Notes under the pieces: model-generated
Seen by the model: the letters and a program-made list of their open reading frames with translations, nothing else
Databases searched by the model: none
Told to the model about the DNA's origin: nothing
DNA from: Thelephora terrestris
Taxonomy: Eukaryota; Basidiomycota; Agaricomycetes; Thelephorales; Thelephoraceae
Assembly (NCBI GenBank): GCA_015956445.1
Contig: WIUZ02000010.1
Location: 1,116,001 to 1,180,000 of the forward strand
Direction of reading: 5' to 3'
DNA: 64,000 nucleotides
Position numbers and translations under genes: made by a program
Shown: piece after piece, positions 1-64,000 of the stretch
Numbering within the stretch: position 1 is the first letter of the stretch
Layout of the letters: every line of letters starts with the position of its first letter

Positions 1-1276
1 GAGTCGAGTCCACTCTCATGGCACAATTGTCACTCTCCCTATGTATGAACGCCAATAACAAATGAGCGATGCAACTTTGAGAGTCATGGAAGGACATACC
101 GTTCCGTCCTGATCTCGTTCGAATCTGTCATACTCTGAATATCGAGGCGGGCGGATAGGGAGAGGTAGGATAGATGGATGAGAGGGGAAAGTTGAGGCGG
201 GCATCTACGCTCTCCAGAAGGGGTACTCGAGGGCAGCATGTTGCCCAGCAACAAGATCATTACGTTCCGATGTCATGACATGCACAGCACCCAACGCGCA
301 TCAGTTCTGTTTGTGCGGAATGGATCTTGGATGCTGTCATGAAGGCAGCAAGTCGTGGGAAGTTGCATTTGACCCAAGTGAGAAACCGGGCGAGCGCAGT
401 CGCCATAACAAGCAAGCTCTCAGCTCGAGAAGGAATTTTCACATGCGTGCAGTTTCTAGTGAATTCCAAGGCGGCTAGACCTCGTTAGGATGAGTTCAAT
501 CAACGCGCGAAATTCCACTTGCGGAAGAACTGAACGGAGCCCGAGGCAAGTGGTTGTCGTGCAAAGGAATGAGACTCAACGACGTAAAATTGGAAAGAAA
601 TCGGAGGATCAAGCGGCTCAAACGTGGCGTTGTTTGACTCAGCGGAAGGGCACGCATGAGCATTCCCCTCAAATACTTCCCCCCGCATCCCCTCCCCGCC
701 CTGAATTCGAGGCTGGGTTCCAGCCTAACACAAATGTGGAACGAGGTCCTGTGCATGACTCTATGTACGTCAGCGGACGAGAGCTAGTGTTGATCCTGGG
801 GATGACCCCGGGTGACATACCTTGTCGTTTCTTCATCCAGCTCCAACGGCTCCCTCCTGAATTCCTCGTATTCTCTGGCCGCCCGCACTTTACGCTGGAG
901 AAGGATGTAATTCAGTCGTTGAATCAGATCTGCTCGGTATCCTATCGCATGGGTCCCATTGAGCCCTGGTAAAACGCCGCAGAATTTCGTGGCAGTCGCA
1001 GCAGCACAAACTATTCCATTTCGACCAGCTGACGAACATATACGACGTGGTGAGCCCAATGTCCTGGAACGTTCGACTCGGAGGGCTAGTAACTTCCAGA
1101 CCGGGGGAGAGCAAGTCGGTTGATCCGTTACCACAATGATCGACTTCCTTGCCACACAGTTCCTTCTTGACTTGCAGGATGGAACTCAGCCTGTCGTGGT
1201 CCCGCTTCTCCCAAACAGCCACCCGCCCCCACCCTCCAATCACCCTCCTTTTGCTTTCCTCCTCAAGGAACACTAA
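1..1276. other. left-edge spacer, no supported gene
   Basis: Only short overlapping open frames on both strands, none with a recognisable domain or splice-linked partner. The 3' part should contain the promoter and leader of the sugar transporter that starts at 1277. I see no repeat or RNA gene here. Confidence 0.5.
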
Positions 1277-3008
1277 ATGGGTGCTGGTGTGGTCGCCGTT
1301 GGCGGTTCTGCGGGCTATACCCATCTCCTTGATCCGAACAGGACTTGGCGCAACAACAAGAGGTGAACGTTTCGCCAGCGGCCCACCCAACCTCACTGAT
1401 TTTCTCTTTCTTTACCACCGCAGACTCATCGCTCTCAATGCGTGGATTGCCCTATTGCTGATCACTTCCTCGACTGTTGGCTTCGACGGGAGCATGATGA
1501 ACGGTCTCCAGTCGCTTCCCCAATGGCAGGATGCTTTTAACCACCCTGGGAGTTCTATGTTGGGTTTGTTGAACGCGATTCAAAACATTGGTGCATTGGC
1601 AGGGCTGCCGTTCACCCCCTACCTTTCCGATGGCATTGGTCGCCGCCCTGCTGTCATATTTGGAGCCGGGATCATGGTACGTCCGCCTCCGGTCACATGT
1701 TCGCTAAAGAGCCAGTCACTTACATATTTTGATGATTGTGATAGACAGTCGCTACTGTCCTCCAAACCGCCTCCCAGAGTGTCGGCATGTTTATTGGCGC
1801 TCGTTTTCTCATCGGCTTCGGTCTCACCTTCGCTGCAAATGGTGCCGCCATGTTGGTTACCGAACTGGCCTATCCCCCCTACCGCGCTCCTTTAACTTCC
1901 CTCTACAACTCCCTCTGGTACTCCGGCGCAATTGTTGCCGCTTGGAGCACCTTCGGTACCTTCAAGATCAACTCCTCTTGGTCTTGGAGGATCCCATCCG
2001 CTCTACAGGGCCTTCCATCTGTCCTCCAACTCGCTCTCCTCTGGTTCGGCCCAGAATCCCCTCGTTGGTTGGTGAGCAAGGGCAGGGATACCGAGGCTCT
2101 CCATGTCTTGGCCTATTATCACGCCGACGGTAACAAGGAGGACCCTCTCGTTCGGTTCGAGTACGAAGAAATCAAGGCTTCCCTCGAGCTCGATAATGCT
2201 GCTGCTGCCACCGTCGGCTGGAAGTCATTGATATGCACCCCCGGTAATCGTAAGCGTTTGACGATTATCGTCGCTATCGCTTGGTTCTCCCAGTGGTCTG
2301 GAAATGGTCTCGCCTCCTACTACCTCAACCAAGTGTTCGAGACCATCGGTATCACCGATCCGACGATTCAACTCCTCATCAACGGCATCCTTCAAATTTG
2401 GAACCTCGCATGGGCCGTCTCTGCTGCTGCGCTCGTCGAACGCATCGGCCGGAGGGTTCTTTTCATATCCTCTTGCGCCGGCATGTTCCTCTTCTTCACC
2501 CTCCAAACCGTCTGCTCTGCCCGTTACGCTATCACCAAGAGCGATTCCGCCGCTCATGCTGTTATAGCCTTCATCTTTTTGTTCTACACCTTTTACGACA
2601 TTGCCTTCTCACCCTTACCTGTCGCTTACACTCTCGAAATTCTTCCATATTCCCTCCGCGCCAAGGGCTTCACCGTCTTGAACTTTGTCATCTCCATCGC
2701 CCTGATCTTCAATCAATACGTCAATCCCGTCGCCCTTCACAATATCGGCTGGAAATACTATGTGAGCCTATCTTTGTGCGTGTGACACCCGAGCGGGTTT
2801 CTCACATCCAACATCACAGATCGTTTATTGCTGTTGGCTCCTCTTCGAGCTGGCCTTCTGTTACATATTCATCATCGAAACAAAGGGCCTCAGTCTGGAG
2901 GAGACTGCTGCGTTGTTCGATGGCGAGGATGCCGTTGATCAGATCCACGCTCGTGGCCGTCCCTCCGGCGAAGAGAGAAGCACGAAGGAATACGTTTCCG
3001 AGGATTGA
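1277..3008 (+). CDS. MFS sugar transporter (hexose/lactose permease type)
   Basis: Plasma-membrane sugar uptake carrier of the major facilitator superfamily, about 514 residues as usual for fungal sugar porters. Exons are 1277-1362, 1424-1676, 1745-2761 and 2820-3008, all with GT-AG introns and a sum divisible by three. The start ATG precedes a short cytosolic tail, then helix 1 (LIALNAWIALLL). Visible sugar-porter signatures are the loop 2-3 motif DGIGRRPAV, the post-helix-6 motif PESPRWLVSKGR, the second-half motif ERIGRRVLF, and the C-terminal ETKGLSLEE that closes the last helix. The family moves mono- or disaccharides, mostly by proton symport; the substrate cannot be read from sequence. 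The downstream neighbour is another MFS gene of a different subfamily. Confidence 0.93.
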
Positions 3009-4423
3009 GGGGCGTATATGGATGCGCTGACCTTGTATTCAACATGCCAGTCTAACTCATAGCGGTGATTTGGTCATTGTCGTCGTGTTGTCGATTCGCT
3101 TTTTCCGCGTGTATCTAATTTCTTGGAGTAGTGAATCGTAAAGCGTATTTCTCTCCCGTCTTCCGTCAGGGGGTGGTACCCTCGGATAGGTGCACAAATT
3201 GCTTACAAAACCGCATAGCCTTTGCAAAAATTCAAGAAAGCAGAGGCGAACTATCTTGGCGGCTTTCACGCGAAGTCCAAAGACTCTGAGACTCCCGTAA
3301 ACCCGCGCTTGAGACCCTACGATGGACCAGATTTCACGGATGTGGTACAAGTTCCTCTCAAAATTCTGTGATTATTCCATCAAGGAACGGGGTTTTTGAA
3401 GGATGGCTGGTTATATTCGCGTTCGGAGCGGAAGAGAGGGCAGGCGTGAATTCAGTCACGGAAATTGGAACTGTTGTCTGAAATTTAGTGCGCATACAAT
3501 CACACGGTGGAATACGGATGCGAAGGAGTCCAAGTGGGTCGCTCCATGACACGACTTGAGACGGGGATGAAGGAAGTACCGACATCAACCAGCGAGAAAG
3601 CTCGTGTAGTGAACATCTAGGTAGAGCTGCAATCCTTTGAACAACGGGCAGGTCGGAGACCACGAAGGAAAGTTAGCGTCTGAACCGAGGAAAGAACGGC
3701 ACCAAAACTATCGAATATCCCGCCTCTCGACCGTAATCTTCCCTAGAATGGCCATCACGCTGGAGGTAATCAATTTGGATTGCTTGAGAGAAGAACTGGA
3801 GACGAGAGAAAAAATGGGAAATTTTCTAGAGACCCTCGGGCTGAGAGGTGGGCGGATTTGGTGCTTCGTAGACCAGTGCAAGTCGGGAAGGTGGCATAGG
3901 GAAGGATACGGTCAATATCATGAGCCTGCGTATGCGTGTAAAGGGAGGCAGCGACTTGGACAAACCAAGGGAAAGAACGAGGCGTGTGGTCTTGTCCCTG
4001 GACCGATGGCGGTGAACGGGACGAAACGGGGTAAAATTGGCTCAAGCCCTCAGATCTCAGAGGTTCAGCAGCACGGACGGGTGGACTGAGGTCTTGTTGC
4101 AGCGGAAACGCAGCCGGATTGTAGTCGCGGTAGGGGTCGTTGTGATCAGGAGGTTCTCACAATCATCCAGCTGCCCGACTCCGCGCTCGGTCGCCAACTT
4201 CTCTACACCACCGACGAGCGTGGCTGTTATTTTCCATCTCCATGGTTTACAAAACATCATGTCACGTTTGCAAGTGATACGAAAACTCACAAGCTCAACA
4301 AATTGGAGCCACTCGGATCACCGACCTCGGGCCCTTTCCCATCTTGACCCACTTGTCCTCAAGTATAAGCGGGGTGAAGGTCCTCGGCGCTCCTCGCACG
4401 GTTGAGTCAGTACCCAATCCAAG
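3009..4423. other. spacer between two MFS genes
   Basis: About 1.4 kb with only short, unrelated open frames on both strands and no recognisable domain. It presumably holds the sugar transporter 3' end and the promoter of the next MFS gene. Confidence 0.5.
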
Positions 4424-6089
4424 ATGTCCAGAGTCGACACGACAGTCGAAGAACCGGCACAGCTCACCCCGCGACGAAGCTCAAGCTTGCTGAAGCAACT
4501 CCAAGTCGCAGATCCGGAAAGAGTGGTCACTGAAGATGACGAAAATCCAGAATTCAAGCTTCCTAAGACGACCTCTCTTGCTGTGGTGCTTATGACGAAC
4601 GCGCTCATGCAGGTACATCTCAGTTCTCTTCCGACTCAAAGCATTCCGTTCAGTTTCTCATGGAACACCAGGTCTCTTTTTCATCATCGTTCCGTCCTCA
4701 AGCGTGTACGCCCAACGATTGGGAGGCGGGGAGACTTTCTCCGGTCTCGTTATCGGCATCCCAACTGCCATCTCGGCCGTAACGCTTCTGCCTCTGTTGA
4801 AGTGCGACAAAGGTGCAAATTATCTTCCTCATCCTCGCATGCAAACCTGATCGAAGATCTCAGGAGGCTACAAAATCCCAATCAACCTCTGCTGTTTCGC
4901 GTCCATTGTCGGGAGCCTTTGTTACGCCCTTGCCCACAAGGCCAACTTTCTCTATTTGATCCTTATCGGGCGGATGATCATGGGCGTCTCATTCACGTTC
5001 TTCATGTACGCGAAGAAGTACTGCTCAGATCCACGGATCGTCGGAATTCGTCGACGGACGACCCTCGCTGCATATCTTGTGGTAGGGCAAGGGATTGGTC
5101 TCTCTCTCGGCCCCTTCCTCGGAGGAGCGCTCTACAAGATCGGCTTCGGGCCTAACGGAGACCGACTCGTTTTCAACGGGTTCACAAGTCCTGGATGGCT
5201 CATGGCCGCTGTCTGGCTTTTATTTTGGGGCTTTGTGACACTCTTCTTTGAAGATGTCCAAGAGACGGCGCCCAGGACACAATCATCCCACCCCAGTGAA
5301 ATCGAGCTTCAGCCGTCCCAACTCCAACCACGAGAACAGTTGTCAGGTCCCTCGCCCGTACAGCTTTCCAACCCCGCATCATTCACTCGAGACGTCGACG
5401 AAGGGGAACAGTTTGTTCTCGGACCGAGTCAGTGGGGCGTGATAATCACAATGTCTTGGTTCGCCATGACTTGTTTCTTCATTCTCGGTTCGTGGGAGGC
5501 CAATATTCCTATCTTTGCTGCCTCCTCGACGTCATCTCTCGGCTACTCTCCGTTCAAATCCGGCAACCTCATCGCCATCGGTGGAGCGATCACCTTTCCT
5601 CTACTCCTCACCAATATTTTTGTGGGGAAAATGGTCCAGGACAGGATGACCCTGGCGGCGGGCTCGTTCATCGGCACCGTCGGTTTGATCATGTTCGAAG
5701 CGCTTCTGATAAAATCCTCCGAGAGAATCACGTTCGCGACCCTTTTGGTGTCTTGGGCGTTTGTCGCCCTCGGATTCAGCCTCGCGACGACGTGCACGTT
5801 GAGTTTGTTGAGTAAGAAGCTCCCTGGAGAATGGAATGGTAGGGTCAGCGCCGTCATTCAGTGCAGCAATTATATGGTTCGTGCGAAGTTCTAACATCCT
5901 ATAATATCTTTCACCTTTGCTTACGATCTACGGGTCATTATCCAGGGCCGTGTAACTGGTGCTATCTGGGGAGGATCAGGTGTGGTGGTTGGGATGAAAA
6001 ATTACGTTGGATTACAGATCGCTTTTGTGGGGATCGGGAGTGTCTTGTTCTCCACCCTCTGGAGGGACCTCAAGGTAAAGACAGGTTAG
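4424..6089 (+). CDS. MFS transporter (MFSD8/CLN7-like), probable one-base frameshift
   Basis: Multi-pass MFS carrier of the group that includes MFSD8/CLN7-like fungal proteins; substrate unknown. Exons are 4424-4612, 4672-4812, 4864-5876 and 5946-6089. The N-tail is charged; helix blocks follow, including SGLVIGIPTAISAV, YLILIGRMIMGVSF and YLVVGQGIGLSLGPFLGG. A long hydrophilic loop (about 5250-5420) separates the two halves. The odd point is the start of exon 2. The family motif VSFFIIVPSSS would need six T residues at 4677-4681, but only five are present. Every available AG acceptor gives the wrong frame, and the summed exons are one base short of a multiple of three. Either the reference has a homopolymer error or this allele is inactive. 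The last intron uses an uncommon GTTCGT donor. Confidence 0.82.
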
Positions 6090-6486
6090 CCATTCATAAG
6101 TCCATTTTATACACCGTGCGCCTCTACGTTTGCCTTGGACCCTGTGGTAGATCACGATCCTTGGTCGATGAAGGGTTGAGTACCTGCTATCCAACACACT
6201 TCGCAGGGCACTGTCTGTATAGGTGCAGCTGGCTTTGCTCGATTTGTGTCTTTCCGCGTACAGGGGGTTTATAGCATACTTCAAGGCTTTTAGGCTTGAA
6301 TTAGGGTGAGGTCGATCAATGGCGAGATGATGCTCGCGGAACTACTTCCTGGTCAAATGCTGCATTTCTTCACAAATGAAACGATCTTACAGCGTTAGGT
6401 ATGAAGATAGGTGACGGAGAAGCACTAGATAAACTTGTGTGCGCACAGGGAAGATAAGGGTAAGGCCAGACACTGAAATGCGGGGT
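6090..6486. other. tail-to-tail spacer
   Basis: Between the convergent ends of the MFS gene (plus) and the DUF6593 gene (minus). It should hold both 3' UTRs. No coding feature is seen. Confidence 0.5.
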
Positions 6487-7269
6487 TTACATTTCTCGCC
6501 GGCGCGCCTCCACCGGGATATAAGTCACGATGATGTGGTCGAGCATATCCATTCCAGCGGGCGTTACTACCATGTACGCGTTTGCTTTCTTGAACAAGCT
6601 GGCTGGGTGGAATCGAGCGACCAAAGTCTTGCCCGAGTCGTTGATAAAAAGCTATGATTCGGATTCGGTCAGATGGACGCACCGGTTTGTCTGGAATCAA
6701 CACACCTTCGGACGCCATTTTCCGCTCCGCAGCGACCAACGGTATGAGACACTGTTATGGGTAAACACGAAGCTCCTGCAAGTATTGATGATGGATTCAA
6801 ATCTTTGTGTCAGGTTCCGGATGCGAAAATCAACACCCACTCACAATCTCAGCCTGTCCCCAAACGGCATGTACTCTGCCCTCCTCCTCACCTTCCCCTC
6901 GAACACCATACGCGTCGACGCGAACCACTTCCAATACAATCTCGCAATCTCGTTCTCCTCGAGAGATGGGTCGTCATCCGAGGCCTGTCCTCCGGTACCG
7001 ACAGCGCCACTCTCACCCTCGTTCCTGTTTTCTTCTCCAGAACTATCCATCACTACCTCTGCCTCGTCGTGGGGTTCGTCGATCTCCGGGTGTGTTGGAG
7101 GCACGAGGTTGGGGGAGGAGGAAGCTGCCTTCTCATATCGAAAGACCTTGGTGACGCTACCGACGAATCGACGTGTAGTTTGGATCTTGTACAGTTTCTG
7201 CCCCGTCTCCTCATTGACCAGGACGGTGCACCCGGAAGAGGGATGCGTATAAATGATCTTTGTGTCCAT
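6487..7269 (-). CDS. DUF6593-domain protein
   Basis: Small protein of 219 residues from three exons (7269-6845, 6775-6706, 6651-6487), with exon sum divisible by three. The family is common and often multicopy in Agaricomycetes; no biochemical role is known to me. Visible blocks in order are an N-terminal beta-rich segment (VLVNEETGQKLYKIQT), an acidic low-complexity insert, the block RLYWKWFASTRMVFEGKV, the middle block VSYRWSLRSGKWRPK on the 70-nt exon 2, and the C-terminal block LVARFHPASLFKKANAYMVV with a final MDMLDHIIVTYIPVE strand. No signal peptide or membrane segment, so probably intracellular. Assigned by the order of blocks remembered for this family, so the domain name is somewhat less certain than the gene model. 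Confidence 0.82.
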
Positions 7270-7827
7270 CTTGCCACTTGGGAGCCCAGGGTCCTGTGAT
7301 AGCGTTGGGGCGTGGGTCGCAGGGGCACCTCGTTAGCGGGTGGCAGATATAAATGCACCAAAGCCTTGCGGACCACGGGTCGAACCCGGGTCATCCTGTG
7401 GGAGTTGTACGTTCTTGATCATCACGATTTAGGGTAATCAGCCCGTATACTTAGCGCGATCTGCATCAAAAAAACAGGTCTCACTATCCACATATAGGTG
7501 AAACGTTGGGAGGAAAGCACCATGCCGCAGCTACCCTAGTTAACGTGGGCTGCCACATAGAGATACATAAATGGGGATGGAAGCATGTGGTTATCTTATC
7601 TTATCAAGTGTTGCTTTGTGTTACGTAATCAAGGTTGGTTTCTCGAACTTGCTGGTATGGGTCGGCCGTTCGGCTTCGGTGTGACTCAAGGCTCCGCATG
7701 TGCCCTCGGAACCTCTGGCCTCGTTCTAGCCTTTTCCAGAGTCGAGCAAAGATGGTATATATAGTCAAGGGGGTATTGAACGAGCTGTCCTCACCTCTTA
7801 CCAAGACCACCACAACCTGACAACAAA
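7270..7827. promoter_or_regulatory. divergent promoter region with heat-shock element and TATA box
   Basis: This spacer lies between the divergent DUF6593 gene (minus) and Hsp20 (plus). A TTC at 7640-7642 and a GAA at 7645-7647 form the inverted nTTCnnGAAn core recognised by HSF, about 180 bp upstream of the Hsp20 ATG. A strong TATATATA lies at 7756-7763, about 65 bp before that ATG. Together they suggest heat-inducible transcription of hsp20. The number of HSE units is inferred by eye. Confidence 0.55.
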
Positions 7828-8422
7828 ATGTCTCTCAGCCGCAACTTCCTCCGCGAATTCCGCCCTCTCTTCCGGATGCTCGAGGATCCGTTCTTGGGAC
7901 GGGCACCTGTCGCTTATAGTGGGCGAGGCCGTTCTGTGTTTGACGATCCGTTGCTTGGACTGGCTCAGAGTGGATTGCGCCCCGCCGTCGACGTTGCCGA
8001 AGAGGGTAACTCATATATAATCGAAGCTGAGTTGCCTGGCGTCCGTAAAGAGGACATTAACGTCGAGATTGGAGAAAACGGTAGGAGCGTAACCATCCAG
8101 GGCAAGATAGTCCGTCGTGCCAGACAACAGGAGCAGCCGATTATCGATGCACCGGCCAACGCAGAGGCTCAAGGTGGGCACCCCTGGCCTCGCGGCTACC
8201 TGAACGAAGTTATTAACCACGCTCACCTTTACAGCCTCCTCAGAGTCGAACAAAATCTCGGTTGAGCGTGAGTCAACCGGACACACAACGTTCACCCGCA
8301 GCATCACTCTGCCCTCGCAGGTCGACCCGAGCAAGGTGTCGGCCAAGTTGGCAGATGGTGTGTTGACTTTGGAGATTCCAAAGGCGGAGGAGGCTGGTCG
8401 GGTCAAGATCGACATCGAGTAG
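7828..8422 (+). CDS. small heat-shock protein, Hsp20 / alpha-crystallin family
   Basis: ATP-independent holdase chaperone of 177 residues that binds unfolding proteins, cytosolic by analogy (no targeting signal seen). Two exons: 7828-8173 and 8235-8422. The N-terminal arm (residues 1-50) is rich in F, R and P (REFRPLFRMLEDPFLG). The alpha-crystallin domain begins at RPAVDVAEEGNSYIIEAELPG and carries the strand KEDINVEIG. After the intron it continues with STGHTTFTRSITLP and ends with the family hallmark ADGVLTLEIPK. The short C-terminus (VKIDIE) has an I-x-I-like pair typical of oligomer contacts. Length, domain order and the upstream heat-shock element agree. Confidence 0.95.
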
Positions 8423-8730
8423 GGTCGAGACACGATGACCGACTGCCTGCTCCCTCCCGCTGCGTTTTATTTACGTGTACCTTACCACCCGTGTTCGTAA
8501 GAATATAATCCCCCCACTCAAAACAGAAAGAGAATTCGAGTCGACGCGTCCGAATCCTTGAGTTGGCCGTGGTCTGAGTTGAAAGTGCACTGGTTCTCCC
8601 GCGCGTCAACGGTAAAAATGACGGAAGGACTCCCCGCCTGTGGTCGGTTGAACGCACGGCCACGCCCCCCTTCCCTATTCCCCCTTATTCCCTCCTCCCC
8701 GCTTCCACGCCTGGCTCGAAACCTGCCACG
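8423..8730. other. spacer between hsp20 and histone-fold gene
   Basis: About 300 bp. It should contain the Hsp20 3' UTR and a pyrimidine-rich stretch (about 8660-8720) just before the next start codon, typical of fungal leaders. Nothing coding. Confidence 0.5.
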
Positions 8731-10022
8731 ATGACCGACCACTCACACCAGCATATGTCCCTTCCTCCGACCGACACCATCAACGCCTTCTCCCAGTCCG
8801 GTGACGACGAAGAAGAGATTGATCAACTCGACTCGGACTCGGACCAAGATGAGCAGATCCCCGTTCAAAGTTCGACGAAGAAGGCCCGGAGGAAAAGCGG
8901 GGAACGTCTCCCCGGCCAACCGCTCCTCCCCGCATCCAAGTTGAGCGAAATCCTCAAGAATGATGGTACCGTTCCTGTCGTTGGGAACCGGTGGCTGCCT
9001 CTGATGCTGATTTTCTCGTGGTGTAGCGAATAATCCCAGTAATTTGTCCAAGGAGGCCATGTTCATATTGAGTGCTGCGACGGTGTGTGGCTTCCACGCT
9101 TGCTATCCACGAGGCTCTTAGTGCCGAACTTTGTTTGCATATAGGAAGAGTTCATCAAGCGGCTCGCGCTGGCTGGCCACCGCGAGACCAATCTAGAACA
9201 GAGAGATACGATTGAATACAGGCATCTTGGTATGTCGAATACATGCGTGATCGTCGAACGCGTGTTGAGCTTCGTATCGAGCAGCCGCTGCGACTTTGCA
9301 ATACGAGGAGTTCAAGGTTGTGCGTGGTATGTCCCTCACCCTTTCACGTTTGTATCCACGTCTGACCCATCTCAGAAATCATACCCCAGCCTATTTCGGT
9401 AGCTGCTGCGTTTGAACGACGGCGTGCGAAGGAAAAAGAATTGCTGGAAGATACTCCTGCCATCTCTGCAACCTCGACTTATATTCCGTCGTTTGTTACC
9501 TCAACGGGCCTCGCCTTGACGAATGCTCAGAAGGGCAAGACGAGGGCGAAAGCAACCACTAACGGCAAAGCCAAGCCTACGCAGCCCAATACCTCTTCCA
9601 TGACAAAACGACAGAAGGAGAAGGCAGAGAAGCAGCAAGCAAATGAAGCAGAGACAACAGAGACTGAGCCCACAGGAGCTCCCCCTGCTTCCATCTCCAC
9701 CGCTTCACGGGCTCGAAAGCCACGTCAGGAAAAACAGAAACAACCGGCACCCACACCTCATCACGAACCAGAACCCGAAGTTGAACCGAACGGACCCAGT
9801 CCAAGTGGACAAAACGGATTTCCTCCGATACCTTCCCCACCTTGGTCCGTTCACCCGATTCATCCTCAGGTCGTCTCTCGTCCGCCTTTTCCTAACGGTG
9901 GCGAGTTGCCGCCACTCCCTCAAACACAACATTTCATGGGGCCTGCTAGTGGATTCTTACAGGATCATCGTCTGCCATTTGGGGGTGGTAACGCAGGACG
10001 AACGATCTATTCTCAACGATGA
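8731..10022 (+). CDS. histone-fold (CBF/NF-Y type) protein, DNA polymerase epsilon subunit C-like
   Basis: 354 residues from five exons (8731-8965, 9027-9082, 9145-9229, 9285-9326, 9376-10022). An acidic, serine-rich N-terminus (QLDSDSDQDEQIPVQ) and a basic KKARRK patch precede a histone fold at about residues 65-145. Its helices read LPASKLSEILKNDG, LSKEAMFILSAATEEFIKRL and RDTIEYRHLAAATLQYEEF, then VVREIIPQPISVA. This arrangement matches the CBFD/NFYB/HMF domain of Dpb3/POLE4 and CHRAC-type subunits, which pair with a second histone-fold subunit in polymerase epsilon or chromatin remodellers. The long C-tail is disordered and rich in K, P, T and E. The Pol epsilon assignment is by resemblance; CHRAC or another NF-YC-like role remains possible. 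Confidence 0.82.
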
Positions 10023-10421
10023 TTTTGCTTTCCGCCTGCATCGCACGTCCGAGTGTTCTCTTGATTCACCACTCGACGAAACCCCAGGTTTCGTTTCACT
10101 TGCCTCTCCTTTGTACATCTAAATATTTGTTCCTCACCAAGTTATCCTGCGAGCTTGCATATCGTAAAGTTTTCACAAACGCACCCTCACGCTTGTCTGT
10201 ATCAATCATAACGCTCTACCAGTACTGTCCATCTCCAAGAACGAACGTGGGACCTGCAACGATCGAATTGGGTATATGCGCTTACCCTTATCGGAGTTTA
10301 AGTGACATCACTTTCCCATACACAAGCCGGTGGCGATTTATAACCGAACCTTCCCCCACTCCACCAAGTCCTCTTTTTACCCCAGCACTGACGATAGAAA
10401 CGACCACCGCACGATTGTTAG
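10023..10421. other. spacer before dioxygenase
   Basis: About 400 bp with no coding feature. It should hold the histone-fold gene 3' UTR and the dioxygenase promoter. Confidence 0.5.
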
Positions 10422-11983
10422 ATGGTAGCTAACGGTTTGCTTCTAAATTCTGCCCCACAGTTATCGTCCTTGCCAGTAATCCACATAGCGCCTTATCTCG
10501 CCGATCATAACGGGCACGGCCGGCTCTCCACTTCTGCAGCCCTCCACGCCGCGTGTAAGGAATTTGGGTTCTTTTACCTTGACTTGACTGGATTTGCCAC
10601 TCCGGAGGAGACGGAGGAGCTGGGGAGGCTTGCCCGCGAGTTCTTTGCACTTCCGAGTGAAGAGGAGAAGATTCGTGTGGGGTTACAGGATAATGCGAGA
10701 GGTGCGTCGAACTCGTGAGATACGAATGTCACCTGACTCGTTTGTGTAGGCTACCAGAGGCTGAAGGAGAACGTTACGAATGGCAAAGCCGACAACCACG
10801 AAGGAATCGACTTCTATAAACCCGTGTCGAACCCGGATAAGACGAAGGTATTGTGGGGAGAAAATCAGTGGCCGAGTGTTCCTGGGTTCAGGGAGAAGTA
10901 CGAGAAGTGGATCGAGAAGATGAAGGAGCTTGGATTGATTGTCATGGAAGCGTGAGTCTCTATTCACTCGTGGTCACGGCGTGGAGTGGAGCTAATTGGT
11001 TTGCGTCGGCAGCATGGCGGTCGGGTTGGGTGTTACATCTGAAGAATGGGAGGAGTTGAGAAGGAACGTCGATGACAGCTTTTGGGTCTTGCGGGTTATC
11101 GGTATGTACCACGATTCTCTCCTGCCATTGTGATTGGGTGTTGAGTTTAAGTTTGTAGGATATCCTCCATTAACAAACGATCATGAAGGTCTCTCGTGTG
11201 GTGCACACAGGTTCGTCTCTGCGTTTGTTTCTGCAAGCCACCCGCTGACCACCTATGCATTTTATGTTTAGGGATTACGGTTGTTTGACGTATGATCCCT
11301 CTTTGCCCTCGGTCTACTGTCTAAAGGTGGTGTAGGTTCCTCTGGGCAGACGAAACGGAGGGCGCCCTACAAGTGTTTCTTCAACAGCCTGGACTGGTCG
11401 TCAAGACACTCCCTCCGTACGGTGGTGGTCTTGCCGACGAAGCTGTCGAAGAAGGCACTTGGGTCAACGCTGACCCGATTAAGGGGTGTCTTGTGTGCAA
11501 TATAGGTGAAAGTAAGTGGCCTGATGTCTCATCAAGGGTATGTGGAGATAATTTACTGATGTATCTATGATCACTCATAGTGTGGGAGGTTTGGTCGAAT
11601 GGGTTGTACAAGAGCACGCTGCACCGGGTTATTCACCGCGGCAGCAATTATCGGTGCGTGAGAACCTTACAGCATGCGAGATTGTTTCTCATCCAGGCTT
11701 ACATCCCCCAGCGTTTCGTGAGTTTTGGTGCCGCATTGTATCGCGAGGTGTAGTGGAGATGACCTTGTTTCTCACCAGGGTTCCATTCTTCTTCGAACCA
11801 AACTTTGACGCGTTGATCAAGCCATTGAATGCAGTGCTTCGCATGCAGGCTGAAGACTCCAATTTCTTACATCCTCGCGAGAGGAAGAGAGTCGGGCCGA
11901 ATTACGAGCCCGTTCAATACGGCGAATTTTTGAGGAAGAAAGTCGGGAACAACTTTGACCTTGGAAAGGGGAAATACGACTAG
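10422..11983 (+). CDS. 2-oxoglutarate/Fe(II) dioxygenase (isopenicillin N synthase-like)
   Basis: Cytosolic oxidoreductase of 364 residues from eight exons (10422-10701, 10750-10951, 11013-11101, 11159-11210, 11272-11289, 11336-11511, 11581-11653, 11779-11983). The N-terminal DIOX_N block begins LPVIHIAPYL and includes ACKEFGFFYLDLTGF and EEFFALPSEEK-like helices. The iron triad is visible as H-x-D in GAHRDYGCLT and the distal H in STLHRVIHRG, within the double-stranded beta helix. The C-terminal VPFFFEPNFDA is typical of fungal members. In my splice the usual R-x-S 2-oxoglutarate motif reads YRVPF, lacking the serine, so the last acceptor deserves checking. Exon 5 is only 18 nt and encodes the residues right after the H-x-D. 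Substrate unknown. Confidence 0.88.
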
Positions 11984-13328
11984 TGTACGCTAGATATATA
12001 TCAGAGGAATGTATGACAAGATGTTGAGGAGTTTGACACGAGTTTTTTATGACCCAGCGTAGTAGTATATCCTGGTATTTCCTGGAATCGCACCTTTCAC
12101 AATTAATGCTGACGAGTTTTGGGCTCTCAATTACCCTTGTGATGTTTTTTGCATTGGCGAGCCATCAACACCCGAACTAGTGCCGGCCCCAGTTCTTGGG
12201 TTTTGACGGTAGTGGTTGTGATTACAAGGGGGATATCACTTGAAGGCTGACGACAAATTTGACACGGGCACGTAGGCTGGAGAAGGATTTAAGTCAATGG
12301 GCTAGAAGAGCCGAGTGGCGCTGGCTTTCCAAGCCTCTCGTGGAGCCTCTGTCAAGGCGACACTCCGAAGTACGGCTTGGGAAGTCTCGTGCGTGCGCTC
12401 GGTTGCACAGCGGAGAGCTCAGAACCAAGGCCGTGAACTGAAGAGACCTTCAGTCAGGCTTAAGTTGACTCTTCCGCCATCTCTTTTGGGGCATAATCAC
12501 AGAGATCGCTGGGGAAGCTCGTGGTGGAGACTAGGAGTGAAGGTCTTTTGAAGTTTCAGACTCGGGGTTCAGCCTTTCGCCATCGGAGGTTGAAGGATCT
12601 GCGGGCAGTTGCCGCCACCGTCCGCAGCTTAAACCTGCAGGCAAAACATGAAGATCAATGAGATGCAATGAAGGTCCATCGTTAGGCGTTTATATTCACT
12701 GAGCTGACCATCCTCACCGTCAGAGTGGAGGGGGTAAGCGTTGGGCGAGCGTCTCGCGGAGTGCTCAGGCGACACGATGATTCGAGAGCAGGATTGAGAG
12801 AGAGGGAGCCGCGAAGATTGGGTGCTTCATCCGGGTCACATCGACGAGGCCTGGGCGGAAGTACTTAGCAGCTTTGGGAGTGTGTGGGAGTGTGTAGCTG
12901 TACGGTGGTCTAGGCTCGTTCCAAGCCCCGGTTCTCCTCCTCGAGGCGGCCGGAGTCCGGCCGTTTCGATCGATGATCGAACCTCTCCTCCGCGCGAGGT
13001 GGATCCCTTCGGGATCCGGTCTTGTGCCGAGACTATACGGTGGTCGTCCCTTTAAATTTAGTTTAGAAATATGCGGAACCAACTGAGTGTGTGAGTATCT
13101 GTGAGAATTCGCGCACGGAATCAAAATTTTGCACAACGCTGGGCATGAGCAACACATGAGTACAAGCTTACTATTTCGCCATTAGTAATCCGTCTCCCAG
13201 GATCTCCGGTTCTGCATGTGTATCGCCATCACAACACGGCACTTAAATTCCCTGCTCCATCGGTCCGCCAAACAACTCTCGCTCTTGTACCACACCGCAT
13301 CCAACCTCGCCTCCCTCTTTCCCTCAAA
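11984..13328. other. spacer between dioxygenase and first zinc-cluster regulator
   Basis: About 1.3 kb without a recognisable gene; short frames on both strands are unsupported. It contains the dense hairpin cluster described separately. The last 100 bp are the probable leader of the regulator. Confidence 0.5.
12947..13017. repeat. cluster of perfect inverted repeats (hairpin array)
   Basis: Three perfect inverted repeats sit within 71 bp. 12947-12963 has 8-bp arms around one base (CGGCCGGA/TCCGGCCG). 12965-12981 has 7-bp arms (TTCGATC/GATCGAA). 13001-13017 has 7-bp arms around TTC (GGATCCC/GGGATCC). Between them ACCTC (12981-12985) can pair with GAGGT (12996-13000). The cluster is unlike surrounding DNA. 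Function unknown: structured RNA, protein-binding operator cluster or remnant of a small element are all possible. Confidence 0.6.
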
Positions 13329-15758
13329 ATGACAGCAAAACGAGTATGCCTAGCTTGTAGGTGAGCCAAAAGTCCTGGAAAGTCTGTAAACGGGTCCTGA
13401 CTGACATCGACATTTATCACTGCTGTGTTTTCAGGATTCGTAAAATGGCAAGTCTTCGTGATCTGATTTCACCAGCTGCTAGCCGTTAACGCTGGTTGCC
13501 AACCTTTGTTCTTGAAGAGATGTATCCGCGGAACTCCCCGTTGTGTAGGGTGCACGGAATCGAACATCGACAAGTGCTTATACGTGTCAACAAAAAAAAG
13601 AGGGGCAGGGAGCACTTTGGGTATGGGAGAGGCTTGTCAACGGTGTCGGTGAGCGATAGAGCTAAAGCTTGACCGAGACGTCACCTGCTGATCAAGCTCC
13701 CCGCGTTTCGACATTTACGGCATATCAGCAAGAGGAAACGGGTGAGCTTATTCCCTGCTTTGAACATGCACCCGGAGTCCTTAGCCCGCTGAGACTACTA
13801 CTGTGTACAGAGATGCGATGCCAAGCAACCCTGTACTGCGTGTATCCGGCTCGATGGGGGTTCTGAGTGTGTCTACGACCAGAGTCGGGCGATGAAACGA
13901 ACGCGCGATAGATTACCCGCCGACGCCCAACATTTTCTCATCTCGTTCAAGTATGCCCCCAATCCGCTTAACTCATTGTCTCCATGGGCCAGCGAAGATG
14001 CAGGCGTTTCCAACTTCCACGTATCTTCGCCAGAATCCTGTGGCTCCGGCGCCTCTCCGACCCAGTGCTCGACCTCTCCCTATGCGCCCCTGGAAAAACC
14101 TCACGTCACAGATTCCAACACATCAGAGACCGCTGATTCTTCTGGCCCCAAGAAAGAACCCCCAGGAATGCAACTGGTGCTTTTCCGAGGAGATTCGCCC
14201 GAACCCCCCTTTCAGCTAGAGGGAAAATCTACCCTTTCCTTCTCCCCGTTGCTTCGGTTGCCCTCCATCATCCCCCGCCCGCTCCACGTGCCGTTCTCCG
14301 TCATGAATCCAAAGCACTTCCAGATTTCTGACACAACGCCGTCGGAGCTGGATTTATCATTGTGCGCGATTCCATTTCTTGGTGCAGTAGCCTGGAGCTA
14401 ACTTTGTTTAGCCGCGTCGCGGCGTTACGGCGGTTTAGATTGTTCGGAACTCATCTCACAGGTCCGAAGCAAGAAGCTGTGATCCGCGCCGAGCTTACAA
14501 ACACAGTTGTCCATCCGTTCTTTACTCACGCCACGGCTGCACTCGGGATGCACTTCCGCGCCAACATCTCAGACACTCAAGATGTGGTCCGACTCCATGC
14601 GAAACACAGTCAACTGGCTTGGGAACAGATCGCGGAAATCAGTAAGGGTAACGATGCAAGCCTCAAGGCCCAGGCATACCTCCAGGTTGCCACTAGCAGC
14701 CTTTACGGGAGGTGGTTCGACTTCTGCCGTCAATATCTGACGAGGGCGTGCATTGCCCTCAATGCGGCAAAACTCCGGTTCATCCCGACTACAGGACGTC
14801 CACCAGAGCTTACGGAGGATGTCTTCGAGAAGTTTGCCATTCTGTCGCAGAATATCTACCTCGAGAATTACCTGTTTTTGGCTGTCGACGGAGTGGAACC
14901 AAAAATGACAACCCGGATCGAGAACGAGTTTCAACATGAACTTCAGGTGCGTGTATTTTCTTGCTTCCTACGACCTCCATTGACAAGGGCATAGCAAATT
15001 TATCCCCAGTTATTCGAGACTTGCCCGCTGACCATGCGGACACAGGCGATTCTACTAGTCAAGGGCGTAATTTTGATGATGTCCCTCTGTTCGGCAGATG
15101 GTGGGTCATCTCAGCTGGATATTGACCCGACTGAGCATCGTTTCCCTTGCCACAGGAGCGGGGCTGGGCCGGTGGAAACAGATTTGCGATGAGGCAGTGG
15201 CTCGCCTGCGCGAATACTCTGAAACTCTTCTACGAAATATTCCACTGTTCACGGAGATCGGGGATACCCACGGAGCAGAGATAGTTCAAAACAGTTGCGT
15301 TGGCTGTTTGGCGCATCTTTCGGTACTATGCGACCTCATCGGGCGACTGGAACCGAATTTCAAACCTCGGATGGACACCGTCTGCGACTGGTCATTGGAG
15401 CGACTTGGAACCCTCACGAAAGAGATGAGTTTCGATGAGTACACGTACCTCGATCTGTTGTTGAAGGTGGGTCGCGACAGTAAAAAGGTGAAGGTGTCCT
15501 GACGGTGGTTAGATTTCGTGGGAGAGGTCGTTAGCCGTGTTCGATTCGCGGATTCAATACCTTTCGCACGAGGAGAGCACATCATTACGGCGCCATCGTA
15601 CAGCTGTTTCTGAGGCGTGGTCAGACTTCAAGGCCAAGCTTCCAAATGAATCACCTCTGACGATCACTGCGCACTTGACGTTTGTCGATGGCCGGCAAGA
15701 GGGATCGAGCTATCCAAACTTCATGTTGGCTTCTGAGAGGTGGACCTATGGACTATAG
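13329..15758 (+). CDS. regulator with two Zn2Cys6 clusters, paralog 1
   Basis: Probable nuclear DNA-binding regulator of 645 residues. Nine exons: 13329-13360, 13435-13447, 13518-13648, 13729-13741, 13811-14361, 14412-14946, 14995-15100, 15156-15466, 15513-15758. Cluster 1 has Cys at residues 7, 10, 17, 24, 27 and 35 (C-x2-C-x6-C-x6-C-x2-C-x7-C). Cluster 2 has Cys at 55, 58, 65, 71, 74 and 83 (x2, x6, x5, x2, x8). The linker between them has only 19 residues and is basic (TKKRGAGS). Exons 2 and 4 are 13-nt microexons encoding the basic stretch between Cys 2 and Cys 3 of each cluster. The intron after exon 2 has a GC donor (13448). The rest is a helical domain shared by the four paralogs, with blocks KQEAVIRAEL, PLTMRTQAILLV, SCVGCLAHLSVL and VDGRQEGSSYPNFM. 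Confidence 0.9.
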
Positions 15759-17344
15759 ACGGGTCATGCTTAGATGGTGAGTGGGAATCTCCCAATATGC
15801 ACGCGAATACCGTGGAATTCTAAGGAACTTCCAGGTCTCCGACGGCTGTTGGACCGGGGATGTCACTCTCTAAACCACACGTCTGGGGCCGCGACGTCGT
15901 TTGATTCTGTGACAGCACCGGATAACACCAAAAATTGACGGCATTGGGAAGGACTGCGCCCTCACCTACCGAAGCGCGGTAAAGTTCCAGCGTTTCTCCG
16001 AGTCCATGCTCGATGCTCAGCACTTGCCGCCGTACGGGACGCGGGGGGCTCCCAATACTGGGATAAAAAGGACTCTTTTGTACGTGTATGCTTAGATCAT
16101 AGATATTCTCGCGCTAGTGTTCGAAGAGATGTATCTTTAGCTTTTCAACCGTGGATTTGGTCACCTGTATACGATGTTCTGACTGTATAAACGCCGCGTT
16201 CCTCGATACCTATGCCGTGCTCTAATGGCCTCTGTAAGGAGTGAGTCCATGGTCCAAGACCCCTGGATCTTTCATGGAGGGTGAAAATTGAGTATGTCCT
16301 TCAAGTCTCCATCTGCCCGACAGATCATGTAGCTGGGGTGGTTGTCGCCCGTGAACCCACGATTGAACGTCTGAACCGCAACCCATCGACGTTTACAAAA
16401 CTTCCGGAACCAATTATCAACATCTATAGAGTACTGAGTCGGTACGTTGCGCGCGATACAATATGATAGATCTAGGGTTATGGGCCGCTAAAGGAGACAA
16501 AGCGCTGAATCTCTCGTCAGAGTTTCTTTTCCGGTTTCACTTATATATACTAAGGAACTCGGAACGATGGGAAATGGTTATCTCCGGTATGCACGGAGGT
16601 TTCCTTCTGTGAGACCTGGGACGTCCCCGTCCTGGCATCATCCGATTCCCGTTCTCGTCTCGTACCACATAACGCAAGCACCCATGCGCTGCGGTGTTCC
16701 GGTGGCGTTGAATTGGTAAGGAGTGGTGGAAACATTGTATTCAATGGGTTGGGCGTCCTCCAGTGAAGGTAAGGCATAGCGCGCCTGCTTCAACTGTTTG
16801 TTTCCAAGATCTGTCGCTCAGAGAGGTTTGAGGGCCTCTCACGGATGCCTTCTGGAAATTGGGTTTCCAGATCTTGTGCGTCTCAGGTAGGGTCCATCTG
16901 AGCGTTTGCGGTTGGCCGGTGTAGAATCAGCAACAAGACCAAGCCGGCGTTTCTTCGGGAGCTCCGCGGAGATACCCAAAATCGCTTGAACGTAAATCCT
17001 CCACGAGGTGCCTTAGCTACAGCATTGCAGGTATTGCTACGGGGAGTGATATTCTAATATGTGCCTTATGTACCTCCTCTCTCTGAATGCAACCCTAGTC
17101 TATTCAATCTACGTGGGTTTCTTGGGCGGTCCCAAGGAATGAACGGCGGTGAGCGTTGAGGGTATTTATCTCACGGTGCAGGGAGCCCGATATCGAAGCG
17201 CCATGTGCGTAAGGCCTTACGTGCCTGTGCGCATGGGCTAACGTCCTAAACGCTTTCATCACAAGTCAATAGGCCGAGGAGAAGGGGCTCTCGCCCACGA
17301 ACCACATTACGTCCCATTTTGCACATGTTTCACCTCCTTCGCAT
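15759..17344. other. spacer between tandem regulators 1 and 2
   Basis: About 1.6 kb with no recognisable gene. Its position suggests DNA carried along in the tandem duplication; I did not find long similarity to the spacer upstream of paralog 1 by eye. Confidence 0.45.
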
Positions 17345-19747
17345 ATGACCACCACCAAAAGGGCGTGCTTGGCTTGTAGGTGAGCTCGAGTATAGGCTAC
17401 GCGCCTTCACTCTCCGTTCTGTTTCTGATCGACATTGAAACGTTTTGATCCAGGACTCGCAAAGTGGTATGTCTCCGCGATCGTGTTGCATGAAATTCTG
17501 GCCGCGAAGGCTGATGATTTGTTTCCGAAGAAATGTACACCCGCGACTCCTCGTTGTCTACGATGTAAAGAATTGAATATCGACGAGTGCTTGTACGTGC
17601 CAGCGAAGAAAAGAGGTTCAGGGAATACTTTGGGGGTTGGGGAGGCTTGTCAACAATGTCGGTGAGGAGTCAAATCTTTATTGCGTCAATTAAAAGGCGG
17701 CTGCTAATTAAACTCGCCGCACTTTCGCGTGAACGGCATATTAGCAAGAGAAAACGGGTGAGTTCTCGGTCTCATACCCGCGGTGCTTATCTCATTGTGA
17801 TGTATAGCGATGCGACGCTAAGAAACCCTGCACCGCATGCATTCGACTCGACATGGGTCGCGATTGCGTCTACCAGCGGAGTCGGGCGGCGCAACGTACA
17901 CGCGACAAGCTGCCTCCAGACGCCCAGCCTTTTCTCTTCTCGTTCAAGTATGAACCTAACCCCCACACTCCCCCATCCCCTTCAGCCACGAGCGAAGATC
18001 CTTGCTCTCCTGCTTCCGATATCACCACCCCCGTTACACCTCCGACCTGCCCAACTTCGCTTCCTGTTTCCTCGGAAGAATGCCGCTCTGCGGTGTCTGA
18101 TAGACCCAATGAACCTGACCCTCCCGCCGTTCAGGAAAAAGGGAGATCTCAAACGCAACTCGTGTCCTTCCGAAGAGATTCTCCCAAGCCTCTCAATTCA
18201 AACAAAGCATCCACACTTACCCTCCCGCCATATTTTCGGTTGTCCTTCATCCCTCGTCCGCTCTGTGTGTCGTTCCCTCTCATGAATCCGGAATACTTTC
18301 AGATCTCTGACACAACGCCGTCGGAGCTGGATTTGACATTGTGCGTGTTTCCCTTCCTCGGTTGCAGAAACAGGGAACTAACTTTGTTTTACCAGCCGCG
18401 TCGCGGCGCTACGCCGGCTCAGATTGTTTGGGACTCATCTCACAGGTCCAAAGCAAGAGGCTGTAATCCATGCCGACCTTTCGAACGCTGTTGTTCATTC
18501 TTTTTTTGTTCATGCCATAGCTGCACTCGGGATGCACTTCTGTGCCAACGCCTCAGACTCTCCAGAAACTCTCCGACTGCATGTGAAGCACGCTCAACTC
18601 GCCTGGGAACAAATGGCAGAGATTAGCAAGGGGAATGAAGCATACCTTAAGGTCCAGGCATTCCTTCAGACCGCTACTGGCAGCCTTTACGGGAGGTGGT
18701 TCAAATTCTCTCGCGAATGGCTGACGAGGGCGTGCATTGCACTGAATGCGGCGAAACTTCAGTTCATTCCAAGCGTGGGACGTCCACCAGAACTTACGGA
18801 GGATGTGTTCGAGAGACTCGCGATTCTTTCGCAGACTATCTACTTCGAGAACTACCTGTTTTTGACCGTGGATGAGATTGAGCCGAAGATGACAGCCCGG
18901 ATTGAGGATGAATTTAGACGGGAGGTTCTGGTGGGTTGATTTCCTTGTTTACTAAGTCACGCATTGACGAGGGCGTAGCAAACCTATCCAAAATTGTTTG
19001 AGATCTGTCCGTTGACCATGCGGACACAGGCGATCCTACTGGTCAAGGATGTTATATGGGTCATGTCCCTCTGTTCGGTTGATGGTAGGTCGGTGTAGCT
19101 TGTCGCTGACCCAACTGACCCCCGCTGCTTCTTCTACAGGAAAAGAACCAGACCAACTGAAGCGGATATGTGATGAGGCAGTGGCTCATCTGCGTGAATA
19201 TTCCGAAACCCTTCTTCGGAATATTTCGCAGTTCATAAAGATCGGGGATACCCATGGAGCAGAGATCATTCAAAGCAGTTGCGTTGGCTGTTTGGCGCAT
19301 CTTTCGGCGCTATGCGACTTCATCGGTCGTTTGAAACCGAATCACAAACCTCGGATGGATATCGTCTGCGACTGGTCATTGGAGCAACTTGGGACCCTCA
19401 CGACAGGGATGAGTTTCGATGAGTACACGTACCTCGATCTATTGTTGAAGGTGGGTCGTGACAATAAAATGAAAGAATTAGAATGTCCTAACCTTGGTTA
19501 GATTTCTTGGGAAAGGTCGTTAGCAGTGTTCGATTCGCGGATTGGTTACCTATCGCACGAGGAGGGGACATCGTTACGGCGCCATCGGGAAGTTGTCGCT
19601 GCGGCGTGGTCAGACTTCAAGGCAAAGCTTCCAGATGAATCCCCTTCATCGTTTACTGCGCTCATGGTATTTGTCGATGGCCGGCAAGAGGGGTCGAAGT
19701 ATCCAAACTTTATGCTGGCTTCTGAAAGGTGGACCTACGGGCTATAA
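17345..19747 (+). CDS. regulator with two Zn2Cys6 clusters, paralog 2
   Basis: 640 residues, nine exons with the layout of paralog 1: 17345-17379, 17454-17466 (13 nt), 17531-17661 (131 nt), 17745-17757 (13 nt), 17808-18340, 18396-18930 (535 nt), 18979-19084 (106 nt), 19140-19450 (311 nt), 19502-19747 (246 nt). Cluster 1 begins ACLACRTRKVKCTPATPRC and cluster 2 CQQCRKRKRRCDAKKPC, both with the canonical spacing of six cysteines. Closest relative in the window is paralog 1, directly upstream in the same orientation (for example both carry TTPSELDL and the YLDLLLK exon end), so this is a recent tandem duplicate. Reading frame appears intact. Serine/proline-rich, disordered sequence follows cluster 2 and could be an activation region; that is inference. 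Confidence 0.9.
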
Positions 19748-20814
19748 CTTGAGTGATGTGCGGGCGGTGCTTCAACTTCGGTGAGTAACTTTCCGCTATG
19801 CACACGAATACCTATCCACTTGGGAGGGAAATTTCTGGCTTACCGCTCTGTCACGTCAAGGATATTGATTACACACCGCGGTCCGGAGTCAAGGCGTTGC
19901 GGGGATTTTGGCTCGAGGCTTCAAATCAACGGGACTGGTCAGGGGTACATCCTCGGCTACTTCGAAACAAAAAGTTAGCGTGGTTTCCCGTACCTGACCT
20001 TAGAGGTTTGTCAACATGTGAAGCGGTGTTTTTCCACATTGGGGGGTAGTTCCTAGTTCCTGGGACCTTGTGTGGTTTTAGGCTCTTATAAATGGTCGCT
20101 CACTGGTATTCGGAGTATTTGGAGAAGTCTGATTTATTGAGCAGGGATTTGGGCCACTGGATGTATTATGCTGCGTAAAATACACGTTTTCCAGCGCCCT
20201 TGGTGTGGTTCGGTCGTTATCGTTCGAAACGAACTTGCGGGCCAAGAAGCCTCAAGAAGCCCAAAGGTTCTGGCAAGGCAATCATGGAACGTGGACCCAC
20301 CATTAGTGACCTAAGCCTAGTGACCGAAGAACGATTCGGGGCTTCTCTTTGATGTAGTGGATGCGGCAGGTAGTTACAAGCGAACGAGACAAACTGCTGA
20401 ATCAGGCCCGCGGATTCCTCGATGTCTGTTTCTTTTCATTTTCAATTTATGCTGCAACTCCCGAGCATGGGACGCTCATCACGGTCAGTGAATGGCCCCG
20501 CGCGCAATGATATTTCCATAGAAAGTCCATGTGATGGTGACATCCCGCTCTGCCGAGGCTCCTCGGGGTTTCATGATCGTCATGCCATGCTACAAGCAGT
20601 CGGACTTTTTAGCGACGGAGTTGCGTTGGTCGGCGACGTTGATCTGCCGTTCAATTGTACGGGGCCAACCTTGTTGAGCCTGATGCAGAGCCTCTGCAAC
20701 GTGTACCCAGAGGAGGATACTCGAACGTTCGAAAACCCTTATGCATTAAGTACGAACTGTGTCCGAATCAAACAATGTAAAGAATCCCAGTCAGGAACGT
20801 AGTCTCACCCTGCA
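19748..20814. other. spacer between convergent regulators 2 and 3
   Basis: About 1.1 kb between the 3' ends of paralog 2 (plus) and paralog 3 (minus). One unsupported 126-codon frame on the plus strand (20422-20802); nothing recognisable. Confidence 0.45.
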
Positions 20815-23159
20815 TCAAAGTCCATAAAGCACCCTTTCCTTGGGTTTTATCAGATTTGGATATTTTGAACCCTCCAAACGACCATCGGTCGACATAACCA
20901 GGGAAGTGAACGAGTCCGGTTCGAGCCCCGGCATTTTCACTTGAAAATTGGCGTACGAATTTTCGATGATCGTTTCCCAGCGTCGCAACGATCCGTTCTC
21001 CACCTCCAAGCGCAACTGAAGACGTGCATCGATGGTGTCCAACACCGTTTTCCAAGACATCTAATTGGGTAGAGTAACCTGATAAGCGTCTCATCTCCTT
21101 TGGAGGAGCAAACCTTTGTGACACACGCACCCCGGTTAGAATATCAGAGCGTGGGTACCCTTCGACGTGAACCTCGAGAGAGAGGTTGCAAAGGTTGTCC
21201 AACGTCTGGTCATATAGATCTTCCATGGATATGCTTGAGGTCGGGTCCGTCTGACTTATGAGATGGCACAAGGCTGCTAAATGTGCTAGACATATGACAC
21301 AGCACGTCCAAATCATCCCAGCGCCGCTGGTATCCCCTATACTGGTGAAGCGCTGCAAGTTTCTCATAAGACCACTGGCGAATGTGTGTAAAGCATGAAC
21401 CAAATAGAGGTGTGATCTTTGTCGTTCGCTCGTGTCTTCCGCCCCTGAAGGTGGTGGGAGTCAGTCGCAACCCAGAGTCGCAACATTTGGGTACTCTTAC
21501 GATCAGCGGGGTTCAGGGCATGGATCGCGTCTCTGACCAGCAGAATACTTTGAGTCCGCATGGTCAAGGGACATATCTCAAAAAGGTATGGGTGCACTCG
21601 CTAGACCAGGCCACCAAATTTGTCTCCGGCCCTACGTCAAAAGAATAAAAAATGACCTCACCTGGAGGTCGAGCCTAAATTCTCTCTCAATTCTCGCCGT
21701 TTTCACAGGAGCAGGCCCGCCCAGCGCCAAGTAACAGTAATTCTCGAGATAAATTGTTTGAGAGAGGACAGAGGCTTCCTCGCGAACTCGCTCTGAGAAT
21801 TCTGCGGGTGGTCCGTGTTCCGGGGGAAACCCGAGTTTTTCCTTCTCGATGATCTTGCAGGCCTTCAAGAGATAGAACTGGGCGGTTTTGTTCAACCCTA
21901 AAGTGATGAAAGATTGAGTAAGTAGCACCAGTGCTTGAGCTATTACTCTCTCTGAATTGGTTTGCTTGAGCTGGACGAAGGATTCCCAAGCCCTCTGAAT
22001 ATATCTCGCTTGCAACTGAACCATGGCAGGTGTTCCTTGTCGGAATCCGCAAAGAGGCATCCCCATCGCCTGTACGCCATCCACGAAATAGCGATCAAGC
22101 ACAGAATTGGAGGTGTCACCACGGGTGATAGCTTCTTGTTTCTCCCGTGTGAAATATAACCCCAGCCTATTCAATTGACATAGCGCCCTCAAGCGACTGC
22201 CGAAGTCATGTTATTAGCCATTCCTACTCGATAGAAACTTGCAAGACTGAGGGGGACAAACGCGTACAAGGCCATATCCAGATCATTTCTGGCGACGCAG
22301 GAAACCTGCGAGTGTTCAGGGTGGATGGCCGATAACGGTATTCGGAGGGGGCGAGGAATAGTTTGAAAATGAATGGACGGAAGGACTGTGAACGACGATG
22401 CAGTGGGACGCGGGGGGTGCTCCGTAGATCCAGGAACTTCCCCTACGAGTGAGACATTTGATGAGGGGACTGGCGCCACCTTACGGGGTGCACGAAGCGA
22501 GAGTTTCAGCTCAAGCTGGTTTGGCGGCGTCGAAGATCGTTCAAGGAGATTGGCGGATGAGGAGTGGGAGGAAGCGGATCCACTGCTGGAATCGAGCGAA
22601 GCTCGGAGGACACTTTTGCTGGAACGAGATCGCTCGTACGTACACGCGGCGACCCTATCCCTGTTCACGCATGTCGCGCATGGTTGCCTAGCGTCGCATT
22701 TCTATCGGTGGAATAAATCACTGCATCTCGTTGGCTTAGCTCGATACAAGTGATCACTCACAATTTTCTTCTGCCTGATTGAAAGTGGTTCCATCAGCTT
22801 TATCCCTTCAGATGACCGCTCGGGGCAACTCACCGACAAGGGATGCATGCTTGGCCCATTCGTAAGGTGTTCCCGACTCCTCTCTTCTTCACCAAAGTGT
22901 AATGGCAATCGGGGATTCCCACCTCCGTGCATCTAGTACAACCCGAAGGACCCGGAATGCATTTCTTCGAGGGGGATCCATTTGTAGGGAAGATGATAAG
23001 ACACGAATTCACAACACGAGGAGGAATGAAATTCACCACTTTCCGGGCCCTGTACGAATATCAGTATTAGGAGTCGATCTTGCGGACACGCGAGTCGCAA
23101 TTTGCAAGGGCATGTACCCACCTGCACGCCATACATGCCCCTTGATATCTAGCGGCCAT
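20815..23159 (-). CDS. regulator with two Zn2Cys6 clusters, paralog 3 (inverted)
   Basis: 607 residues on the minus strand, nine exons: 23159-23122, 23049-23037 (13 nt), 22964-22834 (131 nt), 22774-22762 (13 nt), 22701-22268, 22196-21662 (535 nt), 21600-21501, 21444-21131, 21060-20815 (246 nt). Cluster 1 reads ACMACRARKVKCIPGPSGC and ends at DC; cluster 2 reads ACIPCRQKKIKCDARQPC and ends at AAC. All twelve cysteines are present at family spacing. The disordered region after cluster 2 is shorter than in paralogs 1 and 2, and the sequence is clearly more diverged. The C-terminal domain keeps EKQEAITRGD, PLTMRTQSILLVRD, CLAHLAALCHL and DGRLEGSKYPNL. Arranged tail-to-tail with paralog 2. Confidence 0.88.
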
Positions 23160-25701
23160 CGCAGCGGAGAAGAGGGGATTCGTAAAGGTGGAACAAAGTC
23201 ATAAGGCAACAAGCCTCAATGCTTGGTACACGAGACCGATAGCCGGCAGCGCTATAGTTTGTGCGCCACGTTCCGCTACTAGTTGTCACCCCCATGGATG
23301 ATGGAACTAAGCCGAATTAATAATAGCTCAGCCACGCACGCATCTGACCAGAGCTACCACTTCATAAGTTCATGTCCATGGAACATGGGGGAGCAAAGTC
23401 AGCCTCTACATCCCGTAAAGTGCCGTACGATCCATTGCTTTTTGGGAGGGCTGTCAGATCCTACGTCAGTGCACTACCATTACCTCAGAACTCTTTCTCG
23501 GATCCCATCGACGCTGACGCCAGAGCCCGATCGCGCGACGAGAGGAGCTTAGAAGTTACCTTGACGCAGGCCACCACAATTCAATGCGCTGTCCCCCAGA
23601 TCACTCCCCTGGATCTACTATGGTTACGAAGACCGTATAGGAACACGCAGCTCTGGTGAAACTAAGAACTTTGCGCCTTTGTTCGACAGGCATGATCGGT
23701 GCCAAGCACCTTAGTACGCTCCTTTTCTGGACACCACCGCACCGAGCTCTCGGAATCTAGATACATATTTGCAAAAGAAGATCGGCGAGTGGGTCCCCCC
23801 AAAGTACGACAGATGCATAGTGAGTGTCATGTATCTTTATCCGACAAGCAGTCACAGCAGCAACCTGCCGCACGTCCTGCGAGACCCCACCCACTCTATT
23901 GAGGCGCGGATGATCCGAATAGAACCCTTCTAGGAGGGACAGCCACTCAGTCTTAAGCCTGAGGCCAACGGGCCGAAAAACGTGGTGGTCTTGACGCGGG
24001 GTATAATTCAAGACTGCAGGATGGCCGGTGCTTTCAGTGCATCTGGTTCGATCAGTACTGCGTGAGCCCCATCATAAAACCAAGCTTGGACGCGTGACGA
24101 GTCCCATGCAAATGGGTATGCAGGCTGGAGAAGGCGTGGTATCGAGGGGTACCGGTGAGCGCTTGAATATGCTTCAGCTCTTTACCGGCAAAACCCTAAG
24201 TCAGGGGTGCATAGCTGCTCTACACGACCGACATCATGATGTGTTGACCTCCAGCCAAACTTCTAGCATTGGGGCCTCTCTAACTATGAGCTTCAATCGC
24301 TTCGCGCAAATTACCTGGTAACGCCAGCGCGAATTTGTGGGACGGCATTGCTGGAGCCCGACGTTGAAGATTACCCCCGGTCGCAGTCACCCAAGTGTGA
24401 ACGACACTTCATGACAGGGGATCGGCGCTGTTGGATCCTTTGCTATTCAGCTCGACTTGGTCACGCTGCCTTGTAAGTCATGGCCCCAGACCCGGCCGAA
24501 ACCCCTAGGAAGGGTAATCGGTGAATATTTGAGTGGTCGGACTGACGATACGATCGGGGAGATATAGTGTGGCTACCCACAAGAGCGACGGCGGAAGCGA
24601 CTCCGAAACCAACTCACCGCATTTAGTCATCCATCCTGCTGACCCAATCGTTATTCTGTCTGGAATGTTGTATTGCATGGTTTTGTAGACGTTCTCGAGC
24701 CTCGGCTCGTGGACTGTATCGTCCGTTCAATACGCCACGCTTACGTCTCCCATAGGCCGTACACAAGCGATTACAGACGGCGAGCAGTAAGATGATCACA
24801 TGAGTCCCAATTCTCCATGCAACCCCCGTCGGTGCCAAGGCGCGACCATTTATCGAGCAGGCAGCCTCCCGTTCGGTCTTTGGAGTTTACCGCTTCCAGA
24901 CACCGGAGTCGTCGGACGTGTGTGACTCGCGGGTTGGGTCGCACAAGAACAGTACCTCACCGCGGCACCATTAGAATTTTGGGTTTGCCGGGTCTCTGGC
25001 CAGGCTTCCGGATAAGTGTCCCCTGTCAGTCACTGCCCACTTGTTGTTTCTTGGTGGCAGGCGCCTCAATGGTGAGCGAACAACCGTAAAGCTTAGGTAT
25101 GTATTGTTCTAGATATGCAAGCTCCACACTACTCAACGCCGACGAGTTTTTCTGGTGGCTTTTGTTTATAACAGGCCCGCGGACCAAGAAGCCGAAGATT
25201 CTTGCGAGTATGGGAATAGATTGGTTTTGGAATTCGGCGTATGTTGCCCACTTCGCTGTTACCACACCGTCCTTGTGCGCCTAGTACGGGTTCGATCACC
25301 TCGTAATGTCACCTGCATCGTATCATCATCGACCCGCGTGTGACGTTTATGAAGTCCCATGCCAGGGTCAGCGGTTTCATTAATCAATGTAAGTCAATGC
25401 ATTCCGGAGCCTCAGAGGACAGTGTTCTCTAAGCGATCAGCAGCGTAAACTTTTGTCATGAATGGAGGGTGGGTTATATATTCTACTCCGACGGCCAGCC
25501 CTGTCGGCATTACATACAGTCTGCCTGCAAGTCGCCTCAATTGCCTCCGAACACCCCAGAAGATGCTGATTATCTTGTGGATGGCCAGGCATGCAATTCT
25601 ACGTGACTCAAGGTGGTGTCGTCTATAAAACCGACGAAGCCCACCAAATCCTCTTCTCCCCCCATAATCCCCCCCAAGCCCAGATTCTAACGCGAAGCGA
25701 T
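23160..25701. other. gene-poor spacer
   Basis: About 2.5 kb upstream of both paralog 3 (minus) and the monocarboxylate transporter (plus). Only short frames on both strands, no domain, no long repeat or palindrome noticed. It should contain two divergent promoters. Confidence 0.45.
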
Positions 25702-27648
25702 ATGGCTCCCCAACAAAGTCTGGCATCTACGCCAAATACCGCTGAGACGGGCTCAGAATCCAACGAACGGAGATTGACCTCGACAGAGTCTGTGACGGAA
25801 AAAGTGTCTGAAGATTGGCCGTCGGACAAAGAAAAAGAGGACGTCGAGACTTGTTCAGCTATGCCCACGAGCGCAGTGGATGATTACCCTGATGGTGGGT
25901 TTGCTGCTTGGTGTGTCGTCTTTGGTGTGAGTAATCAACCATCTCCGGGCCTTCTCGACCCCCTCATGAGCCTTGACTGTGTAGGCTTCGTGTGCCGTTT
26001 TCGCGACGTAAGTTACAGTCTCCAAGCCGAACACTGATTCACCAGTTCACATCGGACAATCCTCGCAGATTTGGACTCGTAAACGCCTGGGGAGTGAGTA
26101 CCACTCCGGATCCTTCAGCTCGATGATTAAACAGCCCCCAAAAAAGGTATTTCAATCTTACTACCAACGAATCCTTATCCCGGAAACCCCAATCTCTACG
26201 ATGTGAGTATGCAATTTTTGACTTCTAATCAGTCGGTCTTCAGTCTAATACCCGCATGTCAGTGCGTGGATCGGCTCCGTTCAGGTACGAAAAGCCCCCT
26301 TCTCGTGACCCTGTGCTCAGCTCGTACAGTATGCTTTGATCCTCCTTCCTGGAATCGTTGCGGGACGACTTTCTGATCTTGGCCACTTCAATCGCACCCT
26401 GCTCATTTCCAGGTCAGTGACGCACGAGTTTATCCTCGGCAGGCAGCACAATTGGCTGATCCCAAGTTGAACCTGATCCAGCGTGATTCTGGTCGTGACG
26501 ATAGTCCTCACAGCGGAATGCACGGAGTTCTGGCAATTGATCCTCTGTCAGGGCGTTCTGACTGGAGTGACCTGTGGGATGATATTCGGTCCAATCTGTG
26601 CCATCACATCGCAGTGGTTTCAGAAACGGAGGTTATTGGTGTTTGGATTGACGTCCCTCGGATCGTCACTTGGTGGAATTACCATCCCGATTGCTGCTAG
26701 AAATTTGATTGACCTTATTGGGTGTGTGTGGGTTTATGTGCATGTGCCTGCCATCGCTCATGATTTCCTGCAGGTTCAAATGGGCAATGCGTGTCGTTGC
26801 TCTGATCGAACTTTTTATGCTCACGATTGCGAACCTAGTAAAGACCCTTCCGCCAGTCTCGGTTGACGTTCGCTAACAATATCACGGTCACCTGCAGACC
26901 CTTAGGCGAAGGCTCGATCCTCCTAAACAGACCGGACCCTTCTTCGCTTGGTACGATTTCAGAAAGCCTGCGTTCAGCGTGTTCCTACTTAGTGGAACCC
27001 TCGCTTTCCTGGGCATCACCACACGTAGGTTGCGGATTCCTTTCCTAATCGCAACATCACAACTAACGCAAGCTACTGAAAGCCCTGACTTACATCGACC
27101 TGAGTGCGACCAGGGTTGGAATCTCTCCAGAATTCTCCTTCTACCTTGTCTCCATCACGAACGCAGGGTCCGGTTTGGGACGGATTTCGTCTGGAATCCT
27201 CGGCGATAAATTTGGGGCGATAACGGTTGCCGGCCCATTGACTCTCTTGTGTGCTGTCACGGCATTTGTTTGGCCGTTAGTAACGACGAAAGGTGCCCTC
27301 ATTGCTGTCGGAATCACATATGGGTTCTGCTATGGGGCATACGTTACCTTACTTGCAGCGCCCGTCATGACGATGGGTGATATGCACGATTCAGGGAGGA
27401 GGTCGGGAACATTTTGGACGTGCATGGCATTCGGAGCTGTCGTTGGGACCCCGATTTCTGGTGCTATCGCCCAAGCTACTGATGGTTTTAAGGCCGTCGG
27501 CTGCTACGCAGGTATCGTCTTGCAATCCCCTTCCGTTCTTGACGCCTTACTGATGTGTCCCCCCTTAGGATCGTGCGTCATTGGGGCGGTTGTATTCTTA
27601 TACCTCACAAAATACCTGATGATGGGCAGCTTACGTGGAAAATGCTGA
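25702..27648 (+). CDS. MFS monocarboxylate-type transporter (MCT/Mch-like)
   Basis: Twelve-helix carrier of 460 residues from eleven exons (25702-25926, 25985-26007, 26069-26093, 26147-26202, 26263-26284, 26321-26412, 26482-26721, 26774-26837, 26898-27024, 27083-27511, 27569-27648), sum divisible by three. The N-tail is acidic and serine-rich, then the MCT signature DYPDGGFAAWCVVFGA opens helix 1 and continues as FATFGLVNAWGVFQSYYQ. Other marks are IAWIGSVQ, LLPGIVAGRLSDLG, GLTSLGSSLGG, the loop before helix 7 (FFAWYDFRKPAF) and GLGRISSGILGDKFG. The fungal family includes Mch proteins (riboflavin or monocarboxylates) and many carriers of unknown substrate, normally in the plasma membrane. Exons 2 to 5 are only 22-56 nt. 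Confidence 0.92.
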
Positions 27649-28627
27649 TTTTATCAATGAGAGGGCCTTTAGAGACCATTGCTTATAACAAGCCCAATAC
27701 CTCCGGATCCACATCTTTAGAAACGTCATTCTGCAACGGACTGTATCACGAACTCGTATACGATCTCATCCTTGTCATGCACACGCGATCCGACCGTACT
27801 AGATCATAGAATTCTCGTCCTGCTTAGTATTTGCTTTATCATTCTTCCCATGCATGTGCTCCGTACCAGTACGAATAACGACGAGAGGGAAACTCTCTTG
27901 TGCTGATTTTAACATCCGAGGCACCATGCACATCGTCCTCTACGGTTTCATCAGGTTTGCTTTACGTTCTCAAGGCTGCCAAGCTTTCTACCTCTTCTCA
28001 TCGACAACTCACGGTCGGACCGCGCGCCTCTCTGGCGTCGCAAGGTTTCTCGGTGAGTTGAAGAACCCATGACAGAGCATCAAGGTTCCCTTGATCTTGG
28101 AGGGTACTAAATCAACGTGTGCGCTCATTCGCGTGGGTCCCTAGAGCTACGCAACGCGCCGTCGTGGTATCGATATTTATTGCGATCCGTATCTTCTGGA
28201 TGCATTCCTCGTTCTAGTAACCAAACGGTATTATTTTGCATATCAAGAAGACAACGAACGGGTAGTACCGAGGAAGGCTAGGATTGTCAGAACGATTAAA
28301 AAACGAGCGGACGGGTGGTGGAGAAGAGGATATGAGATGGAATTCGTGCAGGACACCTCAAATCCCCCTAATTCCTCAATGAATGAAAGGGGGGAGGGGG
28401 GGTAAAAAAAATCGGTTTAGGTATTATATAACGTACTTTGGCCGTTTGCCCTTGGTATTTTAGTATAAGATCCATCCTGAGAAGAAGAAAAAAAGAAATC
28501 CGAAAGATTATTTTGGCTATACTTGAGTTCGGTTCGAGGAAAGCACATCGAAAGGGTGGGTTCGTCTGAGGCTCTTGCGAATGAAAGCAAGAGGAGAGAG
28601 GAAGGGGTGGGGACGGTTTTGGGGGGT
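27649..28627. other. convergent 3' spacer
   Basis: Nearly 1 kb between the ends of the transporter (plus) and the kinase (minus). No supported gene. The stretch before the kinase stop (28380-28620) is G-rich on the plus strand and C/T-rich on the coding strand, as in a long 3' UTR. Confidence 0.5.
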
Positions 28628-30955
<2,328 letters not shown>

Positions 30956-31552
30956 CCTGGTTAATTGTGGGTGATGTAGATGAAATTAATGAGGTTTGAA
31001 AGTCGTGTTTTGGGTGGTAGTTGGAATATGAATGAAAGAGATGAATGACACGTCGAAGCCAAGCGCCGTGTTACGAAAGTCAGATGAGAACGAAAGACGC
31101 CGGCCCCCTTCGTTGTATGCGAAGCTCTGATCCTGGATGATATCGAGTTAGTGGTCAGTCCCAGAGTTATGCGCAAGCAGTAGTTACACGTTACTGAACG
31201 GAGGTGACAGCCTGAGCAAAAAAAAAAAGGGAACCCAAATCTGTCAACGTCCAGTCTTTGTACCCAAACGGGCTGCGATCCGTTTTTGGCCTGCATTTCC
31301 CCTACGCGAAAATTTCTGACTTCCAAATTCTACTATTCAAAAGCACACCGCACTCAGGGTGAGGATCTCGATGATTTACGGGACAAACCAAGATTCCAAG
31401 TACATAGACACAGATGATGACCTGGGTCCAGGACCGGTACGTGGTGATGACCATCATCAAAACTGCACGTGACAACCGCGTCGTGCTTCATTAGGCTGAT
31501 TCAGATTAGCTTTCATCGAACTCGCGTCGGCAATCCCCCTGTGTCGTCCTTC
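30956..31552. promoter_or_regulatory. kinase upstream region, up to the transposon insertion
   Basis: Upstream DNA of the minus-strand kinase gene. Parts of it (for example the blocks near 31130-31170 and 31430-31550) reappear, diverged, at 38100-38345 next to the kinase pseudogene. The last seven bases (31546-31552, GTCCTTC) are the left target-site copy of the inserted element. Confidence 0.6.
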
Positions 31553-31564
31553 TGGGGATGGGCA
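31553..31564 (+). repeat. left terminal inverted repeat
   Basis: 12 bp, perfect match to the reverse complement of 36390-36401. Preceded by the target-site copy GTCCTTC at 31546-31552. Confidence 0.85.
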
Positions 31565-32024
31565 ACGCGCACCAAAATTTTAGTCTCGATCATCGTCGAT
31601 TTTAACCCTCCAGTCCGCAACTCGGTTGGAGGTGTTTTAGTTTAATGTAGTCACTCGTTTGTGAGATGGATATGTCAGAAACCGCGCAATCATAAATTCC
31701 CTGGAGTTTGGTTCAGACTAGATTTTCCCGCCCAGGCACCAGTGACAATGTTCACATATTTCACCGACCAAAAAATGTGAAAATCCACCCAGCTATCGTG
31801 CTACGTGCACGAATGGTATCTTGAATTATTCCCTTGATGAGAATTGCACTGCGGAACCAGGGTTGGTTTGTTGCGGACTCGCGAGTTTGTTGAGGCGCGG
31901 TTACCATATATGTACATGCACTAGTTACATAATCAAAACATAAAGATCTGTGAACCGGGCGGAAAGGGGGATTGCAAAATTTCGCTCTGCACCACTACCC
32001 ACTCAGCCCTCTACACTTCACAAA

Positions 32025-35000
32025 ATGCCTCTTGTGGGCCGCCAGAGAACAAAACTTCAGAAGGCTCACACCGCCGCGATGGGGAGACAACGGGGACTTC
32101 CGAGGTCTGATGCGAAGGCCGAGGTGATTGACCCAAAAAACCGCCGCCTCTTCTCGCTAGCGCGGAAGGAGCTCAGGAAGGAAAGAAAAGAAAAAAAACA
32201 GTTGGAGTATAACTTCCAAAGGAGGGAACAAACCAGGAAAATGCGGGAGGAGTTGGAGATGAAGAAGACAGAGGATCGAATCCAGGCAGCGACTGAAGCA
32301 GCCGAAGAAAGATATAAGGGAAGATTCGAAGAATGGAGAAAAGAGAAGGAATGCCTGAAGAAGAACGTAGCGCGGCTCGATGCCCGCGACCGTCGAGAGC
32401 CGTTGAGGATCCAACATGCAATCCAACAGTTCGAAAAACACAGCCATGACACCAGCGCGGTTCAGCCGGTCATCCGGTACGTCAAGGACAAGCGAGGGGT
32501 TGTCCAGGACTGGGCACGCAACGCGATCTTGACACTGGTTAACCAAGGGGTTCCGATGTCGAAGACGTGGGACGTGACGAGTGCGAATGCGAAGGCGTTA
32601 GGCGTGGTGATTGTCGGGACGTGGAGCATCCGAACGAGCCGTCGAGTTGTTCGTGAGGGTGGTATTGCAGCCGGGCTCATGATTGTTGAATATGTCCTAA
32701 CGTGTATAGGTCAGTGTTAAGCTCAGAGGCATGTTCGCTTTTTTATTCACCATTGATAGCGATGACTATGAGTGGCGACGGAACCTCGCATAAAAGCATC
32801 CAATACTCGTCGAGGTATGCTGTCGTCATCCCTCTGAACAGCCAACCACCAAAGGATTGCTTCCTTGGGATCACTCCCGAGGTAAACCACACGACCGCCA
32901 CACAATTCGAGGGATGGAAGGAGACGCTTCAACACCTCTGCGACAATTTCAACAAAAGCCCTCTTGGGAACGAGGCACCTGCAGACCCTACCCGTATGTG
33001 GCAGAAGTTGAAAGGATACCTCAGTGACCATGCGTCGGACCAGAAGAAGCTTTCCGCCGCGTTGGAGAGGTACCGGTGGGAGTGCGATCGAGAGCTTCGG
33101 GGCCAAGCTGCGATGGTGTCGGACGAACATGTAGAGGAACGAAATCAGGTGATGGTGGAGAAAGGCAAGGAGCTGATGGAAGAAATAGGTGGTCCAGACC
33201 GTTATCTGGCGCTGCCTGTTGACGAGCAGATTCGATTCGCGAAGAGGTTGGTTCGCGAGGCGCAGATTTGCCTCGGTGAACGGGCCTACCAACGGCTGTC
33301 ACCAGAAGAGAAGGAGGTTGTCGACTGGTGGGTCTGGTCCGGGTGTGCGATGCATAAAGATCTTAATGCGATGAAAGCGGGAGCAGATAGAATGTCGAGA
33401 TGGTGGGTTGAATTTGGGGAGGGAGTGGCACCGGTGGCCTTGATGAACAAGTTCAAGACTATCGCAGCAAAATCTGGATCAGTACCTGAAGGGAGCATCG
33501 TTGGACCTGGAGACAGAGGGGGAGTGAAGGTAACGGACCTTCTTGGTTCACTGGTTAAGCATAGGGAAACGAAGAAGGGGCATCAAGAACGCTTCCGAGC
33601 CTTTTCGGTTGAATTCCTCGGGATCCCGCGGCCGGTTCAGTTCCCGGACACGAGCAACAACCGGTACCAGAGTCACGGCCTTGCCGCCACTGAAATCCTC
33701 CACCACCTAGATCTCTACCTCGCATTCTTACAATCGGTAGCTGACTCGAAATCCCTGGGGAACGAACTAAATCACCTCGAACAGAATGTGCAAGCCGGCC
33801 TCAATGACCCTCCCACCCGCACGGAACTTTGCGTCCTATCCCTCTACTCCCAAGCGATCAGTATTCCATTTTCGCAGCACATCCGTACACCAAGCAATGC
33901 ATCTTTGAATGGGTTAGACCTTGGCCCAGTCTACGACCGAATCAAACGACATATGGAGGCCGTGATCAACAATCCTGATATATTGCTTGGGCGTGGGGCC
34001 TCGCAGGAAGTCGGGACACTATATGGAGAAGAGTGGAACAACGCAGATGTGATTCAGTTCATTCGAGACAACGCAGATTCCTTCCCCCACCTACGAAAAA
34101 TTCTGATCGAGTTCTTTCGAGGTGCCCTCGAAACATGGAACGAGTTTGCCAAAGACATCTGCGGGAACCCCAAGGTGACAGAGGCTACCCCAGAGCAACG
34201 CCGCCTCGCCTTCAGGCACCCAACAAATGATCTCAATGAGGGTGCACTTGGCACTCTCCGACAAGAGTATCGCGCATATCCCAACATCACCTTCGGAATG
34301 GTCAACGCAAAACTGATGTGCAAGTAAGCTGCTTTAATTTATATATCGACACATGGTTTACCATGAACAAAGGCTAAATCCCGGTGTTGTCGAGTACACA
34401 TCAAACCTTCCCCCCGTGTGCCGGCGTTACCTTCGAGGCGCGGCCCGAGAACAGGATCAAAACAAAACATATCAAAACTTCCTCCTCTCACAAGCACGTG
34501 AAGACACTAAGACTGCCAAGGAAAAACGGGCCGCCGCAGACAAACGCAAGAAGCGAGTCCAGGCTCGGACGGACAAGCTCAATGCATTTAACCCGATCCT
34601 TAGTCTCGGGAAGTTGAAGAAGATGACAATGGATGGTGACAGATCAGAACGCATCAAGCAACAGTTGTCTTGGCACAAACGGATTGGCCGGGACGTGAAT
34701 ATCCCAGCGGGGTTTCACGCATTTCGCAAGGCAAAAGCCTGGGGAGCTATGGTCAAAGCCGTTCAGCGGCATCAACTTGGCACATCACACCGGAAACTCC
34801 CAGGTGTGCATTGAATATACCCAAAAATTCAGTACACACTGACTTTCCACAGAACCGGAGCAAATCGATGAAAACTTCGACCCCTTTGTCGGCGTTGAAA
34901 TCACACCGGACGTGGGCGACAGCGTTAATGACGACAATTGCTCTATTCCAGGAGGCGATGACGACAACGACGGCGTTCGTTCCAACGTAGGCAGTGGCAG

Positions 35001-36120
35001 TGACGAGTTCCCCAACACAGATGATGACGATGATGTCACCAGCAACACTGACATTGTTGCAGATGAGGTTTCAGCCCACCACATCTCACTGGACCCAGTC
35101 GTTGACTCCGAATGTGAAGATATTGCTTGTGAAGGTGAGGATGCTGATGAAGGAGACGAGGAACTAATGGAGAGCAATCACGCCTTCGCTGTCAAGCTCG
35201 GTGTCGTACCACCACGGTCAACCCGCGATGCTGGATGTCAGCCGCCTTCACCGTATACCGCTGGCTGTACCTGGTCAAGAGAAGACTGGTCGTGTTCATA
35301 CGATGCTGTTTTCATGGCCTTCTGGTCACTGTACGAGCAATCGTCCCAAAATTGGCACTGCAATTGGAGGGAGCGTGCACTGGAGTGGAATGGACCACTT
35401 GGCGAAAATTTTGATCATCTCATCATCCTCGCGGCCACTCCAGTTAGCATCCAGGACCGCATGGGGTGGTTCTGCCGTTATCGCGATCGTCTTCGCAACC
35501 AGCTGTCCCGCAAAGACCCCGGGTCATTCCCACGCAGAGGACAAGTCCCAGCCTCGGCCAGTCGCATATTAGAACTCCTGTTCGGCAAAGCCACTGGACC
35601 ATATCTCGAGCAACGCCTCATCTGTCGAAGTTGCGAGGAGTCATCTCGAGCAGAACGCGAAATCTGTTTCCTCGCGTTGGGTGGTCTGCAAAAAGACAAA
35701 ACTCAAGTCTGGCTACACACAATTTGGGCAGAGTTCGTCAATCGCTCCAAAACAGAAGCCGCTCATATGGGAACTATGTGTCCCCACTGCCGGGGTCCAA
35801 ACGAGGTGCGGGATTTGAGGATGCCGGAAGTACCGTGGATTTGGTTTGAGCGCGAACGATCTTCCCCTGTGTGGCCTTCGCTAACCCTTGGATTTGACTC
35901 CCCAACCCAGCGGCTTAGGTACAGCCTACGCGTGATCATCTACGCCGGTGGAAACCACTTTACCGTGCGCTTCCGTGACCGGTCGGACGGATGGTGGAAG
36001 CACGACGGTCAGATCGCCTCAGGAGTCCCACAATCTGACGACATCCGGTCCGAGGCGGAACTTCTCACAAACGGCATGCGTTTTGCCTGCACATTTATTT
36101 ATCGTCGCGATGACAATTGA
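32025..36120 (+). CDS. transposon-borne protein: SGDGT-family core fused to a USP-like peptidase
   Basis: 1315 residues from exons 32025-32709, 32760-34323, 34373-34803 and 34853-36120. An in-frame ATG at 31950 is a possible earlier start. The N-terminus has a basic region and coiled coil (about residues 45-125, RKERKEKKQLEYNFQRREQ). Then comes a core with MSGDGTSHKSIQYSSRY (near 233), ITPEVNHTTATQFEGW and, near 720, DLNEGALGTLRQEYR. These are landmarks I recall from a large Agaricomycete family of unnamed proteins. The Asp of SGDGT and Glu of NEGALG could belong to an RNase-H-like transposase, but that is inference. An acidic linker (about 910-1005) leads to a C-terminal domain with Cys box DWSCSYDAVF (near 1040), two CxxC pairs (CRSC, CPHC) as in USP zinc fingers, and His box GGNHFTVRF followed by WWKHDG. 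This resembles a C19-type deubiquitinase. Confidence 0.78.
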
Positions 36121-36389
36121 ATCCTGGTCCGTGTTTTCTCTCCCGCTTCAGTGCTGATCTACCCTCGTTACCCTCTCCCTTGTTGTTGATCTTCACTCAC
36201 GGCCACTTACCCCGTGTATCATTACCAACGAAAACCCCCCTGCCACATGCTATAGTAGTTAGCCTGTAAACTCCGCACACTGTAGTTGTCGTGTCTCATA
36301 TGTGGAATTTATTAACTCGAGCGCGCCTCGGAGGAGCCTTCCCCTGCGGCAAACAAGTGTAAACAAATTACGATCAAACTTGGTGGGGC

Positions 36390-36401
36390 TGCCCATCCCC
36401 A
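36390..36401 (-). repeat. right terminal inverted repeat
   Basis: 12 bp TGCCCATCCCCA, followed by the second target-site copy GTCCTTC at 36402-36408. Confidence 0.85.
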
Positions 36402-36830
36402 GTCCTTCATCCCCGTCGTTCATCCCATTGCATTCTCTACCCCTAAAAGAAAAGCCATGTCAGTTGAAATTTTTACTCTCACTGAAGGCGGAGTCGCGAC
36501 CAGGAAGCCCAAGACTTGCCTCCGAGTTCCGGAGGACGAGTGGAAACGGTACACCAGAATTGATGAGGTCCTTTTTTCTCCACGTCCGGATGTGGCACGC
36601 CTGACACCGAAGTCAGGTCCTTTGTGTACGGAAGGTAACAATAATACTTCCACCACATCGTTTCTTGAGCTTGTCGACAAATTGCATGGGACGAGCGGAA
36701 TACCGCGACAGCTCTGACGGGCCAGATTTGTTCTCCTCGCGGGTAGACAGAGAAGAATACATGGTTATATTCCACCCTAAAACGACTGTACACTAACGCG
36801 CTGAGGCCTCGTTTCAATCCGAAAGCGCAA
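36402..36830 (+). repeat. segmental duplicate block A (unit 1, right of the element)
   Basis: Diverged but collinear with 38345-38645 and then 39410-39585. Matching landmarks are GAGTGGAAACGGTA with the following CTCCACGT and GTGGCACGCCTGAC, and later CGAAATACCGCGAC-like and CTGTACACTAACGCGCTGAG. Unit 2 has about 760 extra bases between the two halves. Confidence 0.65.
36457..36717 (+). CDS. small ORF of unknown reality, partly conserved in the duplicate
   Basis: 86 codons, with a central block EDEWKRYTRIDEVLFSPR. In the second duplicate (about 38483-38631) the same frame reads EDEWKRYARFNEVCSSPR, but its start codon is ACG and it stops after GTPD. Conservation of the block at protein level suggests that a coding exon once existed here. 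No domain is recognised; it may be an exon of a larger lost gene. Confidence 0.35.
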   Translation: MSVEIFTLTEGGVATRKPKTCLRVPEDEWKRYTRIDEVLFSPRPDVARLTPKSGPLCTEGNNNTSTTSFLELVDKLHGTSGIPRQL

Positions 36831-37109
36831 CTTCGTCGTCGTCGTCGTCTTCTCGACCTTTTGGCAGTTGAACACGCACAGCCGCTTTGGGGAATTCGAT
36901 CATTGTCTGATACGTTATCAGTCGCGACAGACCGCTTTTAATCGTCGCTTCAAGATCCCCCGTGGCCAATGGTCGGTTACCCTAACATGAGATACCATAA
37001 CCATGCAGAGGGCGGACCCTTCCGTAACAGGATAACGGCGGCGGTTGCGTCAGGAGTGGCCTCGCGACGCAATCTTCTTGGCTTTGGCTGTGTCGTTGGA
37101 CGAAATCCT

Positions 37110-38345
37110 ATTTTGCTTACATTTTATCTGTGACCTGGGAGAAGGAGACGAACGATCGTAGAATGGAGGCGGTCCACCGCGCACACCAGTCCTCACCACA
37201 GCGTTCGGCTCTCAAATACGACCGCGTTAAACCAAACTAATAACTCACTGTATCCATAACCGCTCGAGATCCCCGGAGCGAGGTACAGGCGGAAGGTGTT
37301 CGCCATATCCAGATCCTTCACGTTTAATTTGCACGGTTCAGAATCATCAAGAACGATATGGCCAGCATAATCGATCCCAGATCCCTATAGGGGACGCCTC
37401 AATTCCGCCGGGATGGTCACTGTGCGAACTTACCGGTACAACGACGTCAAGATCGTGGAGGTGCCCCAGAACCAAAAAAATCTCCGCGCTGCAAGCCCTC
37501 GACTTCTCTTCACTGGATCTCTGCCACCCGTAAAGGATCACGGAAAATTCCCCCCTCTTGGCCAAGCCTAGCTCCGAGAAACGAAAACGGTCACGGTGGA
37601 ACCAGATACAGCTGCTGTTCTGATCGGAAGCATAAGCTTTCTGACAGCACACATTCGCCCGATATCGGGAGGGGTCAGGGTCTGATCGGTGCACAGCATA
37701 GACTTGGATAAGATCCCAACAAAGCTTGCCTCTCCGAAGCTTCAATTGCTTTTCCGATCGCGGCGATCAGCTCCAAGGAAATCGTAGATTGCTCAGAGGT
37801 TCCCTATATAATTCGATTGTCAGCAGGGCGAACACACCGGAGGGTTTCAGCACTGAATGTCCTATGAAAAGAAGTACGATCACGGGAAGAAGGCGCCAGG
37901 GTTTCAAACTTCCAAGACCTGAACACCGGCAGGAAGTTCCTTGAACCCCCCTCTGCGCGGTTGGCGTGGGTAGCGAAGATTTCAGAGCGTATGTAATTGA
38001 AGCCTCGAATCGAGGTCGGTGTCGTCGAGCGGAGAAGTATCCATCTCTTGGGTCTGGAACTCCCTGGCGAGTGTTTCAGGATAGACGCCAGTCCCTCCGT
38101 TGTATGTGGGTGGAACTGTGATCATGAGGGGGTACCGAGCTAGTGGTCAGTGAGATAATTTTGTGTGCTGGCAGGACTGAGCGGAAAGCACGAAAGCAAT
38201 TCTATCACTGCAGGCACTTGCCGACGGCCCGGCGGGCCGTGCTGGGGCCGACTCATCATCAACCCCGTGACAAACGCGTCGCGATTCATTAACAACGGTG
38301 CAAACTTGAATTTCGCGTCGACGTTCCCCCCTGTGTCATCGACTC
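37110..38345 (-). pseudogene. decayed, unprocessed copy of the YPK-type kinase gene
   Basis: Runs parallel to 29050-31550 with many mismatches and gaps. Recognisable pieces in order include the exon-7 end and intron near 37125-37155, ACTCACTGTATCC (exon 6 boundary) near 37250, the DFGLCK/GHI region near 37310-37370, the HLHDLDVVY region near 37440-37470, and the intron sequence CCCTATATAATTCGAT near 37800. A stretch matching the N-terminus and upstream region follows to 38345. Because introns and upstream DNA are included, it arose by segmental duplication and not from an mRNA. Large parts of exons 1, 2, 4 and 8 are missing and many frameshifts are present. No function expected. Confidence 0.82.
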
Positions 38346-38650
38346 ATCCTTCACTCTCTATACAAGAGAAAATCACGCTAAAGCAGAATTTTATTGAAGA
38401 CGGAGTTCAGACCGGAAGGCGTGAGTCTGGCGAAAGTTCAACCCGCGGCACCCTTCGACCCACCTCCACTCCCTTCCCATTCCCACGTCAGCCAAGGTAT
38501 TCAATAAGAACGGGATCCAGATTAGGAGGCTCGAGTCTGGCCAATGTGTTCTGGAGGATGAGTGGAAACGGTATGCCAGATTCAACGAGGTGTGTTCTTC
38601 TCCACGTCTCAAATGTGGCACGCCTGACTGACGTAAGGGCTAGGTCTTAC
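38345..38650 (+). repeat. segmental duplicate block A' (unit 2), with the empty transposon site
   Basis: Counterpart of 36402-36625. At its left edge, about 38328-38352, the sequence runs from the kinase-upstream homology directly into block A through one ATCCTTC, with no 4.85-kb element. This gives the pre-insertion state of the site occupied in unit 1. Confidence 0.65.
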
Positions 38651-38661
38651 ATGTCTCATAC

Positions 38662-39239
38662 ATGTTAGAAAACGAGCCTTTCAAAAAACTTCCCGTGCCA
38701 TATCAACCCATTCCCAAACTCGACCACTGCCCTCCCACACTTAGGTTCGGATTCGCGTTTCCCGAACCGTTTGTCGAGTTCCGTCGGGTGGCCCTCGAGA
38801 ATAACCTAGGTGAACCCGAAGAGTTTCTCAAGCCGAACACTTTTTACAAGCTACGCACTCGGGTGGTGGCTCTCCTCAACAACCTATGTGGCTTTGAACC
38901 ACCACTTGTGATTTATTGCGAGTATATTCACTCGAAAGAAGCGGACGTGATGCTGGAGATATCAACAAACTATGCTTTGGGGATCCCCGAGGACAAGGTG
39001 GACGTGGCTCTTCGCACTATCAAGGAGCTTTTCAGCCTTCCAGACGACACCAAGCCAAAGTGGTACCTTGAACTTGGCATATTCGAGAAAGCACGAGACG
39101 AGTATCTCCTTCCAAGTAAGCCTCCATTGAAGCTGACGATACGACAAAAAAACTAACGAGCTCTGTCACAGTGTCGGCTTTCATTTGGAGTCGTTGTGAC
39201 CAGGACTCAGAAGACAGTCGGATATCTCTGATTGCATAA
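38662..39239 (+). CDS. hypothetical protein, 173 residues, two exons
   Basis: Exons 38662-39115 and 39172-39239 joined by a clean GTAAG...CACAG intron; the sum is 522 nt, ending in TAA. The protein is soluble, with FGFAFPEPFVEFRRVALEN, LRTRVVALLNNLCGFEPP and VDVALRTIKELFSLPDD segments that look like real helices rather than random translation. No signal peptide, membrane segment or known motif. It sits in the about 760-bp segment present only in unit 2 of the duplication, so either unit 1 lost it or it was gained here. A 12-nt T run (39340-39351) follows about 100 bp downstream. Not recognised. Confidence 0.6.
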
Positions 39240-39409
39240 AACCTTTTTCGTTTCTCAAAAGTCTCTATCGCACTTGCCCAATGACACTATATGCTATCCT
39301 TATAACTTCCCGGAGGCTCCTGATTACAATGAAGTTTCATTTTTTTTTTTTGGAAATGCCGCCACTGCGCAGTTAAACATAATTCGACTGTGGTCATCGT
39401 CTTTTCCCT

Positions 39410-39585
39410 TGCAGTCAATGCCAATTGTACCATATCATCTGTTGAGGCTTGTAGACACATCGCGTAGGACGAACGAAATACCGCGACTGCAGAAGATTCA
39501 TCGTAACATACTTCACGGTCGTATTTCGCCCTAAAACAACTGTACACCAACGCGCTGAGGGACTCGTGTTAATGCGAGAAGAGCA
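39410..39585 (+). repeat. segmental duplicate block A'' (unit 2, distal half)
   Basis: Diverged copy of about 36650-36830: shared order of GAACGAAATACCGCGAC, a GTAACATACTT/ATACATGGTTAT stretch, CCCTAAAAC and CTGTACACCAACGCGCTGAG. Confidence 0.6.
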
Positions 39586-42057
39586 CAAATTCGCCCCCGC
39601 CCACCCAGGCTGGAAAACACAGCCCCCCCAGATCCTGTAATGACCCAAAAATCTGTGTCGCCGGTCAGTGCTCGTTTTCGGGCCAACAATCTGCTCGCCT
39701 CCGGTCCCAGTCCCACCTCTGCTCCCCTCCCACTGTACACTTCAGAAAGCTCGGAATCGGAAGATAAGGCAGGCGAGAGTTACGCTGAAGCGCGGTACAA
39801 GCACTGCAATCCGACGACACTCGATCATTGATTTCACAATGGACCCGCGAGACTTGGCATGCATGCCATCGACTCGGAGCGCTGATCTCGGTGATCCCGG
39901 ACTGAATGAACGATCGAAACGGCCGCCCACTGTCTGCTCGAAGTACTTATGTACCGCTTCACGGGTACCTGGGCGATATCGGTAAACCCGACGCGGTTCG
40001 ACCCTCTGGTATCCGAATACTCTCACTGCAGATATATAACAGGGATTTACCGAGTCTATAAACCGCCCAACGTCTGTTTCTGTTCTCCCGATGTTCGCCT
40101 CCTTGCGACGAGACCCGACTCTGCGGCCAAATTGTGGAACGTTGTTGGCTGTGGTGCATAAGCGGTTCCCTCCTTTATCTCCCTCCAGCATACACCCTCC
40201 AAGGCTCACGCGCAGGTTTGGTTTGCCCACCCAAACGCTCGACATGTTGACATGATGATCGTTGCCCTGAGCTATTCTACATACGCGTTTACCCACATAC
40301 GTGGCTCACACGCAGCTGGTTGAAGATGTTCCGCAGCTCGTTATAATCCCCAGTCTATACGGTTTCGGGTTATCTACAACAAATCCCGCAGTCTTCCGCA
40401 ACGATCTAGCGTCGGTGCCCTCAACAAAAGTGTACGCGGACGTGGTCAAACTATATGTATTACAAATCCTCCCATAGCTAGCTGATTGCAAGGTGCCGCA
40501 GTTACAGTTGTGCATAGTGGGATTTCACAATTTGGACACCCGTTTTCTTGGGCCTAGAACGCGCAGCGCCCAAAGGCGATCTCTTAGGCACCAAACCGTC
40601 GAACGTATTTTCAAACACCCTTGATTGTAGGGAGGGAAGAAAGGGGATCAAAGTTTGGGATATTTTCTGTTTTTCTGATATGTAGGGATAACGGGGGCTA
40701 CATGGATTTTGAACCGGAGCCAAGGAGATTTCAATTGAGTTTTGGCGCCCCTCGAGATCAGGTTTTTAGGGCGTGATGGGCTGAGCCTTACACACGGTGC
40801 ATGCGTAAGCGTGGTGAGGTCCGAACGTGAAATTGATAAGAGGGTACAAGCGTCTTTCATTCGCTGGGAGTGAGGCTGGTGGTCCGAACCGTTGAATGAA
40901 TGAGCGGGAAATCGTCGGACAACAACGGAGTGGCAGTTCGTGGGATTGGGTGGTGAGAAGAGATGAAGGTGAGAGAGGACCAGACAAACGGGTGAAAGGG
41001 GCGTGGGAGTGCACCCAATGAACGTGAGCCATGACGAATTCCTCTTTGCCTCGAGGAAGGATATGCCGAGATGGCGGTGCGGGCTTGATAAGCAGGGTAT
41101 ACCCGGGGGCCATCTTGTCGACAGATCGTTGGTAAGGAGGCGAGGAGAGAACCGGGTGAGTGCTGGACGACAGCGGGCGTCATGAAGCTAGGACACGTTG
41201 GTGAAAGGAGTTCCGTGGCCTTCCGTGACCCGTCAGAGAGTTCGGGGTGTGGTCCCGTCCGAGGTTGTGGTGTAGTGGGCGCTTGATCGCAACTCGGAAC
41301 GCCCTTGATGGAATTAAGGAACCATATGGAGATGTGGGGTAGACGCCCTCCATTCTTCTCTCGTCCGATGGGTGGAGGTGGTTCGGCGAGACACGTCAGA
41401 TGCAAGACTGAATGTTCAAGCAGAGCTTACGTGGCCCGTATAGAACGAGCGAGAAGAACGTGGAAAGGTGGAGAACAAGTGCGCAGCATTGTTGGGATAA
41501 TTGTGCCCGTGGTGGAGGACCACGTAGATGGTGACATGCGCAGAAACCGCTAGTGCCAGTGATTGGGAATCATAAAACCGAGTGTGCCACGCCCGTCTGT
41601 TGTCAAGGCACGCCGAGTGAAGTCGTGGAGGGCTGGGGAGAGGCGGAAGGGCGGGGAGCGATGCAGTGTCAATTGAGAATATTTATCGTTGAGGCTGCGC
41701 AACTGGAACCGGTTCGCGTTGGTCAGCGGCCGACGACCAAGGGGAATTTCTTCCCGCGGTCGTGTGGCACAGACGCCTTGATCGGCTCTCGGCTCATCCG
41801 GGTCACCCTGACTCGAAAAAACGAAACGGAACCGAATCCTGAAAATCAGAAAAAAAATCCAAAAAATCAGAAAGAGAGAAACAAGAGAGCTGGATAATAA
41901 TAAAACAGCTGAGAGTTACCGCTGAGAGGAAGGACAGCCTTAGTTGGGGCAGATTTGGGTGAGCCGGGAAGGCTGTGGCTGCTGTGGGACTGCGGCTGTG
42001 CCTCCTCAATTTCGGTTTGTCAGCCCATTTCCTTTTCTGATCGTCACCCAAAATCAG
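39586..42057. other. 2.5-kb gene-poor spacer
   Basis: Several open frames overlap on opposite strands (for example 39742-40296 and 40857-41405 minus) but none has a plausible protein composition, domain or splice partner. An A-rich run with AAAAAATCC and AAAATCAG words lies at 41815-41880, probably promoter DNA of the bZIP gene. Confidence 0.45.
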
Positions 42058-42302
42058 TATAAAGTCATTGAGAGTCATTTCGCACCCTCTCTACCCCTTC
42101 TTGGTTTTACCACCACAACCCTCTCCCAGACCACCCCCTGCAGATCCTCGAAACCGAGTGATTTCGAGTCCATCTGCGCACCAATCGAACCTCTGTTACA
42201 CCCGTAAGTCCCCCCTCCCCCTTTCCGCAGCTTCCCAATCCCCCCCTCTGCCTCCCGTTTTCGTGTGTCGTTTTCCCTACACTTTGTTTGGATTTAAGCA
42301 CG
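42058..42302 (+). promoter_or_regulatory. TATA box and long leader of the bZIP gene
   Basis: TATAAA at 42058-42063, then GAGTCA (42069-42074, the Gcn4 core read on the other strand) and about 210 bp of pyrimidine-rich sequence to the ATG at 42303. No ATG occurs between the TATA box and the start codon, so upstream ORFs beginning with AUG are absent unless transcription starts earlier. GTAAGT at about 42204 followed by candidate acceptors could mark a leader intron. Confidence 0.5.
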
Positions 42303-43727
42303 ATGGCAAGAAAGTCGAAATCAGTACTCTCTCAGTCTGACTCGAACTATCGTCCCCATCGCGTCCCAACTCCTACATTCAAGTCGGAGCTTCACACGGA
42401 TTCGGTTGCCTATGAGCTCGACTCGACGACGACGGACCCGCTGACGTTCCCGTCTTCCTCCTCCTCCAGAATTTTCAATCCCGCCACCTTGTCTTCAGAT
42501 TACAGAAACTCCAAGCTCTCCCCTTCTCCAACCTTGTCATCGGTAACGCCCAGAAGCTATCTCTCATCTCACCGGCACCATGTACTGCATCTGAACGAGC
42601 GTCAACTTCGACCCAACTCGGTTCCTAATCAACGTAATGGTTTACAGAATTTGGACAAATCCTCTCAGTCCCCGCCCACCTTGACCGGTTCTCCTTCGAC
42701 CTCCTCCCACCCGGTCTTTCACAATGTCAACGATTTAGCTGCTCATCACGGTATCCCAATGTCCTTACCCCCAACACCCCGTACAGTGACCCGACGTACC
42801 TCACCCACGGACGAAATGACGCCGTCTGCTGAGGACGAATCTTTCTCGTCGCTCTGTTCCGAGTATCTCACGATGCTGGACTCCACCCCTAATACCGCCT
42901 CTGTCGAGGAGGCCACCCAGGCCATCTTGAATATCTTTAGGGCCGGTACGCCAGATCATGTGCCTTTTTTGACTCATCAGGAGTCGCTGACCATTTGTGG
43001 CTGTCCTCCAGACTCCCAAATAAAACCGAGCGACGACTTTCTCACCTCCCCCATGGAGGAGTCACCCTTTGACGACTTCCTCTCCACACCAGCTCTCGGA
43101 GGTGACTTCCAAGACTTCACTAGTCCCCTCATCTTCGAAAGCGACGACGTGGGTGCCCCTTACCATAATACACCTCTGTTCGACGACGTCGGTCTCTTTG
43201 AGCCACCTTCCTCGTCCGACAAGCGTACCGCACCACATCTCTCCTCGGCGGTAGACCTCGACAGGATGTACACCGTCTCTCCCGGCACTCCTGCCCTCGA
43301 TGCCTCTCCCTTCTTCCCTCCTTCACATCGACTTCCCTTTAATCTCCCCACCGGCACCCGTAAGAACCTCACGCCGGAAACCTTGATCCCATTAGATGCC
43401 CCTGTCCAGTCACGGAACTACCTCACTCCATCGGTCACGTCACGCAAAGAATCTTCACGCAAGCGGTCACGAACCGAAGCGTCAGTTGACGATGACGACG
43501 AGGCGGACAAGGAAGTGGGTGAGCTCGACGCTGTCGCTGCCAAGCGATTGCAAAATACCCTTGCGGCTCGCCGAAGCAGGAGGCGAAAGTTAGAGCATCA
43601 ATTAGAGTTGGAGACCAACTTAGATCGTGAGAAGCAGCTCAAGGAGCAGTGGAGGTCGAGAGCGATGACCCTTGAGGCCCTCCTCATGAGCCATGGAATC
43701 CCTGTCCCACCAGCCGTCCCGTATTAA
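42303..43727 (+). CDS. bZIP transcription factor, Gcn4/Cpc1-like
   Basis: Single-exon gene of 474 residues. The C-terminal bZIP starts near residue 410 (AAKRLQNTLAARRSRRRKLEHQLELE), with the Gcn4-type basic signature N-x-x-A-A-R-R-S-R followed by a short leucine zipper (LELETNLDREKQLKEQW, then MTLEALL). The remainder is disordered and rich in S, T, P and D. It carries acidic-aromatic patches (SPMEESPFDDFLSTP, GDFQDFTSPLIFESDD, TPLFDDVGLFEPP) that resemble activation segments. Gcn4/Cpc1 proteins switch on amino-acid biosynthesis and stress genes under starvation. The usual control by upstream ORFs is not evident here. A Gcn4-like core site near the TATA box could allow self-regulation (inference). 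Confidence 0.9.
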   Translation: MARKSKSVLSQSDSNYRPHRVPTPTFKSELHTDSVAYELDSTTTDPLTFPSSSSSRIFNPATLSSDYRNSKLSPSPTLSSVTPRSYLSSHRHHVLHLNERQLRPNSVPNQRNGLQNLDKSSQSPPTLTGSPSTSSHPVFHNVNDLAAHHGIPMSLPPTPRTVTRRTSPTDEMTPSAEDESFSSLCSEYLTMLDSTPNTASVEEATQAILNIFRAGTPDHVPFLTHQESLTICGCPPDSQIKPSDDFLTSPMEESPFDDFLSTPALGGDFQDFTSPLIFESDDVGAPYHNTPLFDDVGLFEPPSSSDKRTAPHLSSAVDLDRMYTVSPGTPALDASPFFPPSHRLPFNLPTGTRKNLTPETLIPLDAPVQSRNYLTPSVTSRKESSRKRSRTEASVDDDDEADKEVGELDAVAAKRLQNTLAARRSRRRKLEHQLELETNLDREKQLKEQWRSRAMTLEALLMSHGIPVPPAVPY

Positions 43728-45228
43728 TCTTCATTTCTTATTCCCTTCAATAACCTTTGTCACCGTCCTTCTTTCCTTCTGACGATGTAATTTACCTGCT
43801 CGGTAGGAGCGTCGCTAATACTCGCCCCCTTCCCCATTATGACTCCCCTCTCCGTATGTGACCTCTGGGGACGCTCCTTTCGCGTTGTACTTGTATAGCT
43901 ACTGTTCTGTCAATGTGTTTTTGCTTGCGGGGGGTCACACCCTCGTCGCTCCCTTTCCCCCAATCCCCGTGTCCAAAATTTATGTGATTCCTCGAGCGCC
44001 CCAAGTTTTCTTTACCTTCTCTGTCCCCCTTGCCTGGCAGCAGTATGTGCTGTGTTGTGTAGTCCTGGTCATGCAATGCAGAAGCCTTTCGAACAATTTT
44101 TATCTCGTGTGAGGACGGAATTCTTGGTCGACCGGCAATATCGGTAAACCTAAGACCGGTGCAAGTGTGAACCGGATCCGGATCGTATGTTATCCCGACC
44201 CGGACGCTCTCTCCACCACGGCCACCGCCTCACCTCTGTTGCTAAGTTAGCAGCCCCACGTGTACCTGCTCTTCCTCGCTTTATCATGATTCAGGCGAAC
44301 AGTTTAGTGTCCGATGTGAATGAAAGTGTGGTGGTGCATCATTGCTTACAATTTGATTCCGACAACTTGCAACGACGCCCACGTCAGAGTCTAGTCCTCT
44401 GCGGTATAGTGGGGCTGGCGTTCAACTGGCTCGACGCTATGGTGCGTTACTAATGCGCTTTCGTAATAATTACTAACGTGCGAGGGAGGTCACAGGCTAC
44501 GTCGCCAACAGTGATTCATCCAAAGTCTAAGGCGCTCGCAAGCGTTGTGATCGTTCGTGGCGGTGCCTTCACTTCAACACCGATATCCCTGTAAGGACCT
44601 GTGTGAGGACGGCTTCCGTTTGGCCCCACAGTTTTTTCCCCCTACCGCGATGCTGCAGGAGGTCTTTGGGTGAGGGGTAGTGTGTTTGTGGATAGTTGTA
44701 ACCCACCCACGCTATCGGATCTTTGAATTTCTTGGTGTACGAGATCCGTCCCAGGCCTCCCCCAAACCTCCTAGTCCTCGTGCTGGCCCAGAGATTGGCG
44801 TGACGGGCGTGCCGTTCATGTTTCCGTCCGGACTCCAGACCCTCAACACAGATACTTATATCGACCGTTACCCGTCGCAGCCTCAGGGAAATCAAGTTTC
44901 GTTAGGATGAGGTGAACCGCGCCGGGCTACCTACCCTCCCTCCCCCCCTTTCTGCGCGCGTAACGACCGCCCGTCAGGAACGTCGTTTTGTGAATTGCTC
45001 ACACGCGGACTCTTTGTTGACCGATGGATGCACCTCCCCCACTCCTCGAGTCTCAATCGCCCCCCCCCCCCTTCTGAGGTTGGAGTGGGTGCTCCGGCGC
45101 AGATCTCAGTTTCTTGGACGCCCGTCTTCTATTGAATGGATTCATCACTTACTCATTGGGCGCTCAGGCTTCCTCTTTATCTAGATGTATCGCGGTGTCT
45201 TTGAGCCCCAGAGAGTCTCTGGTCACCT
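43728..45228. other. spacer before regulator paralog 4
   Basis: About 1.5 kb with the bZIP 3' UTR and the promoter of the next gene. A run of 12 C lies at 45060-45071. Short frames on both strands are unsupported. Confidence 0.5.
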
Positions 45229-47730
45229 ATGTCTCAGTCCCGTGCGATCGCGTGTTTACGGTGTCGGTGAGTGTACACGTTCAAGTTCGCCCTGACCCCG
45301 CTGAAAAATCCAATATTTTGTTTTGTGGCAGGGCACGGAAAGTGGTATGACAGGCGCACATCTAATCCGAGTTACGTCGTTGACCGTTCTCCTTCCCCCG
45401 CCGGCGATACAGAAATGCGTACCAAACGTGCCTCGCTGTAGGCGTTGCATAGAGTTGGGTGTCGAAGAATGCGTGTATGTCCAGAGGAAGAAGCGAGCGG
45501 TCAGAGATCTGTTACGGATCGGCGAGGCGTGTCTACCTTGTCGGTTAGTGCTGTTCCTGGATGAGCGCTGTCTGTGCTGACCCCTAACGTACCGACTTAG
45601 GAAGCGGAAGAAGGTCAGTAGCGGTCGGCGGATCATCCGCCTGAACCCAAACAAAAACGTCAGCTAAGAGATTTACGCCCGCGGTCACGACAGAAATGCA
45701 ACGCCGAACGCCCGTGCTCGGGTTGCGTCGATGCGCACAAACCGGAAGAGTGTGTTTACGATCGTCCAAGGAAGTTTCACCCTCAGCCCAGGAGGATCCT
45801 TCCGGCGACGACGAACTCTCTCCCGCTCGTGTATAGAAGCGGGAGTGGGTCGTTCCAGGTTGATTCGAGCGCGTCGTTGCCCGAGAGTTTGTTTACGACC
45901 AAGGAAGGCCTGATGGGTCTGACGGGGAACCAGCCATCGACTTCGTTTGCTCCAGCTGGTCCTGCTGGGTCGGCCTCGTCCGGTTTTGATCCATCCCCCC
46001 TGTCTTTCGAGGAACCCGTTTTGGCAATCGCACCTTACTTCGGAGATGCCCTGCCATCTGGAGTTCTGCCAGTCGTGAATTGCTCAGACCTCGTCCTCTG
46101 GCAGGGACAGCCTTCTTACGAAGATCAATGCGCTCTATCTGTCGTATCCTCTGCTTTGTTTCCGAGAATACCTCCAGCCCCTCACGTGCCTCTCTCCTTC
46201 CTTGGAGAGCCAAACATTCAGATTTCTCATACGACCCCGGAGCTGGAGATGACGTTGTGGGTGCCCCTAGTCCGCTCTTGCCGGGTTTTTAGTTCGTACT
46301 GATGTTGGAGCGTAGTCGCCTTGCGGGATTGGTCCGGATGAGGAGGATGGGGACCTACCTTTCACCTCGCAAGCAGGAAGCGTTGTTGAATGGGGACATG
46401 TCGGGTGTAATCCTACACCCTTACTTCCTGCACAAGGTCATCACTTTCGGGATGCACCATTCGTCGATCGTGAAAGAGTCTTCTCCGCCGATGGTCCTCC
46501 TCCACGCGAGGTACATCCAGAGCTTTTGGGAAAAACTGGCGGACATCAGCCAAGGAAACGACTGCGACCTCAAAGTCCAGGCATTGCTGTTTTTGGTCGC
46601 CGGGTGTTTGTTCGTGAGGCAGTCGCGGGTGGGCGCGCTGTATCTGTGGAAGGCGTGCGGGGTGGTGAACGCGGGGGAGATGCGGTTTGTGCCGAGGTAT
46701 GGGCATCCGCCGCCGTATTCGGACGAGGTGCATGAGAGGTCGACGGTGCTGTCGCAGCTGATTTGGATGGAGAATTATTTGTTTTTGGCTTGTGACGGGG
46801 CGAGACCGAAGTTGACGAAGAGGATCGAGGAAGAGTTTAGGAACGAGTTACCAGTGAGTGTTTTTTTTTTGAGTTTATTGAGTATATGTGTGTATGTTCT
46901 TTCGGTCATGTGTTGATGGTTTTTGGCGCAGGGGATTTATTCGGTGTTGTTTCAAGTGTGTCCGTTGACGATGCGCACGCAGGGGATTCTGCTCGTCAGG
47001 GACGTGGTTTTGTTTCTGGAGGAGCTTCAAAACCCTGGCAAGTGCACCGTTCACACTACAGCCTTTGGAATTCGAACTGAAGCTTGGCATGACACAGAAG
47101 CGATGCCCGGCGACTGGAAGCAGTCATGCGACCTCCTGGCTTCCTCCTTGGACGATTATTCGGATATGCTGATGATCCGTCTCGGGGAGTGTGAGAATGT
47201 GGGCGATAAAGAAGGCGCTTCGATCATCCGGAGTAGCTGTATCTCTTGCCTCGCCCACCTCGCCGTCCTGTACCATTCCATCGGTGAGATGCAACCTCGT
47301 GCCAGGACGACGGTGGACGGTCTCTGTGATGCCGTGTTGGATAATTTGGGGAACCTAAGCCAAGGGATGGAGCTCGAGGATGTCACGGTATTCGACCTGG
47401 TACTCAAGGTACCGTAATTTACCCCCACCACCTCGATTTCCTGACCTGGTATCCATCTTGACAACTGACCTTCTCGCTGGCCAGGTTTCTTGGGAAAAGG
47501 CGCTCAAAATTTATGATTCGCGACTCAACGAACTCTCTGTCGAAGAAGGCTCAGAGCTGTGGCGTTGGAGGTGTGTCGTGGCGGAGGCGTATGCGGATAT
47601 GGAGAGGAGGTTGCCGAAGCGCGAGCCCCCGATACTTACTTCGTTGGCGTTGTTGGAGGATGGGAGGTCTGAGGGGTCGAGGTATCCGAATTTGATGAAT
47701 CCTGCTAATAGGAAAGATTATGGGATGTGA
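45229..47730 (+). CDS. regulator with two Zn2Cys6 clusters, paralog 4
   Basis: 652 residues, nine exons: 45229-45266, 45332-45344 (13 nt), 45413-45543 (131 nt), 45601-45613 (13 nt), 45694-46256, 46316-46853 (538 nt), 46932-47037 (106 nt), 47098-47408 (311 nt), 47485-47730 (246 nt). Cluster 1 is ACLRCRARKVKCVPNVPRC and ends EEC; cluster 2 is ACLPCRKRKKKCNAERPC and ends PEEC; all twelve cysteines are in register with the other paralogs. Intron 7 (47038-47097) has a GCAAGT donor. Shared C-terminal blocks are PRKQEALLNGD, QVCPLTMRTQGILLVRD, SCISCLAHLAVLYH and EDGRSEGSRYPNLM. It sits about 22 kb from the cluster of the other three, just before the pectinase array. That position makes it a candidate regulator of those genes, but only by proximity. 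Confidence 0.9.
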
Positions 47731-48150
47731 AGAACCCCTCCGTTTCCTCGTGTTCGTCTCAGGGTTCTCGGGCGACGGGGACATCGCGAGTTTTTTTTTC
47801 TGGTGGATCATCTTGGAGATATATACACACATGTCATCTATTTTCACAGATATCAAAGCGCTGTACGGGGAGCTCTACCTGCCCGTATCGATATCGCACG
47901 GTGTCAACATTTATGTGGCAAAGAACATTTCCGTACTTGAACTCGAAACGAGTCGCGAGTCTCGAAACGATAACGGCATGGGTATATTGCGGGGTGTAGG
48001 GTAGTGTTCAAAGGAATGTCAATTCAAAAGGAATGGTAAGGCACAGCCTCATGCATCTCACGATCTCCCCACGATTTCCTCGCATAAATTTCAGATCCAA
48101 CACGGCAGCGTTGGCATGACCGCTGCTTTTCCGTCGTGCGTGCCCCAACC
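47731..48150. other. convergent 3' spacer
   Basis: About 420 bp between the ends of regulator 4 (plus) and pectinase 1 (minus). The part from about 47970 begins the sequence repeated at the 3' side of all three pectinase genes (CACAGCCTCATG-like block). Confidence 0.5.
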
Positions 48151-50358
48151 TCATTTCCCAGCTGCGGTTGGTTCGTATTGACCATCCCAACATTTGAAAC
48201 CCACGTCGTTCGAAACCTATACGTCCGGTCGCCACATCAGCAAGCTAAGCGTTGAGTACTAGGATGGGAACGTACAGTGGAAGAATCACACATGACCATC
48301 ACGTTCGAGCCACTTACGGTCGTCGTGCTGATGTCCTTGGCGAGAAGGGATTTGGCTACGGGGATGAACGCGTTAAGTCTTTCGTCCCGGTTTCCAGCTG
48401 AGATGGGCCTCACATGTCCCTTGATACAAATCGAAAATCACGACTTCCTTGCCGGTTGATCCTGATACGCCATTGCCCTTGGAACTGAGGGAGTCAACGT
48501 TACCAAAAAACAAAACTGGTCGAGAGTCATAGACCTACTCGTCGATGGTCCCTTGGAAGTTTTGGAATGTAAAGGTATCGAGGGAGGTGCTGGTCTGGGA
48601 TGATGAATTAGTTGGCTTTGGGCCATTCTAAAGTTCGGGTGCGTTCGTGAGTCACTATGAGCGCAGGAGAATGGGGGTATCATACATCTTGGTCCCAGTA
48701 GCTGGATTGAGCACAGGAAGGTTACTTGTTGTCTCACATAGACCAACGGGCGACGTACTGTTGAGTAATGTAGATCTGGGTCGGGTGAGTAAGTTCTGCT
48801 GGTTAAAAAGGCGATAGGAGAACTCACAGGGAGCCGGACTTTCTTCAGTGTGATGTTGCTCCAGGTGATACTAAACAACGGGATTCATCAGAGATGTTCC
48901 AAAGGCGTCCTATAATCGTACTTTTTGGCAGATCCTACACCACCGGTAAAACTCTTGTACCTTGCTCCGTAAACTGAATTCTCCTGCGCAGGATAGGTGA
49001 AGACCGGATCCGAGAAGGCCCATTACGCCCGAGCTTACCATGACAACATTGTCGATCCTTTGGGGGCAATTTTAGTTAACCCTGCGGTCCCGATACTTGG
49101 ATCACGTACAGAATGTTCTGAACAACCACATTAGAGGTTGCGCTCAAAGTACCGACGGAAAGGCCGTGACCGCCGTTACAATAACTGTTACGGAAGATGA
49201 TGTTGCTTGCGGGGCCGGTGATCATCAAGCAATCGTCGCCGTTGTAAACGTTGTTGTTCTCGAATATCAAATTCGTACCCCCTACGTCGAAAGCTATCAA
49301 ACGGCCCTGATGAGCGTTCCCTAACCACGAGGTATCGAGCGGGCTCACCGTCGCTGAAATGGAGGAGAGGATTGGAGGTGAGCAGGCCAGGCTTTAGGGG
49401 AACGAATTACTCACGTGTTATATGGGAAAGACTACCGTGACAGCAGAAAATCTGTGAGTCTAATACGCTGGACGGGCAGGTGAACCTACTTACGCTGCTG
49501 TACGAGATCGCGAGTATAGTGTTGTTGTGGATGTAGACGTTATTGCAGCCGCTAAAGCTAAAACTCCATGCGATAGGCTAGGCGGCGGGAACACTCAGTG
49601 ACCGTGGTGAAAATCGTGCAATGTTATCACTCACTTGCCACAGCTTCAGATTCACAATCTCGCCGGTCGAAATCCCGTTGAAACCCCACCCGGGGGGACG
49701 GTTCACCTGCAACGAAACCTGTTGCATCGCGTCCCACCACTGACGAATCTTGATAAGGATTTGAGGGCAGTCATTAACAGTTTCGCTCCGACCTTTTGTC
49801 CATTAGCGTTTATCCAACCCCAGTTTGGGTCTTGAGAACCTTGCACTTTAATGTTGGTGCCTCCGCTAAATGAGAACCTGAAGCGTGAGGGTGTTAGAGT
49901 GTCGGCGGAAAGAAAATTGTGGGAACTGACCAATGTCCCGGGAAACTCTACGGTACGTGGCGTTAAACCTGTGGAAATTACAGGAACAAGCACCGTGACC
50001 CACCGAAGACGCGACAATTGCTAGTGGATACACCAAACATCAATACCAATAACTCCCGTCACATGATTCAAGAATTCTTACATTGAGTCGTTGCGATATC
50101 GGAAGCGTACGTTATGTTGCCCTGTATGCTCACTATGACATTATGGAATGTCGGGAATTTGATGGGGGTAAGGAGATTGTATGTGACGCCCTTTTTGAAC
50201 AGAATCGTCGCGTTTGTCGTAAGGCTTTTGTTTGCGGATAACGCTGCGGCAAGAGCAGGGGTATCATCGTTTCCTCCGGAATGAGGGACGATATAAGTTG
50301 TCCAAGCCGCAGCGAAGGACGCGGAAAAGAGCGCGAAGATGAGACGGAGAAGATGCAT
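48151..50358 (-). CDS. secreted GH28 glycoside hydrolase (exo-polygalacturonase-like), copy 1
   Basis: Cell-wall pectin hydrolase; it should cleave galacturonosyl bonds outside the cell. Signal peptide MHLLRLIFALFSASFAAA, then [19 protein letters not shown]. Exon 1 is 50358-50082 (277 nt), exons 2 and 3 are 17 nt each (50020-50004, 49947-49931). GH28 signatures are FPYNTDAFD, YNGDDC, GGHGLSVG and ARYKSF, which carry the catalytic Asp residues, the catalytic-site His and the R-x-K binding pair. The C-terminus is [15 protein letters not shown]. The NTD motif is split: SFPYN plus part of Thr on a 17-nt exon (49431-49415), then a 5-nt exon CGACG (49353-49349) that holds the Asp codon, then the exon from 49293. 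About 13 or more exons in all; 3' exons were followed by motif and not fully bounded. No break seen. First of three tandem copies. Confidence 0.87.
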
Positions 50359-51947
50359 GCGGGATATTGAGTACCAGACACCAGCAACCAGGATGGGTGA
50401 CCGTGAAGTTCGTCAATCGTGGGGTAAGCTAGGGTAAGCTTCAAGCCTCATGGCTTAAGTATCAGCGGTTGTGACCGCGTTTCAGGGCACTGGTAGTCTT
50501 GGTACCAAGGGGATAGGCGTCCTCATCATCCGATTCGATGTCCCATTCAGCGATACGGCGCGCGGATCGCATCGTCTAGGTGGAATTGGGTGGAATCTTC
50601 AGAGGTGTATTTCTGGCGTCGCCAGTGACCGGTTGCAGCATCAGAAAATCAGCAAAACACAACCGAGTTCCCCACTACGAGCGCGGTTCAACCTTTCATC
50701 AGTTGAAGGGGTGCGAGGGTTTGAAGTGAGAAGATGAAGAGATTTTGGGACGCATCAGAGGGTGGGGCACATGGATGCGGCCCGCTGTCCCAATTTGGAA
50801 CCCCGAATTCATTGAACGTGACGTCAATCGGCGCGCAGTCTTGGCGGGACATGGAGCGAGAAGGGGCGGGCGGGACCTCGGCCAGTCGGCCTCAGTACTT
50901 GTTTTTAGGCGCTATGTACTACTATATTTCAGAACCAGCGACTAAAACTATGCAAAATGGGTGGGTCTGGAGGAACGGAAGCGGGCGGCAGCATAAGTGG
51001 GCGAAAAATCGAGAAAGGGCCACGTTGAATGGAGTAAGGAAGGGATGGGGGTCGGGAAACAAGAGGAGTCGTAATCCGCTACAGCAGACCTCCCCTCTCC
51101 TCCGTTGGTTCTTGGACGTTGGTGCTGGTCGACTCCTCTAGCCCGGCGCGGTGCCGAGGGCAAAGTGATCAAAATCATTCGGATTCCCTCGAATTTCAAA
51201 GGAGATCGTAACCACGAAACGCACTCTTGCGGACGTCGTTTGTTTTCACAGCTCTCCGGGCCAGGTTGAGCCTACAACTGCGACTTTACGACCGCATCAA
51301 CCCGATTTCCGGGTTGTAAAGGACGAACGAAGCGGCGGAGTGAACAGAACCACATGGGTCAAGCGGGCAGCGACACGAGTAAGCTGGCTTATCCGGGTGA
51401 TTGTCCCTAAGACTTAGGATATGTATACATCGGTCGTAGTGCCCTCCAGGAAGCTGCCCGTGTTCGGTGCTTCACGCCAGTAAGTAGAAGCTTTCAGATC
51501 GGATCAGTCGGTTACAGACTGAACTTGTAGTTTGAGTGGGAATGTTCACATTTAAGGCGCAATACTTTTACCAGTGGATAGTACTGACATCGACAGACTG
51601 GCCACCTCGGACGTTCGCGCAGCCCGAACTTGTTGGCCCACGCGATTTTGAATGGATCTTGAGTCTAGCGTTGACCCCCCCCCCTCATCGACTTCCTCGC
51701 TCTAAAACATTCTACCTGACTCCGCGGACGGGTTGCTGATGCCTTCTTGGACGACCATTGAACCTGCTGTCGGCGTCTATCCGTGTTTTTCGAACGAGAA
51801 CAGCATAAGTATATGGGGTATTTTGTTATTTTCGACGGGGTATAACTGAGGAAATGTAGGAGACTGCGTGAGGCTGTGCCTCAGACAAAATTCAGGTCCA
51901 ACAGCGGCGTTTGAACGGGCCCGCCTTTCCACCGGTTTTTCCAAACC
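50359..51947. other. spacer between pectinases 1 and 2
   Basis: About 1.6 kb. It holds the promoter of copy 1 (conserved element at 50454-50468) and, from about 51830, the 3' flank of copy 2. No other gene recognised. Confidence 0.55.
50454..50468 (-). promoter_or_regulatory. conserved pectinase promoter element, copy 1
   Basis: CCGCTGATACTTAAG on the coding strand, ending 96 bp before the ATG. The same 15-mer occurs before copy 2 and with one change before copy 3. Likely the core promoter or a regulator site retained after tandem duplication. Confidence 0.5.
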
Positions 51948-54187
51948 TCATGCTCCAGCAATGGTTGGCTCGTATTGCCCATCCCAACATTTGAAACCCA
52001 CGTCGTTCGAAACCTGCACATTCAGTCGCCGAAGGTATACAATCATCAGCAAGCCGAGCTTTTCTCACCATCCGAAAACACTGAACAGGGTGGAAACGCA
52101 CCGTGGAAGAATCACACATGACCATCACATTCGAGCCACTTACAGTCGTCGTGCTGATGTCCTTCGCGATCAACGACTTGGCTATGGGGATGAACGCATT
52201 AGGTCTTTCGCCCCGGTTTTCAGAGGTGGGCCTTACATGTGCCCTGGAACAGATCGAAAATCACCACCTCTTTGCCAGTTGATCCCGTTACGCCATTACC
52301 CTTGGAACTGATGGAGTGAACATTGCCAAACTCGACACTGGTCAAGAAAAATAGACCTACTCGTCGATGGTCCCTTGGAAGTTCTGGAATGTAAAGGTGT
52401 CGAGGTAGGTGCTGGTTTGATACGATGAATTAGTTGACCCTTGGCTAACCTAGAGATCGGGTGCGTTCGTGAGTCTCCATCGACGCGGGAGAATGAAACT
52501 GGCGCACATCTTGATCCCAGTAGCTAGTTCGAGCACGGTTAAGGGTATTTGCGGTCTCGTGAATGGAAGGGGGACGTACTGTTGAGTAATATAGATCTGT
52601 TTCAAAAAAGTCAGTTCTGCTGGCTCAAAGGACGATCGAGGAACTCACAGGGAGCTGGACGTTTATCAACGTAATGTCCCTCCAGGTGACGCTAAACAAC
52701 GGAAGTCTATTAGAGATGTTCAGGAGGCACTCGAAAATCGTACTTTTTGGCGGTTCCTTTGCCTCCGGTCCAACTCTTGAACCTTGCTCCGTAAACTGAA
52801 TTCTCCTAAACAAGATAGGTGAGTTTAGCCCCGAGAGGTTACGCCACAGTTGATTTTACCATGACAACGTTTTCAATCCTTCGAGGACGATGATGTTAGT
52901 GAAGTTTGTAACACCGGTACGCGAATAACATACAGAATGTCTTGAACATTCGCAACCGAGCCGCCCTTACCCAAAGAGCCGATGGAGAGTCCGTGGCCGC
53001 CGTTACAATAGCTGTTACGAAAGACGATGTTACTTGCTGGGCTGCCAACCGCCAAGCAGTCATCGCCGTTGTAGACGATATTGTTCTCGAATACCAGATT
53101 CGTACCCTCTGCGTCGAAACCTATCAAAAGGACTTGGTGAGAATCCCCCCACCGCGGGGTATTAAGCGAATTCACCGTCACTAAGGTTGAAGGTGAGGTT
53201 TGAGTCGAGCGATCCAGGGTTTAGAATGGCGAATTACTCACGTGTTGGATGGGAAAGACTACCGTGACAACAGAAATCTTTGAGTCCAATACGCAGCGAC
53301 AGGCAGGTGAACTCACTTACGCTGCTGTAGGACACCGCGATTATCGTGTTGTTATGGATGTGCACATTATTTGAGCCGGTCACACTAAAACTCCAAGCAA
53401 CGGGCTAACGACGAAATTGTTCAGTCACTGTAGCGGAAGACGTGCAATGCGGACACTCGCCTGCCACAGCTTCATATTCACGATCTCTCCGGTCTGGACA
53501 CCCTTGAAACTCCACCCGTGTGGACGATTCACCCGTGACGAGACTTTCTGCATTGCGTCCCACCACTGGCAAATCTGAATGAGGATTCTGGGCCCAACGG
53601 TCGACAGTTCTCTCCGACCTTTTGTCCATTAGCATTTACCCAACCCCAGTTAGGATCTTGGGAGCCTGTCAGCGTAACGTTGGTACCGCTGAAGGTAAAC
53701 CTGGAACGCGCGGGTGTCAGATGGCCATTTGGAAGCAATGAAGGGGAGCTGACCAATGTCCCGGGAAACTCTATGATAGATAGCGTTCTCAAAGCATGTA
53801 AATCATGGGAAGGAGAAGCGTGACCCACCGAAGAAGCGACAATCGCTGGTGGGAGTGAAAACCAGACATCAACACCATTGACTCACATCGCATGATTCAA
53901 TGAATCTTACCTTGAGTTTTCTTGACATCGGCAGCATACGTTATGTTGCCCTGTATGCTGACTATGACATTTTGAAATTTTGGGAACGCGATAGGGGTCA
54001 AGATGTTGTAAGTGATGCCCGTTTGAAACAGAATCGTAGCGTTCGTCGCGAGGGCTTTGTTTGCAGATAACGCTGCGGCAAGAGCTAGGGTATCATCGTT
54101 TCCTCCGGAATGAGGAACGATATAAGTCGTCCAAGCCGCAGCGATGGACGCGGAAGAGAGCGCGAAGACGAGACGGAGGAAATGCAT
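51948..54187 (-). CDS. secreted GH28 glycoside hydrolase (exo-polygalacturonase-like), copy 2
   Basis: Same organisation as copy 1: signal peptide [18 protein letters not shown], exon 1 of 277 nt (54187-53911), 17-nt exon 2 at 53845-53829, and a 17-nt exon carrying SFPGHW-type sequence after it. The NTD motif is again built from a 17-nt exon (SFPSN plus part of Thr), a 5-nt exon TGACG (53180-53176) and the next exon starting with the last two bases of the Gly codon, giving [18 protein letters not shown] and [11 protein letters not shown] are intact. The C-terminus reads [15 protein letters not shown], then TIAGA. Clearly a tandem duplicate; copies 2 and 3 are more alike around the active site ([14 protein letters not shown]) than either is to copy 1 (TGPASNIIFRNSYC). 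3' exon ends were traced by motif only. Confidence 0.86.
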
Positions 54188-55438
54188 GCGCGATATTGAG
54201 CACCAGATGCCAGCAACCGGGGAGAAGTTCGTCGATTTTTGGCTAAGCTTCCACTAAGTTCAAGACTTAAGTATCAGCGGCATTAAATGACCCAAGTTCA
54301 AGTCCGTCAAACTGGTAAGTGGCCGCGTTTCGGGTTGCTAGTATCCTTGAGAACTAATGGACTAGCCACCCTCATTGAGTGTCCACTTCAATGCCTAATT
54401 CACCACTACGCGGATGGCAAGGGAACCATACAGGCGGAATTTTCGGAGGTGGATTACTCACGTCCTCACACGGTGCAGCATTGAAAGATCAGCGAAAAAC
54501 AACCTGGTTCCCCGATATAATACTGTTCAGCCTTCTATCAGCTGAGGGGATACGAAAGTTTCAATTGGGAAGAGGAGGTGGGCGGGTGAAAAGATTTTGG
54601 CGAACCTGGTGATACATCTGCATCAGACTGTGCGTCGGGTGGAGATATTCCGCCTGCGACGCACGCACGGGGTCGGCTGTTCCGATTTGAAGTCAATTAG
54701 GCGTGATGATAGCTATTCGGTGTCGCATAAAGGAGAACCTTGTTGGCGTGAGTCAGCCTTGAGATAACTGGGTGGCGGACGTGGGCAACCATGAGCGGTG
54801 GCGCAGCGATGGCCGGGTGGCCCTGTGCTTAGTACCGCCGGCCCGGTTTTCCGGCCAACTTTTCGTAGCGCTGGTTGCAATTCTTTCGCTCGTTTCAAAA
54901 ACGCTCAGAGTTTTTTTGTTTACATGTGGGTTGGCACGGCAGCGCCAGACTGCTCCACAATTCGTTGCTTCGTGAAACCGTAGGTGGTAACCTGGGCTTT
55001 GGAATTCTCGTCTCAGGAAACTCCCGGGTTGCCGTCGCCCTGCTCCTCTCACGGAGCAGATAGTATATTCATCACACTTTGTGTGTTGTTTCATGCACGT
55101 TCAAGACATCCGGGCTGATGATGCCCAACTGTGCTAGCACGTCGAAGGGTCATTCATTAAAAGTGCCCTCAGATCCTCCTTTGAAGGCCGAAAGAAGTGA
55201 AACGCAGCCACCTGGACAAAAACTTACGTGACACAAGCCTACCCCAAAGACTTTTGAAGACAAGTGACGGTGCGGATTGCGTTTATCAAAACGAAAACAA
55301 CATGGGTATGCGGGGTATATGTAAGTGTTCAAAAGCAATATTAAGGCACAGCCTCAGGCACATCACAGCCTCCTACGGTTCCATTGCACAAGAAGCCAGC
55401 GTCGCAATGTCCCTCTCATCCCATCCCATCTCACAACC
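54188..55438. other. spacer between pectinases 2 and 3
   Basis: About 1.25 kb with the promoter of copy 2 and the 3' flank of copy 3. No other gene recognised. Confidence 0.55.
54266..54280 (-). promoter_or_regulatory. conserved pectinase promoter element, copy 2
   Basis: CCGCTGATACTTAAG on the coding strand, 79 bp upstream of the ATG at 54187; identical to the copy 1 element. Confidence 0.5.
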
Positions 55439-57663
55439 TCATGCTCCAGCCGCAGTTGGCTCGTAAAGGCCATCCCAGCACTTGAAACCCACGTCGTTCG
55501 AAACCTGCACATTCATTGCCCGACGTATACAATCAGAAAGTCGATCCTTGCCGTCCAGAGGGATTGATAGGGCGGGAACGTACCGTGGAAGGGTCGCACA
55601 TGACCATCACATTCGAGCCACTTACGGTGGTCGTGCTGATGGTCTTGGCGAGAAGCGACTTGGCTACGGGGATGAAGGTCATTAGCTCTTTCATTCAGTC
55701 GTTCGAAGATGGGCCTCACCTGTCCCTTGGAACAAATCAAAAACCACAACTTCTTTGCCGGTTGATCCTGTTACGCCGTTGCCCTTGGAACTGGGGGACT
55801 TCATATTATTCAAACCCGACATTGGAAAAGAGTCAGACCCACTCGTCAATGGTTCCTTGGAAGTTCTGGAATGTAATGGTGTCGATGGAAGTGCTGGTCT
55901 GATATGATGAGTTAGTCGGCTCTTTGCCAACCTAAAGATTGGGTGTTTCCGTGAGCTACTATCATCGTAGGAGGAGGGGACTAGCATACATTTTGGTCCC
56001 AGTAGCTGAATTGAACAAAAGAAGGTTAATTGTCATCTCACGTGAACGGAGGAGTGACGTACTGCTGAGTGACATAGATCTGTGTCGAGAAAGTCAGTTC
56101 TGCTGGCCCAAGGGACGATTAAAGAACTCACAGGGAGTTTGACTTTCTTCAATGTGATGTTACTCCAGGTGATGCTAAACAACGGGATTCTATCAGAGAT
56201 GTCCAGGAGGCACTCGATGATCGTACTTTTTAGCAGTTCCTTTACCTCCGGCCCAACTCTTGAACCTTGCCCCGTAAACCGAATTCTCCTGCACAATATA
56301 GGTGAATATCAGCCCGGGATGCGTTATGGCTGACTTTACCATGACAACGTTGTCGATCCTTTGAGGACGATGATGTTAGTGTAGCTTGCAGCACCGATAC
56401 ACGAATAACATACAGAATGTTCTGAACATCTGCAACCGCGCCGCCCTTGCCCAAAGAGCCGACGGAAAGTCCGTGACCGCCGTTGCAATAGCTGTTACGA
56501 AAGACGATGTTACTGGCTGGGCTGCCGACCGCCAAGCAGTCGTCGCCGTTGTAGACGACGTTGTTCTCGAATAGTAGGTTTGTGCCCCCTGCGTCGAAAG
56601 CTATCAAATGGCCTTGATGAGAATTTCCTTACCACGTGCTGTTTAATTGACTTACCGTCGCTAAGATGGAAGATGAGATTTGAGTTGAGCAATCAAGTGG
56701 TTAAGATAGCGAATGACTCACGTGTTGGATGGGGAAGACTACCGGTACAGCAGGAGATCTATGAGCCCAATACGCAGCGACAGGCAGGTGAGCTCACTTA
56801 CGCTGCTGTAGGACACCGCGATTATCGTGTTGTTGTGGATGTGCACGTTATCGGAGCCGCTCACACTGAAACTCCAAGCAACAGGCTGATCGACAAAAAT
56901 CTTCAGCTATTGTCGTAAAAGTCGTGCAATGCGGATACTCACCTGCCACAGCTTCATATTCACGATCTCTCCGTTCGTAACTCCCTTGAAAGCCCACCCG
57001 TGTGGACGGTTCACCCGTGACGAGACTTTTTGCATCGCGTCCCACCACTGACAAATCTGGGTAAGGATTCGGGGGCTGATGATTAACAATTCCCTCCGAC
57101 CTTTTGTCCATTAGCATTGACCCAACCCCAGTTTGGATCTTGGGAGCCTGCCAGCGTAACGTTGGTACCGCTAAAGGTAAACCTGGTGCGGGTGTCAAAT
57201 TAAAATTTGGAAGGAAATGGCGGAAGCTGACCAATGTCCCGGGAAACTCTATGATAGATATTGCTCAACACGTGTAAATTTGGGGGAGGAGAAACGAGAC
57301 TCACCGAAGACTTAACAATTGCTAGCAGGGGCGAATCCCACAAATTAACGCCCACAACTCGTGTCACATAGAGTGGAAATTCTCACCTTGAGTTTTCTTG
57401 ATATCTGCGGCGTAGGTTATGTTGCCCTCTATGCTGACTACGACATTCTGAAGTTTCGGGAATGAGATGGGGGTCGAGATATTGTATGTGATGCCCTTTT
57501 GGAACAGAATCGTTGCGTCTGTCAGGAGACTTTTGTTTGCGGCGAGCGCAGCGGCAAGGGCAGGGGTATCATCATTTCCTGGGGAATGAGGGACGACATA
57601 AGTTGTCCAAGCCGCAGCAAGGGACGCGGAACAGAGTGCAGAGATGAGGTGGAGGAAACGCAT
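55439..57663 (-). CDS. secreted GH28 glycoside hydrolase (exo-polygalacturonase-like), copy 3
   Basis: Third tandem copy. The ATG chosen at 57663 begins the signal peptide MRFLHLISALCSASLAAA; an in-frame ATG 15 nt earlier would only add MPNIL. Exon 1 is 277 nt (57663-57387), as in the other copies, followed by a 17-nt exon at 57321-57305. The active-site region is assembled through the 5-nt exon CGACG (56660-56656), giving NTDAFDAGGTNLLFENN, then YNGDDC and GGHGLSVGSLG. The R-x-K region appears as GARFKSW. The C-terminus reads [15 protein letters not shown]. Expected role as for copies 1 and 2: extracellular removal of galacturonic acid units from pectin. Introns are diverged in sequence but conserved in position. 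No break was noticed, although not every 3' exon was bounded. Confidence 0.86.
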
Positions 57664-57760
57664 GAGGATATTGGGCACTAGATGCCAGCAACTAGGGGTG
57701 GGTGACCGTGAAATTTGTCAATCGTGGGGTAAGTTCTCGCTGGTCCTTCAAGCTTCGAGG

Positions 57761-57775
57761 CTTAAATATCAGCGG
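57761..57775 (-). promoter_or_regulatory. conserved pectinase promoter element, copy 3
   Basis: CCGCTGATATTTAAG on the coding strand, 98 bp upstream of the ATG at 57663; one base differs from copies 1 and 2. Further upstream the three promoters also share a GCAGCATCAGAAAA-like block. Confidence 0.5.
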
Positions 57776-58902
57776 TTTCAACCGGCTCGAGTTCAGGTTC
57801 CTGTGTTCCTGGGCACCAAGGGACCAGGATCATCATCCTCACGTCGAGACAGGGTGCAGCATCAGAAAACGAGCGAGACACAACCGGGATCCGCACTGCG
57901 AATACGGTGGAACCGGGCAGATGAGATGGGCGGCTGAAACATTTTTCGTGCTCTTGGCGATGCATCAGACAGTAGATCAGGAGAGATATAACGCCTGTGA
58001 TACACGAACATGGTCTGCTGCTCCAATTTGAAACCCCAAGTCAATAAAGCGTCGCCTCCACGATTCGGAGGCTATTCGGGATTGCACGTTCGTGCGCGTG
58101 AGCCTTGGGTGAGCTGAATGGCGTAACTATGCGACTGTTAGGCCGCCCAGTGGTGGTCGTGGTTAAGTTGGAATTTGGTGGCGTCGCCACCGGTCCGGGT
58201 TTCCTGCCGATCCCACTCTAATTTCAAAGACGATGGTAACCAGCAGTGATGATAACAACGAGGCACTCTTCCAAAACACCATCTACCCCCACGCTCGGAT
58301 GGGAGTGAGTCGGCGCGCTGTCTTTGGGAGAGTGACCAAAAAAATTCCTTGGGAATTTCGAGCTGCTTTCCCCCCACAGTCCCTCCGTAGTTGGGTACTG
58401 CAGACTGCCTCAAGTGTGCCTGCAATTGGAGGGGATTTGCTTTCTCCTTGACCATGTGATGTGCGCGTCTCAACCACTCTCGTTTGGCGTTCAATATTCT
58501 CCCTTTCTCCGTTCCTTTTTGGTCTTCCCATGGGAAAGTTGGCACTTAGCAGGCCGTAGGTGCGGACACGCTGTTGTGCGTAACGTCTCATTTTCTACAG
58601 CCCATCTACACTGGCGCTGCAAATGAGAGACTCAACCACCCCGCCCAGCCTCGACTCCACGCCTCCTAGTCAACGACATCGATATCGACCGTCAGGCCCC
58701 AGTCCGCCACGTGCACAGTCTCACGGCGATTCCCATTTTTTGAGCCCCGCGCATGGCCACGAACCTGATACTTAACGGTCAAACAACTTATCTTACACTC
58801 CGGGTACCAATTGATTGGTACCTCCACCAATTCCACAATCGTCGGGGTTCGAAGACACTCGAAGACGGAAACACCTTTGCGGACTAGTACAGGAAATCCA
58901 CC
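57776..58902. other. divergent promoter spacer
   Basis: About 1.1 kb between pectinase 3 (minus) and gamma-glutamyltransferase (plus). Part of it (about 58190-58230) resembles the upstream DNA of pectinase 1 near 51185-51215, marking the edge of the tandem unit. No gene recognised. Confidence 0.5.
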
Positions 58903-61550
58903 ATGAAAGGGATCGATTGGAAGCGGATCACTCAACCGTCCACGCCGTTCCAGCAATACGCGAGCAGGAGGTCGGTGGTATACGGCACAAAAGGTGGATC
59001 CAGCCTATTGGCAGAGTTAACTCGCTCTTAGTTCTCGCCGGTAGGCATGGTTGCCTGTTCCCAGCCACTCGCCGCTCAGGCTGGGTTGGAGATTCTTCGT
59101 CAGGGAGGTAACGCGGGTAAGTCCCTCCGCCCAACTCCGAGCCTCCCAATTCGCAAATGAACCCCAATCCAACAGCCGATGCGGCTGTCGCGGTCGCTGC
59201 AGCATTGAACGTGACCGAGCCTAGTTCCTGTGGGCTTGGAGGGTACGTCACCCGTCGTTCGCGTATGGTCCGCACGAAAACATACGATCTCACCTCTCGC
59301 TATCAGAGACGGCTTCTGCCTGTTCTATGACGCGAAAACGAAGAAAGTAAAGGGTTTGAACGGCTCTGGGCGCTCACCTGGGAAACTTGATATCGACTAT
59401 GTTCGGCAACGGGGCATCACGGGTCCTCGCATCCCCTGGCAAGATCTTAATTCGGTCACGGTTCCAGGTACGCTCGGCTTCGACACGTTTGAAAGCGGTG
59501 AACGAACTCTGAGGATCGATGCTAGGGTGTGCGGCTCTCTGGGTGGATACTGTCGAGGCTTTCGGAACCCTCACAGTCACAGATGTTTTGGAGCCTGCAA
59601 TTCAATTGGCGGAAGGCGGGTTCGTATCATTGACCCTCTGCGTCTATACATTGGGCTCACATCGGATCTTATTAGGGTCCCAGTTTCGGAACTGAACAGT
59701 TTCTATGTAGGTTCCTTGCATTGTAGACCACGGCTAGGAGATTGAAACAGCAATACTAGTGGCAACAGTCAGAGGAAGTCATGAGGAACGCCTCGCCAGA
59801 CGGAAACGAAATGCTTCTCAACGGACGTGCTCCACTTCCGGGAGAGCTCATGACTTTCCCCACTCTCGCACGATCCTTCCGTGAGATTTCCATCAAGGGG
59901 AAGGACGGATTCTACAAGGGACGGATCGCCGAAGAGATTGTCAAGGTCGTGAAAAGCAAGGGGGGTGTTATGGAACTCGAAGACCTAGCTAGGCACAAGA
60001 CGGATTTTGTGGAGCCGATTACATATACCTATAAAGATGAAATAACAGTGTATGAGGTGAGCGGTACGTCTATGTGAAGCAAGAATTCACTGAAGGAACC
60101 AGTGCCCTCCGAATGGGCAAGGTGCATACTGGCCAACGTCAAATGTAACGCGGATTTACGATATGGCTTCTAGGAATCACCGCTCTGATAGCCCTGGGCA
60201 TCTTGGAACAACTCGAATCCCAAGGTCTGGTGAGACCACTAGATGAGATGACCCACAACTCGGCGGAATACCTCCATGCTTTGATCGAAGCCTTGCGGTT
60301 CGTCCCCTTTTTTCTCCTACTTTGCGTGCCCTTGTTTAGTGGTAGTCGTTTTAGCATCGCTTTCGCAGGTGCGTTGCTGTATTCTGTGCAACTTGCCTTC
60401 ACTTATGATCCAGAAAAGATTCTACGTGGTACGTTTCGGACCCGGATAAAGGGTACTTACCCACCCAGGAACTCCTCGAAAAGGTGTGGGCTCACCCAAC
60501 TCTCTCTCTCTCTCAGCGTTCCTGATAAGGACTCTCAGGAGTATCTGTCACAGCGTGCGAAGCTGTTCGACCCAACCAAAGCCACACCCTTTGACCGTGT
60601 AGGGCCTTACCCCAGTTTACCCACTGCCGCTGATACATAGTCCTCAAGGGCAACCCCGTAAACTCCTCAGACACCGTGTACTTCACAGGTAGGTTACCTA
60701 TCCGCCATCCTGTCTTTGCAAACGTTGACGCACGTCTCAAGTTACCGACAAGTGGGGTAACGCTTGCAGCTTTGTCCAGAGCAACAGCACAGGCTCGTGT
60801 CATTTGATCATCTAAAGGTGGTACGATGCTCATAAATTCTGGGAACTCAAGCTGGCTTCGGGACGGGAGGTGTGTGAATTTGTCGGTTACTCAGGAGTTG
60901 TTGCCAAAGCGGATCCATCTAGCTGTTCCTCACGGATGTGGGTTCACCCTTCAAAGTCGGGGTTCGAGTTTCGTATTGGAGAAGGGACACCCGAATTCTC
61001 TCGAGGTGACTTCGTCCTCTCACTTTTTACGTGTACCTGACAGACCACTACTAGGGAGGTAAACGCCCATATCACACAATTATCCCTGCGCTGGTCACAC
61101 GCCATGATGACCTCTTCATGTCTTATGGCGTCATGGGGAACTACATGCAACCGCAAGGTCACATTCAAGTTCTGTTGAATATCCTACGTGGATTGAACGT
61201 GCAGGCCGCACTGGACGCCCCAAGATTTTGCATTGATGCAGAGGCGATTCCGTACGAGGGTTCCACGACCAGTAAGGTATTCATCGAAGAGGGAATTTCT
61301 CCAGATGTCGTCGACGAATTGAGCGGTAAGTCGCCCTCTCCTCCCCTCTCGGTTAGTAGCTGCCAACCCTTGGATCCTTACGCGCGTTTTGGTAGGGATG
61401 GGACACCAGATTGAGTATTTGATAGGGATTTCTAGGAGTAGGTTCGGTCGCGGGCAGATCATCCAGAAGCGACTTGACCCCAAAGGCGGGTTGATCTGGG
61501 TAGCTGGATCTGATCCTCGTGCGGATGGCCATGCAGTGCCCCAGATATAG
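58903..61550 (+). CDS. gamma-glutamyltransferase (gamma-glutamyltranspeptidase)
   Basis: 569 residues from 17 exons (58903-58993, 59045-59116, 59176-59242, 59307-59467, 59526-59619, 59676-59706, 59760-60056, 60103-60121, 60174-60297, 60414-60483, 60539-60596, 60641-60688, 60742-60792, 60852-60869, 60923-61005, 61055-61325, 61396-61550), sum divisible by three. This Ntn-hydrolase transfers or hydrolyses the gamma-glutamyl group of glutathione and self-cleaves before a Thr. Landmarks are [43 protein letters not shown], the probable nucleophile Thr near residue 373 in [42 protein letters not shown] and [13 protein letters not shown]. There is no signal peptide, matching cytosolic bacterial YwrD-like members. 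Intron 13 (60793-60851) needs a GC donor. At exon 10 the expected LAFADA block is replaced by a short KDST, so that junction is the least certain. Confidence 0.87.
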
Positions 61551-61900
61551 TGTCAAGAAATAAACGGACGCTGATGATTCCTCATAAAACTAAAAATGTA
61601 ACACCAGCATCTCAAAAGGGCCCATAAATCGTTTACCCTGCCTTACCCCGCCCGCCAGCTTTACCGAAATGCTTTCCTTTAGGTTAGACGTATGAACGTT
61701 CCGTCCTGAAAAGTTCTGGTCCGACGATCCCAACATCTCGTCAATTACATCACACTGGGTATAGCCAGTCGACCCAACGCATGCGTGATCTAACGGTTGG
61801 GGAAAGTGTCATTCGCGCACATGATTCATAACAAGTGGTGTCTACAAGAAATTTAAAGTAATTCAGCACCGAGGCCTCTAGCAGCCCGATGAGCAACTGA
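61551..61900. other. convergent 3' spacer
   Basis: About 350 bp with the gamma-glutamyltransferase 3' UTR. Nothing coding recognised. Confidence 0.5.
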
Positions 61901-62437
61901 TTATAAGTCGCCTAATATACGGACCTCCCACTCACACTCCTCTGTGTACCACCTCTCAGAGAAATCCGATGTACCAACCCACTGCCCCAACTCCTCCCTC
62001 ATCTCAATGGCAATATTCCACATACGAACTTCCACGTGTTCGAAGGGCCTCTTCAGCGCGTGCTGTAACTTTGCGAGTTTCACAATCGCGTCCATGCATT
62101 TTATCTCCGAATCAAGATCCTCTGTCATGTGGGATATCTTGAGCTTCCTGATCTGTGGGAATATGATGGGTCGTTCCGAGTCTTCGAGCTCTGGATTGTC
62201 AAGGAAGGTGGAAACCGGGAATAGACGTAAATCACAACCACGGATGGTCAATTCGTCCAAGGGCCCCAATGAACTGAGCAGTTCCTCAACCCTGCTCACC
62301 ACAGGTTCCACCCAAAAGGTTTCCAAAACAGCCCAATGCTCGAGTTCAAGTCGTTTAATGTGGGACAGTAGGGGGTGATTTCGGATGGTCGTAAGGGCTT
62401 GAGAGAAGATCTCCCAACACATCTCTGCATAGGACAT
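61901..62437 (-). CDS. LRR-like C-terminal fragment (F-box/LRR type suspected)
   Basis: An open frame of 178 codons from the ATG at 62437. Repeats of the form IKRLELEHWAVLETF, LDELTIRGCDLRLF and IRKLKISHMTEDL have the spacing of irregular leucine-rich repeats seen in the C-terminal halves of Agaricomycete F-box proteins. The end (WYTEECEWEVRILGDL) is also of that type. The frame closes a few codons upstream of the ATG and no F-box is visible nearby, so this may be the last exon of a gene whose 5' exons I cannot place, or a truncated relic. Confidence 0.5.
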   Translation of the reverse strand: MSYAEMCWEIFSQALTTIRNHPLLSHIKRLELEHWAVLETFWVEPVVSRVEELLSSLGPLDELTIRGCDLRLFPVSTFLDNPELEDSERPIIFPQIRKLKISHMTEDLDSEIKCMDAIVKLAKLQHALKRPFEHVEVRMWNIAIEMREELGQWVGTSDFSERWYTEECEWEVRILGDL

Positions 62438-62443
62438 GCTCAA

Positions 62444-63380
62444 GTCGGCATCATTCGTGTCAGGGCCACTCTTCGCCCTTCAGGTACCAGTGCTGTTGGT
62501 GAGTCGCAACTCCAACCAACAAGAAACAGTGGGGCAAAGGGGGAACGACTTCCCTATATCCACCCAAAGTCTACGTGGTCCAAAACGCGATGGACGAGCG
62601 TTCTCCGGTAGGTTGTCCGAATTCACAGCAGGAGTGCCGAGCCTCTATCAGATAAATCCCTATCGTCTTCGGAGGGCAGATATAAGAGCCCGAGGATGGC
62701 GCCTCAAACTGGTGCTTGATCAAGAGAGCGGCGAGGAACTCCTTTTCGTAAGCGCGTTCGCCGATTCTTGACACAAGGCTGAGAGAGAGAGGAGAGCGAA
62801 CGTGTTCAGAGAGTTACTCGATAAGCTCTTCAGTGGCCTACAGCAAATACACTGATGCTGCAAGGAGAAGAGGACTTCCCGAGATATCAAAGATAGGGAG
62901 TCCTCAGCTACTCTACCGGTACTTATATAGAAGAGTGGCCGGGACATAGATAACCCTATCTAATAATAACCCGGAGTAAAGAAGGGCCGAGAGTAAGCTG
63001 GAACAGTAAGCGGCCCGGATTATAGAATAGAAATGACAAAGGAATGACTAATGGGTCAGGGTTCGTGAGAGAATGGGAAAGGGGTCATGACGTCGTGTGG
63101 GAAAGGAATGACAAAGGACAATATCACATGTGAGGACGAACCAATGAGAGGACGATGCGTCAGCTCGTCCGATCGGGACAACAAAAGACCGAGTGGGGTT
63201 TGAATGTCGAGGGCGAATTGTATGGGGAGTCTGGACCGGTGAAACGATGGACCGATCCAATGGCGGATAGGGCGCGAGCGCTATCGGTGGTCGGATAAAG
63301 CGTAGCGCGAACCGGCCGTTGGATCCATCAAACTCCCTTCCTCCAAACCAACACTTCCACCAACCAACTACTCATCCATC
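62444..63380. other. spacer before right-edge gene
   Basis: About 0.9 kb. Frames on the minus strand (for example 62571-62774) are short and unsupported. The last 80 bp are C/T/A-rich leader sequence of the next gene. Confidence 0.45.
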
Positions 63381-64000
63381 ATGCCCATGATCTCCGACCG
63401 TGTCTTCCGTGCTGAGAACAGCACTGCTACCATTGAGTCCGCGGATCCTCGGTCCGTACAGAACAAGAGTTACTTCCTGCCCAACGCCAATGTGGCGTAC
63501 CCAAGTTATCGCGAGGTGCGACGTCACGTGTCACCGTTTGCTGGCAACAACTGACATCGCATTTGTAGATCTTCGCAGCAGCCGACAAGGTGGATGCTCG
63601 ACAACTGGAGGCGACGATTGCCAAGCCTCCCAGCTATCTGACCATGGACAACGAGCTGTGGTACCACAACTTGATCGACCACAAGCTGCAAGAGTCGATG
63701 CGCGGGGTAACGTTTAACACAGAGTTGCGCATGCCGTACGAGACTCCTGTGGCTTCGTCGCTGTGGGGGCTCCTGCGGATGGGGATCTATGACTTGGAGA
63801 ACGGGGAAGGAAGGTGGCCTGGAGCGACTCGCTCCCAACACTACACAGCTGCCGTTGGTCACCGCCTTTGGTTCCTTTTGAGGACGGAACAGAAAGCGGT
63901 GAGTCGATCTGTGCATCCCGCTTGTGGGATAACACTGATTGGCTGTAGAATGAACGGCTGAAACACGAGGTGAAGGAAGCGAAAGACGACGCCCGCTGGA
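63381..64000 (+). CDS. unrecognised protein, 5' part, cut by the window end
   Basis: Exons 63381-63515, 63569-63898 and 63949 to beyond 64000, all with GT-AG introns and consistent phase. The protein starts MPMISDRVFRAENS and continues with YREIFAAADKVDARQLEA, LTMDNELWYHNLIDHKLQES, VASSLWGLLRMGIYDLENG and a charged helix NERLKHEVKEAKDDARW. Soluble, no signal peptide, no motif I can name. Could be a structural or regulatory hypothetical protein. Confidence 0.7.

Follow-up and report, generated by a model that had tools for sequence, protein, structure and literature searches.

The 64,000-nucleotide stretch of Thelephora terrestris DNA analysed here, called the window, contains at 31546-36408 a complete DNA transposon of the cut-and-paste type with one predicted gene. 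The element is probably autonomous, and its single protein probably joins a DNA-binding front, a DDE-type core outside every Pfam family and, at the C-terminus, a cysteine peptidase of the USP-fold class, whose nearest known relative would be USPL1 (family C98).

Ends, target duplications and copies

The element has TGG..CCA termini with inverted repeats (Table 1). In the window copy alone, an extra C/G pair would also allow an inverted repeat of 13 bp with a duplication of 5 bp. The reading was settled by copy C14, which is 98.6-99.5% identical piecewise to the window copy and has the same 12-bp ends next to a different 7-bp duplication, GTTCGCG. The 13-bp alternative is ruled out by C14 and by other copies, and the perfect 12-bp repeat and 7-bp duplication proposed in the earlier note hold exactly.

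Table 1. Features of the element in the window, with predicted exons and candidate residues
Feature	Position in window	Strand	Remark
Left target-site duplication GTCCTTC	31546..31552		length of 7 bp borne out by other copies
Left terminal inverted repeat TGGGGATGGGCA	31553..31564	+	exact 12-bp pairing with right end
Exon 1	32025..32709	+	coiled coil and conserved HTH-like region at about residues 155-220, both by eye
Exon 2, transposase core	32760..34323	+	candidate acidic triad D235, D318, E722; CxxH (C424-H427)
Exon 3, basic region	34373..34803	+	basic character by inspection
Exon 4, acidic linker, then C-terminal USP/USPL1-like peptidase	34853..36120	+	domain 35200-36117
Candidate nucleophile Cys1041 codon	35293..35295	+	invariant in 16/16 rows
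Candidate catalytic His1262 codon, Phe next	35956..35958	+	invariant in 16/16 rows
Candidate catalytic Asp1278 codon	36004..36006	+	15/16 rows of A1; 14/14 full-length rows of A3
Right terminal inverted repeat TGCCCATCCCCA	36390..36401	-	exact 12-bp pairing with left end
Right target-site duplication GTCCTTC	36402..36408		identical to left duplication

The transposase core occurs in at least 17 copies in the 40.6-Mb host genome. In 12 of the 17 both ends could be located, with 11-14 of the first 14 bases pairing, and 11 of these 12 are flanked by an exact 7-bp duplication, each of a different sequence; copy C6 has no exact one. The earlier note had proposed a search for such copies, and its objection that the element might have none fails because copies with like ends exist. 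A genome search also found clade-B ends in convergent pairs at a spacing of 668-682 bp, 22 in all, against 0 matches for a backward control pattern. Short elements with the ends of these relatives look non-autonomous. Some are 99% alike, and an exact 7-bp duplication flanks 6 of the 12 that were read, the other 6 being without one. The flanks have a diverged paralogue, an empty site, at 38243-38349, and the rest of the genome contains no closer one. Other copies, duplications and short relatives thus give good support to a whole, single-gene DNA transposon.

The gene and its protein

The gene is open through four predicted exons, giving 1315 residues and a stop. Several alternative intron choices also leave the frame open and so the splice sites are predictions; in paralogue C3, the three introns were found by inspection at the same places. 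The region at residues ~155-220 could be aligned between both clades. The motifs named in the earlier note (SGDGT, NEGALG, the Cys box, two CxxC pairs and the His box) are all present and conserved in paralogues.

In the core, the acidic and CxxH motifs occur wherever an aligned row covers their positions (alignment A2, without L051, which has a stop, and the fragments L059 and L061). These motifs suggest a DDE-type fold of the D/D/CxxH/E kind. The choice of D235, D318 and E722 as the triad is not forced, because the core has further conserved acids. The dN/dS ratio (NG86) was 0.06-0.12 over 6 pairs for the core and 0.12-0.23 over 12 pairs for the peptidase, which indicates purifying selection on both. 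AlphaFold models from single sequences were unusable (pLDDT 41.5 for the core and 34.4 for the peptidase) and lend no support to an RNase-H fold of the core or a thumb-palm-fingers fold of the peptidase.

Relation to named superfamilies

The earlier note could not match the element to a named superfamily, and its transposase matches no Pfam family. The window protein had no Pfam match at E 10, and 15 core rows gave only four chance matches there, one row each. The core gave one chance match in NCBIfam and one in the PDB, with no meaningful relative in the latter, and viral contigs searched with the core alone returned pattern matches and no confirmed relative. KDZ membership was rejected: profile PF18758 matches 125 stretches elsewhere in the genome and none of the 17 copies. 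A profile comparison of the core with two KDZ proteins, a weak test, was also negative. No hAT model appeared among the Pfam matches at E 10, a search that a diverged hAT could escape.

There is a little under an even chance that the element belongs, in divergent form, to a named superfamily beyond the reach of the available profiles, be it KDZ/Kyakuja, hAT7, Dada or a further Repbase group. The 7-bp duplications are also made by Kyakuja and fungal hAT7 elements, as described in PMC12730594, and a C/DxxH motif is reported as common to Dada, hAT, P, MuDR and Kolobok (PMC3706591). According to PMC12730594, Kyakuja/KDZ and hAT7 elements also resemble ours in an accessory module, TET/JBP, that has moved between superfamilies including Helitron; the accessory enzyme here is a different one. 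Besides the profile results, this reading has against it the ends. Kyakuja is described with CA..TG termini and without inverted repeats. Dada, which is described with 6-7-bp duplications and a DDE core with a DxxH motif after the second D, was rejected because our element has inverted repeats; the account of Dada in PMC3706591 gives none, and adds insertion in small-RNA genes and CCCC and CCHC zinc fingers.

The C-terminal peptidase

In 14 of the 17 copies the core is followed downstream by the peptidase, whole or in pieces (in pieces in C14, C23 and C18), the remaining three being partial core matches. Alignment A1 holds 16 of 23 peptidase matches, with seven fragments left out; alignment A3 holds the 14 full-length rows, that is, A1 without L031 and without L022, which an insertion cuts. 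A Cys-His-Asp triad and two CxxC pairs were found in USP order, with C194 replaced by Trp in one row (L025). The Phe after the His is as invariant as the Cys and the His, and the lone row without the Asp is the one cut by the insertion. In all 14 full-length rows, 220-229 residues separate Cys from His and 16 separate His from Asp. USPL1 has the same order, Cys - CxxC - CxxC - Tyr-x4-His-Phe - Asp, and its triad C236-H456-D472, spaced by 220 and 16, agrees with the distances here.

Database matches were weak, none of them passing a curated cut-off. A profile search of 177,635 PDB sequences gave nine matches, among them two USPL1 chains and one UCH chain. USPL1 was the best meaningful one at a statistically weak E of 0.1; the top match was a DnaJ-type zinc finger, and photosystem chains made up four of the nine. 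In Pfam, the C98 profile PF15499 matched 4 of the 16 rows (best E 0.039, 14 bits against a cut-off of 27) and the UCH profile PF00443 matched 2 (best E 0.002, 18.2 bits against 23.9), while Phage_holin_2, a plainly unrelated family, matched 3 (best E 0.0048). PDB searches with a profile of the Helitron peptidases alone gave no match, and with one paralogue two chance matches. PF15499 had no match in the host genome at E 10, in a search run without a positive control, and a search of viral contigs with the peptidase alignment gave pattern matches and no confirmed relative. Against four host USPs, the peptidase profile aligned over 19 columns, the His box only, at a probability of 3%. The USP-like peptidase of the earlier note is thus upheld by triad, zinc pairs, spacing and weak USPL1 and UCH matches, at the level of motifs and below every curated score.

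Peptidase relatives on Helitrons

At four Helitron loci of the same genome (L034-L037), the RepHel protein ends in a relative of the peptidase, and all four loci have a PF14214 match. The one RepHel protein of these four that was fully scanned, of 2406 aa, has Helitron_like_N and PIF1; the Pfam scan of it showed no AP endonuclease. In the literature searched, we found no USPL1-type protease common to a cut-and-paste element and Helitrons, and no paper with both USPL1 and Helitron; a paper on papain-like proteinases, PMC10318531, contains no word that starts with "transpos".

Discussion

Transposons with ubiquitin or SUMO proteases are already known. Ulp1, OTU and VTD proteases occur on several classes of mobile elements, and as far as PMC2836005 and PMC9741609 describe them, a role in transposition is only proposed. 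Ginger1 and Mutator elements with Ulp1 or OTU have, like ours, a transposase followed by a C-terminal ubiquitin/SUMO protease, and a single Trichomonas vaginalis transposase is named with a Peptidase C19, which is even the C19 class (PMC2836005). The transposases given there differ from our core, being Gypsy-integrase-like, Mutator and transposase_11. The VTD deubiquitinases, many of them on Helentron-class Helitrons and also present in agaricomycete fungi, are likewise ubiquitin-type proteases on mobile elements, proposed to guard transposition proteins (PMC9741609). By the description in that paper they are another protease class, and no VTD chain was among our PDB matches; the VTD Helitrons are described there with the C-terminal AP endonuclease missing from our scanned protein.

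We propose that the core would bind the element ends and cut and join DNA through D235, D318 and E722 with a 7-bp stagger. The peptidase would strip SUMO or ubiquitin from the transposase or from host proteins at the transposition complex. Such removal could guard the transposase or its complex from degradation or from SUMO-dependent silencing.

Which modifier is removed may be indicated by a few residues. According to PMC8983731, Tyr451 and Phe457 occur in all USPL1 orthologues, with His and Tyr at these places in ubiquitin USPs. The equivalents here, Y248 and F254, do not vary in any of the 16 rows, and His and Tyr occupy the two positions in all four host USPs aligned (six stretches were taken and two split ones left out). 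One of the split stretches, L068, shows a Cys after the His, possibly at an exon edge. We give a little under even chances to the peptidase being a SUMO-specific protease of USPL1 type, directed at SUMO-dependent silencing or at SUMO marks carried by the transposase. Besides Y248 and F254, this agrees with the Tyr-x4-His spacing, which as in USPL1 leaves no space for a second ubiquitin blocking loop. The equivalents of USPL1 Asn398 and His421, mapped on the HMMER alignment, speak against it: Asn is found in 1 of 14 rows and His in none. The diagnostic residues thus appear mixed, two for SUMO and two against, and the term deubiquitinase used in the earlier note is too specific because they point both ways.

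A deubiquitinase that keeps the proteasome away from transposition proteins, the role proposed for the Helitron VTD domains, is a possible but somewhat doubtful reading. The VTD and OTU proteases on transposons described in PMC9741609 offer a precedent, of the two peptidase profiles UCH scored better, and an aromatic residue after the His is presented in PMC7391069 as general among Gly-Gly-cleaving enzymes. Y248, F254 and the shorter spacing, however, are unlike ubiquitin USPs as characterised in PMC8983731. The long acidic linker between the domains would suit a peptidase that processes the transposon's own polyprotein and frees itself from the transposase, which we think unlikely, as PMC7391069 describes enzymes with such an aromatic motif as limited to tails ending in Gly-Gly. 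A catalytically dead passenger is very unlikely, given the conserved triad and a dN/dS well below 1 in both the transposon and the Helitron settings.

For the element as a whole, one can speculate on a superfamily of fungal DDE transposons not yet described, marked by 7-bp duplications, TGG..CCA ends and a core of the D/D/CxxH/E kind, with an early gain of a USPL1-type SUMO protease that is also on a Helitron lineage. Unrelated fungal transposons would then share SUMO removal as a counter-defence, and such a mobile peptidase might be the ancestor of animal USPL1. We regard this whole picture as improbable.

In summary, two mechanistically unrelated elements of one genome maintain the same kind of peptidase under selection, which points to a need common to both. 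As the element is compact, with a single gene between defined ends, and as a full-length copy and short elements with the ends of relatives exist, the role of the protease and the modifier that it targets could be tested directly.

Ends, duplications and copies of the element

The element has a perfect 12-bp terminal inverted repeat and a perfect 7-bp target duplication, as the earlier note had read from the sequence, and a second copy on contig C14, which aligns in three segments at 98.6-99.5% identity, shares these 12-bp ends and lies within a different duplication, GTTCGCG. The C14 copy (loci L009, L018 and L010; C14:567365-586730) is interrupted by two insertions, one of ~1.4 kb with a 4-bp overlap and one of ~13 kb with a 5-bp overlap. 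Both flanks of the window element are repeated in the window, diverged and elementless, which weakly supports insertion. A search with the joined flanks as query found no closer empty site in the genome (40.6 Mb, 60 contigs).

Features of the element and its surroundings (window coordinates)
Feature	Position	Strand	Remarks
Element body	31553-36401		starts TGGGGATGGGCA, finishes TGCCCATCCCCA; flanked on both sides by GTCCTTC
Exons (predicted)	32025-32709, 32760-34323, 34373-34803, 34853-36120	+	1315 residues
Open frame left of the element	30059-30955	-	298 residues; no Pfam match at E 0.01
Flank repeat	38243-38349		66% identity; E 1e-4; alignment passes the insertion junction by just four bases
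Flank repeat	38511-38628		75% identity
Collinear repeat of the two flanks, elementless	38243-38628 and 39416-39560		diverged

The 520-residue core encoded by exon 2 matched at least 18 stretches of the genome. Because two of these fall in one C18 copy, the core is present in at least 17 copies. Clade A comprises the window, C14, C10, C34 and C3 copies and a C7 fragment (67-99% identity to the window), together with C13 (51%); clade B comprises C6, two C45 copies, C7, C56, C23, C18, C1 and C17, at 35-39%. An additional C45 fragment (C45:2174546; 39% over 137 residues) lies outside both lists. Both ends were located in 12 copies, and the 7-bp duplications to be looked for in other copies according to the earlier note are indeed present in 11 of them: GTCCTTC, GTTCGCG, GTGTGTT, ACCTTAG, CTTTCAG, TAGCTTC, TATGATA, GATCGAG, CAAGGAG, GGTTATC and CATCTAC. 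Assuming equal base frequencies, the chance of such a match is 1 in 16,384 per copy. The remaining copy, on C6, has no 7-bp duplication. Of the 14 outermost bases, 11 to 14 pair in every one of the 12 copies; the inverted repeat is perfect across 18 bp in C23, C56 and C7, and elsewhere becomes imperfect beyond 4 to 16 bp. A ~1-kb internal stretch of the C6 copy (L051, L032) is 99% identical to a stretch adjoining the C1 copy (L057, L028).

Clade-B ends were also found on short elements. The pattern TGGGGAYSGGCAAC occurs 74 times in the genome (reversed control pattern, 0), and 44 of these sites form 22 convergent pairs spaced 668-682 bp. Twelve of the 22 were read, six with an exact 7-bp duplication and six without. 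Against full-length clade-B copies, the ends of these short elements align across as many as 275 bases, with identities mostly of 66-84% among the matches listed. The short elements (e.g. L074-L085) fall into several subfamilies, some members being 99% alike. This would be the pattern of non-autonomous elements mobilised in trans.

Gene and transposase core

The frame of the four-exon gene proposed in the earlier note reads through, but alternative splice choices likewise leave it open. No Pfam family matched the protein at E 10. By eye, exon 1 encodes a coiled coil and a helix-turn-helix-like region, the latter conserved between clades A and B. In an alignment of 15 of the 18 core matches, D235 (11 rows), D318 (12), CxxH at 424-427 (14) and E722 (13) are present in all rows covering each position. 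By inspection, the core follows an RNase-H-like order, in which D235 closes the first strand and D318 comes after a strand preceded by three strands and a helix. As other acidic residues of the core are also nearly invariant, D235/D318/E722 is proposed as a triad by way of hypothesis only. An AlphaFold model of the core from a single sequence (pLDDT 41.5) was too poor to judge the fold. The host genome carries a large KDZ load, with 125 stretches matching the KDZ transposase profile. Together with the short introns and 32 Helitron_like_N matches, this would point to a basidiomycete.

A probable USP-class peptidase domain

The peptidase matched 23 stretches of the genome and lies downstream of the core in 14 of 17 copies; in C14, C23 and C18 it is split or incomplete. 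The copies without it (C7:789248, C17 and C45:2174546) all match the core only in part. Sixteen of the 23 peptidase matches were aligned (residues numbered from window 35200). Cys32, Tyr34, Asp35, Cys142, Cys145, Cys197, Tyr248, His253 and Phe254 are invariant among them, while Cys194 is replaced by Trp in one row. Asp269 is found in 15 of 16 rows and in all 14 full-length ones, the exception being the row broken by the C14 insertion. The spacings, 220-229 residues from Cys to His and 16 from His to Asp, can be compared with the USPL1 triad C236-H456-D472 (PMC8983731).

A PDB profile search at E 10 gave nine matches. Three are USP-class enzymes aligned at the His box, USPL1 twice (E 0.10, 0.12) and a ubiquitin carboxyl-terminal hydrolase chain (E 0.14). 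The remaining six comprise four photosystem chains and two DnaJ-type zinc-finger chains, which include the top match. In Pfam, C98 matched four of the 16 rows (best 0.039) and UCH two (best 0.002), both below cut-off, while Phage_holin_2 in three rows (best 0.0048) is surely a chance match. The UCH profile found 37 stretches of the genome, none at these elements, and PF15499 found none in a search run with no positive control. The USP-like peptidase named in the earlier note is thus supported by its conserved set of Cys, His and Cys-pair motifs but not by profile scores; as no single score passes, the assignment to the USP class is based on the motif set.

NG86 dN/dS was 0.12-0.23 for the peptidase (12 pairs, including two Helitron pairs) and 0.06-0.12 for the core (six pairs), and YN00 gave 0.14-0.31 in ten of the 12 peptidase pairs (no value for two) and 0.08-0.19 for the core, several pairs having dS >1.5, near saturation.

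Relatives of the peptidase on Helitrons

No core lies close to six of the 23 peptidase matches. Among these six, C1:4087454 and C1:3410978 are mere fragments, of 50 and 53 residues, and a section from the left side of the element (L019) lies near the former. At the other four (C3:868673, C18:70366, C10:680870 and C3:398933) the peptidase lies, by eye, downstream of a PIF1-type helicase, and the C-terminus of the RepHel protein (loci L034-L037, L062) is a relative of the transposon peptidase. A Pfam scan of one of these four proteins, a single frame of 2406 residues, showed DUF6570, Helitron_like_N and PIF1. At C3:398933 a stop breaks the frame ahead of the peptidase domain. Helitron_like_N has 32 matches in the genome and the peptidase is near these four only, therefore the peptidase-bearing Helitrons probably form one lineage. 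In a tree of 14 peptidase domains a single branch (support 100/100) splits Helitron from transposon rows; the tree is unrooted, carries a long-branch warning and gives no direction of transfer.

SUMO or ubiquitin as the possible target

The target may be SUMO, a tentative reading. As described in PMC8983731, Tyr451 and Phe457 occur in all USPL1 orthologues, with His and Tyr in ubiquitin USPs instead, and two blocking loops are absent from USPL1. The Tyr five residues before the His and the Phe one after it are invariant in the transposon peptidase, whereas all four aligned host USPs have His and Tyr there, with longer spacing. Six host stretches were fetched; of the two left out of the alignment, L066 reads GHY and L068 GHC, maybe at an exon edge. 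Counting against SUMO, only one of 14 rows has Asn at the position of Asn398, and none has His at that of His421. An aromatic residue after the His is common among Gly-Gly-cleaving enzymes of several classes, including USPL1 (PMC7391069). Ubiquitin would be a possible, somewhat less likely target.

Comparison with known systems

Our literature search found no USPL1-type peptidase on a transposon; nor did it find this transposase, whose sequence was compared with Pfam. Helitrons of P. ostreatus are described, in PMC4289320, as lacking the cysteine protease of animal Helitrons. Ubiquitin and SUMO proteases on transposons are already known: Ulp1 and OTU are carried by Ginger1 and Ulp1 by Mutator, a T. 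vaginalis protein joins transposase_11 to Peptidase C19 (PMC2836005), and VTD and OTU proteases are carried by Helitrons (PMC9741609). Fungal superfamilies, Helitron included, are also known to have exchanged an accessory enzyme, TET/JBP (PMC12730594).
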